Assembly (NCBI GenBank): GCA_021325355.1
Contig: JAJPHI010000016.1
Location: forward strand, 1-64,000
Source of the DNA: Pseudomonadota bacterium
GTDB taxonomy: Bacteria; Desulfobacterota; Binatia; Binatales; Binataceae
Length of the DNA stretch: 64,000 nt
Direction: 5' to 3'
The notes below the pieces were generated by a model. That model saw nothing but the letters and a program-made list of their open reading frames with translations, had not been told where the DNA came from and did no database searches. Made by a program: the position numbers and the translations under genes. Below, piece after piece: positions 1 to 64,000 of this stretch (position 1 is the first letter of the stretch; each line of letters starts with the position of its first letter).

Positions 1-339
1 GATTATCTGAAGGGAGTGGCGCGCAAAGAGCATCCGGGGTGCAGCGAATTCACCGATGTCGCGGTATATGCGGGGTTGGTGGCGGTCTCGAATCCGGGCA
101 ATCCGGGGGCGGGGAGCGTGCTGGTGGGACCGGGGCATCGGCTGGCGGTGCCGTGTTCGCTGTTGTCGTCGAGCATGGTGACGACGGCGAATGCGGGGGC
201 GGTGGGTGGACTGACGCCGGCGGGCATCACGGCGAGCGGAGTGCTGGGCAGTGCCGTGGCCGGGGCTGCGGTGGTCGGCGGCATCGGTGGCGCCGGCGAC
301 CTCGGTGGCGGCTCTTCCCCACAATCCCCTGCGCAATAG
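1..339 (+). CDS. C-terminal part of an unrecognised protein (5' truncated by window edge)
   Basis: The frame is open from base 1 and ends at a TAG at 337-339, giving 112 visible residues, so the start lies outside the window. The first half looks like a folded domain with mixed hydrophobic strands. The last 40 residues are Gly/Ala/Val-rich and end in a Ser-Pro tail, which resembles a low-complexity or membrane-proximal C-terminus. I do not recognise a family. It is convergent with fliI, whose stop lies 48 bp away, so it is probably not part of the flagellar operon. Confidence 0.45.
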   Translation, partial: DYLKGVARKEHPGCSEFTDVAVYAGLVAVSNPGNPGAGSVLVGPGHRLAVPCSLLSSSMVTTANAGAVGGLTPAGITASGVLGSAVAGAAVVGGIGGAGDLGGGSSPQSPAQ

Positions 340-387
340 CGGCCGAAGGTCGAGCGGCGCGGCGGAAATCCTGACGAGCAGACGAGA

Positions 388-1692
388 CTAGCCGGCGCTT
401 TCGCCGAGCGCGCTCTCCAACTGGGCAACGCTTTCCTCGAAGGTAACCCGCTCGGACAGCGACTGCCGCAGATAGCTCTCGAGTCGCGGATAAAGGCTCA
501 CGGCCTCGTCCGCGCGACGATCGGCGCCGGGATGGTAACTGCCGAGGGCGATTAGTTGCTCGGCTTCGCGCCATCGCGCATAAAGCTCGACGAAGCGCTT
601 GCGCAGGTGATTGTGGCGATCGCTGCAGACGCGATGGGCCACGCGCGAAATCGAGTCGGACAATTCGATAGCGGGAAAGTGGCCCTTGCCGGCGAGCTCG
701 CGGCTCAGCGTGAAATGACCGTCGAGCACGGATTTGGCCAATTCACCTATCGGGTCATTGTCTTCATGCACCAGGACCGTATAGATGCCGGTAATCGAGC
801 CGCCGTCGGCCAACGCTCCGGCCTGTTCGACCAGCTTCGGGATCAGGGCGAAGACCGAAGGCGGAAAGCCGCGGACCGTCGGCGGCTCGCCGATCGCGAG
901 CCCGATTTCCCGCTGCGCCATCGCGACCCGGGTGAGACTATCCATCAGCAGCAGAACGTTGTGGCCGGCGCTACGAAAATAATCGGCTATCGCGGAGGCG
1001 AGACACGCGCCTTTCAGCCGCAGCGGCGCCGGCGCATCGCTGGGCACCACGATAATCACCGAGCGCGTGAGTCCCTGCGCGCCGAGAATATCATGGATGA
1101 ATTCGCGAGCCTCGCGCCCGCGCTCACCGATAAGCGCGATGACGTTGACGTCAGCGGTGGTGCCGCGCGCCATCGATCCGAGCAGCGTGCTTTTGCCGAC
1201 TCCGGGCATCGAGAAGATGCCGATCTTCTGGCCGACGCCGAGCGTGAGCAGGCCATTGATGGCGCGCACGCCGACATCGAGCGGGGTACTGGTCAAGCCG
1301 CGGTCCATCGGCGTCAGCGGCCTCGGCTCGAGGGTAATCCGCTCGCCTTCAGGTGGAATCGGCGCGCCGTCGAGTGCGCGTCCGAGACCGTCGAGGATCC
1401 GCCCGAGCATCCAGGGGCCGGCCCTGAAATGAAAACGCGCGGGCGCCACCAGGCTGCCGGGCGGAAGGTCGCGCGGATCATCCAGGGCCAGCAGCAGCAG
1501 GCGCTCGCGCTCGAAGCCGACGACCTGGCAGGCGGTCGGTGGTCCCGAGCCGGCAGTGACCGTGGTGATGGCGCCGATGGGCAGTTCGGGACCGGTCGCC
1601 TCGAGGAGCAGACCGACCGAGCGCACCAGCTTGCCGCAGGGCTCGAAGCGCAAGTCCGGCAGCGCTTCGATATAGGGTGCAGCGTCGAGCAT
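388..1692 (-). CDS. fliI: Flagellar export ATPase FliI
   Basis: FliI is the hexameric ATPase of the flagellar type III export gate. It works in the cytoplasm with FliH to unfold and deliver rod, hook and filament subunits. The 434-residue length is normal. Residues 1-85 form the beta-barrel domain, and the F1-beta-like catalytic core carries the P-loop around 161-169 (SMPGVGKST), followed by GERGREAREF. The first small residue of the usual P-loop is Ser rather than Gly or Ala. The ATG overlaps the fliH stop by one base. It is the last gene of the minus-strand operon, and no fliJ follows. Confidence 0.95.
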   Translation of the reverse strand: MLDAAPYIEALPDLRFEPCGKLVRSVGLLLEATGPELPIGAITTVTAGSGPPTACQVVGFERERLLLLALDDPRDLPPGSLVAPARFHFRAGPWMLGRILDGLGRALDGAPIPPEGERITLEPRPLTPMDRGLTSTPLDVGVRAINGLLTLGVGQKIGIFSMPGVGKSTLLGSMARGTTADVNVIALIGERGREAREFIHDILGAQGLTRSVIIVVPSDAPAPLRLKGACLASAIADYFRSAGHNVLLLMDSLTRVAMAQREIGLAIGEPPTVRGFPPSVFALIPKLVEQAGALADGGSITGIYTVLVHEDNDPIGELAKSVLDGHFTLSRELAGKGHFPAIELSDSISRVAHRVCSDRHNHLRKRFVELYARWREAEQLIALGSYHPGADRRADEAVSLYPRLESYLRQSLSERVTFEESVAQLESALGESAG

Positions 1693-2342
1693 CAGGAGGC
1701 TCGCCGGCGGCGCGCGCGGGTGTCGAGCAGCGACTGCCGCAGCTCCGCGAATGCCTGATCGAGGTCGGCTTCGACCACCAACCGTCCCGCATCGACGCGC
1801 ACGCATCCGGGGCCGAGCGCCGGATCGATTCGAATCGGCAAGGCGGCCAGGCGGGAGCGCCCGATCGCCGCATTGGCGGGATTGAGGTGAATCGCGATCG
1901 GCGCGGCGGGCGCCAGTTCTCTGGTCGCGGCTGCAAGCGCGCGTTCGATGAAGTCCGTCCGTGCCTTGTCGGTGCCGCACAGACGTTCGACGACCGCGAG
2001 CGCCAGATCGACGGCCAGCGCTTCGGCCTGGGCGAGCAGCGCGACGCGCTCGGCGTCGATTTGCGCAAGGGCGCTGCGCAGGGCCTCCGCCAGTTCCGTT
2101 ATCTCGTTAAGTCCCTGCTGGATTCCGGCCTCGTAACCCTCGGCGCGGGCGCGCGCGAGCGCCTCTTGCGCCGCCGTGGCGGCCTCGGCGCGCCCCTGTT
2201 CGAGGCCTTCGGCATGACCGCGCTGGCGGGCCTCGTCGAAGGCCGCCTGCAGCGCGGCGCGGCGGCGCGACTGGCGCGCGGGATCGGCGATCGCGCCAAG
2301 CTGCGAGGAATCGGGAAAGCTGTACCGCGCAAGCATCCGCAT
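1692..2342 (-). CDS. fliH: Flagellar assembly protein FliH
   Basis: FliH is the dimeric stator-like regulator of FliI that tethers the ATPase to the C-ring. The 216 residues show the expected layout. The N-terminus is basic, and a long Ala/Glu/Gln-rich helical section (about 30-115) contains GxxxG-type spacings in the HAEGLEQGRAEA and GYEAGIQQG segments. The C-terminal domain has the conserved V-D-x-GRLVVEADL type strand. The gene starts directly next to the fliF stop and overlaps the fliI start, so translation is coupled. Confidence 0.9.
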   Translation of the reverse strand: MRMLARYSFPDSSQLGAIADPARQSRRRAALQAAFDEARQRGHAEGLEQGRAEAATAAQEALARARAEGYEAGIQQGLNEITELAEALRSALAQIDAERVALLAQAEALAVDLALAVVERLCGTDKARTDFIERALAAATRELAPAAPIAIHLNPANAAIGRSRLAALPIRIDPALGPGCVRVDAGRLVVEADLDQAFAELRQSLLDTRARRRRAS

Positions 2343-4007
2343 CTAGTGAAGATGGCCGTTGGAGGCCGCGGCGCTGTTATCCTCGAGCCAGAGGCGCAGG
2401 GTTTCAGCCGCTGCCGCCGGGTCGCGATCGACCTCCTGATTGAGTTGCGCGCGGATTTCGGCGTAGCCGTTATCAACCGGCGGAGGCGGCTCGGCGGCGG
2501 GCTCCGGCGTCGTTGGCGCGGCGGGTGCGGCGCCGGTCTGAGCGGGTTGCGTCGCCACCGTCTGCGGTTTGCGCCTGCCACGGAAGACGGCGCGCAGCAG
2601 CAGCCAGATCATCAGGATGATCGCGCCCAGTACGCCGACGATCGTTTCGACCAGATGGAGCGGGTTGCTGATGAAGCTGCGGAGTTGATCCAGCGGATTG
2701 GGCGGCGGCGGAATATAGGGTTGCGAGAGCGCGGCACTTTGCACGTCAACCAGGTCGCCGCGGTCGAGGTCGGCGCCCACGGCGGCGGCGAGGAGGTTCT
2801 TGATCGCCCCCAAACGCTCGGCGCTGAGCGGCGTGAAATGGCCGCCTTCGTAGGTGCCGTCGAGCACTGCCGCCACCGTGATCCGTTTGATACGCACCGG
2901 CGCGGTGATGGTTTTTATCTCCCGCGCCGAAGGGCGGTAATTCACGATATCCTTGCGCGCGACATTGCCGACGCGGGTCTCAGCCCGGCTTTGGGTCGCC
3001 GCCCGCGTCTGATCGCGCGACGCTTCGGCGTCGGCCGCGGGACTCGCCGCCGGCGTCGGCGAGGGCGGCGGCGTCGGCAGGTTGGAGGTGAGGCCGGGAA
3101 TTCCGCCGGGCTGATCGTCGGTCGGTGTGACCGAATGTTCCTCGCTGACCACGGCCTGATCGCCTTTGCCGTAGAGCGTGTCGCGACTCGAGACGCGCGA
3201 GGTATCGACGTCGACCGCGACCTCGACGGCGAAGCGATTCTCGCCCATGATCCGCGTCAGCAGTTCGGAGGCTTTGTCTTCGAGGCGATGCTCGAAATCG
3301 TTGCGCAGGCGGATCGCTTCGTCGATTTCGCCGGAACGCTGGGGCGGATAAAGGATCACACCGTTGTTGCCGGTGACAGTGACGTTTTCGGCCTGGAGTC
3401 CGCGCACCGAGCCGGCGACGAGATGGGCGATGGCCTGCGCCGTGGTCGAGTCCATAATCGCACCCGGCTCGAGCGTGAGCATTACCGAAGCCCGCGCGGC
3501 TTCGCTCGCGCCCAGGGCAAAGGGCGAGGGGCTGTCCATCGCCAGCATCACGCGCGCGTTGGCGACGCCGTGGAGGTCCATCAGGGTGCGTTCGAGTTCG
3601 CCCTGCAACGAGCGCTGATAGTTGACCTGTTCGGCAAAGTCACTCTGGCCCATCGGGCTCTGATCGAAGAGGCTGAAATCTTCGCCGCCGCCGGGAAACC
3701 CCGGCCCGGAATCGAGCAACTGCTGGGCGCGTTCCAGCTCACTCGACGGCACGCTGACCGAATCGGTGCCGAGCGTGAAATCGATGTGATGGCGCCGCAG
3801 ACGGACGGCGAGGGCGGTGCGATCGGCGGGCGAGAGATTGCCGGCCAGAATCATCGGCGCGCCCGGGTTGAGCCAGTAGAGGACCGCGCAGATAAGCGCG
3901 GTCAGCGCCAACGCCGCGGCGGCCAGCCGGCACAGTCCGGGATTTTGCGCGTAGAAGGCGCGGAGCGCCTGCCACGCGCGGAGAACGGTAGCGTTCAGTG
4001 GTTCCAT
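2343..4007 (-). CDS. fliF: Flagellar MS-ring protein FliF
   Basis: FliF builds the MS ring in the inner membrane, the base for rod and C-ring. The 554-residue protein has an N-terminal membrane segment at about 27-46. It then has the ring-building motifs (the LLDSGPGFPGG and NYQRSLQGELERT regions), the long periplasmic domain with a Pro/Ala/Ser-rich insert near 290-330, a second membrane segment near 455-478, and a cytoplasmic tail. The last 40 residues form the helical FliG-binding end. A 77-bp gap separates it from fliE. It is a typical-length, intact family member. Confidence 0.95.
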   Translation of the reverse strand: MEPLNATVLRAWQALRAFYAQNPGLCRLAAAALALTALICAVLYWLNPGAPMILAGNLSPADRTALAVRLRRHHIDFTLGTDSVSVPSSELERAQQLLDSGPGFPGGGEDFSLFDQSPMGQSDFAEQVNYQRSLQGELERTLMDLHGVANARVMLAMDSPSPFALGASEAARASVMLTLEPGAIMDSTTAQAIAHLVAGSVRGLQAENVTVTGNNGVILYPPQRSGEIDEAIRLRNDFEHRLEDKASELLTRIMGENRFAVEVAVDVDTSRVSSRDTLYGKGDQAVVSEEHSVTPTDDQPGGIPGLTSNLPTPPPSPTPAASPAADAEASRDQTRAATQSRAETRVGNVARKDIVNYRPSAREIKTITAPVRIKRITVAAVLDGTYEGGHFTPLSAERLGAIKNLLAAAVGADLDRGDLVDVQSAALSQPYIPPPPNPLDQLRSFISNPLHLVETIVGVLGAIILMIWLLLRAVFRGRRKPQTVATQPAQTGAAPAAPTTPEPAAEPPPPVDNGYAEIRAQLNQEVDRDPAAAAETLRLWLEDNSAAASNGHLH

Positions 4008-4084
4008 CGGCGGTCTGCTCTAGCGAATCCCTGCGATCGGAGGCGCGACCATGTCACGACGCTCAAGCCTCGGCAGCCGCTCGT

Positions 4085-4363
4085 TCACAACTGCAGACTG
4101 GCGATTTCCTGATAGGCGGCGAGCGCGCGATTACGCACGGCCATCACCAGTTGGAACGTCGTGTCGGCCTTCTCGGAGGCAAGCACGGCGTCGGTCAGGC
4201 CGACCTTGCCGGCGGCGAAACCGGCGGCGAGTTGATCGGCCCGTTCGAGGATATCGTTGACCTCGTGCAGGAGGGAGGCGAAACCACCGCCGGCGGACGG
4301 TGTCGGCGCCTTCAGCGGTAGCGGTTCGGCGAGTTCCTGAGGGCTGGAGACGGCAAGATTCAT
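4085..4363 (-). CDS. fliE: Flagellar hook-basal body protein FliE
   Basis: FliE joins the MS ring to the proximal rod and is an early export substrate. The 92-residue size fits. The second half carries the family pattern with T-T-F-Q-L-V-M-A-V-R-N followed by the A-Y-Q-E-I end, which forms the rod-type helix. Its ATG overlaps the flgC stop in an ATGA arrangement, so the two genes are translationally coupled. Confidence 0.9.
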   Translation of the reverse strand: MNLAVSSPQELAEPLPLKAPTPSAGGGFASLLHEVNDILERADQLAAGFAAGKVGLTDAVLASEKADTTFQLVMAVRNRALAAYQEIASLQL

Positions 4364-4794
4364 TTCAGTAGATCGAGCGTTTTGAGGGCCGCGGTATGAG
4401 CGGTCTGGATTACTGCCAGATTCGCCTGGTAGGAGCGCGAGGCTTCCATCAGGTCGACCATTTCGTAGACCGGATTGACGGTCGGCTGCGCGACCATCCC
4501 GGCGGCGTCGGCACGCGGATCGGTCGGGTCGTAAACCATCTGCGGCGGCGTGGTGTCGGTCAGGACCGCGGCCAGTCGGACTCCCGCACCTCCGGCCGCG
4601 CCGTTGGCGGCCGTCGCGCCCGGGGTTTCATCGATGGCGGCCGGCGTGAAGATCGGCAGGCGTCGCTGATATGGTTCGCCGGTCGAGGCCTCGACGGAGT
4701 TGGCGTTCGCCAGGTTTTGCGCGATGAGCGTGATGCGCGCGGCCTGCGCCGCGAGGCCGCTGTTACCGATTGCGAAGATGCCGTCCAGCGTCAA
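4360..4794 (-). CDS. flgC: Proximal rod protein FlgC
   Basis: FlgC is a component of the proximal flagellar rod in the periplasm. The N-terminal signature (GLAAQAARITLIAQNLANANS, residues about 13-33) and the C-terminal helix with N-P-V-Y-E-M-V-D-L-M-E-A-SRSYQANL are those of the rod/hook family. The start is a TTG. A GGGAGG Shine-Dalgarno seven bases upstream supports it. The 144-residue length is usual. It lies between flgB and fliE in the normal basal-body order. Confidence 0.93.
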   Translation of the reverse strand: MTLDGIFAIGNSGLAAQAARITLIAQNLANANSVEASTGEPYQRRLPIFTPAAIDETPGATAANGAAGGAGVRLAAVLTDTTPPQMVYDPTDPRADAAGMVAQPTVNPVYEMVDLMEASRSYQANLAVIQTAHTAALKTLDLLK

Positions 4795-4809
4795 AACCGA
4801 ACCTCCCTT

Positions 4810-5175
4810 CTAACTGGTTGTGGTGGCGCTACGGAGCCGACCCACCGAGTCGCCATAGAGCTTCAAGGTCGCGACATAATCGAGACTGTTCTGATAGGAC
4901 CGGGCGAGTTGTTGATTCAAATCGACGTTATTGCCGTCCGGACGCAGGGCTTCCACGCCGTCGGCGCGCATGACGGCGGTGAAGTTCGGCGCTTGATCGG
5001 TCGCGCTCCGGACGGCGGAGAGCTGCTCGGCGAGCGCGCGGTCGAAGTCGAGATCGCGGCCGATGTAACCCGGCGTGTCGGCGTTGGCGACGTTGCCGGC
5101 GAGGATTGCGGCCCGTGCCGAACGCACCTGCAGCGCCGCTTCCATCAACTGCTGATCGGGGCCGAGGATTTCCAT
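4810..5175 (-). CDS. flgB: Proximal rod protein FlgB
   Basis: FlgB forms the first layer of the proximal rod. The protein shows the rod signature N-V-A-N-A-D-T-P-G-Y near residue 35 and the C-terminal N-Q-Q-LARSYQNSLDYVATLKLY helix. I chose the internal ATG at 5175 (121 residues) because the family aligns from there. A TTG at 5193 would add six residues. No clear ribosome site is seen for either. The 256-bp space upstream, to the transglycosylase gene, is the largest in the operon and could hold an internal promoter. Confidence 0.9.
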   Translation of the reverse strand: MEILGPDQQLMEAALQVRSARAAILAGNVANADTPGYIGRDLDFDRALAEQLSAVRSATDQAPNFTAVMRADGVEALRPDGNNVDLNQQLARSYQNSLDYVATLKLYGDSVGRLRSATTTS

Positions 5176-5431
5176 GCGAGCGGGACTGAGCAAGGGGCGG
5201 ACCAGATCGCGGAAGATTACGCCGTCGGCGCCATTTGCGGCGTCGGGGGTCGGAAGCGGAAAATGCTTTTCCTTCCGATTTTCGTTGGATCGCTCGCGAG
5301 AGAAAGGGCGGCGAGTTGAGCGGCGCGCGGACCTTCGAGACGGCGCTTGCCGCGGATGACGAGAGGCGCAGGCGCCGATGAACGTCGCAGGACGTGGTTC
5401 AATCCGCGACCAGCGCTGTAGCGGTTCAGGA

Positions 5432-5959
5432 CTAGCGGCGATTCAGGTAATGCAGATAGGCGGAGTAGACCAACTGATTGTAGCGGTCGCGGCGTTGCGG
5501 CGAGCCGGAATGGTAATCGCTGATCCGCCGCCAGACGTTGCCGCCGCGCGCGAGCATCTGGCGCAGAATTCGCGCGCCCATCATGAGATTGATGCGCGGG
5601 TCGAGCAGTTCGGTTTTGCTGATCCCGAGGCGCGGGCCCCAGAACGGCCAGTTGATTTGCATCAGTCCGATATCGACGTCGTCGGTACCGGCGAGCAGGC
5701 GGAGCGCCTCGTCTTTTGAGCGACAGTAGATCTCGTGACCGTGGATATTGAGCGCCCACGGATGGTAACCGCTCTCGGCGCCGGCGACCGCGGCGAGCAA
5801 TTCGACCGGGACGTGGTGGCGCGCCGCCGCGGCGAGGTAGGGGTCCGCGGGGGTGGGGGCGGGCGCGGCGCGGCCGGCGCGCGGCGTCGCCGCGACCAGC
5901 AGGAGGATTATCGCGAGGACCGGCGCGCGGTCGGCGCAGCGCTGGAAAAGACTAGGCAA
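5432..5959 (-). CDS. Exported lytic transglycosylase (SLT family) in flagellar operon
   Basis: This is a predicted murein lytic transglycosylase that cleaves peptidoglycan in the periplasm. An N-terminal hydrophobic signal (about residues 12-32, ending AGRAA) precedes an SLT domain with the catalytic Glu in the A-E-S-G-Y motif near residue 62, then G-L-M-Q-I-N and a D-Y-H-S-G repeat-like end. The TTG start at 5959 has AGGAG four bases upstream and overlaps the fliG stop by 8 nt. Its position between fliG and flgB suggests it opens the wall for the rod, as the muramidase domain of FlgJ does elsewhere. That role is inference. Confidence 0.85.
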   Translation of the reverse strand: MPSLFQRCADRAPVLAIILLLVAATPRAGRAAPAPTPADPYLAAAARHHVPVELLAAVAGAESGYHPWALNIHGHEIYCRSKDEALRLLAGTDDVDIGLMQINWPFWGPRLGISKTELLDPRINLMMGARILRQMLARGGNVWRRISDYHSGSPQRRDRYNQLVYSAYLHYLNRR

Positions 5960-6929
5960 TGAGCTCCTGGTCGAGGCGCAGACGCACCTTGCCCTCGCGT
6001 TCCATCTGCAGGGCGATCGCGGTGATTTCGCGGCGCGCGGCGCGCACCTCGAGGAGCGGCACCGCGCCGCTGTCAGCCATTTCCTGCTGGACGATTTCCT
6101 TGACCTGATCGGCGAGCGCGCCCATCACGGCGCTGCGCACGTTGTCCGCCAGTCCTTTGAGGGCCAGCGCAAGCTTGGTCGGCGGGACGGCGCTCAGCAC
6201 GAGTTGCATGACGCGGGCATCGAGTTTGACCAAATCCTCGAAGTGGAACATCTCCTGTTCGATCCAGGTGGCGCGGCTGGGATCGGTCTGCCGGATCTGC
6301 TCGATAATGCCGAGCGCGGTTTCGGCGTCGAGCTGGTTGAGCATCGCGGCCGCGCTCTTCACCCCGAGCCCCTTGTCGCCTTCGAGGCTGACCTTGCCGC
6401 GCAGACTCTCCTCGATAGCGCGGGAGATCGCGTCGAGCGCCGAGCCGGAGACCGACTCGCTGCAGGCCAGACGTTCGACGCTCAGGGCGCGGCGCTCCTC
6501 GGGGAGCAGCGTGAGCACCTCGGCTCCGTAGCGGGCCGGCAACTGCGCGAGCACGATCGCGATCGCCTCGGGGCGTTCGCCCCTGAGCACCGCGGCGAGC
6601 GCGCGCGGATTGACGCGTTCGCTGATGGTCTTCCAGCGGTCGTAACGCAACAGTTGCTCGGCGGTATCGCCGAAGGCGAGACCCATCGCCTCGCGCAGAT
6701 GAGCGAGCGGGCGATGGTTGCGCAGACGCAGAAACTCGCCAGCGACGCCGGAGAGTCGTTCCGGCTTGGCCTCGGGGTCGGCGTGCTGCGAATAAACCTG
6801 CATCAGGCGCGTCAGCTCGCTCTCGCTGAGCTCGCGCAGCAGCTTCGCCAGCACCGGCGGGTCGAGCTGCATGACGAAGAGCGCGGCCTTGCTTAATCCA
6901 TGGTCTGGGCGTTCTTCCGGATTTGCCAT
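5952..6929 (-). CDS. fliG: Flagellar rotor protein FliG, divergent torque helix
   Basis: FliG links the MS ring to the C-ring and contacts the stator. The 325-residue protein has N, middle and C domains and the E-M-F-H-F-E-D-L-V-K-L-D signature at 226-237. The middle-domain EHPQ motif reads ERPE (118-121). A gapless alignment from memory with the E. coli torque helix gives K264 kept (K258 here), R281 to Gln275, D288 to Gln282, D289 to Glu283 and R297 to Pro291. It overlaps fliN-1 by 37 nt upstream and the transglycosylase by 8 nt downstream. Confidence 0.93.
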   Translation of the reverse strand: MANPEERPDHGLSKAALFVMQLDPPVLAKLLRELSESELTRLMQVYSQHADPEAKPERLSGVAGEFLRLRNHRPLAHLREAMGLAFGDTAEQLLRYDRWKTISERVNPRALAAVLRGERPEAIAIVLAQLPARYGAEVLTLLPEERRALSVERLACSESVSGSALDAISRAIEESLRGKVSLEGDKGLGVKSAAAMLNQLDAETALGIIEQIRQTDPSRATWIEQEMFHFEDLVKLDARVMQLVLSAVPPTKLALALKGLADNVRSAVMGALADQVKEIVQQEMADSGAVPLLEVRAARREITAIALQMEREGKVRLRLDQELIA

Positions 6930-7180
6930 TGATCGAATCTCCGCGAAAAGTGGTCACCAAGTCGGGTAATGCGAGCGATGAGCCGGTCCTGATCCTCCTC
7001 GAGAGTGGCGGTGGCGACGACGTTGTCGCCAACCTTGAAGGTGACGGCGTCGGCGGCGCCCGGCGTGAAGTCCACCTCGAGACGGTCGGCGTCGCCGAAT
7101 TCGGCGAGGATTCTTGCGGGAATACGCAGGCGCGACAGTACGGCCGTCAGGCGGACCGGCAGAATCGAGTCAGGACGCAT
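6893..7180 (-). CDS. FliN-like C-ring protein, copy 1 (SpoA domain)
   Basis: This is a 95-residue SpoA-domain protein of the FliN/FliM C-terminal type that packs at the base of the C-ring. The pattern of an N-terminal I-L-P-V-R-L-T strand, a central V-G-D-N-V-V-A turn and a final R-L-I-A-R-I-T-R-L strand matches the family. The usual L-x-G-E-P segment is not present. The ATG at 7180 has AAGGAG seven bases upstream and overlaps the fliM-1 stop by 11 nt. A second, more canonical FliN lies at 10864-11202. Confidence 0.75.
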   Translation of the reverse strand: MRPDSILPVRLTAVLSRLRIPARILAEFGDADRLEVDFTPGAADAVTFKVGDNVVATATLEEDQDRLIARITRLGDHFSRRFDQWQIRKNAQTMD

Positions 7181-8012
7181 GGCGACGCTCCTTCGGCACG
7201 ATGAGCAGCTTGCCGCCTGCGAGACTGACGCGGACACGCTTGACCGGGACGCCGGCGGCGCACAGCCAGGCGTCCTGGCCGTCCGGGAGAATCGCGGCGT
7301 CGCCCGGATGGAGCGCGGCCAATTCGGCGACGGTGACGTCCCAGGCGCCGAGCTCGAGTTCGACTTCGCACGGCAGCTCGGCCACCGCCTGTTGCAGATT
7401 CGCCGACGGCGGGCGCGAGGTGGCGATGAGGTCGCGCAGCGGATTGACCAGGTCGATCGCGGCGGCGATGGTGAGATCGAGTCCGGCTATCCCGGGCGAC
7501 TCGATATGAAAGCGGAAGGTCAGCAGATAGACCTCCGGGGCGAAGAGCAGGGTGTTGCGCAGCCGCTCGCCGAAACGCGTCGGCTTTGGCCAGCCGAGTC
7601 CGGCGGTGGTGTAAACGCGGCTCAGGGTCGCCAGCAGATGCTCGAGCGCCTCGCGGGCGAGCGCATTCTCGAGCCGCGTGAGAATCCGCCCCGATTCGGC
7701 GGCGGTGCCGTCGACGGCGCCGAGGCGGGCGTCGACCAGATAGACGATCGCCGCCGAACTGACGAGGAGGAAGCCCGCGACCTGGTCGCGGTCGAGCATG
7801 AAGGCGGCGATGCGCGAGTTGTCGGTATCCCCGTCGGCGAGCGCGGCGAAGGTCTCGAAGCCGAGTGTCGTGAAGGTAAAGCGGGCCTCGGGCAGCAGAT
7901 GGCTGCCGAGCACCCGCGTCCATTCGCGGGCGAGCTCTTCGTGGATACGCATCAGACGCCCGCGCTCGTGCGGTCGCAACACCGGCAGCCACAACTCGTG
8001 ATGGGCGCTCAT
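7170..8012 (-). CDS. FliM-like motor switch protein, copy 1
   Basis: This is a 280-residue FliM-family protein with a CheC-like middle domain (about 30-190) and a C-terminal SpoA domain (about 205-275, ending K-L-L-I-V-P-K). The residues H-E-R-G-R-L-M-R-I-H-E-E at the start resemble the family's first helix. No EIDALL-type CheY-binding motif occurs at the N-terminus. ATGA overlap with motB and an 11-nt overlap with fliN-1 place it inside the motor operon. It is one of two divergent FliM proteins in this cluster. Confidence 0.8.
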   Translation of the reverse strand: MSAHHELWLPVLRPHERGRLMRIHEELAREWTRVLGSHLLPEARFTFTTLGFETFAALADGDTDNSRIAAFMLDRDQVAGFLLVSSAAIVYLVDARLGAVDGTAAESGRILTRLENALAREALEHLLATLSRVYTTAGLGWPKPTRFGERLRNTLLFAPEVYLLTFRFHIESPGIAGLDLTIAAAIDLVNPLRDLIATSRPPSANLQQAVAELPCEVELELGAWDVTVAELAALHPGDAAILPDGQDAWLCAAGVPVKRVRVSLAGGKLLIVPKERRHAS

Positions 8013-8758
8013 CGGGCACCTGCCGTATTCGTCGCTCCCGCAACCAGCGGGCGGACGACAATCTCGACGCGCCGGTTCCGCGCGCGCCCCTCGGCGGTCG
8101 CGTTGTCCGCGATATTGCCGTAGGGGCCGTAGCCGGCGAGCGTCAGATGGTCGGGGGCGAGATGCGTATGGGCCAGGAGGAAGCGCAGCACGCTCGCGGC
8201 GCGCGCCGCCGAAAGCTCCCAGTTATCGTGAAAGGCCGAATTGCTGATCGGCACCGAGTCGGTGAAGCCGTCGATCTCGATCGGGTTCGACAGGCCGTCG
8301 AGAACCTCGGCGACCGCGGCGAGCGCCGGGAGTTCCGAGGTCGCGATATTGGCGTCGCCGCTGGCGAAGAAGTTAACCGCCGGCAGCGAGATCAGCAGCC
8401 CGCGCGAATCGATGCGGGTGGTGATACCCGAATGGGCGAAATGTTTGAGGCGATCCTGGAGACGGAGCATCAGACCCGATAACTGCTGCGCGGAAAGCTC
8501 AGCCGGCGAGTGGCCGCCATGGGCGGCCTCGCCGAGTTCCGGCCGCAGGCCGCCGCGATGGGGCCTTGCGCCGACGGCGGTTGCCATCGCTTCCCAGGCC
8601 TCGTTGACATGATCGGTGGACTGCATCGAGAAGGCATAGAGCAGGACAAAGAGCGCGAAGAGCAGGGTGATGAAATCGGCATAGGAGACCAGCCAGCGTT
8701 CACTGGAATCATGCCCGCCCGCGTGATCGTCTTCTTCCTCGACGTTGGCCGCCATCAT
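8009..8758 (-). CDS. motB: Stator protein MotB
   Basis: MotB anchors the stator to peptidoglycan and carries the ion-binding Asp. The 249-residue protein has one membrane helix at about 22-44 with the key Asp28 in S-Y-A-D-F-I-T-L-L-F. A plug/linker follows, then an OmpA-like peptidoglycan-binding domain (about 120-235) with the D-G-F-T-D-S and L-S-x-x-R-A motifs. The S-Y-A-D-F context is compatible with a proton motor. Its start overlaps the motA stop (ATGA), giving coupled stator synthesis. Confidence 0.94.
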   Translation of the reverse strand: MMAANVEEEDDHAGGHDSSERWLVSYADFITLLFALFVLLYAFSMQSTDHVNEAWEAMATAVGARPHRGGLRPELGEAAHGGHSPAELSAQQLSGLMLRLQDRLKHFAHSGITTRIDSRGLLISLPAVNFFASGDANIATSELPALAAVAEVLDGLSNPIEIDGFTDSVPISNSAFHDNWELSAARAASVLRFLLAHTHLAPDHLTLAGYGPYGNIADNATAEGRARNRRVEIVVRPLVAGATNTAGAR

Positions 8759-9600
8759 GCCACCGATTTGCCCGATTCAGCGGCCTCGGCGCTGTCGGTC
8801 GGAGAAGTATGCGACACCGGCGTCAGTCCTTCGCTGAGGAGCTGGCGGAGGGCCACGGCGTTCATGCCGTCGCGCAGGGCTTTGATGCCGGTGACGACGA
8901 TCTTGTCGAGCTGCTTTTCGCTGCGGGCGCGCGCGCGGATCTTGCGGGCCACCGGATAGGCGACCAGGTTGGCGAGACCGACGCCGTAGACCGTTGCGAC
9001 GAAGGCGGTCGCGATACCGCCGCCGATCTTCGACGGATCCGAGAGCATCGACATGGTGTGAATCAGCCCGAGGACGGCGCCGAGGATGCCGAAGGTGGGC
9101 AGGTAGCCGCCCGCCGCCTCGAAGACCTCGGCGCCGGCGTTGTTGTGTTCGATCCGCTCGTGGAAGGCGCGTTCCATGATCACGTCCATGGCCTCGGGCG
9201 CGACGCTCGCGGCGACCAGGTTGAGGCCGGTGGCGAGCATCCCGTAGGTTTCCAGTCGGGCGTGACGCTGGAGGGCGAGCGGGCCTTCGCGCCGCATGAG
9301 ACTCGCGTAGGCGACGATCCGCTCGATCAGGTCATAGGGATTCGGCGCGTCCTCGCTGATGACCTTGCGCAGGTCGCGCACGGCGGCGAAGAGATAGCGC
9401 GGCGAGAAGGAGAGCATGCAGGCGCCGACGGTGGCGCCGAGCACGATGAGCGCGGCGCTCTTCTGCAAGAGGCTCGAGACCTCACCGCCCTCGAGCCACT
9501 GGCCGAAGAGGATACAGGCCGGGCCAACCAGCACGCCGACGGTACTGGCGAGGTCGATACGCGCGGCCGTGTTAACGGTCTTGATTTCAGCTCCGGCCAT
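8755..9600 (-). CDS. motA: Stator protein MotA
   Basis: MotA forms the ion-conducting stator ring and pushes on FliG. The 281-residue protein has four membrane helices. The Pro in the G-Y-L-P-T-F-G-I-L-G-A-V-L-G-L-I helix (about 173-188) and the later T-V-Y-G-V-G-L-A-N-L helix are conserved. In the cytoplasmic loop the rotor-facing Arg is present at R103 (E. coli R90), but the position of E. coli E98 is Gln111. This neutral change mirrors the R281-to-Gln change in the neighbouring FliG. It lies directly upstream of motB. Confidence 0.94.
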   Translation of the reverse strand: MAGAEIKTVNTAARIDLASTVGVLVGPACILFGQWLEGGEVSSLLQKSAALIVLGATVGACMLSFSPRYLFAAVRDLRKVISEDAPNPYDLIERIVAYASLMRREGPLALQRHARLETYGMLATGLNLVAASVAPEAMDVIMERAFHERIEHNNAGAEVFEAAGGYLPTFGILGAVLGLIHTMSMLSDPSKIGGGIATAFVATVYGVGLANLVAYPVARKIRARARSEKQLDKIVVTGIKALRDGMNAVALRQLLSEGLTPVSHTSPTDSAEAAESGKSVA

Positions 9601-9660
9601 AGCACACCGCGCTCGCCGGCGGCCTCACGCCGCTTCCGATCCGGAACTCTCTGCGACCTT

Positions 9661-10860
9661 TCATAGGGCTTCCCAGGCCTTCGCCGGCGATGCCGCGGCC
9701 TCGGCGGTCGGCAGATGATTAAGGCGCCGGCGGCGGGAAAGGCCGGCCTTGGTAATATGGTATTGGAGGGCGCGGACGGTAATCCCCAGCCGTCGCGCGG
9801 CCTCGGCCCGATTGCCGCCGGCGGCCGCGATGGTTCGCAGGATCATTTCGCGCCGGGCCATTTCGCGGCTGCTTTTCCATCCGCTGAGACAGCCCTCGTC
9901 GGTCGGGATCATCAGATGCTGCCGGAGGTCGGGGAGATCGATGATCTGTCCCGCGCCGGCGAGCGGCGCGAGCGCGAGCCGCGTAACCAGGCTCTCGAGC
10001 TCGAGCAGATTGCCGGGGAAGGCGTGCGTGGCCAGCACCTTGAGCGCGAGCGGCGACCAACTGCGACGAGCATTGGTGCGGCGCAGTAAGTAACGGGCGA
10101 GCAACGCGATATCGCCGGCGCGCGCGCGGAGCGGCGGAACATTGAGGGTGAAGACGCTCAGCCGCCAGTAGAGCTCCGGACGAAGCCGGCCCTGCGCCAG
10201 CAGATCGGCCGGGGTGCGGCTGGTCGCGGCGATAAAACGCACCGGCGCGGCGGGGCCGGCGGCCGTGGCGCCGTCCCCCTGCAGCATCCGCAGGAGCTGG
10301 AGCTGCGCGGCGTCGCTCAGATCGGCGAGCTCCTTGAGGAAAATCGTGCCGGCCGGCGGCAGCGCGAGACTTTCGAAGCGCGCGCAATCGGCGCTGACGA
10401 ACGGCCCGCGCGCGCCGCCGGCCAGATGAATGACGCGCGCCAGATGGGCCTTGCCGACGCCGAGCTCGCCGCAGAGAATCACCGGAATCTGCGCGGCCGC
10501 AACGCCGATCGCGCTCTTGATCGTCGAGAGCATCTCGGGGTCGCCGGTCAGCAATGGTGGGCGCAGGCCGAGCGCGGTTGAGATAATGAGACAGGCCGCC
10601 GCCGGCCAGCTCTCCGTGACGAGGTCGGCGTCGTGACGGACCTGAGCGCTTTCCCGCTCCCGGACCGCAATCGCGAGCACTTCGCTACCGGGGGGGCGCG
10701 CGCCGACGAAATCCACGTAGAGGGTCGCCTGAGCGCGCTGGCTCAGCGGCACGATCTCAAGTCCGGCGCGGGCGATGAAGTCGGCGAGTCCGGCCGGCGC
10801 CGCCGGACCGAGCGTCACGCGCGGACGCCCTTCGCCGCCGGGATGGCGCGACTGTTCCAT
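9661..10860 (-). CDS. Degenerate NtrC-type flagellar regulator (FlbD/FleQ-like, no GAFTGA)
   Basis: This is a 399-residue protein with an AAA+ domain and a C-terminal Fis-type helix-turn-helix (about 338-372, with G-N-R-A-E-A-A-R-R-L-G-I). The Walker A is G-E-L-G-V-G-K-A (131-138). The Walker B region reads F-L-K-E-L (174-178), with Lys where Asp-Glu enhancer-binding proteins have Asp. The loop that normally holds GAFTGA between them is deleted, so direct sigma54 activation seems unlikely. The first 100 residues have no receiver phospho-site. It sits between fliN-2 and motA and probably controls the flagellar genes, perhaps as a DNA-bound partner or repressor. Confidence 0.8.
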   Translation of the reverse strand: MEQSRHPGGEGRPRVTLGPAAPAGLADFIARAGLEIVPLSQRAQATLYVDFVGARPPGSEVLAIAVRERESAQVRHDADLVTESWPAAACLIISTALGLRPPLLTGDPEMLSTIKSAIGVAAAQIPVILCGELGVGKAHLARVIHLAGGARGPFVSADCARFESLALPPAGTIFLKELADLSDAAQLQLLRMLQGDGATAAGPAAPVRFIAATSRTPADLLAQGRLRPELYWRLSVFTLNVPPLRARAGDIALLARYLLRRTNARRSWSPLALKVLATHAFPGNLLELESLVTRLALAPLAGAGQIIDLPDLRQHLMIPTDEGCLSGWKSSREMARREMILRTIAAAGGNRAEAARRLGITVRALQYHITKAGLSRRRRLNHLPTAEAAASPAKAWEAL

Positions 10861-10863
10861 GGC

Positions 10864-11202
10864 TCAGCGCAGACCCGCGGGACGCAGCGGGGTTTCGACC
10901 AGTTCGATAATCTTGGCGCCGATCTGATCCTGCATCACGACGACCTCGGCGCGGGCGAAAAGCGCGCCGTTGACATAGACTTCGACCGGGTCGCCGGCGT
11001 GGCGATCGAGCCGGATACTCGAGCCGACCTGCAGCTCGTCGAGGATATCGCCGAGGCGCATCGTGGTGCGGCCGACCTCGACCTGCACGGTCATCGGCAC
11101 CGGCCGCAGCGGATCGAGGGCGGTGGTGTCGAACTCCGCGGCGGGTGCCGGCGGGGCGAGCGGTTCAGTGGATAAGCTGTTCGTGCTGTTGAGGGTATCC
11201 AT
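10864..11202 (-). CDS. fliN: Flagellar motor switch protein FliN (copy 2, canonical)
   Basis: The SpoA domain occupies about residues 38-105 of 112. It shows the FliN features V-E-V-G-R-T-T-M-R-L-G-D-I-L, G-S-S-I-R-L-D, G-D-P-V-E-V-Y-V-N-G and A-R-A-E-V-V-V-M-Q-D-Q-I-G-A-K-I. The ATG at 11202 is preceded by a perfect AAGGAGGT with good spacing, which decides against an upstream start. It overlaps fliM-2 by 38 nt. This copy is far closer to textbook FliN than the one at 6893-7180. Confidence 0.92.
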   Translation of the reverse strand: MDTLNSTNSLSTEPLAPPAPAAEFDTTALDPLRPVPMTVQVEVGRTTMRLGDILDELQVGSSIRLDRHAGDPVEVYVNGALFARAEVVVMQDQIGAKIIELVETPLRPAGLR

Positions 11203-12118
11203 CGCAGTCGACCTCCTTATCGTCATTGTCGAGTTCGTTGGCGTTGAGACTCTGGACCCAGAACCGGCGCCATCCGCGGGCTTCAACGACGGTGCCGCGG
11301 CGCAGGATATGGTCGGCGACCGCCAGATGAACCTGCGGCAGACCGTCCTGCAGTTTCCCGAGCGTGAGCACCGAACCGATACCGAGGCGGCTCAGCTCAC
11401 CCAGGGAGAGCGTGTGCGTGCCGATCACCGCGCGCAGCGTCAGCGGGGCGTCGGCCAACGCGGCGAGGCGCAGGCCGGGCCGCGCCGCCAGGGGCGCCGG
11501 TGGATGGGGCGGGGCGAGGCGCCGGCGGATCTGCGAGAGCATCGCGATCGGCAAGGCGATCCCCAGCCATCCATGCTGTTCGCCGAGTCCGCATCGCGCC
11601 TCGAGGGCGACTACCGCCTGCGCCGGTTCGAGCGTGCGCGACAGGACGCCGACGTGATCGAGGTGATGCAGGATCTCGAGGCGGCGCGGATGGCCGAAAA
11701 GGGCGGCGCTCACGGTCTCGAAGGCGCTGCCGAGGGCCTTTTCGATGATATCGGCGACGATGCGTCGTTCGGTGGCGCTGAGCGGCGGTTGCGTCGCGCT
11801 GGCTGGCAGAGTGCCGCTGCCGCCGAGCAGCAGATCGATCAAGGCGAGCGCGAGCGCGTGTTCGAGACGAAACGCCAGCGCCGGTTCACCTTCGAAACCC
11901 GCTACCACCAGATGCTGGAGCGGCGCGGCGGCGCAGAATCCGGCAAAGGCGAGCGAGCGCTGCGCGAGCTCGGCAATCTCCAGTGGCGCGCCGAGATGGC
12001 GCCCGAGGGCTTCGGCCAGATGGTCGAAAAAGCGCTGGCCCCAGAGCTGTAGCTGATGGAGTTCGGCGCGTTCGAGGCCGTAGGTGGCGGCCAAGGCGGC
12101 CAAGCCCGTGTGTTGCAT
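11165..12118 (-). CDS. fliM: Flagellar motor switch protein FliM (copy 2)
   Basis: The 317-residue protein has the FliM middle domain, including L-I-D-L-L-L-G-G-S-G and the P-L-S-A-T-E-R-R-I-V segment, then a C-terminal SpoA domain near 225-295. The N-terminal region begins almost directly at the first domain helix, and I see no CheY-binding EIDALL motif. Start choice is uncertain. I use the ATG at 12118, while a TTG at 12202 would add 28 residues without showing the motif. It is the first gene of the minus-strand motor operon. Confidence 0.85.
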   Translation of the reverse strand: MQHTGLAALAATYGLERAELHQLQLWGQRFFDHLAEALGRHLGAPLEIAELAQRSLAFAGFCAAAPLQHLVVAGFEGEPALAFRLEHALALALIDLLLGGSGTLPASATQPPLSATERRIVADIIEKALGSAFETVSAALFGHPRRLEILHHLDHVGVLSRTLEPAQAVVALEARCGLGEQHGWLGIALPIAMLSQIRRRLAPPHPPAPLAARPGLRLAALADAPLTLRAVIGTHTLSLGELSRLGIGSVLTLGKLQDGLPQVHLAVADHILRRGTVVEARGWRRFWVQSLNANELDNDDKEVDCDGYPQQHEQLIH

Positions 12119-12255
12119 CGCGACGGCAGCGGGGAGCAAGGCGGATGCCACCGGCCACGGAACGCCGGGAAGGCGCGCGAATACGGAAGAAACCTTTCGC
12201 AAATCCCGCGGCGCGCCGAAACGCGACCGCTGCGGGCTGAAATTATGATCGATAG

Positions 12256-12330
12256 CGGCACAATCACGGCGGCCGCGGTGTCCTTAAAACGGGACAGTTG
12301 TCCGCTCATGAAACGAGGAAAAGAAGTTGC
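12256..12330. promoter_or_regulatory. Control region between divergent fliM-2 and fliC operons
   Basis: The 329-bp space between the fliM-2 start used here and fliC contains a perfect 12-bp palindrome with arms GGACA and TGTCC at 12292-12303. It also has two plus-strand stretches with GG and GC spaced ten bases as in sigma54 promoters: CGGCACAATCACGGC at 12256-12270 and AGGAAAAGAAGTTGC at 12316-12330. Neither has both full elements, so the promoter call is weak. The palindrome is the best operator candidate for the neighbouring Fis-type regulator. Confidence 0.25.
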
Positions 12331-12447
12331 GCAGACGCCGCCGAGACGGCGTCGGTGACGGGCGAGCGGCCAACTTAAGCTCAGAAGCCGGATGGAGCCG
12401 GCTCACACGCCAAGCGCATCACAGGATGCAGAGGAGAGAGAGTCACT

Positions 12448-13266
12448 ATGAGCCTTAGTCTAATCACCAACGTGGGTTCGCTGATCGCTTCCAACGCGCT
12501 GACCAATGATCAGACGGCGCTCAACCAGTCGATCGCGCAGCTCTCGACCGGCAAACGGATCGTGACCGCGGCCAACGACCCGGCCGGTCTCGCGATCGCG
12601 ATGGAGACCCAGGGCTTGATCGGGTCGCTGAACCAGGCCTATGCCAACACCCAGAACGCGCAGTCGTACCTGCAGACCGCCGATGGCGCTTACGCCAATA
12701 TCGGTAATCTGCTGCAGACGGCGCAGCAGCTCGCCACCGAAGCTTCCGACGGATCGTTCAACAGCACGCAGCTCAGCGCGCTCGACGCGCAGTATCAGGG
12801 CATCCTGAGCTCCATTTCGCAGATCGCGGCGGGGGCGAGCTTCAACGGCATCTCGCTGCTGTCGGGGACCGCGGTGACCTTTCAGGTCGGCGCGACCAAC
12901 ACCGCCAACGATCAGCTCTCGGTGACCCTGAATAAGGCCGATACGACGACCCTGGCAATCAACGGCACGAGCCTGACCTCGCAGGCCAACGCGCAGGCGG
13001 CGTTGACCGCCGTCAGCGCGGCGCTGACCACGATCGCCGGTGACCGCGGCACGGTGGGCGCCGCCGAGCAGCAACTGACGGCCTTGTCGAACAACCTGCA
13101 ATCGACCACGCAGAATCTGACGAGCGCGCTGTCGACGATCCAGGACGCGAACATCGCGCAGACCTTCGCCACCTTCACGCAGCAGTCGGTGCTGCAGCAG
13201 GCGGGCGTGCAGATTCTCCGGCAGGCGGATCAGACCCCGTCGCAGTTGGTGGCGCTGTTCCAATAG
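12448..13266 (+). CDS. fliC: Flagellin FliC
   Basis: This is the filament subunit, exported through the flagellar secretion channel. The 272-residue size is that of short flagellins with only D0 and D1 domains and a small variable centre (about 130-190). The N-terminus has the helix pattern Q-L-S-T-G-K-R-I-V-T-A-A-N-D-P-A-G-L-A-I, and the C-terminus ends Q-A-G-V-Q-I-L-R-Q-A. The TLR5-contact region reads L-Q-T-A-Q-Q-L (89-95), with Thr where enteric flagellins have Arg90. An AGGAG site lies 11 bases upstream of the ATG. It starts the divergent operon fliC-fliD-fliS. Confidence 0.95.
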   Translation: MSLSLITNVGSLIASNALTNDQTALNQSIAQLSTGKRIVTAANDPAGLAIAMETQGLIGSLNQAYANTQNAQSYLQTADGAYANIGNLLQTAQQLATEASDGSFNSTQLSALDAQYQGILSSISQIAAGASFNGISLLSGTAVTFQVGATNTANDQLSVTLNKADTTTLAINGTSLTSQANAQAALTAVSAALTTIAGDRGTVGAAEQQLTALSNNLQSTTQNLTSALSTIQDANIAQTFATFTQQSVLQQAGVQILRQADQTPSQLVALFQ

Positions 13267-13294
13267 GTCGGCCTGGGGGGAACGCGGCCGGCGC

Positions 13295-13312
13295 CGGCGT
13301 CAGCCGACGCCG
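13295..13312 (+). other. Stem-loop between fliC and fliD
   Basis: A perfect 7-bp stem (CGGCGTC / GACGCCG) with an AGCC loop lies 29 bp after the flagellin stop. There is no T-run, so it is not a standard intrinsic terminator. It may stabilise the 3' end of an abundant fliC transcript and lower read-through into fliD. Confidence 0.35.
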
Positions 13313-13356
13313 CGTCGGCCGCAAATCACGCGTCGCGGCGCAAGCAGGAGTATTAG

Positions 13357-15009
13357 ATGGCTGCCGGAGTAACCCCGATCACGCTGTCCAATTTTACGGG
13401 CCTCGATTTCAATCAGATACTGCAGGCGACAGTCGCCGCCGATCAGGTGCCAATCACCGATTTGCAGAACCAGGTCGCAGCGGAGAACGTCGCCATCAGT
13501 ACGCTCGGAACGATCGGCGCGGATTATCAGAACCTGCAGAGCGCGCTGACCACGCTCAACGACAGCGTCACGACGCCGCCGATGACCACCGGCGTCTCGA
13601 CCAACGCGCCGTTTACCGCCGCCGTCAACGGCGCTCCGCTGGCCGGCACCTATACCGTGTCGGTATCGCAACTCGCCTCGGCCGAGTCGCTGGGCTCGCA
13701 AGGGTATGCGAGCGACACGGCGGGCGTCGGCGACGGTATCGTGACAATCAATGTCGGCGGCACGAACTACAATATAACCGTCGATTCGTCGAACGATACG
13801 CTCGATGGACTGGCGAGTGCGATTACGGCGGCCGGCGCGGGCGTAACGGCACAGGTCGTCAATACCGGTCTTGTCGGAGCGCCCTATCGCCTGCTGGTCA
13901 CCAGCAATACGACCGGCTCCACACAGGGCTTTACCATCACCAGCTCTTTGAGCGGCGGCACCGCGCCGAACTTCGCTCAGAGTCAGGTGGGTCCGACGGT
14001 GATCAACACGCTCAACGGCACGGCGACGCCCACAGTCGGTGGGAACTATACCGGAGCGGTTACGCAGAGCTATCAGTTTACCGTCACTGCGGGCGGCACC
14101 GTCGGAACCGATCCGATTACGATCGCCTACACCTCCGACACGGGTGAAAGCGGCTCCTTCACGGTACCGGCGTCGTACAGCGCCGGGAGCCCGGTGGCTG
14201 TCGTCGACGGGCTGACGTTGAATCTGAGCGCGGGGACGCTGCAAACCGGCGACAGTTTCGGGGTCGCGGCCTTTACGCCGCAGGTGACCGCGGCGCAGAA
14301 CGCGACGCTCCAGGTCGGCGGCCAGATCGTGAGCTCGAGCAGCAACCAGGTCACCAACGCCGTTCCCGGAGTGACCCTGTCACTGACCGGCACGGGCGGT
14401 CCGGCAACCCTGACTGTCGGCTCCGATACGCAGAGCGAAGGCAATCAGATCAGCGCCTTCGTCAGTGCATACAACCAACTGCTGAACGATATTCAGAAAA
14501 ACACCCAGGCCGTGCCGAATCAGGCCGCACCGCCGCTGGCCGCCGACGGCGGTCTCAGGACTTCCCTGTTCAGCCTGCAGTTCGGGCTCGGCCAGGTGAA
14601 CCTGGCGCAACTCGGTATCACGGTCGATCAGACGACCGGCCAGTTGAGTTTCAGCCAGAGCTCGTTTGCGGCGGCGCAGTCGGCGGATCCGACCAGCGTC
14701 ACCCAGGCGATCACGTCACTGTATAACGCGCTCAATCCGGTGGTCAGCTACGCGGCGGCTCCGACCACAGGACTGGTGGCGACGGAGACCGCGAGCGACC
14801 AGCAAACGGTGACGAATCTCAATCAACAGATCGCGACGCTTAATCAGCAGCTCACCGCGCAGGAGAGTCAACTGCAACTGGAGTACGGGCAGATTCAGGC
14901 GCAGGTCGCCGGTTACCAGAATATCGCGCAACTCTTCGCGACCTCGAGCAGCAGCGGCAGCGGTAGCTCGGTGACCATTCCGGGCAGCAATCTCACGGTT
15001 TCGGCTTGA
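13357..15009 (+). CDS. fliD: Flagellar filament cap FliD
   Basis: FliD is the pentameric cap that inserts flagellin at the filament tip. The 550-residue protein starts with the FliD N-terminal domain (T-L-S-N-F-T-G-L-D-F-N-Q-I-L-Q). It has a large beta-rich middle (about 85-330) and ends in the C-terminal helical domain, where a heptad-like stretch near 470-530 contains many Gln and Leu. AGGAG six bases before the ATG marks the start. It is followed by fliS, 30 bp downstream. Confidence 0.92.
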   Translation: MAAGVTPITLSNFTGLDFNQILQATVAADQVPITDLQNQVAAENVAISTLGTIGADYQNLQSALTTLNDSVTTPPMTTGVSTNAPFTAAVNGAPLAGTYTVSVSQLASAESLGSQGYASDTAGVGDGIVTINVGGTNYNITVDSSNDTLDGLASAITAAGAGVTAQVVNTGLVGAPYRLLVTSNTTGSTQGFTITSSLSGGTAPNFAQSQVGPTVINTLNGTATPTVGGNYTGAVTQSYQFTVTAGGTVGTDPITIAYTSDTGESGSFTVPASYSAGSPVAVVDGLTLNLSAGTLQTGDSFGVAAFTPQVTAAQNATLQVGGQIVSSSSNQVTNAVPGVTLSLTGTGGPATLTVGSDTQSEGNQISAFVSAYNQLLNDIQKNTQAVPNQAAPPLAADGGLRTSLFSLQFGLGQVNLAQLGITVDQTTGQLSFSQSSFAAAQSADPTSVTQAITSLYNALNPVVSYAAAPTTGLVATETASDQQTVTNLNQQIATLNQQLTAQESQLQLEYGQIQAQVAGYQNIAQLFATSSSSGSGSSVTIPGSNLTVSA

Positions 15010-15039
15010 CGCCGAACGTATCAAAGGGAGCTACGGCGG

Positions 15040-15402
15040 ATGGGATACGCGAATGCCTACCGCGAGACGCAGGCGGTAACACTCGACGGCAACCGCGCCT
15101 TCGAAGAGCTTTACGTGCGACTGGCTCGCTGGACGGCGCAGGCGGCGGAGTCGTCGGGCACGCCGCTCTACGAGCAGTTGATCGATAAATGTGTGATGCT
15201 GATCGGTCTGATGGATCGGGTAATCGACGTCGAGCACGGCGGACGGATCGCGCTGGCCATTCTCAGTCTGCATCGCTTCGCGATTGGCGCGCTGATCAAG
15301 GCGAAACAGGAGGGAGTGCATCCCGATCTGGCGGGCCTGCCGCCGGTGTTCTACGAGATGTCCGATATTTTCCGCTGCGTGCGCGAGAAGAGCCTCGGCT
15401 AG
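15040..15402 (+). CDS. fliS: Flagellin export chaperone FliS
   Basis: The 120-residue helical protein matches FliS in size and position directly after fliD. FliS binds the flagellin C-terminus in the cytoplasm to stop early polymerisation. The N-terminal Y-A-N-A-Y and the following helices fit, but the sequence is divergent: the common L-I-x-M-L-Y-D-G segment reads F-E-E-L-Y-V-R-L here. A GGGAG ribosome site lies upstream. The assignment rests partly on context. Confidence 0.8.
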   Translation: MGYANAYRETQAVTLDGNRAFEELYVRLARWTAQAAESSGTPLYEQLIDKCVMLIGLMDRVIDVEHGGRIALAILSLHRFAIGALIKAKQEGVHPDLAGLPPVFYEMSDIFRCVREKSLG

Positions 15403-15441
15403 ACGCGCTGGCGGCCCGGCGCGCGCACGAAGGCGGTATCG

Positions 15442-15906
15442 TCAGGAGTTCTTGCGCCGGCGCGCCGCGCGGGTCCGCGCGGCCTTACGCGCCGCCGCCG
15501 CCCGCACCTCGCGACTGCGGCGGCCCGCGACCTGACGCGCATGGCGACCGAGCGCCTTGCTCGACGCGGCGCTCCGACCTTCGCGCTGGAGGGCGGCTTT
15601 GCTCGCGCGGGCGCGTTTGGTCGCTTTCGCCCTTCCCGGCCGGGCCTTGCCGGCGCGCAGATCCTCACGCGCTTTCCGAGCGGTGCCTGACGACGCGTGC
15701 CCGCGTGACGGCGCCGGCAGCTTGATCCCGGCGCGCCGCGCCCTGGACAGCCCTATCGCAATTGCCTGCTCGGGCGAACGCGCCCCATGCTTGCCTTGGC
15801 GCACATGTTCGATCTCGTCACGCACGAACTCGCCGGCCTGGGTCGACGGCGCCTTGCCTTCCGCAGCGTCCCGGCGGGCGCGCTTGAGAGGATTTTTCTT
15901 CGGCAT
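15442..15906 (-). CDS. Basic DUF6496-type protein
   Basis: This is a 154-residue, very Arg/Lys/Ala-rich protein. Residues 1-60 carry the DUF6496 pattern: K-R-A-R-R-D, then P-S-T-Q-A-G-E-F-V-R-D-E-I, H-V-R-x-G-K-H-G-A-R-S and Q-A-I-A-I-G-L-S-R-A-R-R-A-G. The rest is a histone-H1-like basic tail with repeated A-R and K-A units. The function of the family is unknown. The tail suggests nucleic-acid binding. It is convergent with fliS and lies downstream of the KGG gene. Confidence 0.75.
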   Translation of the reverse strand: MPKKNPLKRARRDAAEGKAPSTQAGEFVRDEIEHVRQGKHGARSPEQAIAIGLSRARRAGIKLPAPSRGHASSGTARKAREDLRAGKARPGRAKATKRARASKAALQREGRSAASSKALGRHARQVAGRRSREVRAAAARKAARTRAARRRKNS

Positions 15907-16044
15907 CACCATGCTCCGCTTCGGGATTCGATCTGACGTCGCCTCGCGTCCTCCGCGACCGCCGGCGCCGGCATCGGAGGGCCTCCGGTGGTTTCCGTTT
16001 CGCCTGAAAATCTATCGCAAGAACTGACGAGAGCTGATCAGCGC

Positions 16045-16335
16045 TTACTGGTCACCATGACCCGGTTGGCTGCCTTCCGGGTGATCTTCCGAGGCGCCGC
16101 CGCGCTCATCCGCGGAATCGCCGTTGGCTGAGCCACGCGCGGGATCCGGGCGCGGCGTTCGGCGTGAATGTTCACCACCGATCCGACCCGCGGCGCGCGC
16201 CTCCTCGGGCGTGAATTCGTGGGCCGTGCCCTTTTGATGGGCGGCATGACCGCCCTTGCTGGCAATTGACCGTTGCTTTGCCGGATCCATCGAGGCAAAG
16301 CCGCGCTGCGACCGAGGTTTTTCCTTGTCCGCCAT
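16045..16335 (-). CDS. KGG-repeat stress protein (GsiB/YciG type)
   Basis: This is a 96-residue hydrophilic protein with the KGG signature. F-A-S-M-D-P-A-K-Q-R-S-I-A-S-K-G-G-H-A-A-H and a second degenerate copy, F-T-P-E-E-A-R-A-A-G-R-I-G-G-E, occupy about residues 13-55. The C-terminal tail is Gly/Asp/Ser/Glu-rich and disordered. The family is linked to general stress and desiccation. The ATG forms the base of a perfect 12-bp hairpin whose loop contains the Shine-Dalgarno sequence (see the entry at 16333-16363), so translation is probably controlled by RNA structure. Confidence 0.8.
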   Translation of the reverse strand: MADKEKPRSQRGFASMDPAKQRSIASKGGHAAHQKGTAHEFTPEEARAAGRIGGEHSRRTPRPDPARGSANGDSADERGGASEDHPEGSQPGHGDQ

Positions 16336-16363
16336 CGGTACTTCTCCTTCCGAAGTACCGATG
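16333..16363 (-). promoter_or_regulatory. Hairpin covering the KGG gene start codon, SD in loop
   Basis: Bases 16333-16344 and 16352-16363 are perfect 12-bp reverse complements (CATCGGTACTTC / GAAGTACCGATG) around a 7-base loop. Read on the minus strand the loop is GGAAGGA, the ribosome site, and the last three bases of the 3' arm are the ATG itself. The start codon is thus paired and the SD exposed in the loop, an arrangement expected of an RNA switch or thermometer. Function is inferred from the structure only. Confidence 0.55.
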
Positions 16364-16608
16364 CTTTAAGTTCAATTGTTATACCAATTGTAAGGCGCTG
16401 CATTGGCGCAAGGCGCCGTCTTCTATACCGATAGTTTTATTGACTTTCCCGCCAAGGAGACGGCCTGACGTTACCTTCGCTCGTCTTTTACCGTTGCGAT
16501 GAGCCGTGCGAAGATTCGGCGGCGGCAGTGTGAAGTCGGCAAAAATCGCGCAGGCGATCACCTTGTCGGACGCGCGATAAACGGACGATTTGTGCAACCC
16601 GCGATACT

Positions 16609-17397
16609 CTACTCCGAGACCTTGCCGGCCGTGCGCACAAACAGTGCATGCCATCGCGCCTGAAACCACGGCTGTCCGCTCTGCTGCCCATATACCGATC
16701 CGGTTACGTGCATGCCGTCGGGCTCGATCTGACAATCGAGATTGGTTAGCTCGTCGACCGGAAAGGTATTGCCACCGAAAGCGTGGTATCGCGGGCGATA
16801 CTCATCGAACTGCAACAGCGCGCGCATCGCGGCGTACGTCCGACCGTCGGTGGATACGAGCTGCATCTTGCCCGTGGCGTTGGTGATGCGGCGGTCGTTG
16901 ACGATTCCGGCCTCGGTCAAAGTCAGCGCGAAGGGGCCGTTGCCGACCCGGCGATAACACAGCAGATAGGTTTTGGGCGTCCATGGACCGAGCTCGGCGC
17001 CGCCGGGAAGACGCGCGATCGAATCCACGGTCGCGACATAACCCTGCCAGCATCCATGGAAGATCGCTGGCAGAATCGGCGCGGGGGACGCGGTCGGTTG
17101 CGGTGCCGGTTGATACACCGCGGCGGGCGGCGGTGGAGAGGGTGGCACATAAATGCGCGGCGGCGCTTGCACTTGCGGCAGCGTTTCGATGTTGCTGCGC
17201 GGAGCGGGCCTCGCGGGTGTCGGCGCGACGGTCGGATATGGCGGTATCGAGAGCGCAGGCGGCTGCTGTCCGGAACCCATCGGCAGTTGGAGTTGTTGCG
17301 CGTGGGCGACCGCCGTGAGCCACCCGAAAAGCGCCACAAGCAGCCCGAGAGCGTGCAGCCCAGTCAGCCTTCGGCGGTTTTCATCGCGCCACTTCAA
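16609..17397 (-). CDS. Exported proline-rich protein of unknown function
   Basis: This is a 262-residue protein with an N-terminal basic then hydrophobic signal sequence (about 1-33, ending A-V-A-H-A-Q). A Pro/Ala-rich linker follows (about 38-108), then a C-terminal globular domain (about 110-255) with four Cys or Trp landmarks such as F-H-G-C-W-Q-G-Y and Y-L-L-C-Y-R-R. The TTG start is supported by GGAAGG eight bases upstream. The linker and exported domain suggest a periplasmic or envelope protein. I do not recognise the family. Confidence 0.65.
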   Translation of the reverse strand: MKWRDENRRRLTGLHALGLLVALFGWLTAVAHAQQLQLPMGSGQQPPALSIPPYPTVAPTPARPAPRSNIETLPQVQAPPRIYVPPSPPPPAAVYQPAPQPTASPAPILPAIFHGCWQGYVATVDSIARLPGGAELGPWTPKTYLLCYRRVGNGPFALTLTEAGIVNDRRITNATGKMQLVSTDGRTYAAMRALLQFDEYRPRYHAFGGNTFPVDELTNLDCQIEPDGMHVTGSVYGQQSGQPWFQARWHALFVRTAGKVSE

Positions 17398-17469
17398 TGC
17401 TATTGCCTTCCCAGTCTCAGGCTGAGCACGTGCGATGCCAGCAACGGGCGCGATGATCGGAGGATGGAA

Positions 17470-18225
17470 ATGAAGTTAGCCAACAAGGTTGCGATTATAA
17501 CCGGAGCAGCCTCGGGAATGGGAAAATGTGCGGCGCTCCTGTTCGCGCAGGAAGGCGCGAAGATTGCCGCGGCGGACGTCAGCGAGGGCGCGCTTAAAGA
17601 TACCGTCGATCAGATCGCCGCGAGCGGCGGTCAGGCGATCGCGATTCGCGCTGACGTCGCGAAGGCCGCCGACGTCGAGCGGATGGTCAATGAGGCGGTG
17701 ACGAAGTTCGGCAAGCTCGACATCATCTACAACAACGCCGGCATCGAGGGCGAATCAGCGTTCCTCGCCAACATGACCGAGGAGCAGTTCGATCGCGTAA
17801 TTGCGATCAACCTACGCGGGGTATGGCTTGGGATGAAGTATGCGCTGCCCCACATGATGCGCCAGCGGAGCGGTTCGATAATTAACACGGCCTCGATCGC
17901 GGCGCTCGTCGGGCTCAAGGGCAGCACGGCCTATGCGGCGGCCAAAGCCGGTGTGATCGCGATGACGCGGGTCGCCGCGGCGGAGTACGGTCGTTACAAT
18001 ATCCGCGTGAATGCGATCTGTCCGGGCGCGATCGAAACCCCGATGGCGCAGCGGATTCGCGCTGGTGCGGCACCCAATCCGGCGGCGATCAAACGGATTT
18101 CGTTGCTGGAGCGGATGGCGCAGCCGGAAGAGATCGCCAGGGTCGCGCTGTTTCTCGCCAGCGACGACGCTTCCTTCGCGACCGGCGCGCCGTTCATTAT
18201 CGACGGCGGCTGGACCGTGCCTTAG
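17470..18225 (+). CDS. Short-chain dehydrogenase/reductase (SDR), classical
   Basis: This is a 251-residue NAD(P)-dependent oxidoreductase with the complete classical set: T-G-A-A-S-G-M-G (cofactor, about 12-19), N-N-A-G (about 90), the Ser of N-T-A-S-I, and Y-A-A-A-K (catalytic Tyr-Lys). It ends with F-I-I-D-G-G-W-T-V-P. GGAGG six bases upstream selects the ATG at 17470 over the one at 17464. An acidic residue after the second strand (A-D-V-S) favours NAD. The substrate cannot be told from sequence. Confidence 0.9.
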   Translation: MKLANKVAIITGAASGMGKCAALLFAQEGAKIAAADVSEGALKDTVDQIAASGGQAIAIRADVAKAADVERMVNEAVTKFGKLDIIYNNAGIEGESAFLANMTEEQFDRVIAINLRGVWLGMKYALPHMMRQRSGSIINTASIAALVGLKGSTAYAAAKAGVIAMTRVAAAEYGRYNIRVNAICPGAIETPMAQRIRAGAAPNPAAIKRISLLERMAQPEEIARVALFLASDDASFATGAPFIIDGGWTVP

Positions 18226-18318
18226 AGTTGACGGGTCAAAGGCCGGGGATCGGCTCACGACGCCGGTCCGCGGCCGACACGTCATCCGAGGGTCGCGGGC
18301 GGCGCCGATCCCGCAGTA

Positions 18319-18540
18319 CTATTTCTCGATCACGAGGCGCCATCCGCGGCTGTCGGCGCGGGCGGTATCGACCACGATATAGCCTTCAGCTTCGGCCGCG
18401 CGCGGAATATCGCGCACGCCGCGCGGATCGTCGATCAGTAGTTCGAGGGTTTCGCCCCGCGCCATCTGTTCGAGGCGCACCTTGGCGTGCGCCCAGTTGA
18501 GCGGGCATTTGATGCCCCGCAGATCGAGCATCACGGCCAT
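18319..18540 (-). CDS. TusA/SirA-like sulfur carrier protein
   Basis: The 73-residue protein has the TusA fold pattern. The L-D-L-R-G-I-K-C-P-L-N motif at the N-terminus has the family's sulfur-carrying Cys (about 13). The following Pro is present, but the second Pro of C-P-x-P is Asn. The C-terminal G-W-R-L-V-I-E-K strand is typical. It lies 8 bp downstream of a DsbA-like oxidoreductase, so the two may act together in thiol or sulfur transfer. Confidence 0.8.
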   Translation of the reverse strand: MAVMLDLRGIKCPLNWAHAKVRLEQMARGETLELLIDDPRGVRDIPRAAEAEGYIVVDTARADSRGWRLVIEK

Positions 18541-18548
18541 CCGGAGGC

Positions 18549-19172
18549 TTAGGCGGTGGTGGCGAGCCTGCTGACGTAGCGCTGCAGAATGTGGCGCATG
18601 GTCTCCTCGCTCTGCGCGCCGACCAGAGGATATTCGCCGACGAAAAAGGTCGGAACCCCGTCAACGTTGCGGTTATGCGCGATCATGGCGTGGTTCTTCA
18701 GCCGCATCGCATAGCGCTTCGAGTCGAGCGCGGCATCCAGTTCGCCGCGATCGAGCCCGACTTCGGTGGCCAATTCCCCGATGAGGCCGCGTTGCCCGAT
18801 ATTGAGACCTTCGGTGAAGTAGGCGCGATAGACGCGTTCCTCGAAGGCTTCGCCAAGACCTTTCTCGGCGGCAAATTCCGCCGCTTCGAGCGCCGCCTGC
18901 GAATTGGTGAGCAGGGCCGGCGGCCGCATCGTGATGCCCGCGGCCTCGCCCATCGCGGTGATCCGGGTCCAGAGCGCGTTGCGAACTTCCGGACTCATCT
19001 CGCGGCGAAACTCGCTCGCCGGCATCCCTTCGGCGGGCCATTCAGGATGGATCTGGAAGCCGCGCCAGGCTATCTGCAAGTCGAATTCGGGCTTGAGCTT
19101 GCGTATGGTAGCAAACCCGATGTAACAAAACGGACAGATGAAGTCGGAGAACATCTCGATCTTAAGCGACAT
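18549..19172 (-). CDS. DsbA-family (FrnE-type) thiol oxidoreductase
   Basis: The 207-residue protein has the thioredoxin-fold active site F-I-C-P-F-C-Y-I-G near residue 12. It has the FrnE-type helical insert and the cis-Pro loop G-V-P-T-F-F-V-G near 170. There is no signal peptide, so it acts in the cytoplasm, as FrnE and 2-hydroxychromene-isomerase relatives do. The ATG at 19172 has AAGGAG at good spacing, and a longer frame to 19220 is not needed. It is likely co-transcribed with the TusA-like gene. Confidence 0.88.
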   Translation of the reverse strand: MSLKIEMFSDFICPFCYIGFATIRKLKPEFDLQIAWRGFQIHPEWPAEGMPASEFRREMSPEVRNALWTRITAMGEAAGITMRPPALLTNSQAALEAAEFAAEKGLGEAFEERVYRAYFTEGLNIGQRGLIGELATEVGLDRGELDAALDSKRYAMRLKNHAMIAHNRNVDGVPTFFVGEYPLVGAQSEETMRHILQRYVSRLATTA

Positions 19173-19291
19173 GACCTGCTCCTTGATTCGACTATATGCC
19201 CGCACGAGGGAGGGGGTCAAAACGCCGGCGAGGGCCAGCGTCGGCGCGGCGTCAGGCGTTAAGCGGCGTGGGCGGCAGGGACAATACCGTC

Positions 19292-20089
19292 ATGATTCTT
19301 GAAAACTTCAGCCTCGAGGGCAAGGTCGCGATTATCACGGGCGCCGGTCGCGGGCTCGGGCGCGCGATGGCGATCCGGTTCGCCGCATGCGGCGCCGATA
19401 TCGTCGGCGCGGCGCGCACCGTCGCGCAACTCGAAGACACTGCGGCGGAGGTACGCAAGTCAGGGCGGAAGTTCCTGGTGCAGCCGACCGACGTGTCGAG
19501 TTCGGAGCAGGTCAATGCGATGGTCGCGGCGGCGCTCAAGGAATTCGGCCGCGTGGACGTGCTCGTGAACAACGCCGGGATCGGCGAGGATTCGTTCGGC
19601 AAGAAGCTCGAAGAGATCACCGACGCCGAATGGCGGACGGGGATCGACGTTAACCTCTCCAGTCAGTTCTACGCCGCCCGCGCGGTGATTCCACATATGG
19701 TTGCGCGCAAGCGCGGCAAGATCATCAACGTCGCTTCGGGCTATGGGCTGCGCGGCGGCAAGCACAACTACATGTACGCCTGCTCGAAGGGCGCGATCCT
19801 GCAATTGACCCGCTCGCTGGCGCTGACCTACGCCGACGACAATATCCAGACGAACTGCATCGTCCCCGGCATCTTTCCGCATAACGAAGCGATGATGCGC
19901 TTCTTCAAGGGCGGCAAGTTTATCCCGATCGGTCGCGCTGGACAGGACGACGATGTCGGTCCGCTCGCGGTCTTTCTCGCGTCCGAGGCGTCGAATCATA
20001 TCAATGGCGAATTGCTGATAATTGACGGCGGCGGTCTGGTTGGCGGGATCGTTCCCACCGGCGTTGCCCCAACGAATCCGGAGAGCTAG
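19292..20089 (+). CDS. SDR-family oxidoreductase
   Basis: This is a 265-residue NAD(P)-dependent dehydrogenase with T-G-A-G-R-G-L-G, N-N-A-G-I-G, the catalytic Ser in V-A-S-G-Y-G and Y-A-C-S-K. The C-terminus keeps the D-G-G motif and adds a short hydrophobic tail. The ATG at 19292 begins just before the first strand, and a longer frame upstream overlaps the divergent dsbA-like start. It lies 14 bp upstream of a second, atypical SDR gene and probably shares its transcript. Confidence 0.88.
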   Translation: MILENFSLEGKVAIITGAGRGLGRAMAIRFAACGADIVGAARTVAQLEDTAAEVRKSGRKFLVQPTDVSSSEQVNAMVAAALKEFGRVDVLVNNAGIGEDSFGKKLEEITDAEWRTGIDVNLSSQFYAARAVIPHMVARKRGKIINVASGYGLRGGKHNYMYACSKGAILQLTRSLALTYADDNIQTNCIVPGIFPHNEAMMRFFKGGKFIPIGRAGQDDDVGPLAVFLASEASNHINGELLIIDGGGLVGGIVPTGVAPTNPES

Positions 20090-20103
20090 CGGCGAGGACC
20101 CCA

Positions 20104-20892
20104 ATGGCGATTCCTGCAGGACTCAGGGACTTTGCGCTCACGGGCAAGCGCGGCCTCGTGATCGGCGCCGAGCATCCGCTCGGACGAGTGGCGGCCGTCA
20201 CGTTGGCGGAGGCCGGGGCGCGCGTGCTGCTGGCGTCACAGGATGCGGGCGCCGACGAGGCGCTCAGACAGACGGCTGCGGCGGTGGCGGCGGCCGGGCA
20301 AAAGAATCCGCCGATACGGGTTCAGCGCGCGGCTCTGCGCAGCGACTTGAGCGCGACCGCCGATCTTACGGTTCGACAGCTTGGCGGTCTCGATATTCTC
20401 GTCACGGCCCTCGACGCGCCGTTCTACGCGCCGTTCGAAGAATCCGATGATGCGGCGTTCGATCGCGTGATCGAGGAAAATTTCAAGTCGGTCTGGACCG
20501 CGAGCCAGGAGATCGGGCGGGTGATGCTCAGTCGCGGCGGCGGCACGATCGTCCATATATCCAATGTGATGGCGGAGCGCGGCGTGCCGAACGCGACGCT
20601 CTACTGCGCCGCCAAAGGGGCGGTGCGCAACCTGGTGCGCGCGCTCGCGCTCGAGTGGGCGCGCCGCTCGGTGCGCGTCAACATGATCGAATGCGGATGG
20701 CTCGATGCGGCCGATCGCGCGGAGACTCAGCCGGGCGAATTCCACGAGCGGCTGGTCAAGTATCTGCCCTATAAGCGCCTGCTCAAACCCGACGAGATCG
20801 CCGGCGCGCTGCTTTATCTGGTATCGCCGGCGGCCGGCTTCGTCACCGGCGAGGCAATCGCGATCGACGGCGGCTTACTCTGCCGCGTGTAG
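20104..20892 (+). CDS. Atypical SDR-family protein with altered cofactor motif
   Basis: This is a 262-residue SDR fold. The catalytic Tyr-Lys pair (Y-C-A-A-K) and Ser (H-I-S-N-V) are present, and D-G-G occurs at the end. However, the dinucleotide motif reads I-G-A-E-H-P-L-G, with Pro in place of the middle Gly, and the usual N-N-A-G is replaced by T-A-L-D-A-P. Cofactor binding may be weak or different. GAGG precedes the ATG. It is the second gene of a two-SDR operon, so it might form a hetero-oligomer with its partner. Confidence 0.82.
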   Translation: MAIPAGLRDFALTGKRGLVIGAEHPLGRVAAVTLAEAGARVLLASQDAGADEALRQTAAAVAAAGQKNPPIRVQRAALRSDLSATADLTVRQLGGLDILVTALDAPFYAPFEESDDAAFDRVIEENFKSVWTASQEIGRVMLSRGGGTIVHISNVMAERGVPNATLYCAAKGAVRNLVRALALEWARRSVRVNMIECGWLDAADRAETQPGEFHERLVKYLPYKRLLKPDEIAGALLYLVSPAAGFVTGEAIAIDGGLLCRV

Positions 20893-20922
20893 CGGCCACC
20901 GCGCGGCCGTTGCGGTTATGAA

Positions 20923-21270
20923 CTATCCGCGCACGGCCGTCAGCAGGATCGCGCTTTCGGCGCGCGCTTCCACCGCATGCGGAACCTGCGGGTCGAGCAT
21001 GCAGAGCATCCCGGCGCCAAGTTCGTGGGTGGCGCCGCCCGCGGCGAAGGCAATCGTACCGCTGAGCACCTGGACGGTGATCGAGTGCTGCGCGTGATGC
21101 TCGGAGAGGCGGGCGCCCGCGCGCAGCAGGAGCAGGGTGACGTTCAGCTCCGGATTCCGGGTAATCGGAATTGCTGTGCGATCGCCGGATTGCCACGCCT
21201 GACTGCGCCGGCCGGTTTCGATCATCTGCGTTAAATCAACCGCGCTGATTTGTTCGCTCCCTGAAGCCAT
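20923..21270 (-). CDS. Small cupin-domain protein
   Basis: This is a 115-residue single-domain cupin with the two motifs G-A-R-L-S-E-H-H-A-Q-H-S-I-T-V-Q-V-L-S-G and L-D-P-Q-V-P-H-A-V-E-A. These supply His residues for a metal site. The likely start is ATG 21270, nine codons inside the longest frame. Such proteins often act as regulators or small-molecule binding proteins, but no substrate can be named. It is convergent with the SDR pair. Confidence 0.8.
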   Translation of the reverse strand: MASGSEQISAVDLTQMIETGRRSQAWQSGDRTAIPITRNPELNVTLLLLRAGARLSEHHAQHSITVQVLSGTIAFAAGGATHELGAGMLCMLDPQVPHAVEARAESAILLTAVRG

Positions 21271-21297
21271 ACCGGCAAGGTTATCACACCGTTTCAA

Positions 21298-21702
21298 TTA
21301 CGGGGCGAGCGGCAGGGAGGCTATCGAATCGACCTTCAGCCACTGGCCGGCTTTGATCTCGAGCGGGAGGATGCCGCCGGGCCCGTGAAGAACATAGTGC
21401 CCGGGAGCTAGGACGATACGGTACTTGCCGGGTGCGCGCGCCGAGCAATCGGCCTTGGCAATCTGGCGCTGATTGTTGCGGTCGAAGATCCAGATGCATT
21501 CGCCGATGACACCCTCGGGCTGTTCCATCGGCACCCCTGCGCCCGAGAAGCCGTAGACCCCGGATTCTATCGGAGGAATGTTCGAGCTGGTGGCCGGTGG
21601 CGGCGGCGCCGGCCGGCGGCATCCGGACACCATCGCCAGAAGTCCGATTCCGACCAACGCAGGAAGTGCAGTTCCAAGGCGCATCAGAGCCGTCGCTAGC
21701 AT
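21298..21702 (-). CDS. Putative lipoprotein
   Basis: The 134-residue protein starts with a hydrophobic segment and lipobox (L-L-A-M-V-S-G-C), giving a lipidated Cys at about residue 28. A Pro-rich stretch follows. The mature part (about 45-134) is beta-rich and contains I-W-I-F-D-R-N-N-Q-R-Q and G-K-Y-R-I-V-L-A-P-G-H-Y. Its family is unknown to me. An internal ATG at 21684 is an equally good start. It is upstream of the cupin gene on the same strand, 27 bp away. Confidence 0.65.
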   Translation of the reverse strand: MLATALMRLGTALPALVGIGLLAMVSGCRRPAPPPPATSSNIPPIESGVYGFSGAGVPMEQPEGVIGECIWIFDRNNQRQIAKADCSARAPGKYRIVLAPGHYVLHGPGGILPLEIKAGQWLKVDSIASLPLAP

Positions 21703-21824
21703 AGCGAATCCGGATCGATTTATCAGCGGCGGCGATAGTTCGCGTGAGGCGCAGGCGCTGATTGCCTCGGCGTCGGTTTCCGGTCATATTCCGTAGCGTC
21801 GTCTCGAGAAGGGGGGTCTGGCTG

Positions 21825-22172
21825 ATGGCGTTGAACGAGGAGCGGGAGTTCGAGTCCCGGATCGGCAAGGGCGCGAAAATTTCCGGCAAGCTCGTTTTTC
21901 GGGCATCGGCAAAGATCGAGGGCGAGGCGGATGGCGAGATAACCGGTGATGAAATCGTTATCGCCGAAGGCGCCGTCGTGACCGCGCGAATCACCGGTTC
22001 ACGCGTGACGGTGGCGGGGCGGGTCAGCGGCGAAATCGTCGCGCGCGAGCGCCTGGAGCTGCTGCCGACGGCGCGGCTCAAATGCACAATTACGACGGCG
22101 AGCCTGGTGCTCAACGAGGGCGCGCAATTCGACGGCGACTGCAAGATGCCGAAGGAGCGCGCTGCGGCCTGA
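21825..22172 (+). CDS. Bactofilin (polymer-forming cytoskeletal protein)
   Basis: The 115-residue protein is a right-handed beta-helix of the bactofilin (DUF583) family. It has repeated short strands with G-K-G-A-K-I-S-G-K-L-V-F, A-K-I-E-G-E-A-D-G-E-I and A-R-I-T-G-S-R-V-T-V-A-G-R-V-S-G-E-I. Bactofilins self-assemble on the inner face of the membrane and position cell-wall or polar proteins. The ATG at 21825 is preceded by a G-rich ribosome site, and 21 extra upstream residues in frame are not family-like. It is transcribed alone. Confidence 0.88.
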   Translation: MALNEEREFESRIGKGAKISGKLVFRASAKIEGEADGEITGDEIVIAEGAVVTARITGSRVTVAGRVSGEIVARERLELLPTARLKCTITTASLVLNEGAQFDGDCKMPKERAAA

Positions 22173-22175
22173 CCC

Positions 22176-22784
22176 TCAAGCCGGCATCGATGCTGGCGTA
22201 AAACTGAGTAGACGGTCTTCACGTCCGCGACGGTCACGACGCGTAACCAGTCGGCCGTCAGCATCAAAGACCAGTTCCTCCGCTTCGCCCATCCGCTTCT
22301 CGTGGAGCCATCGGCGGCCGTCCGCCTCCGCGCGACAGCTTTGCTTGATCGACGCGGCGACGAGCGAATGGGCCTCGATTACGGCTACTCGTCCGGTCCA
22401 TCGCATCTGGCCCCGCGCGCGCACGCGCGCGATGAGCCATGCGCGAAAGATCGCCATCTCGGCGACCTCGACCTCGCCGAAGCGGCCGCGCTTGACCACC
22501 AAGTCGCTCTGGCCGGCCAAACTCCTGATAGTGGCGCGGAAAACTTCGTCGTCGGCCCGATAGACGGCGTCGCGCTTGAAAAGACTGCTGGTGTAAGTGA
22601 TCTCGAGCCGATGCACGCTTCCTGACGGATCAAAGGCCGCATCGACCCGATGCACCGCCTGGGCGGCGGACTCTCGGGTGACGGCGCGGATCCGGTCCGC
22701 CAGGACGGTCGCCTCTTCGATCAACGTCGCCGCGTCGGGACGGCGAGTTTCGTAACGGTAGGTGCCGAGCGGGAGCAGGATCAA
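22176..22784 (-). CDS. Conserved-looking hypothetical protein
   Basis: This is a 202-residue protein with no family I recognise. It begins near a strand L-P-L-G-T-Y-R-Y-E-T-R-R, and the middle has alternating strand patterns such as V-H-R-L-E-I-T-Y-T-S. It ends in a charged G-R-L-V-T-R-R-D-R-R-G-R segment. It has no signal or membrane helix. The TTG start at 22784 overlaps the DUF72 stop and has AAGG six bases upstream, so it is translated together with the DUF72 protein. Confidence 0.6.
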   Translation of the reverse strand: MILLPLGTYRYETRRPDAATLIEEATVLADRIRAVTRESAAQAVHRVDAAFDPSGSVHRLEITYTSSLFKRDAVYRADDEVFRATIRSLAGQSDLVVKRGRFGEVEVAEMAIFRAWLIARVRARGQMRWTGRVAVIEAHSLVAASIKQSCRAEADGRRWLHEKRMGEAEELVFDADGRLVTRRDRRGREDRLLSFTPASMPA

Positions 22785-23494
22785 GGCAGGCCTTGGGACA
22801 AAAGTCGGGCGAGCTCCGCCGCCAGCTCCGGCGCCGCAGCCTCATGCTTGAAAAATACATAAACCTCGTCCGCGTCGGCAGCGAACGAGCGGATACGGTC
22901 GGCCCAGACGGTAAGCGCGGGAGTATCGTAGGCCGGTTTGCGGAGGCGAAGGTAAACGTGCGGCGCGGTGCATTCCAACGGGGTGACAAGAGTATCCGTC
23001 TCGGCGATGCAAAGAGCTGCATTATAGCGCCGAAGAAGGTCAAAAATTGCTGAATCGAACCATGAGCGATGGCGAAACTCGAAAGCGGCACGCACCCGCT
23101 TGTCGAGGGTCTCGAGGAACGCCTCGAGGACGGGATCGTTTCGCGCGAAGTCTGGCGGGAGCTGAAAAAGAATCGGCCCCAGGCGTGCGCCGAGCGCGGT
23201 AGCGGTTTCGACGAAATGGCCAAGAATAGCCGCGACGCCGTGTAAGCGACCAAAATGCGTTATACGCTGCGGCGCCTTGAGCGCGAAGCGAAAATGCTCC
23301 GGTGTCTTGGCTGCCCATCCTTCGAGCATCGAGCGCTTCGGGATCGCCCGAAACGTATAATTGATTTCCACCGTGTTCAGGCGTTCCGCATAGAAACCGA
23401 GCATCTGCACTGCCGGTAACTTCGGCGGATAAAACCGGCCCAGCCATTCCTTATAGCTGAAGCCGGACGCGCCAATTCTGACCGACGCCTGCAC
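22781..23494 (-). CDS. DUF72-family (YecE-like) protein
   Basis: The 237-residue TIM-barrel-like protein has the family landmarks: G-A-S-G-F-S-Y-K-E-W near the start, then F-Y-P, L-N-T-V-E-I-N-Y-T-F, F-R-F-A-L-K-A-P, I-L-F-Q-L-P-P-D-F and E-F-R-H-R-S-W. I chose the GTG at 23494 because it gives the usual length. The extra 35 residues up to an ATG at 23599 lie in AT-richer sequence unlike a coding region. The biochemical role of DUF72 is not established. Confidence 0.85.
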   Translation of the reverse strand: MQASVRIGASGFSYKEWLGRFYPPKLPAVQMLGFYAERLNTVEINYTFRAIPKRSMLEGWAAKTPEHFRFALKAPQRITHFGRLHGVAAILGHFVETATALGARLGPILFQLPPDFARNDPVLEAFLETLDKRVRAAFEFRHRSWFDSAIFDLLRRYNAALCIAETDTLVTPLECTAPHVYLRLRKPAYDTPALTVWADRIRSFAADADEVYVFFKHEAAAPELAAELARLLSQGLP

Positions 23495-23629
23495 GCCGCT
23501 CAGACTAGCAGTAAGGCCAGCGCACGAGAACTCGGCCGGCAAGGTTCGCGGATTGTTGTTCGACGGGTTAGCTGCGGTTCGCTTGATTACAGGCCACATG
23601 TGTACCTAAAGTTGAATATAATCGTGGGT

Positions 23630-23677
23630 GGATGGTCTATCTTATTGGCAGATGGATGCTCTATCGTATTGGAGGAT
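23630..23677 (+). repeat. Two tandem 24-bp direct repeats upstream of HTH gene
   Basis: Units at 23630-23653 and 23654-23677 agree at 20 of 24 positions (core TCTATC-x-TATTGG). They lie in an AT-richer stretch unlike the flanking genes, 138 bp before the start of the small HTH protein. The head-to-tail, 24-bp period fits a paired site for a DNA-bending regulator of the excisionase type. That use is inference. Confidence 0.5.
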
Positions 23678-23815
23678 CGGCGAGAAGATCCGGGAGTCAC
23701 AAAGAACTGGTTTGGGATCAAACGTTTTTTCAGAGGGGATTCACCTACCGGTGATGAATGTGCTAATTGATTTGCAGTTTAGCCCGCTTAAGTGCGGTTA
23801 AAGAGGGATGAGGAT

Positions 23816-24025
23816 ATGGTGCTTGCAGATGCGAAAGTCCTAACCGTTGGCGAACTCTCCGAATACCTCCGCGTCCATCGTTCGACGATTTACCGTTTAC
23901 TCAAAAAAGGACAGTTGCCGGGTTTCAAGATTGGCAGCGATTGGCGTTTCAACGTTGAAGCCATCGACCAGTGGCGATTGCAGCAGGGCGCAGCGCAGCT
24001 CGAAGAGTTGCGTGCTCAGCAGTAA
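23816..24025 (+). CDS. Excisionase-type helix-turn-helix protein
   Basis: This is a 69-residue DNA-binding protein of the MerR-like excisionase/HTH_17 family. It has the compact pattern L-T-V-G-E-L-S-E-Y-L-R-V-H-R-S-T-I-Y-R-L-L-K-K-G-x-x-P-G-F-K-I-G-S-D-W-R-F. Such proteins act as excision factors, plasmid regulators or BldC-like transcription factors. I chose ATG 23816, with AGAGGG about nine bases upstream. A GTG at 23792 is possible. No integrase or phage gene is nearby, so a transcription role is more likely. Confidence 0.85.
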   Translation: MVLADAKVLTVGELSEYLRVHRSTIYRLLKKGQLPGFKIGSDWRFNVEAIDQWRLQQGAAQLEELRAQQ

Positions 24026-24419
24026 GACGGCAGAACTGCCATTATCCGCCGCCAGGTCGAAACTCGTGAAGCTGCGTCCTGGCGGCGGACGCAAAGACAG
24101 CGGCGGACGGTTAAACGATCGGGCTGCGGCGATCCTCGTCCCTAAGCCACCCGTCAGTGAGGTGGCGCGGTATCATTCTCACCGAAGCTGCAGAGGTTTT
24201 GAGACTCTTCAGCAATCTTAAAGTTACCCAGGCACTTTTAAGCTTAAAGACCTCTGTTTGCGCGCTACCTTCCGCACACACGCCTGTTTGATGTGCGGGA
24301 TAAATGGTTCGACAGAGCGACGGGGATCGAGAGGGCCGAACCCGTCTGGAGTACGCGCGCGTTTGCCCACTCTTGCAGGGCCCGGGGCGACTCTGAGGAG
24401 CTGTGTTCGGCGCGCGTGC
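24026..24419. other. 394-bp stretch without a gene; contains inverted repeats
   Basis: No credible gene is seen here. Bases 24045-24056 and 24078-24089 form a perfect 12-bp inverted repeat (TCCGCCGCCAGG / CCTGGCGGCGGA) with a 21-base loop just after the HTH gene. It has no T-run, so any terminator function would be factor-dependent. A 12-bp self-complementary AT-rich site (TTTAAGCTTAAA) lies at 24237-24248, flanked by CAGAGGT at 24191 and ACCTCTG at 24250. The region ends at the stop of the large VWA gene. Confidence 0.4.
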
Positions 24420-27011
24420 CTATGAGGCAAGGAAGCGCCGCCGCACCCATACGTCCATCAACAGAAGAGCAATAGCGAGCGGAGGGATCGCTTCGCCAAT
24501 CGGCATCCAGACCAGAGTCGTGCGGCCCTTGGGGCGCAGCAGGAGATCCGTAGTTGGTTGAAAAGAACCACCGGAGACGCGGCACAGGTCACGCAGCAAG
24601 GCTACGTTCGGCGGTTTAAGTTCCAGTTCGGCGGTATCAGCGCGCGGAGCGCCGACGCTGGCGAAGGGGCGCTGCAGCAGGAGTCGCTCGGTGTCGCGGG
24701 TTTTGATCATCAATGCGACCTGGTAGCTTCCCCGGGACAGCGGCGCGATTTCTCCCCGATAGGTCGTCGCCCCCACCTGATTCAGCGCGACATCCTGCGC
24801 CTGGCTACCGTTCGAAATCCGGCAGAAGAGGTCGGCGACGGGGCCCGGAGTAACCGCCTGAGCCTCGATCCTTAGACCACCCCGAGAGTCCGGTTGAAGC
24901 CGGAGATTGAAGGGACCCGGATCGCCCTGGCGAGCGACCCAATCGACCAGTTGCGACCAGAACTCGGCATAGTGATTCCAGCGCAGCCAGGCGAGCGAGC
25001 CGATTGAGTCGGGATCGGCCGATACGATCGCCGTACGCCCGAGCGCGTACTGCCAGGCCGCCAGCAGCGGAGCGCTCTGCGTACCGCGATGGGCCACGAG
25101 TGCCACGGAGGCATCGTCCTTGGCTCGTGTTACGGCGAAATAATCGACGGGGGGGATTTGGCGGGGATCGATCCCGTCGAGGATCGAGGTCGGCGCCGTC
25201 ATGACGACGCTCGTGTGTTTGCGGAATTTGACGTTCTGCGCCTCGTGCGTCAGATGGACGAGTAACTGCGGCAGCTTCGTGATGTCCTCGACGCGGTAGA
25301 AGGTGCCGCCGGTGGCGGCGGCGAAGTCCTGCAGCAGGCGCAGGTTTTCGAGGTCCGGACCGATACGAATGGTCGAGACCGGGACCTGCTCGCGAGCGAA
25401 GTCCTGCATCAGTTGATCGTGATCGTGGTATTGGCGATTGGTATCACCGTCGGTCAGCAGGATTACCTGGCGGACCGGGATACCGCTTTCCAGAATTTCG
25501 CGTTTGGCAATTTCGAGCGCCTCTTTGAAATCGGTCCCGCCGCCCGGCTCGAGACGCTCAACCTCCTGCAGCAATTGCTCGCGGTCACGGCCGAGTGGCT
25601 GCAGGTGACCGAGGACGTACGGGTCGGAGTCGAAGGCGATAACACCGGCGTAATCGGTGTCATCGAGCTGATTCAGAAGGGCAACCGCGGCCTGTTTCGC
25701 GTAGCGGATCCGCTCACCGTCGCGCACGGCCGGCTCCCGCGAATCATAGCTCATCGAATTCGAGCGATCGATCAGCAGATAGATAGCGATCGGCTCGCGC
25801 GAGGGCGGCGGCGGTTGCGGGACAAATTCGACGGGCAGCACCGTCTCGAGCGGACTATCATGGAAGCGGTCGTCACGCAGCGTATCGCCGACGACGACAA
25901 GTCCGCCGCCGAGGTCCGAGACATAGTGGGCGAGCGCGCGCTGGACGGACTCATCGAGCGCGGCGGCCGGGGTATCGGAGATAATCACCGCCTGGTAGCC
26001 GAGGTAATCGAAGGGGTCGGTCGGTAAGGCGCGGGGTGCCGTCGAGGCGACCTGGAAGCCGCGCAGTTTAAGCAACCCGCTGAGACTATCGGTGCCATTA
26101 CCAGCGATGATGAGGACCTTGGGGGAGTCGCCAACAGTGACCGCGGCTTCGGCGTCGCTGTTGATGGTGACGGCGGGAGGCGATGCGGCGACGTTGACCT
26201 TCATCAGGTAGGCGCCGGGACGCGCGATACGAAACGGCAGCTCAAAGTGATTCAGACCGGGATTGAGGGCGAGCGCGCGCGCACCGACCTCGCGGCCATC
26301 GACGGAGAGACGCAGGAAGGCAGCCTGCGGCGTTTGGGCTTCGCTCTCGACGTCGAGATGGAAATCGAAGCTGGTATTGGCGCGGATACTGGCAGGCGCG
26401 TCAAAGCTGCTGATGGCGACGCGGGGCTGAGCGGGTGGCGGCGGCGTCGCGGCCGAGACCTCGATACCGGCGGCGGCCAGGTTGCGCGCTTCGGCCAGCG
26501 CGTCACCATCGGTCTGATTACCATCGCTCAGCAGAAGCACCCGGCGATCGGCGGCAGCGGAGCTGTCGAACATGCCGGCTGCAGCGACCATCGCGCCGGC
26601 GAGGTCGGTGCCGTCGCCATCCACCTTCCCTCCATTGGGGCTGAGGGTTCGCGGGTTGGCGAGGCGGGCGAGCGGATAGGCGTCGCGGCCGAAGGCGAGC
26701 AGGGCGAGGCGATCACGCTCGCTCATCGCGCGGCGGATTTGGGCGACTTGGCGCAGCATCCAGGTTCGCTGATCGGGAGTGATCGAACGCGACTGATCGA
26801 GCGCGATGGCCAGTTCGAGATGGTCGGCGCTGCCGCGCCACGGCAAGCGGGTGCCCGCCAGCATCGCGACGATGAGCATGAAGCTCGCGACGCGGAGGAC
26901 CCCGCTCACCGAGCCAGCCCATAAGTGACCTGAGGTGATCGCGAGCCATGCGGGCCACGCGATCAGCGGCAATGCCGCGAGCAGCCAAAGCCATTCAGGT
27001 CGATCAAACAT
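24420..27011 (-). CDS. Large membrane protein with two VWA domains and a GATase-like domain
   Basis: This is an 863-residue protein with two N-terminal membrane helices (about 8-26 and 38-55). It has a first VWA domain with MIDAS D-Q-S-R-S (72-76) and a glutamine-amidotransferase-like Rossmann segment (about 296-400, V-L-I-I-A-G-N-G). A second VWA domain has D-R-S-N-S (415-419), then a beta-rich region, and a C-terminal membrane helix follows near 840-855. It is the last gene of the MoxR operon and overlaps the BatA-like gene by 8 nt. VWA proteins of this kind work with MoxR ATPases in envelope complex assembly or stress tolerance. The exact client is unknown. Confidence 0.82.
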   Translation of the reverse strand: MFDRPEWLWLLAALPLIAWPAWLAITSGHLWAGSVSGVLRVASFMLIVAMLAGTRLPWRGSADHLELAIALDQSRSITPDQRTWMLRQVAQIRRAMSERDRLALLAFGRDAYPLARLANPRTLSPNGGKVDGDGTDLAGAMVAAAGMFDSSAAADRRVLLLSDGNQTDGDALAEARNLAAAGIEVSAATPPPPAQPRVAISSFDAPASIRANTSFDFHLDVESEAQTPQAAFLRLSVDGREVGARALALNPGLNHFELPFRIARPGAYLMKVNVAASPPAVTINSDAEAAVTVGDSPKVLIIAGNGTDSLSGLLKLRGFQVASTAPRALPTDPFDYLGYQAVIISDTPAAALDESVQRALAHYVSDLGGGLVVVGDTLRDDRFHDSPLETVLPVEFVPQPPPPSREPIAIYLLIDRSNSMSYDSREPAVRDGERIRYAKQAAVALLNQLDDTDYAGVIAFDSDPYVLGHLQPLGRDREQLLQEVERLEPGGGTDFKEALEIAKREILESGIPVRQVILLTDGDTNRQYHDHDQLMQDFAREQVPVSTIRIGPDLENLRLLQDFAAATGGTFYRVEDITKLPQLLVHLTHEAQNVKFRKHTSVVMTAPTSILDGIDPRQIPPVDYFAVTRAKDDASVALVAHRGTQSAPLLAAWQYALGRTAIVSADPDSIGSLAWLRWNHYAEFWSQLVDWVARQGDPGPFNLRLQPDSRGGLRIEAQAVTPGPVADLFCRISNGSQAQDVALNQVGATTYRGEIAPLSRGSYQVALMIKTRDTERLLLQRPFASVGAPRADTAELELKPPNVALLRDLCRVSGGSFQPTTDLLLRPKGRTTLVWMPIGEAIPPLAIALLLMDVWVRRRFLAS

Positions 27012-28854
27012 GAAGACTCCGGCCGCGGGTTGCAGTGCGTACGATAACCCAGGATTCCGCCAGGAGCAGCAGTGCAACGACGAGTGCCAGCAGCCGATCC
27101 TGCGGCACCGCCGCGATCGTAGTTCTTACGGCGGCGAGCTCGGGTGTCGGCGCATGCGCGGGCAGGACTTGCGAGCTCGCTTCGAGGTCGGACTCGGTGG
27201 CGTCGAAATAATTGGCATAGATCGCGATCATGCGATGGCCGCTGACGGCCAGATAGCGGCCGGTCTCGAGCGGATTGAAGTAGGCGATTCCCGCGCTATC
27301 GGGGCGGAGCGCGGTGCGCGACCCGTCGGGCGCGATCAAGGTGGCCGGCGCGAAAAGCGCCAGCGGAACCGGTTTGCCGGTCTGAACCACCCGCGCGTCG
27401 GTCGGCTGCAGAAGCTGACGCACGGCATCGATTGTCGCCAGCAGAGCTGCCATCTTGTCGGGATTAAGCAGCAGATGATTGCGGAGATCAAATGCGATTA
27501 AGCCCACCGGCCCGGACTGCGGCGTACCGGTAGCGATCAGCGGAATACTGGTGTCGGAACCGGCCGGAGCGCCGGTTGCAAGCGGCTCCATCCAGGCCGG
27601 CAACTGGACGATCCGCGCCGGACCCAGCAGGACCGGGTTGCCGAGTGAGGTGTTGCCGCGGCGCAGTTCAGCCATCGGTACGCTGCCGGTGACCTCGAGT
27701 CCAGCCGCGCTGCGCGGCTGCGGGTAGATGAGCATGCGCGCGGCGGCATTGATCGCGGAGGGATCGACTTCGTGCAGAACGGCAAGATCAAAGCGGTAGC
27801 GCGATTGCTGGCGGAGCGCCGCCGCCGAAGCGTCGATCGCGGTCACACGAAAGTTCGGGTTGATAGCGAGCAGGACCCGCGCAAGGTCATCGCGCACGCC
27901 GCGGTCATTCGAAACCACGAGCGCGGTCGCCGGCGCGACAGAGGGCGCCAGCGCGTAGCGGTCATTATCGACGGCGAGATCGTCCGGCTGCAGCAATCGC
28001 GCGTGGAGCACGCCGCCCTGCGGCAAGGGTCCGAAACGGACCGTCATCTGCGCGCGCGGTTCAAGCATCAGGGGTGAATGAAACACCGGGCGCCGATCCA
28101 GATCGATCGCGAGCTCGGTAGTACGTGGCACGTCGGCAAAGCTGCGGACGAGACAGTAGCCTTCGAGATTGCGCGGAACGCCGGGATCGAGCGCAACGAT
28201 CGCGAGATTGGCGCCCGGCGAGCCGACCAGATGCAGATGGACGACGCCGTGCAAATGACCGGCATCGAGCAGGCGCGGGGGCGGCCGATGGTCGGTGAAC
28301 AGGTCAATTTCGTCGGCGCTCGCGGCGTCGCTCAGCGCTGCGCCCAGCGCGGTTTGGCCGGGAGTGACGGCTTCCGGCCGCAGCGCCAGGATCGCCTCGC
28401 GGAGATCGGAGCGCCGATTGCTTCGCGCCGCGACCCGCGTCGCCTCGAGCGCGTAGGTGATGATGCTGAACTCCTGGGCAGGCGCGGCGTGATCGAGCAG
28501 CGCGAGCGCCTGTTGCTGCGCCTCAGCCAGTCGATCGCCGCGTCCGTCAGTGGCGCCCATCGAAGCGCCCAGGTCGAAGATCAGCGCATGGCGCTGCGGC
28601 CGCGGGGCGGGGCGCGTTTCGTGAACATATAGTCCCGCGGCGAGCAGCGTCAGCGCGGTCAGACAGGCGGCGTCGAACCAGAAAAGCGGATCGAGCCGCA
28701 GGACGCGGCTGCGCACCGCGGGGGCGGCGGTCGGCTCGAACAGCGTCAGGCTCGAGACCTCGAGCAGTGGTCGTGACCGATGGCGCAGGTAGATCGCCAC
28801 GAGAACGACCAGACTCAAGCCGAGCGCGAGCGCGGAGGGGACGAAAAAGCCCAC
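27004..28854 (-). CDS. BatA-like membrane protein with degenerate VWA domain
   Basis: This is a 616-residue protein. Residues 1-80 match the BatA (aerotolerance regulator) N-terminal region with two membrane helices and L-x-S-S-L-T-L-F-E. A VWA-like domain follows, where the MIDAS reads D-L-G-A-S (94-98), Gly replacing the first Ser of D-x-S-x-S. It ends in another membrane helix near 590-607. The start is GTG at 28854, overlapping the DUF58 stop by one base. It probably forms a complex with the neighbouring VWA proteins under MoxR control. Confidence 0.78.
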   Translation of the reverse strand: MGFFVPSALALGLSLVVLVAIYLRHRSRPLLEVSSLTLFEPTAAPAVRSRVLRLDPLFWFDAACLTALTLLAAGLYVHETRPAPRPQRHALIFDLGASMGATDGRGDRLAEAQQQALALLDHAAPAQEFSIITYALEATRVAARSNRRSDLREAILALRPEAVTPGQTALGAALSDAASADEIDLFTDHRPPPRLLDAGHLHGVVHLHLVGSPGANLAIVALDPGVPRNLEGYCLVRSFADVPRTTELAIDLDRRPVFHSPLMLEPRAQMTVRFGPLPQGGVLHARLLQPDDLAVDNDRYALAPSVAPATALVVSNDRGVRDDLARVLLAINPNFRVTAIDASAAALRQQSRYRFDLAVLHEVDPSAINAAARMLIYPQPRSAAGLEVTGSVPMAELRRGNTSLGNPVLLGPARIVQLPAWMEPLATGAPAGSDTSIPLIATGTPQSGPVGLIAFDLRNHLLLNPDKMAALLATIDAVRQLLQPTDARVVQTGKPVPLALFAPATLIAPDGSRTALRPDSAGIAYFNPLETGRYLAVSGHRMIAIYANYFDATESDLEASSQVLPAHAPTPELAAVRTTIAAVPQDRLLALVVALLLLAESWVIVRTATRGRSLHV

Positions 28855-29759
28855 TAGCTGATAACCCCGAGGCGCGGAAACTCGCGCATGATTATGGCGT
28901 CGGCGTTGCCCGCGCCGAAGGCCTGCGCATGGCTGATTCCGCGACGCAGGCAGGCGGCGCGAACGCGCTCGGCGTGGGTCGCGGCGCGCGTCCGACAGGC
29001 CGCTGCCGAGGCCGCATTAAGCGTGATTTCGCGGATTTCGCCGGTTTCCGCATCGCGGATTCGATAAGCGCCGGGCGGATAGGAACCGGCGACCTCACGC
29101 TCGCCCATGACGTGGAGCACCTTGAGCTCGTGTCGGGCGGCGAGCAGCCGGGTGAGCGCGGTCTCGTAGTCAGTTTCAGTCAGGAGGAAGTCCGAGATGA
29201 GGACGACCATCCCTTTGGGACGGCGCTCGGCCAGCAGGTCGGCGACCGCGGCGGCCATTTGCGCCTCGCCGCCGCATCGCAGGGACGCGACGAACGGGCG
29301 AAACTCGAGGAAGGTTTCGCGCCGGCGATGGAAGCCGGAGCGGACGACTTGCGTGGCGCCTTTGGCGCCGCTGAAGGCGACGAGGCGAACCGGATCGTTT
29401 TCACTCATCGCGACGTAGGCGAGCGCGGCGCCGAGGAGCAGGGCGAGGCCGAATTTGTCGTCCTCGCGCGGCGCGCCCATCGACGCACTGGCATCGATCA
29501 GGATGGTGATTTCGAGCTGACGCTCGGCGCGAAAGGTGCGGATCGTCAGGTCATCGAGGCGGGCGAGGGCGTTCCAGTCGAGATAGCGCAGATCGTCGCC
29601 TTCGGCGTAGTCGCGAAAACTTTCGGGTTCGATACCGGTTCCGAGCACGCGGCCGCCGGCGCGGCGGCCGGCGCGAATCGTGCGCGCACGGGTGACGCCC
29701 AGCACCAGGCTATCGAGTTTCTGCAGGAATTCAGGCTCGAAGGCGCGTTTCTCGAGCAT
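28854..29759 (-). CDS. DUF58 domain protein
   Basis: The 301-residue cytoplasmic protein shows the DUF58 signature G-x-G-x-E-P-E-S-F-R-D-Y-A-E-G-D-D-L-R-Y-L-D-W-N (about 41-64). It also has a VWA-like core with I-L-I-D-A-S-A-S-M-G near 86-95, which holds a complete MIDAS. DUF58 proteins are regular partners of MoxR ATPases. It lies 11 bp after moxR and is coupled to the BatA-like gene downstream. Confidence 0.9.
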   Translation of the reverse strand: MLEKRAFEPEFLQKLDSLVLGVTRARTIRAGRRAGGRVLGTGIEPESFRDYAEGDDLRYLDWNALARLDDLTIRTFRAERQLEITILIDASASMGAPREDDKFGLALLLGAALAYVAMSENDPVRLVAFSGAKGATQVVRSGFHRRRETFLEFRPFVASLRCGGEAQMAAAVADLLAERRPKGMVVLISDFLLTETDYETALTRLLAARHELKVLHVMGEREVAGSYPPGAYRIRDAETGEIREITLNAASAAACRTRAATHAERVRAACLRRGISHAQAFGAGNADAIIMREFPRLGVIS

Positions 29760-29770
29760 GCCGCAATAAC

Positions 29771-30819
<1,049 letters not shown>

Positions 30820-30823
<4 letters not shown>

Positions 30824-32130
30824 CGCTCGAACACTCTCTTGATCGTCATCTGGTCTTCGGGGGGAACTTCGGCGCGCGCGATCGGCTCGTCGGGCGCCTG
30901 CTCGGGATTGAGGGGAACCTGGATTTTTGGGGGGATATAGGCGGGCGCGCCCTTGGCTGAGGCCTCGTCTGCCGGCGTCGCATCGATCGTGATTTTGAAG
31001 CTGTCGGCGCCGAGGCGCTGCGGCTGCGGCGGTCCGAACAGATGGGTCGGATCGGTGCCGCCGGAATGGGTCGCGCCACCGATCCCCGACGGTCCCTCGC
31101 CCTGCCCGGCGGCGCCCGGGTCGGCACTGTTCGGATTCGCGGAACCATTGGGCGGATTTACCGCCGGCGCGGTATCGTTATGGGCGAGCTGGGGCGCTTC
31201 AGATGGCGCCGTCGAGCCGTTTGGCGCGGTCCCGGCGTTTCCGCCAGGCCCGGGCGGCGCGTTGTTGCTTCCGGTGGACGATGCCTGTCGGGAGTGGTCC
31301 GGATCGGCGCCGGCATCGCCGCGATTGGTGAGCTTCAGGTGAAGCGGCGGAAGGTTGAACAGCTTATGGCCCGTCACCTGGTCCTGCAGCGCGCCGGCAA
31401 AGTTGCGAGCGCTGCTCATCCATCGCGACCAGCGGTCATGGGTCCGCGCCTGATTACCCCGGTCAGCCAGCTTCGACTGCAACTGGCGCAGGGTGGCGGC
31501 GTCGGCATAAACGTGCACGTTGGGTTGCAGGGCAGGATCGGCCGGCTCAATCTCGAGATCGTTGAGGTCCGCGGTGACTTCGCTCGGCGCCATCACCGCG
31601 ACGGCGCCCAGCCCCGGCCGGCGATACCTGAGCAGGAAAGCTATCGCGACGAGCGCGAAAACCACGCCGGTGAAGGCAAAGATCGCCCGCGAAACCCATC
31701 GCGGTTCGATCCTGGCGGGTTCAAATTCGCGCCGATGAGCATAGGTATCCTCGATCAGATAAGGCCACAGGACAGAGTGTGATTGAGCGTCGGCCGTAGC
31801 GAGGACGGTAAGCAAGCGGCCCTTGAGCCCGGCGCGGCTGTCAGCCAGCATCGCGGCGTGCGGCAGGTTCGCCCATCGATGGTGCATCACGCGTATCACG
31901 CGCCAAGTCGCGACCAGCGCTGAAGCAACCACGACCAGCGCGCAGGCCAGAAACGCGAGCGGCGGCATCGCGAGCGCCGCCAGGTAAATCAGCGCGGTGC
32001 CGGCGATGATCACGGCGAGGGTCGAAAAAAGGCCGAATTGCGCGGTCAGCAGGTTCAGGCGCTTCTTCAGGGCCTCGATCTGGAACAGCGTCAGCCAGAG
32101 CTTCTGATCCTGTAGCTTCGTTTCCGTCAC
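30820..32130 (-). CDS. Membrane-anchored protein with disordered Pro/Gly/Asn-rich C-terminus (MoxR operon)
   Basis: This is a 436-residue protein that opens the MoxR operon. Two membrane helices (about 33-52 and 54-75) and a third near 145-165 are followed by an extracytoplasmic region. A long Gly/Pro/Asn/Ser-rich low-complexity part (about 270-370) comes next, and the C-terminal tail contains E-D-Q-M-T-I-K-R-V-F. Membrane proteins at this place in MoxR/VWA operons are often DUF4175-like, but I cannot confirm that. I chose GTG 32130. A TTG at 32199 is possible. Confidence 0.65.
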
Positions 32131-32293
32131 AGCCCCGAGATGTGAAGCAGCGAGTATCCTTCCGACAATAGTTAACCCACCCAGCGGGCGCAACGACAAT
32201 AATTGCGCGCCTACGCTTAAACCTCACCGGCGCTCGGCGGCGTCCGGCCTATGGCCAAATACGTCCGCCAACCGTGTTCGGATTGCGGCTACG

Positions 32294-33076
32294 TTAGAAT
32301 TGCCAGCCGACGATCGATTTGATGAAGGTGCCGTTGCTGGCACGGGTCAGGCCGAAGCCGACGCCGAGATTCAGTTCGAGCCGCGGCAGCAGGTCGAAAT
32401 TGAGCGCGGGCACGATGAAATGCTGCTGCGCCTCGACCGCGGGCAAATGGGTTATCTGGCTCATGTCACCGTAGTATTCGACGCCGGGGTCGAGCCAGCG
32501 CAGAAGCTGATAGGTGATCATGCCGGAGGGCGCGAACTGCATATCGTGATTGGGGCCCTCGAAGGGCTTTTCAAAGGCCAGATTCGCCACGAGCGAAAGG
32601 CCGCGATAGTCGGTTTCAAGAATCGGGCGGAGCTCGAGCGTCAGCGGGTTATCCTCCGCCTGGTAGCGCATGTAGTCGAGTTCGACGTTGCCGCCCAGCC
32701 GGATCGGCCAGTCGTCGCTGAAGGGCAGGCCGAAATGAACCTTGGAGCGACTGCCGGCATATTCGTAGGAGCCGTCTCCGAGCTTGCCGGTGGCGAAGTA
32801 CTGGCCGACTTCAATGTGCGGAGTGATGCCGTAGGTCGCCTCGAGGGTTTCATGGATCTGGTAAACGGGAAGGTTCTCGTGCGCCAGTTGCCCCGTGGCG
32901 GTGGTGACACTGTTCGAGTGCAGCTCGAGTTCCAGATGGTCCAAGAGGACGGTATCGACCGTGTAGATCTGGATCTCATAAAAGTCGATCGCGCGGGCGC
33001 GCGCGGCGTCCAGGAGCAGCAGCAGTGCGACGAGCGGCGCGATTCGCGCCCAAACCCTACTCCAGATTGGCGTCAT
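32294..33076 (-). CDS. Exported beta-rich (outer-membrane-like) protein
   Basis: The 260-residue protein starts with a signal peptide (about 1-28, R-I-A-P-L-V-A-L-L-L-L-L-D-A-A-R-A-R-A). It continues with many amphipathic strands of alternating hydrophobic residues and ends with V-G-W-Q-F, a terminal Phe typical of outer-membrane barrels. It also contains H-I-E-V-G-Q-Y and G-G-N-V-E-L-D-Y-M-R-Y strands. The ATG at 33076 overlaps the upstream dehydrogenase gene by 20 nt. The function is unknown. Confidence 0.7.
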   Translation of the reverse strand: MTPIWSRVWARIAPLVALLLLLDAARARAIDFYEIQIYTVDTVLLDHLELELHSNSVTTATGQLAHENLPVYQIHETLEATYGITPHIEVGQYFATGKLGDGSYEYAGSRSKVHFGLPFSDDWPIRLGGNVELDYMRYQAEDNPLTLELRPILETDYRGLSLVANLAFEKPFEGPNHDMQFAPSGMITYQLLRWLDPGVEYYGDMSQITHLPAVEAQQHFIVPALNFDLLPRLELNLGVGFGLTRASNGTFIKSIVGWQF

Positions 33077-33953
33077 CGAGCGCGCCGAGCGCAAGCGCCG
33101 ACCAGTCCATCGCTTCGCGATGCCGCGCGAGACCGCCAATGATGCGCTCGCGCAGGATCGCCGCCAGAGGCATCGGTGTTTGGGCAGCGCCGGCGGTCGC
33201 GAGCACGAGTTCGATATCTTTGAGGCCGAGCGGCAGGCGGAAACCGGGCGGCGTATGGCGCTTGGCGGCGACCATCTCGCCATAGCGTTGATAGACCGGC
33301 GCCGCGAACAGCGTTTTGGTGAGCATCGTCGCGAGCTGGTTGCGGTCAAGCCCGCTCTTCTCGGCCATCGCGAAAGCCTCGGCCATCGCCTCGATGGCCG
33401 CCGCGATAAGGAAGTTGCCGCAGAGCTTGGCGACATTCGAGGCGCCTGCCTGTTCGCCGAAATCAAACACCGCGCGGCCCATCGCGTCGAGGAGCGGGCG
33501 CACGCGCGCGATCGCCGCCGCTGGACCCGAGGTGCAGATCACAAGCTGGCGCGCCGCGGCGTTGTCGGGACGGCCGAAGACCGGCGCCGCGACGTAGGTG
33601 CAGCCGTACCTTTCGTGGGCGGACGCCAGACGGCGGGCGGTGGCGGGGGCAATCGTGCTCATCGAGAGATGGATTCCGCCGGCGCCGAGGCGGGCAGCGA
33701 GGCCATCGGTACCCGCTGCGACCTCTTCGACGGCGGCGTCATCGGCGAGCATGGTAATCGCGATCCCGCCGGCGCGGACGGCGTCGGCAGGCGATGATGC
33801 GCGTTGGGCGCCTTTTGCGATCAGCTCGTCAGCCTTTGATGGCGTCCGATTCCAGACCTTGAGCTCGAAGCCGGCGGCGAGCAGATTGAGGGCCATCGGG
33901 AGACCCATCTGGCCGGTACCGATGAAGCCGATTGGACCGAGAGCGTTCTGCAT
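33057..33953 (-). CDS. Beta-hydroxyacid dehydrogenase family oxidoreductase (GLYR1/HIBADH type)
   Basis: This is a 298-residue NAD(P)-dependent enzyme with N-terminal Rossmann motif G-F-I-G-T-G-Q-M-G (9-17), followed by V-W-N-R-T near residue 35, which favours NADPH. The substrate loop is L-S-M-S-T-I-A-P, and the catalytic Lys is in N-V-A-K-L-C-G-N-F. Members reduce 3-hydroxyisobutyrate, tartronate semialdehyde or short aldehydes. GGGAG precedes the ATG. It overlaps the exported protein gene downstream, an unexpected pairing. Confidence 0.9.
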   Translation of the reverse strand: MQNALGPIGFIGTGQMGLPMALNLLAAGFELKVWNRTPSKADELIAKGAQRASSPADAVRAGGIAITMLADDAAVEEVAAGTDGLAARLGAGGIHLSMSTIAPATARRLASAHERYGCTYVAAPVFGRPDNAAARQLVICTSGPAAAIARVRPLLDAMGRAVFDFGEQAGASNVAKLCGNFLIAAAIEAMAEAFAMAEKSGLDRNQLATMLTKTLFAAPVYQRYGEMVAAKRHTPPGFRLPLGLKDIELVLATAGAAQTPMPLAAILRERIIGGLARHREAMDWSALALGALDDANLE

Positions 33954-33983
33954 GCTTCTTCTCCCTGGTGAGTTGTGTGCGAC

Positions 33984-34691
33984 TCAGCGGCTACGCACCA
34001 CCCCGATACGCGGACATCGCGCGGCGATCGGGCAGCGTGAACACCATGGCGAGAGCGGCTGACACAAAGTTTGACCAAAGGCCACCAGCAGCGCGTTGTA
34101 CTCGAGCCAGTAGCGGCGCGGCAGCACTTCGCGCAGTGCCGCCTCGGTCTGATCGGGCGTCGCGGTGCGGACGAGGCCCCATCGATTCGAGATCCGGTGG
34201 ACGTGCGTATCGACACAGATTCCCGGTTTGCCGAACGCCTCGGTTATCACGAGGTTGGCGGTTTTGCGGCCGACGCCTTTGAGCGAAAGGAGGTCGTCGA
34301 GGGAATCGGGCACGACCCCGTTAAAGCGCTCGAGCAGGTCGCGGCAGATGGTTTGGATCACGCGGGCCTTGGTGCGATAAAAGCCGACCGGGAAGATCAG
34401 GCGCTCGATTTCTGCGGCAGACAGCGCAAGCATCGCCTGAGGAGTGGCCGCGCGCGCGAACAGGCGTGGAGCGGCGACGGCGGTCGTTTCATCCTTGGTG
34501 CGCAGGCTGAGAATACATCCGATCAACGTGAGGAAGGGGTCATGCTTTTCGGCCGCCATCAGGGTCAGGACCGGCGCGTTCCAGCTTCCGGCCTCGCGCC
34601 GGAGCACGCTCAGGATACGGCCGACGGTGGCGCCGGTGACGAGCGGGAGTCGGTGGCGCGGGGTGGCGCGCGCGGTGGCGGCGATGGTCAT
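33984..34691 (-). CDS. nth: Endonuclease III (DNA glycosylase/AP lyase)
   Basis: This enzyme removes oxidised pyrimidines and nicks abasic sites. The 235-residue protein has the helix-hairpin-helix with catalytic Lys in L-K-G-V-G-R-K-T-A-N-L-V and the catalytic Asp in V-D-T-H-V-H-R-I. It also has the [4Fe-4S] cluster Cys pattern C-x6-C-x2-C-x5-C at the end. The segment I-L-S-L-R-T-K-D differs from the E. coli I-L-S-A-Q-T-T-D. I start at ATG 34691, since the longer frame adds an Ala/Arg tail not seen in the family. Confidence 0.93.
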   Translation of the reverse strand: MTIAATARATPRHRLPLVTGATVGRILSVLRREAGSWNAPVLTLMAAEKHDPFLTLIGCILSLRTKDETTAVAAPRLFARAATPQAMLALSAAEIERLIFPVGFYRTKARVIQTICRDLLERFNGVVPDSLDDLLSLKGVGRKTANLVITEAFGKPGICVDTHVHRISNRWGLVRTATPDQTEAALREVLPRRYWLEYNALLVAFGQTLCQPLSPWCSRCPIAARCPRIGVVRSR

Positions 34692-34851
34692 CGCGAACGT
34701 TTTAGCGCGCGGCGCCGCATCATGAAACGGCCCCGTCGCGTGCGCGGCGTCGCGTGATCGCAAGGCCGATGAGCGGTCAGTTTGACCGTCGCCTTAATCG
34801 GCGTTAAGTACGCCTCTGGTTTCAAACGTCGGTCGTCGAGGCGAGGTCACC

Positions 34852-35829
34852 ATGGAAGATCTAAACAAGGAATTGCTGCTCGACCTCTACCATACGATGG
34901 TGCGCATCCGGATGTTCGAAGAACGCGTGCGCGACCTGGCTTTGAAGAACGAAATTCCAGGTTTTGTGCACGTTTCGATCGGCGAGGAGGCGAGCGCGAC
35001 AGGGGTATGCGCGGCGCTGCGCCACACCGATTTCATCACGTCAACCCATCGCGGGCACGGCCATCTGATCGCCAAGGGCGGCAAGCTCGACCGCATGATG
35101 GCGGAGCTGTACGGCAAGCGCACGGGCTACTGCAAAGGCAAGGGCGGCTCGATGCATATCGTGGATTTCGCCCTGGGCATCCTTGGGGCGAACGGGATTG
35201 TCGGGGCAGGGCTGCCGATTGCGACGGGGTCGGCGCTGGCCGCCGTCGTGGCCGGCCGCGACGCGGTGACGGCCTGCTTTTTCGGTGACGGTGCGTCGAA
35301 CGAAGGCACCTTCCACGAGTCGCTCAACCTCGCGGCGGTCTGGAAGCTGCCGGTGATCTTCGTCTGTGAGAACAACGGTTTCGGCGAGTTCACGCCGGCG
35401 CAAACGGTAACCTCCGTGCGCGATATCGCCACCCGCGCGCAGGCCTACGGCATCCCCGGCCTGGTCGTCAACGGCAATGATGTAATCGAGGTTTATCGCT
35501 ACGCCAGCGAGGCCGCGGCGCGCGCTCGTGCCGGCGGCGGCCCGACCCTGCTCGAATGCAAGACCTATCGCTGGGAAGGCCACGTGGTCGGTGAGCAGGC
35601 CTTTCTGGGCGCCGCGGCCTACCGTGAGCAGGCCGAGATCGAGGAGTGGAAGAAACGGTGTCCGCTGATTCGATTTCAGCAATATGCGATCGCGTCGGGA
35701 CGGATCAGTGCAGCGGAATTGAAGAAGATCGAGGACGAGACGCTCGCGGAATTGGATGCCGCGGTGGCCTTCGCGCGTGAGAGTCCGCTGCCGGATCCCG
35801 CCGAGGTGACTGAGGATCTCTACGCTTAG
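34852..35829 (+). CDS. 2-oxoacid/acetoin dehydrogenase E1 component, alpha subunit
   Basis: This is a 325-residue thiamine-diphosphate enzyme subunit with H-R-G-H-G-H near residue 65 and the TPP/Mg motif G-D-G-A-S-N-E-G-T-F-H-E-S-L-N (about 144-158), ending E-N-N. Together with the beta subunit it decarboxylates a 2-oxoacid (pyruvate) or acetoin. The G-K-G-G-S-M-H segment is typical of the pyruvate/acetoin group. GAGG lies before the ATG. It heads the E1-alpha, E1-beta, E2 operon. No E3 gene is present in the window. Confidence 0.92.
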   Translation: MEDLNKELLLDLYHTMVRIRMFEERVRDLALKNEIPGFVHVSIGEEASATGVCAALRHTDFITSTHRGHGHLIAKGGKLDRMMAELYGKRTGYCKGKGGSMHIVDFALGILGANGIVGAGLPIATGSALAAVVAGRDAVTACFFGDGASNEGTFHESLNLAAVWKLPVIFVCENNGFGEFTPAQTVTSVRDIATRAQAYGIPGLVVNGNDVIEVYRYASEAAARARAGGGPTLLECKTYRWEGHVVGEQAFLGAAAYREQAEIEEWKKRCPLIRFQQYAIASGRISAAELKKIEDETLAELDAAVAFARESPLPDPAEVTEDLYA

Positions 35830-35886
35830 CTCGCGATCCGACTAGCGGAGGCATTTAGCGAAACGCTCCGGCGGGGAGACAGACCC

Positions 35887-36858
35887 ATGGCGATCACCAC
35901 CTTTGTGCAGGCAATCAATCAGGCGTTGACCGAGGAAATGGAGCGCGATCCGCTGACCTTCGTGATGGGCGAAGACGTGGTGTTGAGCGTCTTCGGCGCC
36001 ACCAAGGGCCTGTACGAAAAGTTCGGGCCGACGCGGGTCCGCAATACGCCGATCGCGGAGGCGGGCTTCGTCGGCGCGGCGGTTGGCGCGGCGATGGCCG
36101 GAACGCGGCCGATCTGCGAGGTCGAGTTCGCGAGCTTCTTTTACTGTGCGTTCGACCAGGTTTGCAATCAGGCGGCGAAGCTGCGCTACATGTCGGGTGG
36201 TCAGGCCAAAATGGCGATCACTTTTCGCACCGTGTACGGCGCGATGGGTGGTGCGGCCGCCCAGCATTCCGAAACGGTCTACGGGCAGTTCCTCAGTGTG
36301 CCGGGGCTCAAGATCGTCGTGCCTTCGGGACCCGCGGATATGAAGGGTCTCTTGAAGAGCGCGATTCGCGACGACAATCCGGTTATCGTGTTCGAGCACG
36401 GCGGATTGGGTCGCGCGCGCGAGGAGATTCCGGCGGGCGAGTATCTCGTTCCGCTCGGCAAGGCCGCCGTCAAACGGCCGGGCGAAGACGTGACCGTGGT
36501 CGCGATCGGCGCGATGGTGCCGAAGGCGCTCAAGGTCGCCGAGAAGCTGGCGGCCGACAAGATCAGCGTCGAGGTGGTCGATCCGCGCACGCTGATTCCG
36601 CTCGACGAAGAGACCATCCTAAGTTCGGTTGCGAAGACCAATCGCGCGGTGGTCGTCGATGAAGGCCATCTGCGCGGCGGCGCCGCCGCCGATATCGCCG
36701 CCCTGATCGGGGAGAAAGGCTTTGATTTCCTCGACGGACCCGTAACGCGGGTCGCTTCGCTCGATGTGCCGATACCCTTCAGCCCGCCGTTGGAGAAGGC
36801 GACAGTGGCGGATGAAGCGCGGATCGAGGCGGCGATTCGCGGCCTGGTCGGACGGTAG
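35887..36858 (+). CDS. 2-oxoacid/acetoin dehydrogenase E1 component, beta subunit
   Basis: This is a 323-residue transketolase-like beta subunit that completes the E1 active site. It has the family patterns G-E-D-V, N-T-P-I-A-E-A-G-F-V-G-A-A-V-G-A-A, A-Q-H-S-E-T and V-V-D-P-R-T-L-I-P-L-D, and the C-terminal P-I-P-F-S-P-P-L-E region. It is 57 bp downstream of E1-alpha with its own ribosome site GGGGAG, and 74 bp upstream of E2. Confidence 0.93.
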   Translation: MAITTFVQAINQALTEEMERDPLTFVMGEDVVLSVFGATKGLYEKFGPTRVRNTPIAEAGFVGAAVGAAMAGTRPICEVEFASFFYCAFDQVCNQAAKLRYMSGGQAKMAITFRTVYGAMGGAAAQHSETVYGQFLSVPGLKIVVPSGPADMKGLLKSAIRDDNPVIVFEHGGLGRAREEIPAGEYLVPLGKAAVKRPGEDVTVVAIGAMVPKALKVAEKLAADKISVEVVDPRTLIPLDEETILSSVAKTNRAVVVDEGHLRGGAAADIAALIGEKGFDFLDGPVTRVASLDVPIPFSPPLEKATVADEARIEAAIRGLVGR

Positions 36859-36932
36859 CTGATGAGCTCGAAGAGTCCCGCCGCGCGCGTCCTTGCGCCT
36901 GAGCCCCTCCGGGAATTGTCGGACTAAGCCGC

Positions 36933-38162
36933 ATGCCGGTCGAAGTGACGATGCCCAAGTTCGGGCTGACGATGCATGAGGGTACGATTCAGCGCCTGTT
37001 CAAGGCCGCCGGCGACGCGGTGCGCCAGGGCGAACCGCTCTACGAAGTTGAAACCGAGAAAGTGCTCTACGAGGTCGAGGCGCCGGCGACCGGCGTGCTC
37101 GCCGTCTGGCTTCATCCGGAGGGCGCGACCGTCGAGTGCGGCGGGTTGGTGGCGGTGATCGCCGCGCCGGGCGAAGATCCGAAAACGATCGCGGCCCAGC
37201 ATGGCAGTGCCGGTGCTTCTGCGACGCCGGCAGCGACGTCATCCGATCCACCCCTATCGGACGGTGCGGCAGCGCCTGTCGGAGGCGAAGGCGGCCGGCG
37301 GGCAATCAGTCCGGTCGCGCGCAAACTCGCCAGTGAACTTGGCGTGGATATCAGCCGCGTGGCCGGCACCGGCCCGGGCGGGCGGATCACTCGCGAAGAT
37401 GTCGAACGCGCGGCCAAAACGCCGGCCGTCGCCACCTCCGCCGTCGCCGCCGCGAAAGCAGGCTTGACGGAGGCGGCCGGTGGCAGCGCCGCAATGGTCG
37501 CGAGTCGCACGATCCCTTTGCGCGGGATGCGGCGGACGATTGCCGCCCGGATGCATCAGAGTTTGCGCGATACGGCGCAGCTCACGATCAGCACCGAGGC
37601 GGATGTGACCGCGGCGGTGGAGCTGCGCGAGCGGCTGCGGCGTGAGTTCGAGTTCACCTATACCGATCTGCTGATTCAGGCGGCGGCGCGGGCGTTGATG
37701 AAGCATCCGCGGATGAATGCGCGTCTGGCCGACGACGCGATCACCGAGCTCGAGCAGATCAATATCGGGGTCGCGGTGGCGCTCGAGGAGGGCCTCATCG
37801 TGCCGGTGGTGCGCAACGCGAATCGCAAGAGCCTGCGCCAGATCGCCGCGGAGACCAGTGATCTGGCCGAGCGGGCGCGCGCCGGTCGGTTGACGCTCGA
37901 CGATGTGCACGGCGGCACTTTCACGATCACTAACCTTGGCGCGTATGGCGTCGACAGCTTCACCCCGATTCTCAACCTGGGCGAAACCGGCATTTTAGGG
38001 ATCGGTCGCATCGCCGAGAAACCGGTCGTTTACCGCGACGACATAGTCCGGCGCTCGATGCTGACGCTGTCGCTGACGTTTGACCATCGGGTGATCGATG
38101 GCGCTCCTGCCGCGGCCTTTCTGCAGTCGGTCGTCGAGATTTTCAATTATGGCGATCGTTAA
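36933..38162 (+). CDS. Dihydrolipoamide acyltransferase (E2 component)
   Basis: This is a 409-residue E2 core of the 2-oxoacid dehydrogenase complex. A single lipoyl domain (1-82) carries the lipoylated Lys in V-E-T-E-K-V-L-Y-E-V near residue 43. An Ala/Ser/Pro linker, an E3/E1-binding domain (about 128-165, S-P-V-A-R-K-L-A-S-E-L-G-V) and the catalytic domain ending in D-H-R-V-I-D-G follow. It transfers the acyl group from E1 to CoA. The following M20 peptidase start overlaps it by 14 nt. Confidence 0.93.
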   Translation: MPVEVTMPKFGLTMHEGTIQRLFKAAGDAVRQGEPLYEVETEKVLYEVEAPATGVLAVWLHPEGATVECGGLVAVIAAPGEDPKTIAAQHGSAGASATPAATSSDPPLSDGAAAPVGGEGGRRAISPVARKLASELGVDISRVAGTGPGGRITREDVERAAKTPAVATSAVAAAKAGLTEAAGGSAAMVASRTIPLRGMRRTIAARMHQSLRDTAQLTISTEADVTAAVELRERLRREFEFTYTDLLIQAAARALMKHPRMNARLADDAITELEQINIGVAVALEEGLIVPVVRNANRKSLRQIAAETSDLAERARAGRLTLDDVHGGTFTITNLGAYGVDSFTPILNLGETGILGIGRIAEKPVVYRDDIVRRSMLTLSLTFDHRVIDGAPAAAFLQSVVEIFNYGDR

Positions 38163-39630
38163 CGTGGCGCGGTTCCGCGACCGCCGCGGCCGTCAAGGAT
38201 GGTTGCGGCTGATGGCTATGCTGCCGGCGCTGCTGGTCCTGAGCTCGGGGAAAATTCTCGAGGCAAATCAAAAGCGGCCGACCAGGCTTATCGAGCGGGC
38301 GCCGGCGCCGAAAAAAATCGACTACGACAAGCTGACAAGCGAGGCCACCGCGCTGCTGTCGCAGGAGATTCGTATCGATACGACCAATCCGCCGGGGAAT
38401 GAACTGCCGGTCGCGAAGCTGCTCAAGGAAAAATTCCTCGCCGACGGTATCCCGGCCACGGTATGGGAGCCGTTTCCCGGTCGCGGGGTTATCGCGGCGC
38501 GGCTGCACGGCACGGGACGTCATGCGGCGGCGCTCGTTCTCCTGAGCCACATGGACGTGGTCCCCGCCAATCCCAAGGAATGGGACGTGCCGCCCTTCTC
38601 CGGCGAAGTCAAAGACGGCGCCATCTGGGGTCGCGGGTCAATCGATGACAAGGGGCCGGGGGTGATCGAATTGATGGCGATGCTGGCGATCAAGCGGGCT
38701 GGGCTGCTGCTCAATCGCGACATCATTTTCATTGCCACCGGCGACGAGGAGGAAGGCGGGCGCAACGGCGCCGGCTGGGTGGTCACTCACGAGGCGCGGG
38801 TGTTCGCCGATGCGCGCTATCTGCTCAACGAGGGCGGCGGCATCACGGCACGCCCGAACGGCAAGCGTTATTTCGCGGTATCAATCGCGGAGAAGACCCC
38901 GCTCTGGCTGAAGCTCACGGCGGCGGGAGAGGAGGGCCATGGTGCCGTCCCACCGGCGGCGACGGCGGTGACGCGGCTGGTGGCCGCGCTGGATCATATT
39001 ATCGCCTATCGTCCGCCGATTCGGATTCTTGATCCGGTCGAGGAGTACTATCGCGACATCGGGGAACTCGACGGCGGCCCGGCCGAGTTTTTCCATCTGA
39101 AGCGCGCGCTGCGCGACAATCCCGCATTCGTGCGCAGTTTCGTCGCCGTGCCGCGCCAGGCCGCGCTGGTCCGCGATACCTATACGCCGACGATGCTCGC
39201 GGGGAGTCCCAAAACCAACGTGATTCCTGCCACCGCCACGGCTGAAATCGACGGCCGGATTCTGCCGGGCGACGATCCGCAGGCGGACCTCGACGCGATC
39301 AAAAAAGTGATCGATGACGATTCGATTAAGGTCGATATAACGCTCAACTTTCCGGCGGTGTCGTCGCCCCGCAAGTCCGTCCTGATGAGCGCCATCGACG
39401 AACTCGCCGAAAGCGAAGACGTCCCGGTGGTGCCGACCATGATTGCCGGATTTACCGACAGTCATTATTTCCGTCAGGCAGGTCTTATCGCCTACGGGTT
39501 TATTCCCATAGAACTGTCGCCGGCCGAGGAAAAGGGCGTTCACGGGATCAACGAGCATCTGCCGGTCAAGCAGCTCGATGACGGTATCCGGCGGATGGTC
39601 GAGCTGCTGGAAACGATCGGCGGCCATTGA
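38149..39630 (+). CDS. M20-family metallopeptidase, probably exported
   Basis: This is a 493-residue zinc peptidase of the M20/M25/M40 family. A basic then hydrophobic N-terminal stretch (about 20-36) looks like a signal or anchor. Metal and catalytic residues are seen in L-S-H-M-D-V-V-P-A, G-R-G-S-I-D-D-K-G-P, T-G-D-E-E-E-G-G and the late G-V-H-G-I-N-E segment. ATG 38149 overlaps the end of E2. The neighbour relation to the E2 gene is probably only transcriptional. Confidence 0.88.
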   Translation: MAIVNVARFRDRRGRQGWLRLMAMLPALLVLSSGKILEANQKRPTRLIERAPAPKKIDYDKLTSEATALLSQEIRIDTTNPPGNELPVAKLLKEKFLADGIPATVWEPFPGRGVIAARLHGTGRHAAALVLLSHMDVVPANPKEWDVPPFSGEVKDGAIWGRGSIDDKGPGVIELMAMLAIKRAGLLLNRDIIFIATGDEEEGGRNGAGWVVTHEARVFADARYLLNEGGGITARPNGKRYFAVSIAEKTPLWLKLTAAGEEGHGAVPPAATAVTRLVAALDHIIAYRPPIRILDPVEEYYRDIGELDGGPAEFFHLKRALRDNPAFVRSFVAVPRQAALVRDTYTPTMLAGSPKTNVIPATATAEIDGRILPGDDPQADLDAIKKVIDDDSIKVDITLNFPAVSSPRKSVLMSAIDELAESEDVPVVPTMIAGFTDSHYFRQAGLIAYGFIPIELSPAEEKGVHGINEHLPVKQLDDGIRRMVELLETIGGH

Positions 39631-39672
39631 CAAACGGCCACGCGGCGATCGCAAGCGCTAGAGCAGCCGCGG

Positions 39673-41118
39673 CTACCGCGCCGCCGCGATCGCCTGGCGC
39701 AACCGGGCGAGCGTCCGCGCTTTGCCGAGCACGGCAATGACCTCGTAAATTCCCGGGCTCACGGTACCGCCGGTCAGGGCGACGCGAACCGGCTGCGCCA
39801 GTTGACCCAGCTTGATGCCGAACTTCGCCAGTACCCGTTCGAAGGCCGGCTGAACGGCAGCTTCGTTGAACTCGCCGTCGAGGGCTTCCAACTCGTCGGT
39901 GAGCGCGGTCAGCGGTTCGATAATTTCCGCTCGCAGAAACTTCGCCGCCGCCTTGGGATCGAGCGTGATCGGATCGACCAGATAGAAATGGGCGAAGTCC
40001 ACCAGTTCGACCAGGGTCTTGGCGCGCTCGCGCAGCGTCGCGATCATCCGCTGGAGCCAGGCCTCGTCGCCCGGGATCGGCCATCCGCGCTTCGCGATAA
40101 ACGGCTTGACCTCCGCGGCGAGCCGTTCGAGCGGCCGTTCCTTGAGATAGTGGAAATTGAGCCAGAGCAGCTTATCGGCGTTGAAAATGCCCGCCGATTT
40201 GCCGCAGTTCGCGAAATCGAAGAACTCGATCATCTCGTCGCGGGAAAAAATTTCCTGGTCGCCGTGCGACCATCCGAGGCGTACCAGGTAGTTCAGCAGG
40301 GCTTCGGGGAAGTAGCCCAGATCGCGATAGGCGAAGACTGAGGTGGCACCGTGGCGCTTGGATAGTTTGGCGCCGTCGGGTCCCATCACCATCGGCAGAT
40401 GAGCGTAGGCCGGCGGCTGCAGACCGAGCGCATAGAAAATCTGCATCTGGCGCGGCGTGTTTGGCAGATGGTCGTCGCCGCGGACGACATGGGTCATGCC
40501 GAAGTCGGCATCATCGAGCACGGTGGCGAAGTTGTAGGTTGGCACCCCGTCGGAGCGAAAGATAATGAGGTCGTCGAGCTCGGCATTGTCGAAGACGGCG
40601 CGACCCTTGATCAGGTCATCGACCACGGTTTCGCCGACGCGCGGCGAGCGGAAACGAATGGTGTAGTCGCGGCCCGCGCTCTTATCGGGGAGGGCCACCT
40701 GAGGAAGATCGGCCGGTGCCGTGCGATTGCGACAGCGGCCGTCGTAGCCGGGTTTGCGATGCTCGCGCTGGGCCGCCTGGCGCATCGCTTCCAGTTCAGC
40801 GACGGTGCAGTAGCACGGGTAGGCTTTGCCCTCGCGCAACAATTGCCGCGCGCCTTCGCGATAGCGCTCGAAACGGCTCGATTGGAAATAGCGGCGGTCC
40901 GGCGGTCCCTCGTCCCAATCGACGCCGAGCCATCGCAAGCTCTCGAGAATCTCGTCGAGCGATTCCTGGGTCGAGCGTTCCTGATCGGTGTCGTCGATTC
41001 GCAGGATGAACTGACCCCGCTTATGGCGCGCGAAGAGATAGGCAAATAATCCCGAACGGACGTTGCCGATATGCAAAGCGCCGGTCGGACTTGGCGCATA
41101 GCGGGTGCGTACGGTCAA
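39673..41118 (-). CDS. gltX: Glutamyl-tRNA synthetase
   Basis: This class I enzyme charges tRNA-Glu (or also tRNA-Gln, when a GatCAB pathway exists). The 481-residue protein has the HIGH-type motif L-H-I-G-N-V-R and K-L-S-K-R. It has a Cys-containing zinc-like segment, C-Y-C, near 110 and the C-terminal anticodon-binding domain. The TTG at 41118 has GGAAGGA seven bases upstream. A further TTG at 41136 overlaps that site, so I chose the internal start. It is convergent with the M20 gene. Confidence 0.94.
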   Translation of the reverse strand: MTVRTRYAPSPTGALHIGNVRSGLFAYLFARHKRGQFILRIDDTDQERSTQESLDEILESLRWLGVDWDEGPPDRRYFQSSRFERYREGARQLLREGKAYPCYCTVAELEAMRQAAQREHRKPGYDGRCRNRTAPADLPQVALPDKSAGRDYTIRFRSPRVGETVVDDLIKGRAVFDNAELDDLIIFRSDGVPTYNFATVLDDADFGMTHVVRGDDHLPNTPRQMQIFYALGLQPPAYAHLPMVMGPDGAKLSKRHGATSVFAYRDLGYFPEALLNYLVRLGWSHGDQEIFSRDEMIEFFDFANCGKSAGIFNADKLLWLNFHYLKERPLERLAAEVKPFIAKRGWPIPGDEAWLQRMIATLRERAKTLVELVDFAHFYLVDPITLDPKAAAKFLRAEIIEPLTALTDELEALDGEFNEAAVQPAFERVLAKFGIKLGQLAQPVRVALTGGTVSPGIYEVIAVLGKARTLARLRQAIAAAR

Positions 41119-41250
41119 ATCAAAGTCCTTCCGCAATCAGGTCCGGTAAGTTTATCACGCCGCCACGCTTCGCGACGCCTGCTTTGAAGGGATAATGCCG
41201 GCCGCGACGGCGCCATTTCGATGAGATACGGCCAAAGCCGCCGCCGACGG

Positions 41251-42783
41251 TCATTCCCACTCGATGGTGGCCGGCGGCTTCGAGGTGATGTCGTAAACCA
41301 CGCGGTTGACGCCGCGAACTTCGTTGGTGATGCGGCTCGAGATGCGTGCGAGAAGCGCCGGGTCGAGCCGCGCCCAGTCCGCCGTCATGCCGTCCTGTGA
41401 CTCGACGGCGCGGATGGCGATGACGCTCTCGTAAGTGCGGCCGTCACCCATCACGCCGACCGTCTTGAGCGGCAGCAGGACGGCGAACGCCTGCCAAAGT
41501 GAGCCGCCGATGCCGGCGGATGAAATTTCGTCCATGACCACAGCGTCGGCGCGGCGCAGCAGTTCGAGACGATCGCGCGTCACTTCGCCGACGATGCGCA
41601 CGGCGAGTCCCGGGCCCGGAAACGGTTCGCGCTCGACGATCTCGGCGCCCAGGCCGAGCCGGCGGCCGACTTCACGCACCTCGTCCTTGAACAGTTCGCG
41701 CAGCGGTTCGATGAGCTCAAGGCGCATCCGCTCCGGCAGGCCGCCGACATTATGATGACTTTTGATGACCGCCGAAGGTCCTTTGAAGGAGACCGATTCG
41801 ATCACGTCCGGATAGAGCGTGCCCTGGGCGAGGAAGCGCGCGCCGCCGAGGCGCGCGGCCTCGCGCTCGAAGACGTCGATGAAGGTATGTCCGATGATGC
41901 GCCGCTTCTGTTCCGGATCGATCACCTGCGCCAGGCGCTGGAGAAAAAGCGCGGACTCATCGACGACGTCGAGGTCGATGCCGAGGCGCTGGCCGAAGTT
42001 CTCTTCGAGGCGCTGTCGTTCGCCCGCGCGCAATAATCCGGTATCGACGAAGATGCACTTCAATCGACGGCCGATCGCGCGATGAATCAGCACGGCGGCG
42101 ACCGCCGAATCAACGCCGCCCGACAGCGCCATCAGGACCCGGTCATGGTCGCCGACGCGGGCGCGGAGCGCCTGAAGCTGCGACTCGATAAACCCCGTCA
42201 TCGTCCAATCACCGGGCTCACCGCAGATGTCGAGCACGAAATTGCGCAGCACCTGCGCACCGCAAGGGGTGTGGGCGACTTCGGGATGGAACTGGATGCC
42301 GCGCAGACGACCGTCGTCCGAGCAGACCGCCGCATAGGGTGAGTTCGCGCTGTGCGCGATCGCAAAAAGCGCGGGCGGGATGGCTTCGAGGCGATCGCCA
42401 TGGCTCATCCAGACTTGATGCTGAGAGCCGCCGATCCTCGCGAAGAGCGGATCGGGCCGATCGATAGTCAGCATCGCGGGGCCATATTCGCGAGCCTGGG
42501 CGCCGGCACTGCGGGCGCCGAGATGCTGGGCGATGACGTACATCCCGTAGCAGATGCCGAGAACCGGACAACCGAGCTCTAGCACCTCGTCAGCGATATC
42601 GGGCGCGCCGGAGTCGTAGAGACTGGCGGGACCGCCGGACAGGATGATGCCGCGGGGCGCCATCGCGCGGATCTTTTCCGGATCGAGATTGAACGGATGG
42701 ATCTCGCAATAGACGCGCGCTTCGCGCACCCGCCGCGCAATGAGCTGGGTGTACTGGGAGCCGAAGTCCAGGATCAAAATCAC
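41251..42783 (-). CDS. guaA: GMP synthase (glutamine-hydrolysing)
   Basis: It converts XMP to GMP with glutamine and ATP. The 510-residue protein has a class I amidotransferase domain (Cys in V-L-G-I-C-Y-G-M, His-Glu in I-Q-F-H-P-E-V), the ATP-pyrophosphatase loop L-S-G-G-V-D-S, and the dimerisation end with P-P-A-T-I-E-W-E. The start is GTG 42783, directly before [10 protein letters not shown]. The 59 codons further upstream are not family-like. It lies 132 bp upstream of gltX. Confidence 0.95.
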
Positions 42784-43017
42784 GGTCGGAACCTGATGTT
42801 GAGCATAACCGAGAAAGCGCGGAGGTCGAAGCCGCGGCCGGTGGTCTCTCCACAAGGGTCCGATTTTCAGGCAAAAGCGACCAAAAGTGTCGCCCGGACG
42901 ACAAAGCGGGTGCTTGAATGCGGTACGCTCAGCAGGATAATAGTACCAGATGTACCGCATGCGGCCGTCATCCGGATCGATGGGACGCGGACCGCGCGGT
43001 AGCAGGAGGAGTTTATT

Positions 43018-43338
43018 ATGGTAGCGAAAAAGTTGGCATCAGCAACCGCGGGTCTTTTGCTCGGTATTGCATTGGCAGCGCCGGCTTTCGCGGGTTCGTC
43101 GGATTCGACGACGACTACCGCTCAGGCCACGAACGGCGGACAGACCGTGACCGGCGGGCTGTACTCGGTCTTTGCGGATTCGGTGCAGCATCCGACCGCC
43201 AAGGCCTGCAAGCCCGATACCTTGTATGGACAGCATGACGTCATCGGTGATCCCGATAGCTGCGTGATCAATCGCTTCGACGCGCGCGCGGGAACCTTGA
43301 CCGCGGGCATGACCGGCATGGCCGCCGGGATTCCCTAA
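43018..43338 (+). CDS. Small secreted protein of unknown function
   Basis: The 106-residue protein has a clear signal peptide (about 1-25, ending A-P-A-F-A). The 80-residue mature part has a Ser/Thr stretch, two Cys residues (a possible disulfide) and the sequence [17 protein letters not shown] strong AGGAGG ribosome site precedes the ATG, and a strong bidirectional terminator follows, so it may be highly expressed. I do not recognise a family. Confidence 0.7.
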
Positions 43339-43355
43339 GGTCCCCATAGATTGAC

Positions 43356-43388
43356 AAAAGGGCCGCACGCGTGTGCGGCCCTTTTTTA
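43356..43388. terminator. Strong bidirectional intrinsic terminator
   Basis: A perfect 13-bp stem (AAAAGGGCCGCAC / GTGCGGCCCTTTT) with a GCGT loop is followed by T6 on the plus strand and T4 on the minus strand. It ends the secreted-protein gene and reaches the stop of the convergent ion-channel gene, so it can serve both. Confidence 0.92.
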
Positions 43389-44120
43389 TTCCCTGGAAGA
43401 CAACCGCCGATGCTCGAGCTCCATCGCGACCAGGCGCGCAATCAGGATCACCGGAAAAAGCTGCCCGATTAAGGCTTCGAGCACGACCAGCGAGCGCGCC
43501 AGAGGACTGACCGGAAGGATATCGCCGAGGCCCAGCGTCGCGAGGGTGGTGAAACTGAAGTAGCCGAGTTGCGGCAGTCTCGGACCCGTGCTGAGCACGA
43601 TTCTAAAGGATCCCGGCGCGATCGACTCGACCATATCGTAAGCGATCGCCCACAGCACCCCGATAAGCAGGTAAGCGGCAATCGAGCCCTGGATGCGGCG
43701 CGAGGTGATGGGTCCAGTGCGGTTGACCTGGCGCAGGATCAGGAAGATCACCACGGTGACAAAGACGAGCGAGATGGAGTCGTTGAGCAGATTCAGCGCG
43801 AGGGTGGGGCGCAGGATGTCCTTGTAGCCGATCAACAGGGCAGCCAGGATGATGACGACCGCCGCCATCATCGTGCGTCTGCGCACGACCGTCGCCATCA
43901 AACCCGAGATGAAGAGCAGGGACAAAATCGAACGGGCCAGGAATCGTCCCCAGGTGACGAACTGGACCATCGGGATGATCAAAATATTGATGATGAGAAG
44001 CGCGAGCAGGAGCGAGAGGCTCAGGTCTGAAGACCACAGCCCGCGGGCGCGATTCTTGAGGTCGGCGCCGCGCCGAACCGGCATCTGCGCATGATCGGCG
44101 CGATTACCACGAAAAGTCAT
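43386..44120 (-). CDS. Two-TM-type ion channel (potassium-channel family) with extra N-terminal helices
   Basis: This is a 244-residue membrane protein. About four hydrophobic helices (about 32-150) precede a pore module (165-235) with Y-F-S-F-T-T-L-A-T-L-G-L-G-D-I-L-P. The filter T-L-G-L-G-D replaces the usual T-V-G-Y-G-D. The pattern belongs to the Ion_trans_2 family. Ion selectivity cannot be inferred with certainty. The gene shares a terminator with the secreted protein and follows pepN on the same strand by 47 bp. Confidence 0.8.
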   Translation of the reverse strand: MTFRGNRADHAQMPVRRGADLKNRARGLWSSDLSLSLLLALLIINILIIPMVQFVTWGRFLARSILSLLFISGLMATVVRRRTMMAAVVIILAALLIGYKDILRPTLALNLLNDSISLVFVTVVIFLILRQVNRTGPITSRRIQGSIAAYLLIGVLWAIAYDMVESIAPGSFRIVLSTGPRLPQLGYFSFTTLATLGLGDILPVSPLARSLVVLEALIGQLFPVILIARLVAMELEHRRLSSRE

Positions 44121-44167
44121 GCCTGTGGTGCGCCTCGCTTCGCGACCGGCGAAACTGGGACTTTACG

Positions 44168-46744
44168 CTAGCTCGCCAGGGTCTGGTCGAGTTTGGCGCC
44201 CTCGCGATTGCGGAACGCAACGGCGACCGCCAGCCGCTCGAGATGCTGATCGATAAGCTTGTTCCCCAGGCGGACCTTGTGCTCTTCAAAGAAGGCATTG
44301 ACCTCGGCCTGACGGTCGAGCAGGCCGACGATGGCCTCGCACATCCGAGGTAACGCGCTATCGGGATACTTGTTGACCATCGCGTCCCAGTGGCTCCGCA
44401 CGAAATCCCAGGCCTCGTAGCGGACGGCCGGATTGTAGAGCAGCGAGTGCATCAGGAACGGCGCGTTCTGCGTGCGCACTTCGCCGTTGAGCGTCATTTC
44501 CATCGTCTGGCGGAGCAGTTCCGGGTCCCGGAAGCCGGCCAGCGAGAAGAGGTAGCGCTGCTCTTCCTGGGGAATTCGCGCGGACTTAAAGTTTTCCTTG
44601 AATTTACGATAACGCGCAGCGTCGCCGCACCAGGCGAGAATATTGATCAGCGCGGGCATCAGATCGCGATCGGCCCTGGCGGGATCGCCGGTCCATTCGG
44701 CATAAAGCCGCTGCGCCTCAGCCTGCACCGCCGAGTCCTCGCCGATCGTGCCCAGCGCGGCGGCGAGGGTGCCGCGCAATTGCCGGGTGAGCTCGTCTTC
44801 ATTGGGTTGCGCGTTCCAGCCGAGGCGCCGAAAGGCCGGCGCGACGGTCTCGCGCACCAGGCGGGCCAGCAGCGGACGCTGCGCCGCGGTGACAATCAGA
44901 TCAAGGTAATTGAAGGCGCCGAGCAGAGCGCGCCATACGGCGATGTCGGTTTCTTCGCGGAAGAGGCGAGCCATCGCGATAAACTCGCTCAGCGGAACGA
45001 GACCGGCCATCGTCGCCGCCCAGGTGTCGCCGACCAGACCGAAACGCTCGATCGGACGCAGTTGACTCAGGTTGGCGGTCAATGAACTGAGAAGTTGCGG
45101 CGAATAGCGCACGCGGAAGAATCCGCTGCCATTCTCGTTGGCGACGGCCCACTGGACTTTGCCGGGCAACTCGAGCGTCGTCTCGGCGGAGGTGAGCAGT
45201 ACGCGATGGGTCGAGACGCCGCGGTCGGTGGCGGCTCGCACGATAATCGGGATATGCCAGAGCTGATCTTCGCGCGGCGTCGGCGGGAGGTAGAAGAAGC
45301 GGCGTTGGCTGAGACGCAGCGAGCGTCCGTCGCTCGCCGCCTCGACGCTGACCATCGGGAAGCCCGGCTGGAAGATCCAGGTATCCATCATGGCCCGCAC
45401 CGGCTGGCCCGATGATTCCTGCAGCGCGTCCCACAGGTCGCCGGTTTCGGTGTTGGCGTATTGATGCCTGCGCAGATAGAGCGCGATTCCTTTGCGGAAT
45501 TCCTCGGCGCCGAGGTATTGCTCGAGCATCCGCAGCACGGACGCGCCTTTTTCGTACGTCAGCACGTCAAACATCGAGCGGCAGTCTTCGGGGCTGAGGA
45601 CGGTGTATTCAATCGAACGGGTGCTCTTGAGCGCATCGATCGCCATGGCGGCGGCGCGCGAAACGCCAAAGGTGTCCCAGCGGCGCCATTGCGGCTTCCA
45701 GGCATCGACGGCCAGCATCTCCATAAACGTGGCGAAGGCTTCATTGAGCCAGATGCCGTTCCACCAGCGCATCGTGACCAGATCGCCGAACCACATGTGC
45801 GCGTTTTCATGCGAGACGACGTCGGCGACCCGTTCAAGCTCGGCGCGCGAGGCCTGATTTTCGTCGGCCAGCAGGGCGGTTTCGCGAAAGGTGATGGCGC
45901 CGAGGTTCTCCATCGCTCCGGCCGCAAAGTCCGGGATCGCAATCAGATCGAGCTTGTCGCCGGGATAGGGGATGCCGTAGTAGCTGGCGAACCACTTGAG
46001 GGAAAAGGCGCCGATTTCCGCCGCCCATCGGGTGAGACCACTCTTGCCGGGCACGTGGACGACACGCAGCGGCGTGCCGGCGTCGACCGGTGTCGTCGCT
46101 TCGAACTCGCCGACGATGAAGGCGAGCAGGTAGGTTGACATTTTGATCGTGTCCTTGAACACGACCTCTTTCTTGCCGTTGCCGAGCGATCGTTCGCGCA
46201 GGACGCCGGCGTTCGAGAAGGCCGAGAGCTTCTCGTCGATTATCAGAGTGACGCGATAGACCGCTTTCAGCGCCGGTTCGTCCCAGCAGGGGAAGGCGCG
46301 GCGCGCGTCAGTCGCCTCGAACTGGGTGGTGGCGAGAGTGTGTTGACGGCCGGCGTCGTCGGTGTACTGGCTGCGATAAAAGCCATGCAACTTGTCGTTG
46401 AGGATCCCGCGGAACTTGAGATGCAAGTGCCATTGGCCGACCGCCAGCGGCTCGGCGAAATGAAGATGGGCGCGCTCGCGCAGCGGTTCCATCTCGATCC
46501 GGCTGGCGGTCCGGGCGGCGCCGGCGCCTTCCACGGAGGCCTGGTCGATTTCCAGTTCGAGCGCGTTGAGCACAATCTCGGCGGTCGGCGAGCTGACATT
46601 CAGCGTGACGGTCTCTTCGCCGGCGAAGGTGAAATTGGTGAGGTCCGGAGTCAGCTTCAGGTCGTAATGCTCGGGCGTCACGTTGGAAGGCAGGCGATAT
46701 TCGAGGGCCTGATCTGCGGTTAAGCTGGTTTCACGATCGAACAT
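44168..46744 (-). CDS. M1-family aminopeptidase (PepN-like)
   Basis: This is an 858-residue zinc aminopeptidase. The N-terminal beta domain has P-x-H-Y-D-L-K-L, G-A-M-E-N is the substrate-binding motif, and the zinc site is H-E-N-A-H-M-W-F-G-D-L-V-T-M-R-W-W-N-G-I-W-L-N-E-A-F. The C-terminal ERAP1-like helical region fills the last 330 residues. There is no signal peptide, so it is cytoplasmic. It cleaves N-terminal residues from peptides. AGGAGG precedes the ATG. Confidence 0.94.
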   Translation of the reverse strand: MFDRETSLTADQALEYRLPSNVTPEHYDLKLTPDLTNFTFAGEETVTLNVSSPTAEIVLNALELEIDQASVEGAGAARTASRIEMEPLRERAHLHFAEPLAVGQWHLHLKFRGILNDKLHGFYRSQYTDDAGRQHTLATTQFEATDARRAFPCWDEPALKAVYRVTLIIDEKLSAFSNAGVLRERSLGNGKKEVVFKDTIKMSTYLLAFIVGEFEATTPVDAGTPLRVVHVPGKSGLTRWAAEIGAFSLKWFASYYGIPYPGDKLDLIAIPDFAAGAMENLGAITFRETALLADENQASRAELERVADVVSHENAHMWFGDLVTMRWWNGIWLNEAFATFMEMLAVDAWKPQWRRWDTFGVSRAAAMAIDALKSTRSIEYTVLSPEDCRSMFDVLTYEKGASVLRMLEQYLGAEEFRKGIALYLRRHQYANTETGDLWDALQESSGQPVRAMMDTWIFQPGFPMVSVEAASDGRSLRLSQRRFFYLPPTPREDQLWHIPIIVRAATDRGVSTHRVLLTSAETTLELPGKVQWAVANENGSGFFRVRYSPQLLSSLTANLSQLRPIERFGLVGDTWAATMAGLVPLSEFIAMARLFREETDIAVWRALLGAFNYLDLIVTAAQRPLLARLVRETVAPAFRRLGWNAQPNEDELTRQLRGTLAAALGTIGEDSAVQAEAQRLYAEWTGDPARADRDLMPALINILAWCGDAARYRKFKENFKSARIPQEEQRYLFSLAGFRDPELLRQTMEMTLNGEVRTQNAPFLMHSLLYNPAVRYEAWDFVRSHWDAMVNKYPDSALPRMCEAIVGLLDRQAEVNAFFEEHKVRLGNKLIDQHLERLAVAVAFRNREGAKLDQTLAS

Positions 46745-46841
46745 CGAGCGTCCTCCTGCATTTGCGGCATAGCCGGCGGCTTGGGGCAGATTCTAATCGC
46801 AAATCCGCTAGCGGGCGAGTTGTCGGAGCCGCATCCGGCAT

Positions 46842-48461
46842 CTAATGGCCGCCGCCGCCGGCGCCGCCGGTGGTCTTGCGTAGCAGCAGGAAAGCCGGCG
46901 TGAACAGCGCCGCCACCACGGCCAGCATCCGGTAGATGTCGTTGTAGGCCAGCAGCGAGGCCTGCTGCTGGACGATCTCATACATCAAGCCAAGGCCTTG
47001 CCGCTGGTTGTCGATTAAGCCCTGGATGAGCTTGAATTGCGGCGCCCCCGGCATCGTCGGCCCGCTCTGATCGAGGGTCCAGGCACGAAAGGTGGTGAAG
47101 TGCTGGCCCAGATACGCCTGATGCAGTTGTTCACGGGTATTCAGGAGATTGGTCACCAGCGAAATGCCGATCGCGGAGCCCGTATTCCGCATCATGTTGT
47201 AGAGGCTCGCCGCGTAGCCGATGCGCTCACGCTCGACGCAGGCGAGAGTCGCGGCCGACATCGTCGGGAAGATCACCCCGGAGCCGAAACCCGAGAGCAC
47301 CATCGGCCAGAACGTATTGCTCATGGCGACCTGCAGCGTCCACGTACTCATCCACCAGAGCGCGCAGGCGAGGATGGCGAAGCCGAGTCCGACCATCCAG
47401 CGCGTATCGAAGGCGCGGCGCGAGAGTTGGCCGACGATGAACATCCCGGCAAGGGTGCCGAAGCCGCGCGGCAGCACGGCGAGGCCCGACTTCCACGGCG
47501 AGTAGCCGAGCAATTCCTGGAAGAAGAGCGGGTTTAACAGGTTCAGGCCGAACACCACCATGATCATCGCCAGCACCATCGTGACGGAGACGTCAAAGAG
47601 CGGGATCGTCATGATGCGCAGGTCGAGGATCGGCTCGGGAAAGGTCAGCTCGCGCAGCACCAGCAGGATTATCGCGGTGACGGCGATGGCGACGAAGATG
47701 CAGACCCACCAGGCGGCGAACCAATCGGAACGCTGGCCGCGGTCGAGCACGATCTGCAGCAGGCCCAGACCGAGGGCGAGATAGACGATGCCCAGGTAAT
47801 CGATGCGGCGCGCCTTCGCCTGCGAGCGCCGAATATGCTCCGGATCCTGCACGAACATCAGAACCATGATCGCGGCGAAGATGCCGATCGGCAGGTTGAT
47901 GTAAAAATTCCAGCGCCAGCTCCAGTTATAGGTTATCCATCCGCCCAGTGTCGGACCCAGCATCGGCGAGGTCAGCAAGCCCATGCCCCAGACTGACATC
48001 GCGAGGCCCTGTTCCTCGGGAGGAAAGGTTTCCATCAGGATGGCCTGAGAGGACGGTATCATCGCCGCGCCGGCGGCGCCCTGAACCAGGCGGAAGACCA
48101 CCATTTGCATCAGGGTCTGCGCGGCGCCGCACAGCCCCGAAAAAAACACAAAAACCGCAACTGACAGCAGGAAGTAGCGCTTGCGGCCGAAACGCGCCGA
48201 AATCCATCCGGTCAGCGGAATCATGATGCCGTTGGCGACGATATAGCTGGTGAGCACCCAGGTGATTTCGTCGCGACTCGCCGAAAAGCTGCCCTGCATA
48301 TGCGGCAGCGAGACGTTGACGATCGAGGTGTCGAGCACTTCGAGCGTCGCGCCGATCATGACGGCGATCGCAATCAGCCATTTGCGCGAGGCGCTGGCTT
48401 CCACGGGTGAGAGTCGGGCGCCGGCGCCGGCGCGCTGCGGTGAGGATGCTGCTGATGCCAT
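46842..48461 (-). CDS. MFS multidrug exporter, DHA2 (EmrB/QacA) family
   Basis: This is a 539-residue protein with 14 predicted membrane helices. It has the motif S-I-V-N-V-S-L-P-H-M in helix 1, D-x-x-W-V-L-T-S-Y in helix 2, and G-R-K-R in the helix 2-3 loop. An R-L-V-Q-G-x-x-G-A-A stretch with G-P-x-x-G-G marks the DHA2 antiporter motif. These pumps usually expel drugs with an EmrA partner, but no adaptor gene is next to it. The tail is Gly-rich. ATG 48461 is chosen, since upstream residues are not membrane-like. Confidence 0.92.
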   Translation of the reverse strand: MASAASSPQRAGAGARLSPVEASASRKWLIAIAVMIGATLEVLDTSIVNVSLPHMQGSFSASRDEITWVLTSYIVANGIMIPLTGWISARFGRKRYFLLSVAVFVFFSGLCGAAQTLMQMVVFRLVQGAAGAAMIPSSQAILMETFPPEEQGLAMSVWGMGLLTSPMLGPTLGGWITYNWSWRWNFYINLPIGIFAAIMVLMFVQDPEHIRRSQAKARRIDYLGIVYLALGLGLLQIVLDRGQRSDWFAAWWVCIFVAIAVTAIILLVLRELTFPEPILDLRIMTIPLFDVSVTMVLAMIMVVFGLNLLNPLFFQELLGYSPWKSGLAVLPRGFGTLAGMFIVGQLSRRAFDTRWMVGLGFAILACALWWMSTWTLQVAMSNTFWPMVLSGFGSGVIFPTMSAATLACVERERIGYAASLYNMMRNTGSAIGISLVTNLLNTREQLHQAYLGQHFTTFRAWTLDQSGPTMPGAPQFKLIQGLIDNQRQGLGLMYEIVQQQASLLAYNDIYRMLAVVAALFTPAFLLLRKTTGGAGGGGH

Positions 48462-48728
48462 TTCGAATGCAGATTGGAACGTGTGGAAGGGCCCGGAAGC
48501 GGGACTGCTCCACAAGCTCAAGCTCTGACATATGAGAATATCATTGAAGCAGGACCGGTGCAGGACTCGGATGAGAAATCCTGCGCGCGTTCTGATGAAT
48601 TGTGCGCGGGAGCGCTCACCGCGAGCGTCGATTACGGTTTTGATTGCGCCAGAGGTCTGACCGATCATGGCGGCGGCGATTGTGGGCGCCGCGCTCCGGT
48701 TGCGCCCCGCCGCGAGCGATGCGCAGTC

Positions 48729-49190
48729 TTATGCTTCGCCGGTCTCGACCACTTCAAAGACCGGGTAGCGCGCGGCGACCGCGGCAAAGGCGGCCGCTGG
48801 CGCGCCGGCGGGCACGGGAAAGTAACGTTGAACGGCGAGTTTGAAACGCTCGAGATAGGCTTTCAGAAGCGGTGGCTTGTCGGCGTCGGCGACCGCCCTG
48901 ATATTGACCGGTTCGCGCCGCGCGCCGCGCTTGAGCGTCACCTGTCCGGCCGCTTCGGCATTGCGCACCCATTGCGAACGCCCGCGCGGACAAACCAGGT
49001 AGCGCCTGCCATCCAGCGTGAGCAGATCGATCGGCGCCGAATAGAGCCTGCCCGTTTTGCGGCCGCGCACCAGTAGCAGGTAATGATGCGAGCGCCCGAG
49101 CCCAAGCCCGATCAAACTCCCGAACAGTGCATTGAACGCGCGTTCAAACCGGTTCGGTCGGGCGAAATTTTGCGCCGACGGCGAATCCAC
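48729..49190 (-). CDS. Deazaflavin (F420)-type nitroreductase family protein
   Basis: The 153-residue protein matches the DDN/F420H2-dependent reductase family. R-G-R-K-T-G-x-x-x-x-x-P-I-D-L-L, then Y-L-V-C-P-R-G, W-V-R-N and the A-G-Q-V-T-L-K segment are typical. Such split-barrel proteins use F420H2 to reduce quinones or enones. The GTG at 49190 starts two bases after the AGPS-like stop, so translation is coupled. A TTG at 49211 is possible. Confidence 0.85.
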   Translation of the reverse strand: MDSPSAQNFARPNRFERAFNALFGSLIGLGLGRSHHYLLLVRGRKTGRLYSAPIDLLTLDGRRYLVCPRGRSQWVRNAEAAGQVTLKRGARREPVNIRAVADADKPPLLKAYLERFKLAVQRYFPVPAGAPAAAFAAVAARYPVFEVVETGEA

Positions 49191-49191
49191 T

Positions 49192-50808
49192 TCAGGGTGA
49201 CTCAGGGTCAATCAGCACGCCGGGATTCAGGATCGCATTGGGGTCGAGCGCGTGCTTTGCGGCCCTGAGCGCGGCGGCAAACAATTCGGGCCGCTGCCGA
49301 TCGTACCATTGCCGATGATCGCGTCCGACGGCGTGATGATGGGTGATGGTGCCGCCGAGGTCGATCAAGGTGTCGGAAACCGCGCGCTTGATCTCGTCCC
49401 ATTGTTCGAGTTCGGAACCGCGTTTGCCGGGAGCGAGGATGGTGTAATAGGGCGCGGGTCCGTCAGGATAGGCATGGGTGAAGCGGACCGTGACGGTGCC
49501 TTGGCCGCAGACTTCCCTGACTGCCTGATGGGCTCGCTCCATCAGGCGCGTGTGGAAGTTTTCGAAGCGATCCCAGGTGATGGCGGTTTCGAAGGTTTCC
49601 GACACCATGCCCATCGCGACCAGCGCATCGCGCAGATACGGTGCCTTGAGGAAGGCATCACGCCAGGCGCCGGCGGCGCCTTCATGCGTGGCGTCGGCAT
49701 CGGTGCGGGTGCGCGCCGCTTCCTGCGGAACCCGTCCGCCGAAATCGGCGCAGCATTCGAGCGCCCGCTTCATCCACGCTTCGAGATCGTGATCGGCCGA
49801 TTCAAAGGCGAGGACCATCACCGCCGCCTCGCCCTGATTGGCGCCGGCGTTGGCCGCCTCTCCGGGATCGAGCAGGCGGCAGTTGGCGGGGTAGAGTCCG
49901 GCCTGCGCGATTGCGCGAACGGCCCTGGCCCCAGTCATGAAATCCGGGAACGCGACGGAGGCGCCGGCGCGGAACTTCGGCCGCTCCTGCAGACGCATCC
50001 AGGCTTCGGTGATCACGCCCAGGATACCCTCCGATCCGATGAGCATCCGATCGGGACTCGGGCCGGCGCCGGAACCGGGCAGGCGGCGCGATTCGTAAAT
50101 GCCGCGCGGCGTGACCGCCCTGACCGATTCCACGAAATCGTCGATATGGGTGTAGAGCGTCGCGTAGTGGCCGCCGGAACGCGTCGCGATCCAGCCGCCG
50201 AGGGCCGAGAACTCGAACGATTGCGGAAAATGACGCAGCGTGAGCCCATGCGGGCGTAGCTGATCTTCGAGCGCGGGTCCGAAAACGCCCGCCTGGATGC
50301 GCGCGGCGCGCGAGGCGCGGTCGATTTCGACGACCCGGTCGAGACGGCCCAAATCAATCGAGACGGCGCCGCGGTAATCCCCATGCGCGGGCGGCTCGAC
50401 GCCGCCGACCACGCTCGAGCCGCCGCCATAGGGCGAGGCCGCGACGTCGCAGGCGTCACACCATTCGAGGAGGCGGACGACGTCGGCTTCGTCGCGGGGA
50501 TAGGCGACGAAGTCGAACGGGTTGGGGTAATCGCGGCGAAAGGCGCGGACGATATCACGGAAGCTCCGCCCGTAGCTGTGCTCGGCGCGTGCATGGGGGG
50601 TCATCGAGCAGATCTCCGCCAGCGAGTCGGGCGGCTTGACGCGCGGCTCGCGCAGCCTGAGCTCCGCTTCCCGTGGGACCGGCGTCAGGGTGAGCTCGGC
50701 AAGCCCGAAGCGCTTTGCCATCCGTTCAGCCATGTGCTTCTTCTGCTCGTCGTTGGGACCCTGGTCCTCGTAACCCCAGCCGTAGAATTTGCGTCGGCGT
50801 TCCGGCAT
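49192..50808 (-). CDS. FAD-linked oxidase, alkyl-DHAP-synthase-like
   Basis: This is a 538-residue flavoprotein of the VAO/PCMH type with the FAD pyrophosphate segment P-Y-G-G-G-S-S-V-V-G-G (about 130-140) and L-G-G-W-I-A-T-R-S-G-G-H-Y-A. The C-terminal T-H-H-H-A-V-G-R-D-H motif is diagnostic of alkyldihydroxyacetonephosphate synthases. Bacterial relatives act on ether lipids or hydroxy acids. It forms a two-gene unit with the F420-type protein. ATG 50808 removes 21 non-family residues. Confidence 0.88.
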   Translation of the reverse strand: MPERRRKFYGWGYEDQGPNDEQKKHMAERMAKRFGLAELTLTPVPREAELRLREPRVKPPDSLAEICSMTPHARAEHSYGRSFRDIVRAFRRDYPNPFDFVAYPRDEADVVRLLEWCDACDVAASPYGGGSSVVGGVEPPAHGDYRGAVSIDLGRLDRVVEIDRASRAARIQAGVFGPALEDQLRPHGLTLRHFPQSFEFSALGGWIATRSGGHYATLYTHIDDFVESVRAVTPRGIYESRRLPGSGAGPSPDRMLIGSEGILGVITEAWMRLQERPKFRAGASVAFPDFMTGARAVRAIAQAGLYPANCRLLDPGEAANAGANQGEAAVMVLAFESADHDLEAWMKRALECCADFGGRVPQEAARTRTDADATHEGAAGAWRDAFLKAPYLRDALVAMGMVSETFETAITWDRFENFHTRLMERAHQAVREVCGQGTVTVRFTHAYPDGPAPYYTILAPGKRGSELEQWDEIKRAVSDTLIDLGGTITHHHAVGRDHRQWYDRQRPELFAAALRAAKHALDPNAILNPGVLIDPESP

Positions 50809-50918
50809 GGCCTCACCTCTTCGGTTTCGGACGGGAATTGTGCGCCCAGACCGGCGGTCCGGCAAGCGCACCTTGCCTGGCGTCGGCGTCCATCCTATGA
50901 ACGGTTTGAGGTGCAGCG

Positions 50919-51800
50919 ATGAGCATGAAGCCGATCGAGGCCGTCGATCCCTTTGAGCGTAAACGAGTGCAGGTGCTGGATTCGACGATGTCCTACGTCG
51001 ACACGGGGTCCGGAGAGCCGGTGGTGTTTCTCCACGGCAATCCGACGTCGTCCTACCTGTGGCGCAATATCATTCCGTATCTGGGTGAAAAGGCGCGCTG
51101 CCTCGCGCCGGATCTGATTGGGATGGGGGCGTCCGGTCGATCGGCAAACGGCGCGTACACGTTCATTGATCACGTGCGCTACCTCGACGCGTGGTTCGAG
51201 AAGCTCGGGCTCGGGCGGAACGTGACGCTGGTGTTGCACGATTGGGGATCGGCGCTGGGCTTTCATTGGGCGAATCGCCATCGCGCAGCAATCAAGGGAA
51301 TCGCGTATATGGAAGCGATCGTCGCGCCGCTCACCTGGAGCGACTGGCCCGGCGCGGGACGCGGTATTTTTCAAGCGATGCGCAGTGACGCCGGCGAAGA
51401 ACTGGTCCTGCAGAAAAATATCTTTATCGAGCGGATCCTGCCGGCGAGCATCCTGCGCGAGATGTCGGCCGCCGAGCTGGAGGCTTATCGACAGCCGTTT
51501 CGCGAGCCGGGTGAGTCGCGCCGCCCGATGCTCACCTGGCCGCGTCAGATTCCAATCGACGGCGAGCCGGCGGAGGTGACGCAAATCGTCAGCGAGTACG
51601 CCCGATGGCTCGCAGCGAGTGCCATCCCGAAGCTCTTCGTCAACGCCGATCCCGGAATGATTCTCAGCGGGCGGGTCCGCGAGCAGTGTCGTCGATGGCC
51701 GAATCAGCGCGAGGTCACGGTCAAGGGACTGCACTTTATCCAGGAGGACTCGCCGCACGAAATCGGCGCCGCGCTGAGCGCGTGGTACGAGCAGCTCTAG
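50919..51800 (+). CDS. Haloalkane dehalogenase (HLD-II type)
   Basis: This is a 293-residue alpha/beta-hydrolase that hydrolyses carbon-halogen bonds to alcohols. Nucleophile Asp108 with Trp109 is in V-L-H-D-W-G-S, the acid Glu132 is in M-E-A-I, the base His272 is in G-L-H-F-I-Q-E-D, and Asn41 is in H-G-N-P-T-S-S-Y-L-W-R-N. These are the residues of the LinB (HLD-II) set at the same numbering, apart from Asn38. GAGG lies before the ATG. The enzyme could process halogenated alkanes. It is divergent from the AGPS-like gene. Confidence 0.95.
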   Translation: MSMKPIEAVDPFERKRVQVLDSTMSYVDTGSGEPVVFLHGNPTSSYLWRNIIPYLGEKARCLAPDLIGMGASGRSANGAYTFIDHVRYLDAWFEKLGLGRNVTLVLHDWGSALGFHWANRHRAAIKGIAYMEAIVAPLTWSDWPGAGRGIFQAMRSDAGEELVLQKNIFIERILPASILREMSAAELEAYRQPFREPGESRRPMLTWPRQIPIDGEPAEVTQIVSEYARWLAASAIPKLFVNADPGMILSGRVREQCRRWPNQREVTVKGLHFIQEDSPHEIGAALSAWYEQL

Positions 51801-51845
51801 CGGGGCCTCGCCAAAGTCGTCTGGGATGCGCCCGGGAAATCGCGG

Positions 51846-52184
51846 ATGAGAGCGGATGATGACGAACGGGCGCGGTCGCGGCTGTTTGTGTATGGCAGTC
51901 TGCTCGATGCGCGGCTGCGACGGCGGCTACTCAAGCGCGACGTCGTAACGGTCCCGGCAATCCTGCGCGATTACGAGCGGCGTCAGGCGACGTACTTTTT
52001 CATTGTCAAGCGTCCGGGAAGCGTGGTTGCGGGCGAGGAGCTTCGCGACTTGACGGACCACGACCTTGCAGCGCTGGATCTCTACGAGGAAGTGCCGCAG
52101 CTCTACACACGCCAACTTATCGAAGTAGAGATCGCAGGCGGCGCGCGCGAGCATTGCTGGGTCTATCTGCCGCGCCGATGCTGA
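51846..52184 (+). CDS. Gamma-glutamylcyclotransferase-like (AIG2/GGCT) protein
   Basis: The 112-residue protein has the family start L-F-V-Y-G-S-L and the conserved catalytic Glu in L-D-L-Y-E-E-V-P-Q-L-Y. The length is somewhat short for GGCT domains but matches bacterial small members. It may release 5-oxoproline or trim glutamyl amines. It starts 45 bp after the haloalkane dehalogenase and could share its transcript. Its substrate is unknown. Confidence 0.85.
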   Translation: MRADDDERARSRLFVYGSLLDARLRRRLLKRDVVTVPAILRDYERRQATYFFIVKRPGSVVAGEELRDLTDHDLAALDLYEEVPQLYTRQLIEVEIAGGAREHCWVYLPRRC

Positions 52185-52218
52185 AGGTTGTCAGCGGGCC
52201 GGCACCGGGTTTCTCGGC

Positions 52219-53649
52219 TCAGCTTCGCGCCGACGATTCCGACGGCGCGCCGCTCTTGCCGTCGGGTTTGTTGAGGCCGAACTTGTCGAGGCGATATTGC
52301 AGGGTGCGGTAGCTCATCCCGAGCAGTTTTGCCGCCTTGGCGATGACGCCGTCGGATTTTTCCATCGCCTGAATAATCAGGTCGCGTTCGAAGCGTTCAA
52401 AATTGATGCCCTCGGCGGGAATCTCATAGCGATCGCCGGTGCGCGCGCGATCGGCCTTGCCGGGCGCCTGGCGCTTGAGCACCTCCTGCGGGAGATCGCG
52501 CGGGAGGATTTTGTCGCCCTCGCACAGCAAAATCGCCCGTTCAATTGCCGACTCGAGCTGGCGCACGTTGCCCGGCCAGCCGTAATCGAGCAGGACTTCC
52601 ATCGCCTCGCGGCTGATCTCCCGGACCCGGCCGTTCGACAGATGGGCGAAGCGCTCGAGCGTATGATTGGCGAGGAGCGGAATATCCGAACGCCGCTCGC
52701 GCAGCGGTGGCAGGGTGATCGTCACGACGTTGACGCGATAGTAAAGATCTTCGCGGAAGCGGTCCTCGGCGACTTCGTCGGCGAGGTTGCGATTCGAGGC
52801 CGCCAGCAGACGCACGTCGACGCGGGTCGAATCGTTGGCGCCGACGCGGCGGACCTCGCGATCCTGCAGCACGCGCAGCAGCTTGGCCTGGACGCCGATG
52901 CCGAGATCGGCAATCTCGTCAAGGAAGAGCGTGGACTTGTCGGCGCTCTCGATGAGGCCGATCTTGCGCTCGGTCGCGCCGGTAAAGGCGCCGCGTTCGT
53001 GGCCGAACAATTCATTTTCGATGAGCGTATCGGGGATCGCTGAACAATTGATGGCGACGAGCGGACGCTGGCCGCGCGGCGACAGGCGGTGAATCGCGCG
53101 GGCGATGACCTCCTTGCCGGTACCGCTTTCGCCCTGAATCAGGACCGTCGAGTTCGAGGGCGCAACCTTGCGCACGATACGGATGACCTCGACGATCGCC
53201 GGGTCCTGACCGACGATGCCCTCGACCTGGAGCTTGCCGGCGACTTCGCGGCGCAGCAGGAGGTTTTCCTGCTTCTCCATCGCGAGTTCGGCGGCGCGCG
53301 CGACCGCGATGATCAGAGTCTCGCGATCGGTCGGCTTGGTGAGGTAATTGAACGCGCCGTCCTTGGTGGCCTGGACGGCGCTATCGATCGAGCCGAAGGC
53401 GGTCAGCACCACCACCTGCGTCGCGGGATACTGATCCTTGACTTTGACCAGTAACTCGGCGCCGGACATTCCCGGCATCATCAGGTCGGTCAGAACGACG
53501 TCGAAACGACTGAGCTGAAGGAGTTCAATGGCGCGGCGGCCGTTGGCGGCTTCGTCCACCGCGAAACCTTCTTCACGCAGGGTTTCGGCGGTGATTTGGC
53601 GCTCGAGGTCGTTGTCTTCAACTACCAGGACGGAGGCTTTCTGCGTCAT
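52219..53649 (-). CDS. Sigma54-dependent response regulator (NtrC family)
   Basis: This is a 476-residue regulator with a receiver domain (phospho-Asp55 in L-T-D-L-M-M-P-G). It has an AAA+ domain with Walker A G-E-S-G-T-G-K-E (about 172-179), an intact G-A-F-T-G-A loop and Walker B L-F-L-D-E-I-A. The C-terminal Fis-type HTH has A-K-A-A-K-L-L-G-M-S-Y-R-T-L. It is a complete bacterial enhancer-binding protein. It overlaps the histidine kinase gene by 32 nt. The target genes are not shown here. Confidence 0.94.
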   Translation of the reverse strand: MTQKASVLVVEDNDLERQITAETLREEGFAVDEAANGRRAIELLQLSRFDVVLTDLMMPGMSGAELLVKVKDQYPATQVVVLTAFGSIDSAVQATKDGAFNYLTKPTDRETLIIAVARAAELAMEKQENLLLRREVAGKLQVEGIVGQDPAIVEVIRIVRKVAPSNSTVLIQGESGTGKEVIARAIHRLSPRGQRPLVAINCSAIPDTLIENELFGHERGAFTGATERKIGLIESADKSTLFLDEIADLGIGVQAKLLRVLQDREVRRVGANDSTRVDVRLLAASNRNLADEVAEDRFREDLYYRVNVVTITLPPLRERRSDIPLLANHTLERFAHLSNGRVREISREAMEVLLDYGWPGNVRQLESAIERAILLCEGDKILPRDLPQEVLKRQAPGKADRARTGDRYEIPAEGINFERFERDLIIQAMEKSDGVIAKAAKLLGMSYRTLQYRLDKFGLNKPDGKSGAPSESSARS

Positions 53650-55117
53650 GATCCTTATGCACTTCGCGCAGCGGCAGAGTGAAAATTACGCGGGCGCCGG
53701 GCGCCGGTTCGTTGGGAACGATGGCGATCGATCCGCCGTGTTTTTCGACGATCGCCTTGGAAAAAAACAAGCCGAGGCCGATGCCTTCGCGTTTGGTGGT
53801 GAAGAACGGCTCGAACAGACGGTCGGCGACCTCGCGATCGATGCCGACGCCGGTGTCAGCAAAAGAGACGGTCAAATTACCGTTGTGGCGCGCGAAGTCG
53901 ACCGTCAGCCTGCCGCCGTCGGGCATCGCCTGCGTCGCGTTCATGACCACGTTGACGAAACATGTGCGAAGTTTTTCCGCGTCGACGTTGAGGGTCAGGT
54001 CGCCTTCGGCGCCGCGCTCGACGACCTCGATGCGCTGGCTCTTCAAGCGTGGTTCGCTAAGCGCCAGCACGCCCTGCACCAACTGGCGGACATTGGTCGG
54101 GGCCGGATGGATGGCGATCGGCTGGCCGTAATGGAGGAACGTCTGAACCATCTCGGAAAGCCGATGGATTTCGTCCTTCATGATGATGACCTGACGCAGG
54201 AAGTCGTCGCGCGCCGGCGCCGCCGACGGCATGTAGCGCGCGCGCAGGCGGTCGAGAGCGAGGCTGATGAAGTTCAGGGGATTCTTGATCTCGTGCGCCA
54301 GCGCGCCCGCCAACTGGCCGAGCGCGGTAAAGCGTTCGAGCCGCGCGAGTTCCTGCTCGCGTTCGCGGGCCCGGCGAATCTGTCCGATCATCGCGTTGAA
54401 GCTGCGCGTCAGCAGACCGATTTCGTCCCGCCGACGGGCTTCGGGGACCGGGCGCAAACCGCGGGCCTCGATGTTCTGAGCGGCGTCGGCCACGGCATGG
54501 ATCGGCTCGACATAGCGATCGGCGAGGACATAGGCAACGACCAGACCGATGGCAAAAATCGCGAGGCCGAGGGTGACCAGGCGCCAGCGGTAATCCCGCA
54601 GGGGCTGGTCAAAATCGCTGAAATTCGCCACCACCTGGATATAGCCGAGGAGATGGTCCTCGACCTCGACCGGAATGAAGTAGACGGTGCTGAAGCGATC
54701 GGCGAGGCCAAGCTTGATCCCCGGAACAGCCACCGGCGCCTCGCGATTCTTGCTCCGCAGGGTCATCAGGGCGCGCACCACCTCGGGATTTAGCGCATCG
54801 CCGATAAGCCGCGGATTGGAACTGTTAATGACGAGTTCCTGGCTCGAGGCGATCGAGACTTCGAGGCCGTTGGTATGAAGCCGCCGGATGAAATTCTGCA
54901 GGCGATCGCGGTCCGTCGGACTGACCGAAGACAGCTCCTGCACGCTGATCTGAATCAGGCTCGCCAGGTCCTGAACCTTGCGATCGGTCAGCTTGACGAT
55001 CTTGTCCTGGGTGCGCAGGCTGACGATCATCTCGGCGCCCAGGCTGAGCGCGAGAAGCATCACGATGAGTCCGATCAGCTTCGCCTTAAGACTTAGCGCC
55101 GGAATCGGGAATTGCAT
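53618..55117 (-). CDS. Membrane sensor histidine kinase
   Basis: This is a 499-residue kinase with an N-terminal membrane helix, a periplasmic sensor region (about 32-175), a second helix near 185-205 and a HAMP domain. The HisKA has the phospho-His in L-A-H-E-I-K-N-P-L-N-F, and the ATPase domain has N-A-T-Q-A-M, D-T-G-V-G-I and G-I-G-L-G-L-F-F-S-K. It pairs with the overlapping NtrC-type regulator, an arrangement like ZraSR or AtoSC. The signal is unknown. Confidence 0.93.
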   Translation of the reverse strand: MQFPIPALSLKAKLIGLIVMLLALSLGAEMIVSLRTQDKIVKLTDRKVQDLASLIQISVQELSSVSPTDRDRLQNFIRRLHTNGLEVSIASSQELVINSSNPRLIGDALNPEVVRALMTLRSKNREAPVAVPGIKLGLADRFSTVYFIPVEVEDHLLGYIQVVANFSDFDQPLRDYRWRLVTLGLAIFAIGLVVAYVLADRYVEPIHAVADAAQNIEARGLRPVPEARRRDEIGLLTRSFNAMIGQIRRAREREQELARLERFTALGQLAGALAHEIKNPLNFISLALDRLRARYMPSAAPARDDFLRQVIIMKDEIHRLSEMVQTFLHYGQPIAIHPAPTNVRQLVQGVLALSEPRLKSQRIEVVERGAEGDLTLNVDAEKLRTCFVNVVMNATQAMPDGGRLTVDFARHNGNLTVSFADTGVGIDREVADRLFEPFFTTKREGIGLGLFFSKAIVEKHGGSIAIVPNEPAPGARVIFTLPLREVHKDHDAESLRPGS

Positions 55118-55149
55118 GGGACTCGGAGCGATAGGAATAGCGCGTCAAT

Positions 55150-55539
55150 CTAATGATCATAGCGTTGGCGCAGCGCCGCGCGAATCTGTTCGACCGGCAT
55201 GCCCTGGTCGGCCAGCCGCGCGGCGAGCAGCGTTTCACCGATGCAGATTTCACAGCTCGAGGCGTGGTTGGTGCGATAGCAGTCGAAGAGATTCCTGTGG
55301 CCGTCCTGCTGCTCACATCCGCAGTAGCAGTGGAGCTGCATCAGCAGCTCAGGATGGTCGCGCGCAATCTCATAGGCGCGCCGCGTATCGCCCTTGAACA
55401 GCGCCGGATCGGGCGTCGTGACGGCGGCCGCGGCATCATCGCTCAGACTGTGCAAGCGATAGCCCGCGCCGAGGGCGACTGCCAGCAGCGCGACAACGGC
55501 GATGGCCGTTCCCAGGTGGTTTCGCCAGCGTTTCTTCAT
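55150..55539 (-). CDS. PCYCGC-type exported cysteine-rich protein
   Basis: The 129-residue protein has an N-terminal membrane or signal segment (about 10-28) and a Cys-rich domain with H-C-Y-C-G-C. Further Cys residues follow in F-D-C-Y, S-S-C-E-I-C. This is the PCYCGC family pattern, here with His before the first Cys. Those cysteines could bind metal or a cluster. It lies 17 bp after the NrtR-like gene and before the histidine kinase, which starts 32 bp on. Confidence 0.75.
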   Translation of the reverse strand: MKKRWRNHLGTAIAVVALLAVALGAGYRLHSLSDDAAAAVTTPDPALFKGDTRRAYEIARDHPELLMQLHCYCGCEQQDGHRNLFDCYRTNHASSCEICIGETLLAARLADQGMPVEQIRAALRQRYDH

Positions 55540-55556
55540 CGGAGTTTTACCGCTGA

Positions 55557-56261
55557 CTATAACATTTCGATCGTGCGCAAGCTGCGCGGCGCGAATTCGT
55601 AAAGGGCGGCCGGGCGATGCGCCCCGCGGCGCTCCTGCGACAATCGTCGCAGGAGGCCGCTAGCAAGGATGCGGCGGCGGAAATTGCGGCGGTCCAATTC
55701 GCGTTCGAGCACGGTGGCGTAGAGCTCCTCGAGCTGCGCGAAAGTAAAGGCCGGCGGCAGCAGATAGAGCGCGATATTGGTGTATTCGAGCTTCGCGCGC
55801 AGACGATTGAGGGCGTAATCAGCCATCTGTGGGTGATCGTAGGCGAGTCGTGGCAGACGTTCGACCCCGCACCATCGCCCCTGTGCATACTTGGCGGAGC
55901 AGGCGCTGACCGTTTCCGGAGCCGCAGTCAGCCCCATGTATGCGACCGACACGACATGCGTCCGGGGGTCGCGGGTGGGATCGCCGAAGGTGAAAAGCTG
56001 CTCGAGGTAGACGTCGCGCAGGCCGGTCGAGGCTGCGAGGTCGGCGCGCGCCGCTTCATCGAGTTTTTCGCCAATGCGCACGAGACGGCCGGGGAAGGCC
56101 CACTGGCCGGCGGCTTCGCCGCGTGCGAGTTCGACCAGGTAGCACTGCAACTGATGGTCGCGGAACGCGAACAGAATGGTGTCGACGGCGACTCGCGGCC
56201 GGGCGTCGCGGGAAAGCCTGGTCGTCGCGGCCGTCCGCAGCCGGCCGGCGCCACGCGTCAT
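55557..56261 (-). CDS. nrtR: NrtR-type Nudix-related transcriptional regulator of NAD metabolism
   Basis: This is a 234-residue protein with a Nudix-like domain (about 24-150) and a C-terminal winged-helix DNA-binding domain (about 155-220, ending R-R-N-F-R-R-R-I-L). The Nudix box reads G-E-K-L-D-E-A-A-R-A-D-L-A-A-S-T-G-L, so the catalytic Glu residues (R-E-x-x-E-E) are lost, as in NrtR repressors that sense ADP-ribose. The A-K-L-E-Y-T-N-I-A region is family-like. It lies 9 bp after nadA, and a palindrome covers the nadA promoter. Confidence 0.85.
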   Translation of the reverse strand: MTRGAGRLRTAATTRLSRDARPRVAVDTILFAFRDHQLQCYLVELARGEAAGQWAFPGRLVRIGEKLDEAARADLAASTGLRDVYLEQLFTFGDPTRDPRTHVVSVAYMGLTAAPETVSACSAKYAQGRWCGVERLPRLAYDHPQMADYALNRLRAKLEYTNIALYLLPPAFTFAQLEELYATVLERELDRRNFRRRILASGLLRRLSQERRGAHRPAALYEFAPRSLRTIEML

Positions 56262-56270
56262 CGCAACCGC

Positions 56271-57278
56271 TTAGGCGCCCAGTTCAAGCATCCGCTCCAG
56301 GGCGCGGCGGGCGCCTTCGCGTACCTCATCCGGAAGCGTGATCTCATAACGCAGATTAACCAGCGAATCCCGCGCGCCGGCCAGCGTGATCATCTTCATG
56401 TAGCGGCACAGTTTGCAGGCTTTGAAGAAGTGTTTGTCCGGCAATTCCATCAGCAGACGGTCGGATAAGCCGCATTCGGTGACAATCAGGAACTTGTCGG
56501 CTGGGCTCTGTTCGGCATAACGAACCATCGCGCTGGTCGAGAGCACCGCATCGGCGATCGCGAGTACGTCCTTGCGGCACTCGGGATGGGCCAGCACCAC
56601 CACGCCGGGAATGCCGGCGCGTACTTTTTCTACTTCGTCGGGGGTTATCTGATGGTGAACGTAACAGTTACCGTCCCATGAAATTATCTGCTTGCTGGTC
56701 TGCGTCTGGACGTAGTTGGCGAGGTTTTTGTCGGGCACGAACAGGATATGCTCGGCGGCGATCGCGTTGACTACCCGCACCGCGTTGGCGGAGGTACAGC
56801 AGGCGTCGGACAGCGCTTTGACGTCCGCCGTGCAGTTCACATACGAGACCACCTTCAGGTCCGGATACAAGGCGAGCAGTTCGGCCTTGCGGTCGGCAAG
56901 CGCTTCGGCGGTGACGGCGTCCGCCAGCGAGCATCCGGCCCGCATGTCGGGCAGCAGAACCATGCGGTCAGGATTGAAGACCTTGGCGGTTTCGGCCATG
57001 AAGTGGACGCCGCAAAAGACGATCATCTCGGCGTCGCGCACTTCGCTCGACCTGCGCGCCAGTTCGAGGGAATCGCCGATAAAGTCCGCGACCTCGAAAA
57101 TCTCCGGACGCTGATAGTTGTGCGCGAGAATCACCGCGCGCCGTTCCTTCTTGAGACGCATGATTTCCGCGATCGTCGCGGCATGGCGTTCGCAGACTTC
57201 GCGCGTGTACGCATCGTCGTTAAGAGCCTGCAGCTTGCGATATAGTTCGGCGCCGTTGACCGGAGTCTGTATGTTCAT
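56271..57278 (-). CDS. nadA: Quinolinate synthase NadA
   Basis: It condenses iminoaspartate with dihydroxyacetone phosphate to make quinolinate in NAD synthesis. The 335-residue protein contains three cluster-ligand Cys sites (V-N-C-T-A-D-V-K, H-P-E-C-R-K, K-L-C-R-Y-M-K) and A-H-N-Y-Q-R-P-E-I. The ATG at 57278 is used because GAGG is nine bases upstream, while an ATG at 57287 overlaps that site. nadB and nadC are not in the window. It is the first gene of an operon with nrtR. Confidence 0.94.
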   Translation of the reverse strand: MNIQTPVNGAELYRKLQALNDDAYTREVCERHAATIAEIMRLKKERRAVILAHNYQRPEIFEVADFIGDSLELARRSSEVRDAEMIVFCGVHFMAETAKVFNPDRMVLLPDMRAGCSLADAVTAEALADRKAELLALYPDLKVVSYVNCTADVKALSDACCTSANAVRVVNAIAAEHILFVPDKNLANYVQTQTSKQIISWDGNCYVHHQITPDEVEKVRAGIPGVVVLAHPECRKDVLAIADAVLSTSAMVRYAEQSPADKFLIVTECGLSDRLLMELPDKHFFKACKLCRYMKMITLAGARDSLVNLRYEITLPDEVREGARRALERMLELGA

Positions 57279-57348
57279 GGTATGCATCCTCGTGCCAAGC
57301 CCGGTGTGTTCTCTGCCGGCGATTTTTCAGGCGCACACGACCGACTTT

Positions 57349-57395
57349 GCGTCAATTCGACGCTTACCATAACAATCCCGTAACGATGATTGCAA
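57349..57395 (-). promoter_or_regulatory. nadA promoter with overlapping palindromic operator
   Basis: On the minus strand a TTGCAA box (57390-57395) and TATGGT (57366-57371) are 18 bp apart, a fair sigma70 promoter. Two bases downstream is a palindrome with perfect 5-bp arms, GCGTC and GACGC, around AATTC (57349-57363), placed over the transcription start. This is the expected place for a repressor. The NrtR-like protein of the same operon is the obvious candidate. Confidence 0.55.
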
Positions 57396-57413
57396 GGGCG
57401 GGAGCCGCGAAAC

Positions 57414-59501
57414 TTAATGCGGGGCGGCGGCTGCGGTCGCGGGGTTCGCGGCGCGGGCGGCGCCGCGCAGATGCTCGGACGACACGCGAATCGGCAGAAT
57501 GACGAGGCTCAGGCCGCGCGCTTGCAACCGATTCTGCACTTCAAGCGCGGTGTGGTTGTGCAGGAAGCGGCTGATATAGCCGTCGAGCTCATCGGTGAAG
57601 ACCAGCTTGCCGGCGAAGAAGACGACGTGCGGAAACTCGCGCGCGACCTTGAGGCAGGCGCGTTCCAGCTCGAGCGGCACGTCGGGACCCAGCCCCGCGC
57701 AGATTTCGGAATGAAAGCCGAGATCGGCGGCAAAGCGCGAATATTCCTCTAGATCGTCGGCGACCCGCTGCTGCAGGACTTCAACCTCTTCCGGCCCCTT
57801 CATCTGGGCCGAGTCGACTTCGGCGACGGCGATGAACACGACGTTGCGAAACTGGTTGCCGAAGAGCCGCTGCACGGTGGTCAAGGTCGCGAGGCCGAGA
57901 CCGTTGAAGCCGCTGACGAGGATCCCGGCGGTCGGCGCTTCGGGATCGCGCTCCGGGGGCGTGCGTTCGGCCGCGGCGAAGATCTCGGGCAGGATATCGG
58001 CTTCGAGCTGCGCGATCGCCTGCCGCACGCGATCGTAGTGGCGACGCACGGCAAAGCAGACCGCGATAAGTCCGCCGGTCATCGCGACCGTGACCCAGCC
58101 GCCGTCGTAAAATTTCAAGGTGACCGTCAGCACGAGAATCAGGCCGGTGAAGCTGCACCCGACGCCGTTGATCGCGAGTTTGCGGCGCCAGCGCGGCTCG
58201 CGCTTGCGCTCACGCCACCAATGCACGCTCATGCCCAACTGTGACAGTGTGAACGTGATGAACACGTTGATCGCGTAGAGCACCACCAGCAGGTCGACGC
58301 TGGCATGGGTGCCGAAAAGAATCAGGCCCGCCGCCACACCCATCGCGAGCACACCGTCCTGGGTCACCAGGCGCCCGCTAAGATTCGAAAATCGACGGGG
58401 CAGCCAGCGGTCGGTCGCCATCGTGGCCAGCACCCGCGGTCCGTCGACGAAACCGGTCTGCGCCGCGACAAATAGAAGGGCGCCTTCGGTCAGCAGGGTA
58501 AACGTGACGATGGCCGGTCCGATCGCCAAGCCGTCGAGATGCCAGTGCGCCGCGAGATCATCGAAGAGGACCGCGTTGAGAGTCTCGCCCTTGACCGGAC
58601 CGACGTCGAACAGCATGTAGCCGAAAAGAATCCCGCCGGCGACGAAGGCCAGCGAAATCGCCATGTAGATCATGGTGCGCTTGCCGGTCACGGTGCGCGG
58701 TTCCCGCAGGATCGGCAGTCCGTTGCTGACCGCCTCGATCCCGGTATAGGTGCCGCCGCCGAGGCTGTAGGCGCGCAGGAAAATGATCGCCAGCGCCGCC
58801 AGCCCGATACTGTGGACCGCGCTGTGCACCTGCCCGATCGCGTTGCGCGTGACCTGCGGCAGCTCGGGAGCGCGTTCCACAAGGGCAAAGGTGATCAGGA
58901 AGACATGAGTCACCACGAAGGCCATGAAAATCGGCAGCAGGGTGAGCACCGATTCCTTGACTCCGCGCAGATTCATCGCAATCAGGATGATGACGACGGC
59001 AAGGCAGGCCCAGAACTTCCACGGCAGCCAGTCGAGGGGCAGGAAGCTGAAAATCGCGTCCGCGCCGCTCGCGATCGAGATCGAGATGGTGAGGACGTAG
59101 TCGATGACCAGGGCGCATCCTGAGGTCAGTCCGGCGAAAGGCCCCAACAGTTTGGTGGCGACGAGATAACCGCCGCCGCCCGTCGGGAATTCGTCGATCG
59201 TCTGGGAATACGAGGCGGAAATAATGAAGACCGTCAAGGCGGTCAGCAGGGCGAGAAAAACCGCCAGATATTTATCGGGTCCGAGCGCGAGAAACGCCTC
59301 TTCCGGTCCATAGCAGGATGAACTGAGGCCGTCGGAGCCAAGACCGACCCAGGCCAGAAACGCGATTAGCGAGAGGCTGTGGAAGATCTGCGGATCACGG
59401 ACGTCGCGCGCGGGGCCGACGATCAAACTGCTGATGGTGCGCCGGCGCACTTCCAGATCGGTGTCTTCGCTATGCGATTGGTCGGGTTTCGGATTAGCCA
59501 T
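57414..59501 (-). CDS. APC-superfamily permease with long cytoplasmic C-terminal domain
   Basis: This is a 695-residue transporter with about twelve membrane helices (about 40-470). The N-terminal D-G-L-S-S-S-C-Y-G-P-E pattern and E-F-P-T-G-G-G-G-Y-L-V-A are typical of the amino-acid/polyamine/organocation group. The last 200 residues form a cytoplasmic alpha/beta domain with a nucleotide-like start, A-G-I-L-V-S-G-F-N-G. This layout resembles KimA-type potassium importers, so K+ is an alternative substrate. It starts directly after the folD stop. Confidence 0.8.
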   Translation of the reverse strand: MANPKPDQSHSEDTDLEVRRRTISSLIVGPARDVRDPQIFHSLSLIAFLAWVGLGSDGLSSSCYGPEEAFLALGPDKYLAVFLALLTALTVFIISASYSQTIDEFPTGGGGYLVATKLLGPFAGLTSGCALVIDYVLTISISIASGADAIFSFLPLDWLPWKFWACLAVVIILIAMNLRGVKESVLTLLPIFMAFVVTHVFLITFALVERAPELPQVTRNAIGQVHSAVHSIGLAALAIIFLRAYSLGGGTYTGIEAVSNGLPILREPRTVTGKRTMIYMAISLAFVAGGILFGYMLFDVGPVKGETLNAVLFDDLAAHWHLDGLAIGPAIVTFTLLTEGALLFVAAQTGFVDGPRVLATMATDRWLPRRFSNLSGRLVTQDGVLAMGVAAGLILFGTHASVDLLVVLYAINVFITFTLSQLGMSVHWWRERKREPRWRRKLAINGVGCSFTGLILVLTVTLKFYDGGWVTVAMTGGLIAVCFAVRRHYDRVRQAIAQLEADILPEIFAAAERTPPERDPEAPTAGILVSGFNGLGLATLTTVQRLFGNQFRNVVFIAVAEVDSAQMKGPEEVEVLQQRVADDLEEYSRFAADLGFHSEICAGLGPDVPLELERACLKVAREFPHVVFFAGKLVFTDELDGYISRFLHNHTALEVQNRLQARGLSLVILPIRVSSEHLRGAARAANPATAAAAPH

Positions 59502-60407
59502 TCAAACCGAATAGATTGCGCGTTCGAGGCCCAGTCGGTACCGGGCCGCATCGATTAGATTCTGCATCAGCGCCAGCACCGTCATCGGCCCGGTGCCGCC
59601 GGGATTCGGCGTAATCCATCCCGCTACCCGACTGACCGCAGCAAAGTCCACATCGCCGCCGAACTGTCCGGAGGCGAGACGACGGAAGCCGACATCGACA
59701 ACACATGCTCCCTTCTTGACCATATCGGCGGTGATAAGGAAAGGGCGATCGGGAGGCGCGACGCCGACGCACGACACCAGGATATCGGCCTGGCGGCAGA
59801 GCTCGGCGAGGTTGCGGGTATGGCGATGGCCCCAGGTGACCGTCGCGTTGCACAGGCGCCCGCCCAGAATCAACGCCATCGGCTTGCCCGCGACGTCGCC
59901 GCGTCCGAGCACCAGAGCATTGGCGCCGTCGGTCGGCACCTTGAAATAATTGAGCAGCGCGAGCACGCCGCGCGGCGTGCAAGGGATAAAACGCCCCCAC
60001 TTGCCGCGATAGAAGCCGCCGATGCTGTTGACGCCGACCGCATCGACGTCTTTCTCAGGAGCAATCGCGTCGAACAGCCGATGGACATCGACCGCGGGTG
60101 GCAGGGGTAGCTGCAGGAGGATGCCGGTTACGTTCGGATCGAGGTTAAAGCGCTCGATCACGCCCAGCAGTCGCGCGGTCGTCGCGTCGCTTGACGGCAG
60201 CGTGACGATCTCAACGGTGAAGCCCAACTCTTCGGCCATCCGCCGCTTGTTACGCACATACTGGATCGATGCGGGATCATCACCGGTAAGAATCGCACCG
60301 AGTTTCGGCGTGACGCCGTACTTATCGCCAAGCTCGCGCGCATAGCGGTGAAGCTCGGGCTTCAGATGTTGGACGAGCGCGCGGCCATCCATCACTATTG
60401 CCGGCAT
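59502..60407 (-). CDS. folD: Methylenetetrahydrofolate dehydrogenase/cyclohydrolase FolD
   Basis: This is a 301-residue bifunctional enzyme interconverting 5,10-methylene-THF and 10-formyl-THF. The catalytic Lys is in S-I-Q-Y-V-R-N-K, the folate strand is Q-L-P-L-P, and the Rossmann site is V-L-G-R-G-D-V-A-G-K-P. The usual G-R-S reads G-R-G-D here. The C-terminal P-G-G-T-G-P-M-T motif is intact. It is divergent from gcvT, so one-carbon genes face each other across a 115-bp gap. Confidence 0.93.
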   Translation of the reverse strand: MPAIVMDGRALVQHLKPELHRYARELGDKYGVTPKLGAILTGDDPASIQYVRNKRRMAEELGFTVEIVTLPSSDATTARLLGVIERFNLDPNVTGILLQLPLPPAVDVHRLFDAIAPEKDVDAVGVNSIGGFYRGKWGRFIPCTPRGVLALLNYFKVPTDGANALVLGRGDVAGKPMALILGGRLCNATVTWGHRHTRNLAELCRQADILVSCVGVAPPDRPFLITADMVKKGACVVDVGFRRLASGQFGGDVDFAAVSRVAGWITPNPGGTGPMTVLALMQNLIDAARYRLGLERAIYSV

Positions 60408-60477
60408 CGGGTTACGGCACGCCCCCGGGATTGGCTAAGTGATGCAAGGGAAGACACGATGGTGAGATGAGATTAGG

Positions 60478-60510
60478 CAGAGCGGGTTTCGTTGCGATTG
60501 CGACGCTCTG
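60478..60510 (+). other. Hairpin in the gcvT leader
   Basis: Outer arms CAGAGCG (60478-60484) and CGCTCTG (60504-60510) and an inner CGTTGC / GCGACG stem around GATT (60490-60505) can pair as alternatives just before the ribosome site of gcvT. The sequence does not show the glycine-riboswitch core. It may be an attenuator-like or translational hairpin. Confidence 0.35.
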
Positions 60511-60522
60511 ATAAAGTTAAAG

Positions 60523-61635
60523 GTGGTGGCGGAAGCGGTCAAGCGTACCCCTCTCTATGAGACTCATCGGCGCCTCGGCGCGCGGATGACCGAATTCGCG
60601 GGCTTTGCGATGCCGTTGCAGTATCGCGGCATCCTCGAGGAGCATCGCGCGGTCAGGACGGCGGCGGGACTGTTCGATCTAAGCCATATGGGCGAGTTCA
60701 TGGTGCAGGGGCCGGGCGCCTTATCATTGCTTGAAGCGACGCTGACCAATTCGGCTGCGCGCCTCGCCGAAGGTCAGGCGCAATATACGATCATGTGCGC
60801 CGACGATGGCGGTACGATCGACGATCTGATCGTCTGTCGGCTCGGCGCCGACCAATACATGCTCTGCGTCAACGCTGCTAACATCGCCGCCGACTGGGAG
60901 GCGCTGGCCGCGGCTCCCCATCCAGAGGTCATTTTGCAGGACATAAGCGACGGAACGGCCCTGGTGGCAGTGCAAGGGCCGCATGCGGTCCGCATACTGG
61001 CGCCGATGGCGGCGTCTGTCGAGCGGATGCGACGGTTTCATGTCATCCGCGCGAAGCTGGCGGGGAGTATCGAGAGCACGATCGCGCGGACGGGTTACAC
61101 CGGCGAAGACGGCTTCGAGATCTTTGTCGCGGCGCGCGACGCGGCAAAAATCTTCGAGCTTCTTCTCGAAGCCGGCGCCGACTGCGGACTGCAGCCGTGC
61201 GGATTGGGTTCGCGCGATACGCTCCGGCTCGAGGCGGCGCTGCCTCTGTACGGCCACGAGCTCGATCGTGCGACCTCGCCGCTCGAAGCGGGGCTCGGGG
61301 CCTTCGTGAAGTTCGGACATGGTTTCCGTGGCGAGGCAGCTCTCGCCGTGCAACGCGATCGTGGCGTGCGCAAAAGTCTCGTCGGCATCCGGACCGACGA
61401 TGGCAAGGCGATCGCTCGGCAGGGCTATCCGTTGTGGTCCGGCAACCGACCGATCGGCGCGGTAACTAGCGGTACGTATGCCCCGACCTTCGCTCGTCCC
61501 CTGGCGCTCGGCTACGTCGAGGCTGCCGCCGGATTTGCGCCCGGGAGTGCGCTGGAGGTTGAAATTCGCGGTCGCCGGGTGAGCGCGACCGTGGTTGCCC
61601 TGCCGTTCTATCGCCGGGCGGGCAGCAGGAACTGA
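60523..61635 (+). CDS. gcvT: Glycine cleavage system T protein (aminomethyltransferase)
   Basis: It transfers the methylene group from H-protein-bound aminomethyl to tetrahydrofolate and releases ammonia. The 370-residue protein has F-A-G-F-A-M-P-L-Q-Y, D-L-S-H-M-G-E and the T-G-Y-T-G-E-D-G-F-E-I folate-binding motif. The start is uncertain, as GTG codons at 60523 and 60526 are both near AAAGG. Three bases separate it from gcvPA. Confidence 0.93.
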   Translation: MVAEAVKRTPLYETHRRLGARMTEFAGFAMPLQYRGILEEHRAVRTAAGLFDLSHMGEFMVQGPGALSLLEATLTNSAARLAEGQAQYTIMCADDGGTIDDLIVCRLGADQYMLCVNAANIAADWEALAAAPHPEVILQDISDGTALVAVQGPHAVRILAPMAASVERMRRFHVIRAKLAGSIESTIARTGYTGEDGFEIFVAARDAAKIFELLLEAGADCGLQPCGLGSRDTLRLEAALPLYGHELDRATSPLEAGLGAFVKFGHGFRGEAALAVQRDRGVRKSLVGIRTDDGKAIARQGYPLWSGNRPIGAVTSGTYAPTFARPLALGYVEAAAGFAPGSALEVEIRGRRVSATVVALPFYRRAGSRN

Positions 61636-61637
61636 CG

Positions 61638-62981
61638 ATGAGATTCATCCCGCATACGGCGGCCGATATTGCCCAGATGCTCGCGGCGCTGGACGTTGAG
61701 CGGCTCGACGATCTGGTCGCGCACGTGCCGGCGGCACTGCGCGCACAGGCAGCGATCCGATTGGATCGCGGTCTTGGTGAGCGCGAAGTGAGCGCGGCGA
61801 TGCGCGCGCTGGCGCAGCGCAATGCGCCGGCCACCGAACTGATCAGTTTTCTCGGCGGCGGCTGCTATCGTCATTATATTCCGGCGGCGGTGCGCGCCAT
61901 CACTGCGCGGGCCGAATTCGCCACCAGTTACACGCCCTATCAGCCGGAGGCGAGCCAGGGCACGACGCAGGCGATTTTTGAATTTCAGACCCTGATCACG
62001 CAGTTGACCGGCCTCGAAGTGGCGAACGCCAGCATGTATGACGGCGCTTCGGCGGCGGCAGAGGCGGTTCTGATGGCGCGGCGGATCCTTCCCAAACGTC
62101 ATCGCGTGGTCGTCTCGCGGGCCCTATGGCCCGATTATCGCGCAACCATCGCGACGTATCTTTCGGCGCAACAGGATCTGGAAATCGTCGAGTTGCCGCT
62201 TGACCTCGCAACCGGCAGCACCAGTTGCGAGGCTCTGGGCAAGCTCGCTGACCAGCATCTGCTGTGCGCGGTCGTGGGCTATCCGAACGCTTTCGGCGTA
62301 ATCGAGTCGCTCGGCCACATGACCCAGGTGGCTCATGAGGCGGGCGCGCTTCTGATCGCCGTTACGGCCGAGCCGCTGGCTTTCGGTCTGCTGAAGTCGC
62401 CAGGCGAGTTGGGCGCGGATATCGCCGTGGGCGAGGGGCAGAGTTTCGGCATCGCGCCGCAATTCGGCGGGCCCGGAGTCGGCTTCATGGCGGCGCGGAT
62501 GGCTCATGTGCGCTCGATGCCGGGTCGGCTGGTCGGCGAGACCCGCGACCGGCAGGGGCGGCGCGCCTTCTGTCTGACGCTAGCCGCGCGCGAGCAGCAT
62601 ATTCGGCGCGAGCGGGCAACGTCGAACATCTGCACCAATCACTCGCTGAACGCCCTCGCCGCCACCGTTTATCTCGCGCTGATGGGACGTAGCGGGCTGC
62701 GCCGGATGGCGGCGCGTAACGTCGACCTGGCTCATCAGGCGGCGGCCAAGCTCGCCGCGGTCGGGATCTCTCCGCGCTTCAGCGGAGCTTTTTTCAACGA
62801 GTTCGTGGCGCGCGTGCCCGATCCGCATCGCGCCCTTGAACGCGCGATCGCGCGCGGCGTGCTGGCCGGTCTCACGCTCGAGCGCGACTATCCGGAGCTG
62901 GCGGACGGACTGCTCATCGCGGTTACCGAAGTCAATGAACCGCAATCCCTGGATCTTCTGGCCGAGGCGCTGCGTGCGTAG
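61638..62981 (+). CDS. gcvPA: Glycine dehydrogenase (decarboxylating) subunit 1
   Basis: This is a 447-residue N-terminal half of the split P-protein, which decarboxylates glycine with PLP. Typical segments are F-L-G-G-G-C-Y-R-H-Y-I-P, the T-P-Y-Q-P-E-A-S-Q-G-T-T-Q segment, M-Y-D-G-A-S and F-G-G-P-G-V-G-F. The H-protein gene that usually lies between gcvT and gcvPA is missing. It is followed directly by gcvPB. Confidence 0.95.
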   Translation: MRFIPHTAADIAQMLAALDVERLDDLVAHVPAALRAQAAIRLDRGLGEREVSAAMRALAQRNAPATELISFLGGGCYRHYIPAAVRAITARAEFATSYTPYQPEASQGTTQAIFEFQTLITQLTGLEVANASMYDGASAAAEAVLMARRILPKRHRVVVSRALWPDYRATIATYLSAQQDLEIVELPLDLATGSTSCEALGKLADQHLLCAVVGYPNAFGVIESLGHMTQVAHEAGALLIAVTAEPLAFGLLKSPGELGADIAVGEGQSFGIAPQFGGPGVGFMAARMAHVRSMPGRLVGETRDRQGRRAFCLTLAAREQHIRRERATSNICTNHSLNALAATVYLALMGRSGLRRMAARNVDLAHQAAAKLAAVGISPRFSGAFFNEFVARVPDPHRALERAIARGVLAGLTLERDYPELADGLLIAVTEVNEPQSLDLLAEALRA

Positions 62982-64000
62982 ATGGGCTCAATGGACATGC
63001 TCAGTGATCGTGTACCGCTGATCTTCGAGGAGAGTCGGCCGGGCCGAACCGGCGCTGAAGTTGATCAGGGCGAACCGAGCGAGACCCGCGCGCTCGAGTT
63101 GCTGGGCGCCGAGCTCTGCCGCGACACGATCGCGGGTTTCCCGGAGCTTAGCGAGCCGCAGGTCCTGCGGCATTATCTGCGCCTCTCGCGCCTCAATTAC
63201 GCGCAGGCGCTGAATTTCTATCCGCTCGGCTCCTGCACGATGAAGTATAACCCGGTGGTCAATGACGAGATCGCCAACCTGCCGGGCTTCGCCGAGCTCC
63301 ATCCGGCCGTTCCGCCCGCGATGGCGCAGGGAGCGCTGGAACTGATGGCGCGGCTTGAAGGCGCGCTGGCCGAAATTACCGGAATGGATGCAGTTTCGCT
63401 TCATCCGGCGGCGGGAGCGCAGGGCGAATTGACCGGGCTGCTGATCGTCCGCGCCTGGGATCGCCGTCGCGGCGGCAAGCGGCGCAAGGTAATCATCCCT
63501 GATACCGCGCACGGCACGAATCCGGCGAGCTGCACGCTGGCCGGGTTCGAAGTGGTGGTGGCGCGCACCGGCGCGCATGGTTATCTCGAAGCGGCCGAGA
63601 TCCGCCGTCTGCTCGATGATCAGACCGCGGCGCTGATGGTTACGAATCCCAACACGCTGGGCATTTTTGAAGCCGAAATCAGCGCGATCGCGGAGGCGCT
63701 GCATCAGGCGGGCGCGCTGCTTTATTTGGACGGCGCGAACCTCAACGCTTTGCTGGGCGTCGCCAAGCCGGGAGCGATGGGCGCCGACATCGTCCATGTC
63801 AATCTGCACAAGACCTTTTCGACCCCGCATGGCGGCGGCGGACCGGGCGCCGGACCCGTCGCCGTAACCCGGGAGCTGGAACGTTTCCTGCCGCTGCCGC
63901 GGCTGGTCCGTCGCGCCGACGGTTTGTGGGATTTCGATCGTGAGCGGCCGGATTCAATCGGCAGGCTGCGCGCCTACCACGGCAACTTCGGGATGCTCGT
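62982..64000 (+). CDS. gcvPB: Glycine dehydrogenase (decarboxylating) subunit 2, 3' truncated by window edge
   Basis: The frame starts at the ATG directly after the gcvPA stop and remains open to the edge, giving 339 visible residues. It holds F-Y-P-L-G-S-C-T-M-K-Y-N-P, P-D-T-A-H-G-T-N-P-A-S and the PLP Lys in H-V-N-L-H-K-T-F-S-T-P-H-G-G-G-G-P-G. This subunit carries the cofactor and catalytic site of the split P-protein. Its C-terminus lies beyond the window. Confidence 0.94.
   Translation, partial: MGSMDMLSDRVPLIFEESRPGRTGAEVDQGEPSETRALELLGAELCRDTIAGFPELSEPQVLRHYLRLSRLNYAQALNFYPLGSCTMKYNPVVNDEIANLPGFAELHPAVPPAMAQGALELMARLEGALAEITGMDAVSLHPAAGAQGELTGLLIVRAWDRRRGGKRRKVIIPDTAHGTNPASCTLAGFEVVVARTGAHGYLEAAEIRRLLDDQTAALMVTNPNTLGIFEAEISAIAEALHQAGALLYLDGANLNALLGVAKPGAMGADIVHVNLHKTFSTPHGGGGPGAGPVAVTRELERFLPLPRLVRRADGLWDFDRERPDSIGRLRAYHGNFGML

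Follow-up and report, generated by a model that had tools for sequence, protein, structure and literature searches.

The start codon of a small KGG-family gene in an uncultured bacterium lies at the very end of a perfect 12-bp inverted repeat, whose transcript is predicted to fold into a stable hairpin that buries the AUG. Probably the hairpin is peculiar to this genome or an accident. Our preferred explanation, held with moderate confidence, is that it is a recent inverted repeat confined to one genome, which would work as a fixed cis attenuator and lower the translation of the KGG gene if transcription begins upstream of it.

The hairpin and the KGG gene

The window analysed here is the whole stretch of 64,000 nucleotides. 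On its minus strand, read in the sense of the mRNA from 16363 to 16333, stands CAUCGGUACUUC-GGAAGGA-GAAGUACCGAUG. The 5' arm (CATCGGTACTTC, 16352-16363) and the 3' arm (GAAGTACCGATG, 16333-16344) form an inverted repeat that is complementary at 12/12 positions (100%), and they enclose the 7-nt loop GGAAGGA (16345-16351). The last three bases of the 3' arm (16335-16333) are the start codon of an ORF at 16045-16335. The initial annotation had described the perfect repeat, its 7-base loop and the placing of the KGG-gene ATG at the 3' end of the stem correctly; that the stem begins with CAT is uninformative, because any stem ending in ATG must begin so. It had also described the ribosome site as looped out, which holds for five of the six Shine-Dalgarno bases: the first five of AAGGAG are in the loop and the remaining one is in the 3' arm. 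Judged by its sequence and its 8-nt spacer before the ATG, AAGGAG is a normal Shine-Dalgarno sequence.

The ORF, on the minus strand, encodes 96 amino acids and matches PF10685, the stress-induced bacterial acidophilic repeat motif (Pfam E 3.4e-12; 46.8 bits against a cut-off of 20.4). We consider the start call sound, since the ATG of the hairpin is the sole in-frame ATG, GTG or TTG in the interval from the in-frame stop that precedes it to the conserved RGFASMDPAKQ block. Two other ORFs run through the hairpin, with starts at 16375 (TTG) and 16403 (ATG); neither is in the KGG reading frame, and no Shine-Dalgarno sequence was seen at either start. Downstream of the KGG gene and on the same strand lies a gene for a small basic DUF6496 protein (PF20106; 15442-15912).

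A candidate extended -10 box, TGGTATAAC, is located at 16378-16386 on the minus strand, and a transcript from it would begin near 16370-16372 and retain both arms. We infer the box and the transcript start from the sequence, because a promoter scan found no complete sigma-70 promoter. Just upstream of the hairpin there is also a near-palindrome, CAATTGTTATACCAATTG (16373-16390), which includes a TATAAC-like box and which we take to resemble GntR/FadR-type operators. No second site for its core was found in the window with up to two mismatches allowed.

Predicted occlusion of the start codon

The computed stability of the hairpin alone is -21.1 kcal/mol at 30 C, -18.7 at 37 C, -16.9 at 42 C and -10.5 at 60 C. 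Pairing of the AUG is predicted to persist even at 60 C, at more than 90% for its first two bases and about 80% for the last one, and the loop is predicted to be unpaired from 30 to 60 C. The earlier claim that the stem pairs the start codon is thus upheld as a prediction. Inhibition by hairpins at ribosome-binding sites sets in at about -5 to -6 kcal/mol (PMC3669281), and the value of the KGG hairpin at 37 C lies far beyond this onset.

If transcription begins upstream of 16363, both arms would be present in the KGG mRNA, and the stem would be expected to form immediately upon synthesis, with the AUG buried and most of the Shine-Dalgarno sequence left in the loop. The 30S subunit would then be strongly hindered from reaching the AUG, and the KGG protein kept low. 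Occlusion of the start would make the hairpin a fixed cis attenuator, provided that the transcript starts upstream of 16363. What one would look for in an attenuator is present in one respect, a stable stem predicted over the initiation region with the AUG paired, and absent in another, pairing conserved by covariation. A fixed block of this strength would almost silence the KGG gene, which is odd for a gene that is kept unless the block is relieved.

Conservation, chance and origin

No second copy of the hairpin exists in the host genome, and none was found in viral contigs or, with up to three mismatches, in 147 other genomes of the class, the same-genus genome included. We then have 86 usable homologous start regions (80 GTDB loci and class relatives, with one genome counted twice), whose start codons were assigned by a simple Shine-Dalgarno rule. 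In these, the longest stem touching the start codon is 6 bp and the mean local fold is -4.8 kcal/mol; in six class relatives the stems at the KGG start codon are only 1-2 bp. The relative with the closest start sequence, G028 (AGGAGAATCATCATGGCGGAT), keeps the Shine-Dalgarno sequence and the coding start and is missing the 5' arm. An alignment of the KGG leaders of the class revealed no shared pairing. Since the 86 homologous starts, the class genomes and the aligned leaders are all without a matching stem, there is no covariation. Conserved pairing or compensatory changes in related genomes, on which the initial annotation had staked its regulatory reading, therefore did not appear among these distant homologues; the comparison concerns distant homologues because the set contained no close relative carrying the KGG gene.

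The initial annotation had further held that so exact a structure is unlikely by chance. As a chance model we used an order-1 Markov sequence of the genome's composition (2.78 Mb), and counted perfect stems of at least 12 bp with loops of 3-10 nt. Only three occurred, about 0.07 per 64 kb, and against this model the claim stands. A 464-kb sample of the real genome, 400 kb of it in stretches used as background, contained 15 such stems, however, about one per 31 kb. Perfect stems are thus enriched in the genome relative to the Markov sequence, and most of the 15 are intergenic by crude gene calls, as terminators are. Of those in the sample, the KGG hairpin alone was confirmed to lie on a translation start. 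A second stem on a called start (C12 157401-157442) was rejected, the start having been mis-called behind an efp-like gene. In the ranking of local folds, the KGG start region is the third strongest of 418 called genes, with -20.1 kcal/mol (mean -8.6, sd 3.6). The same stem is contained in a 141-nt plus-strand fold around the site (z -3.9; 0/200 shuffles).

Two further pairs of perfect hairpins were noticed in the genome. On C12 at 157353-157442 (L106:13353-13442), adjacent stems of 22 and 19 bp lie between the efp-like gene and the gene that follows on the minus strand; these are probably terminators, though unusually long and paired. At C20 174131-174220 (L116:14131-14220), close stems of 18 and 14 bp lie between convergent genes, with a T-rich stretch after each.

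The 12/12 stem, its sharp ends and the lack of any trace in relatives suggest a recent single-step origin, for example by template switching during replication, which can produce perfect stems in a single event (PMC8794818). This origin is a hypothesis. An inverted repeat arisen in this way might also be a functionless accident, which either is of no consequence or has badly impaired a gene that can be spared. We regard such an accident as unlikely, and several observations are in keeping with it: the hairpin is private to one genome, the KGG gene is sporadic (8/145 genomes searched, host genome included) and was not found in the sole same-genus genome of the comparison set, and with perfect stems as common as they are in this genome, simple arithmetic (15 stems, 419 starts) gives about 0.4 expected overlaps of a stem with a start in the sample. 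However, for a stem to stop precisely at the ATG, a criterion chosen post hoc, is about 30 times rarer than for it simply to overlap a start, and would be a coincidence if the origin were purely accidental; moreover, both the KGG reading frame and the Shine-Dalgarno sequence are intact. As to the surroundings of the gene, homologues of the upstream 262-aa gene occur in 19/37 relatives, and no KGG gene was seen adjoining them in the nine flanks that were read.

Is the stem controlled by a regulator or read as DNA?

A dedicated switch, in which an RNA-binding protein or an antisense RNA acting on the loop or the arms opens or locks the stem and sets KGG levels under stress, is unproven and in our view quite unlikely. 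Three things would fit a switch: the end of the stem coincides exactly with the AUG while the loop holds the Shine-Dalgarno sequence; stress regulates KGG genes in Salmonella and E. coli (PMC7161692); and a permanent block makes little sense without relief. Against it stand the lack of both conservation and covariation and the lack of any Rfam match above the gathering score, as well as the failure to detect CsrA and Hfq. The binding hairpins of CsrA/RsmA have a GGA in a loop overlapping the Shine-Dalgarno sequence (PMC8346122), and the GGAAGGA loop of the KGG hairpin shares this feature. Unlike in the CsrA/RsmA systems (PMC8346122), CsrA itself (PF02599) was detected neither in the host genome (about 95% complete) nor in 34 other genomes of the family, with positive controls; it was detected in eight genomes of other families. 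Hfq and FliW were likewise not detected in the host genome. Single gene absences are not proof, because this genome is about 95% complete. The protein-bound switch that had been proposed is thus not borne out for the CsrA type, and the antisense control proposed beside it found no positive evidence. With CsrA and Hfq undetected in the lineage, one may conceive of a lineage-specific translational switch, in which the AUG is locked and ribosomes or an unrecognized regulator land on the Shine-Dalgarno sequence presented in the loop, but this we consider very unlikely. A flagellar cluster with flagellin, FliD-like and FliS-like genes lies at 12448-15402, in a genome where CsrA and FliW were undetected.

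It is also of very low probability that the repeat does not act as a structure of the KGG mRNA and is instead a DNA operator, a plus-strand terminator or an assembly error. The perfect dyad speaks for such a reading. For an operator, the single genomic site means that there is no regulon, and the neighbouring genes that were read encode no DNA-binding regulator. On the plus strand the repeat was marked as resembling a terminator, its T-rich tail (CTTTAAGTTC) being weak, but no plus-strand gene ends just upstream. The sequence is known from one metagenome-type assembly only, although nothing points to misassembly.

Comparison with known systems

The initial annotation had proposed an RNA thermometer, in which warming melts the stem and the start codon becomes accessible; this is extremely improbable even with the start codon predicted paired and the gene of a stress type (PF10685), since the perfect stem is predicted to hold -10.5 kcal/mol at 60 C with the AUG still mostly paired. 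As in ROSE-like RNA thermometers (PMC3669281), the KGG hairpin lies in the 5' leader of a stress-related gene, at the ribosome site. ROSE-like hairpins are conserved, pair the Shine-Dalgarno sequence imperfectly with -4.1 to -7.6 kcal/mol while the AUG stays free, and melt at 37-42 C; a ROSE-like variant with perfect Shine-Dalgarno pairing lost both activity and ribosome binding (PMC3669281). In the KGG hairpin, by contrast, the AUG is perfectly paired and the Shine-Dalgarno sequence is exposed, mostly in the loop; no melting is predicted in the physiological range (-16.9 kcal/mol at 42 C), and the pairing is unconserved. Being perfect and too stable, with the AUG paired and the Shine-Dalgarno sequence exposed, the KGG hairpin is not a thermometer of known type.

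For a fixed attenuator, our preferred reading, the comparison is with the initiation hairpin of the MS2 phage coat gene, which is weaker than the KGG hairpin. Both are short and have the start codon and the Shine-Dalgarno sequence inside, and in MS2 the stability of the hairpin sets translation (de Smit and van Duin, discussed in PMC9894550). Unlike the phage hairpin, the KGG stem is a perfect 12 bp that ends on the AUG and leaves the Shine-Dalgarno sequence in the loop, and its effect is a predicted one. As one unconserved site it says little on regulation in general. If the hairpin acts, it would be a clean natural case of a start codon occluded while the Shine-Dalgarno sequence stays exposed, and perhaps an example of a hairpin created by one mutation.
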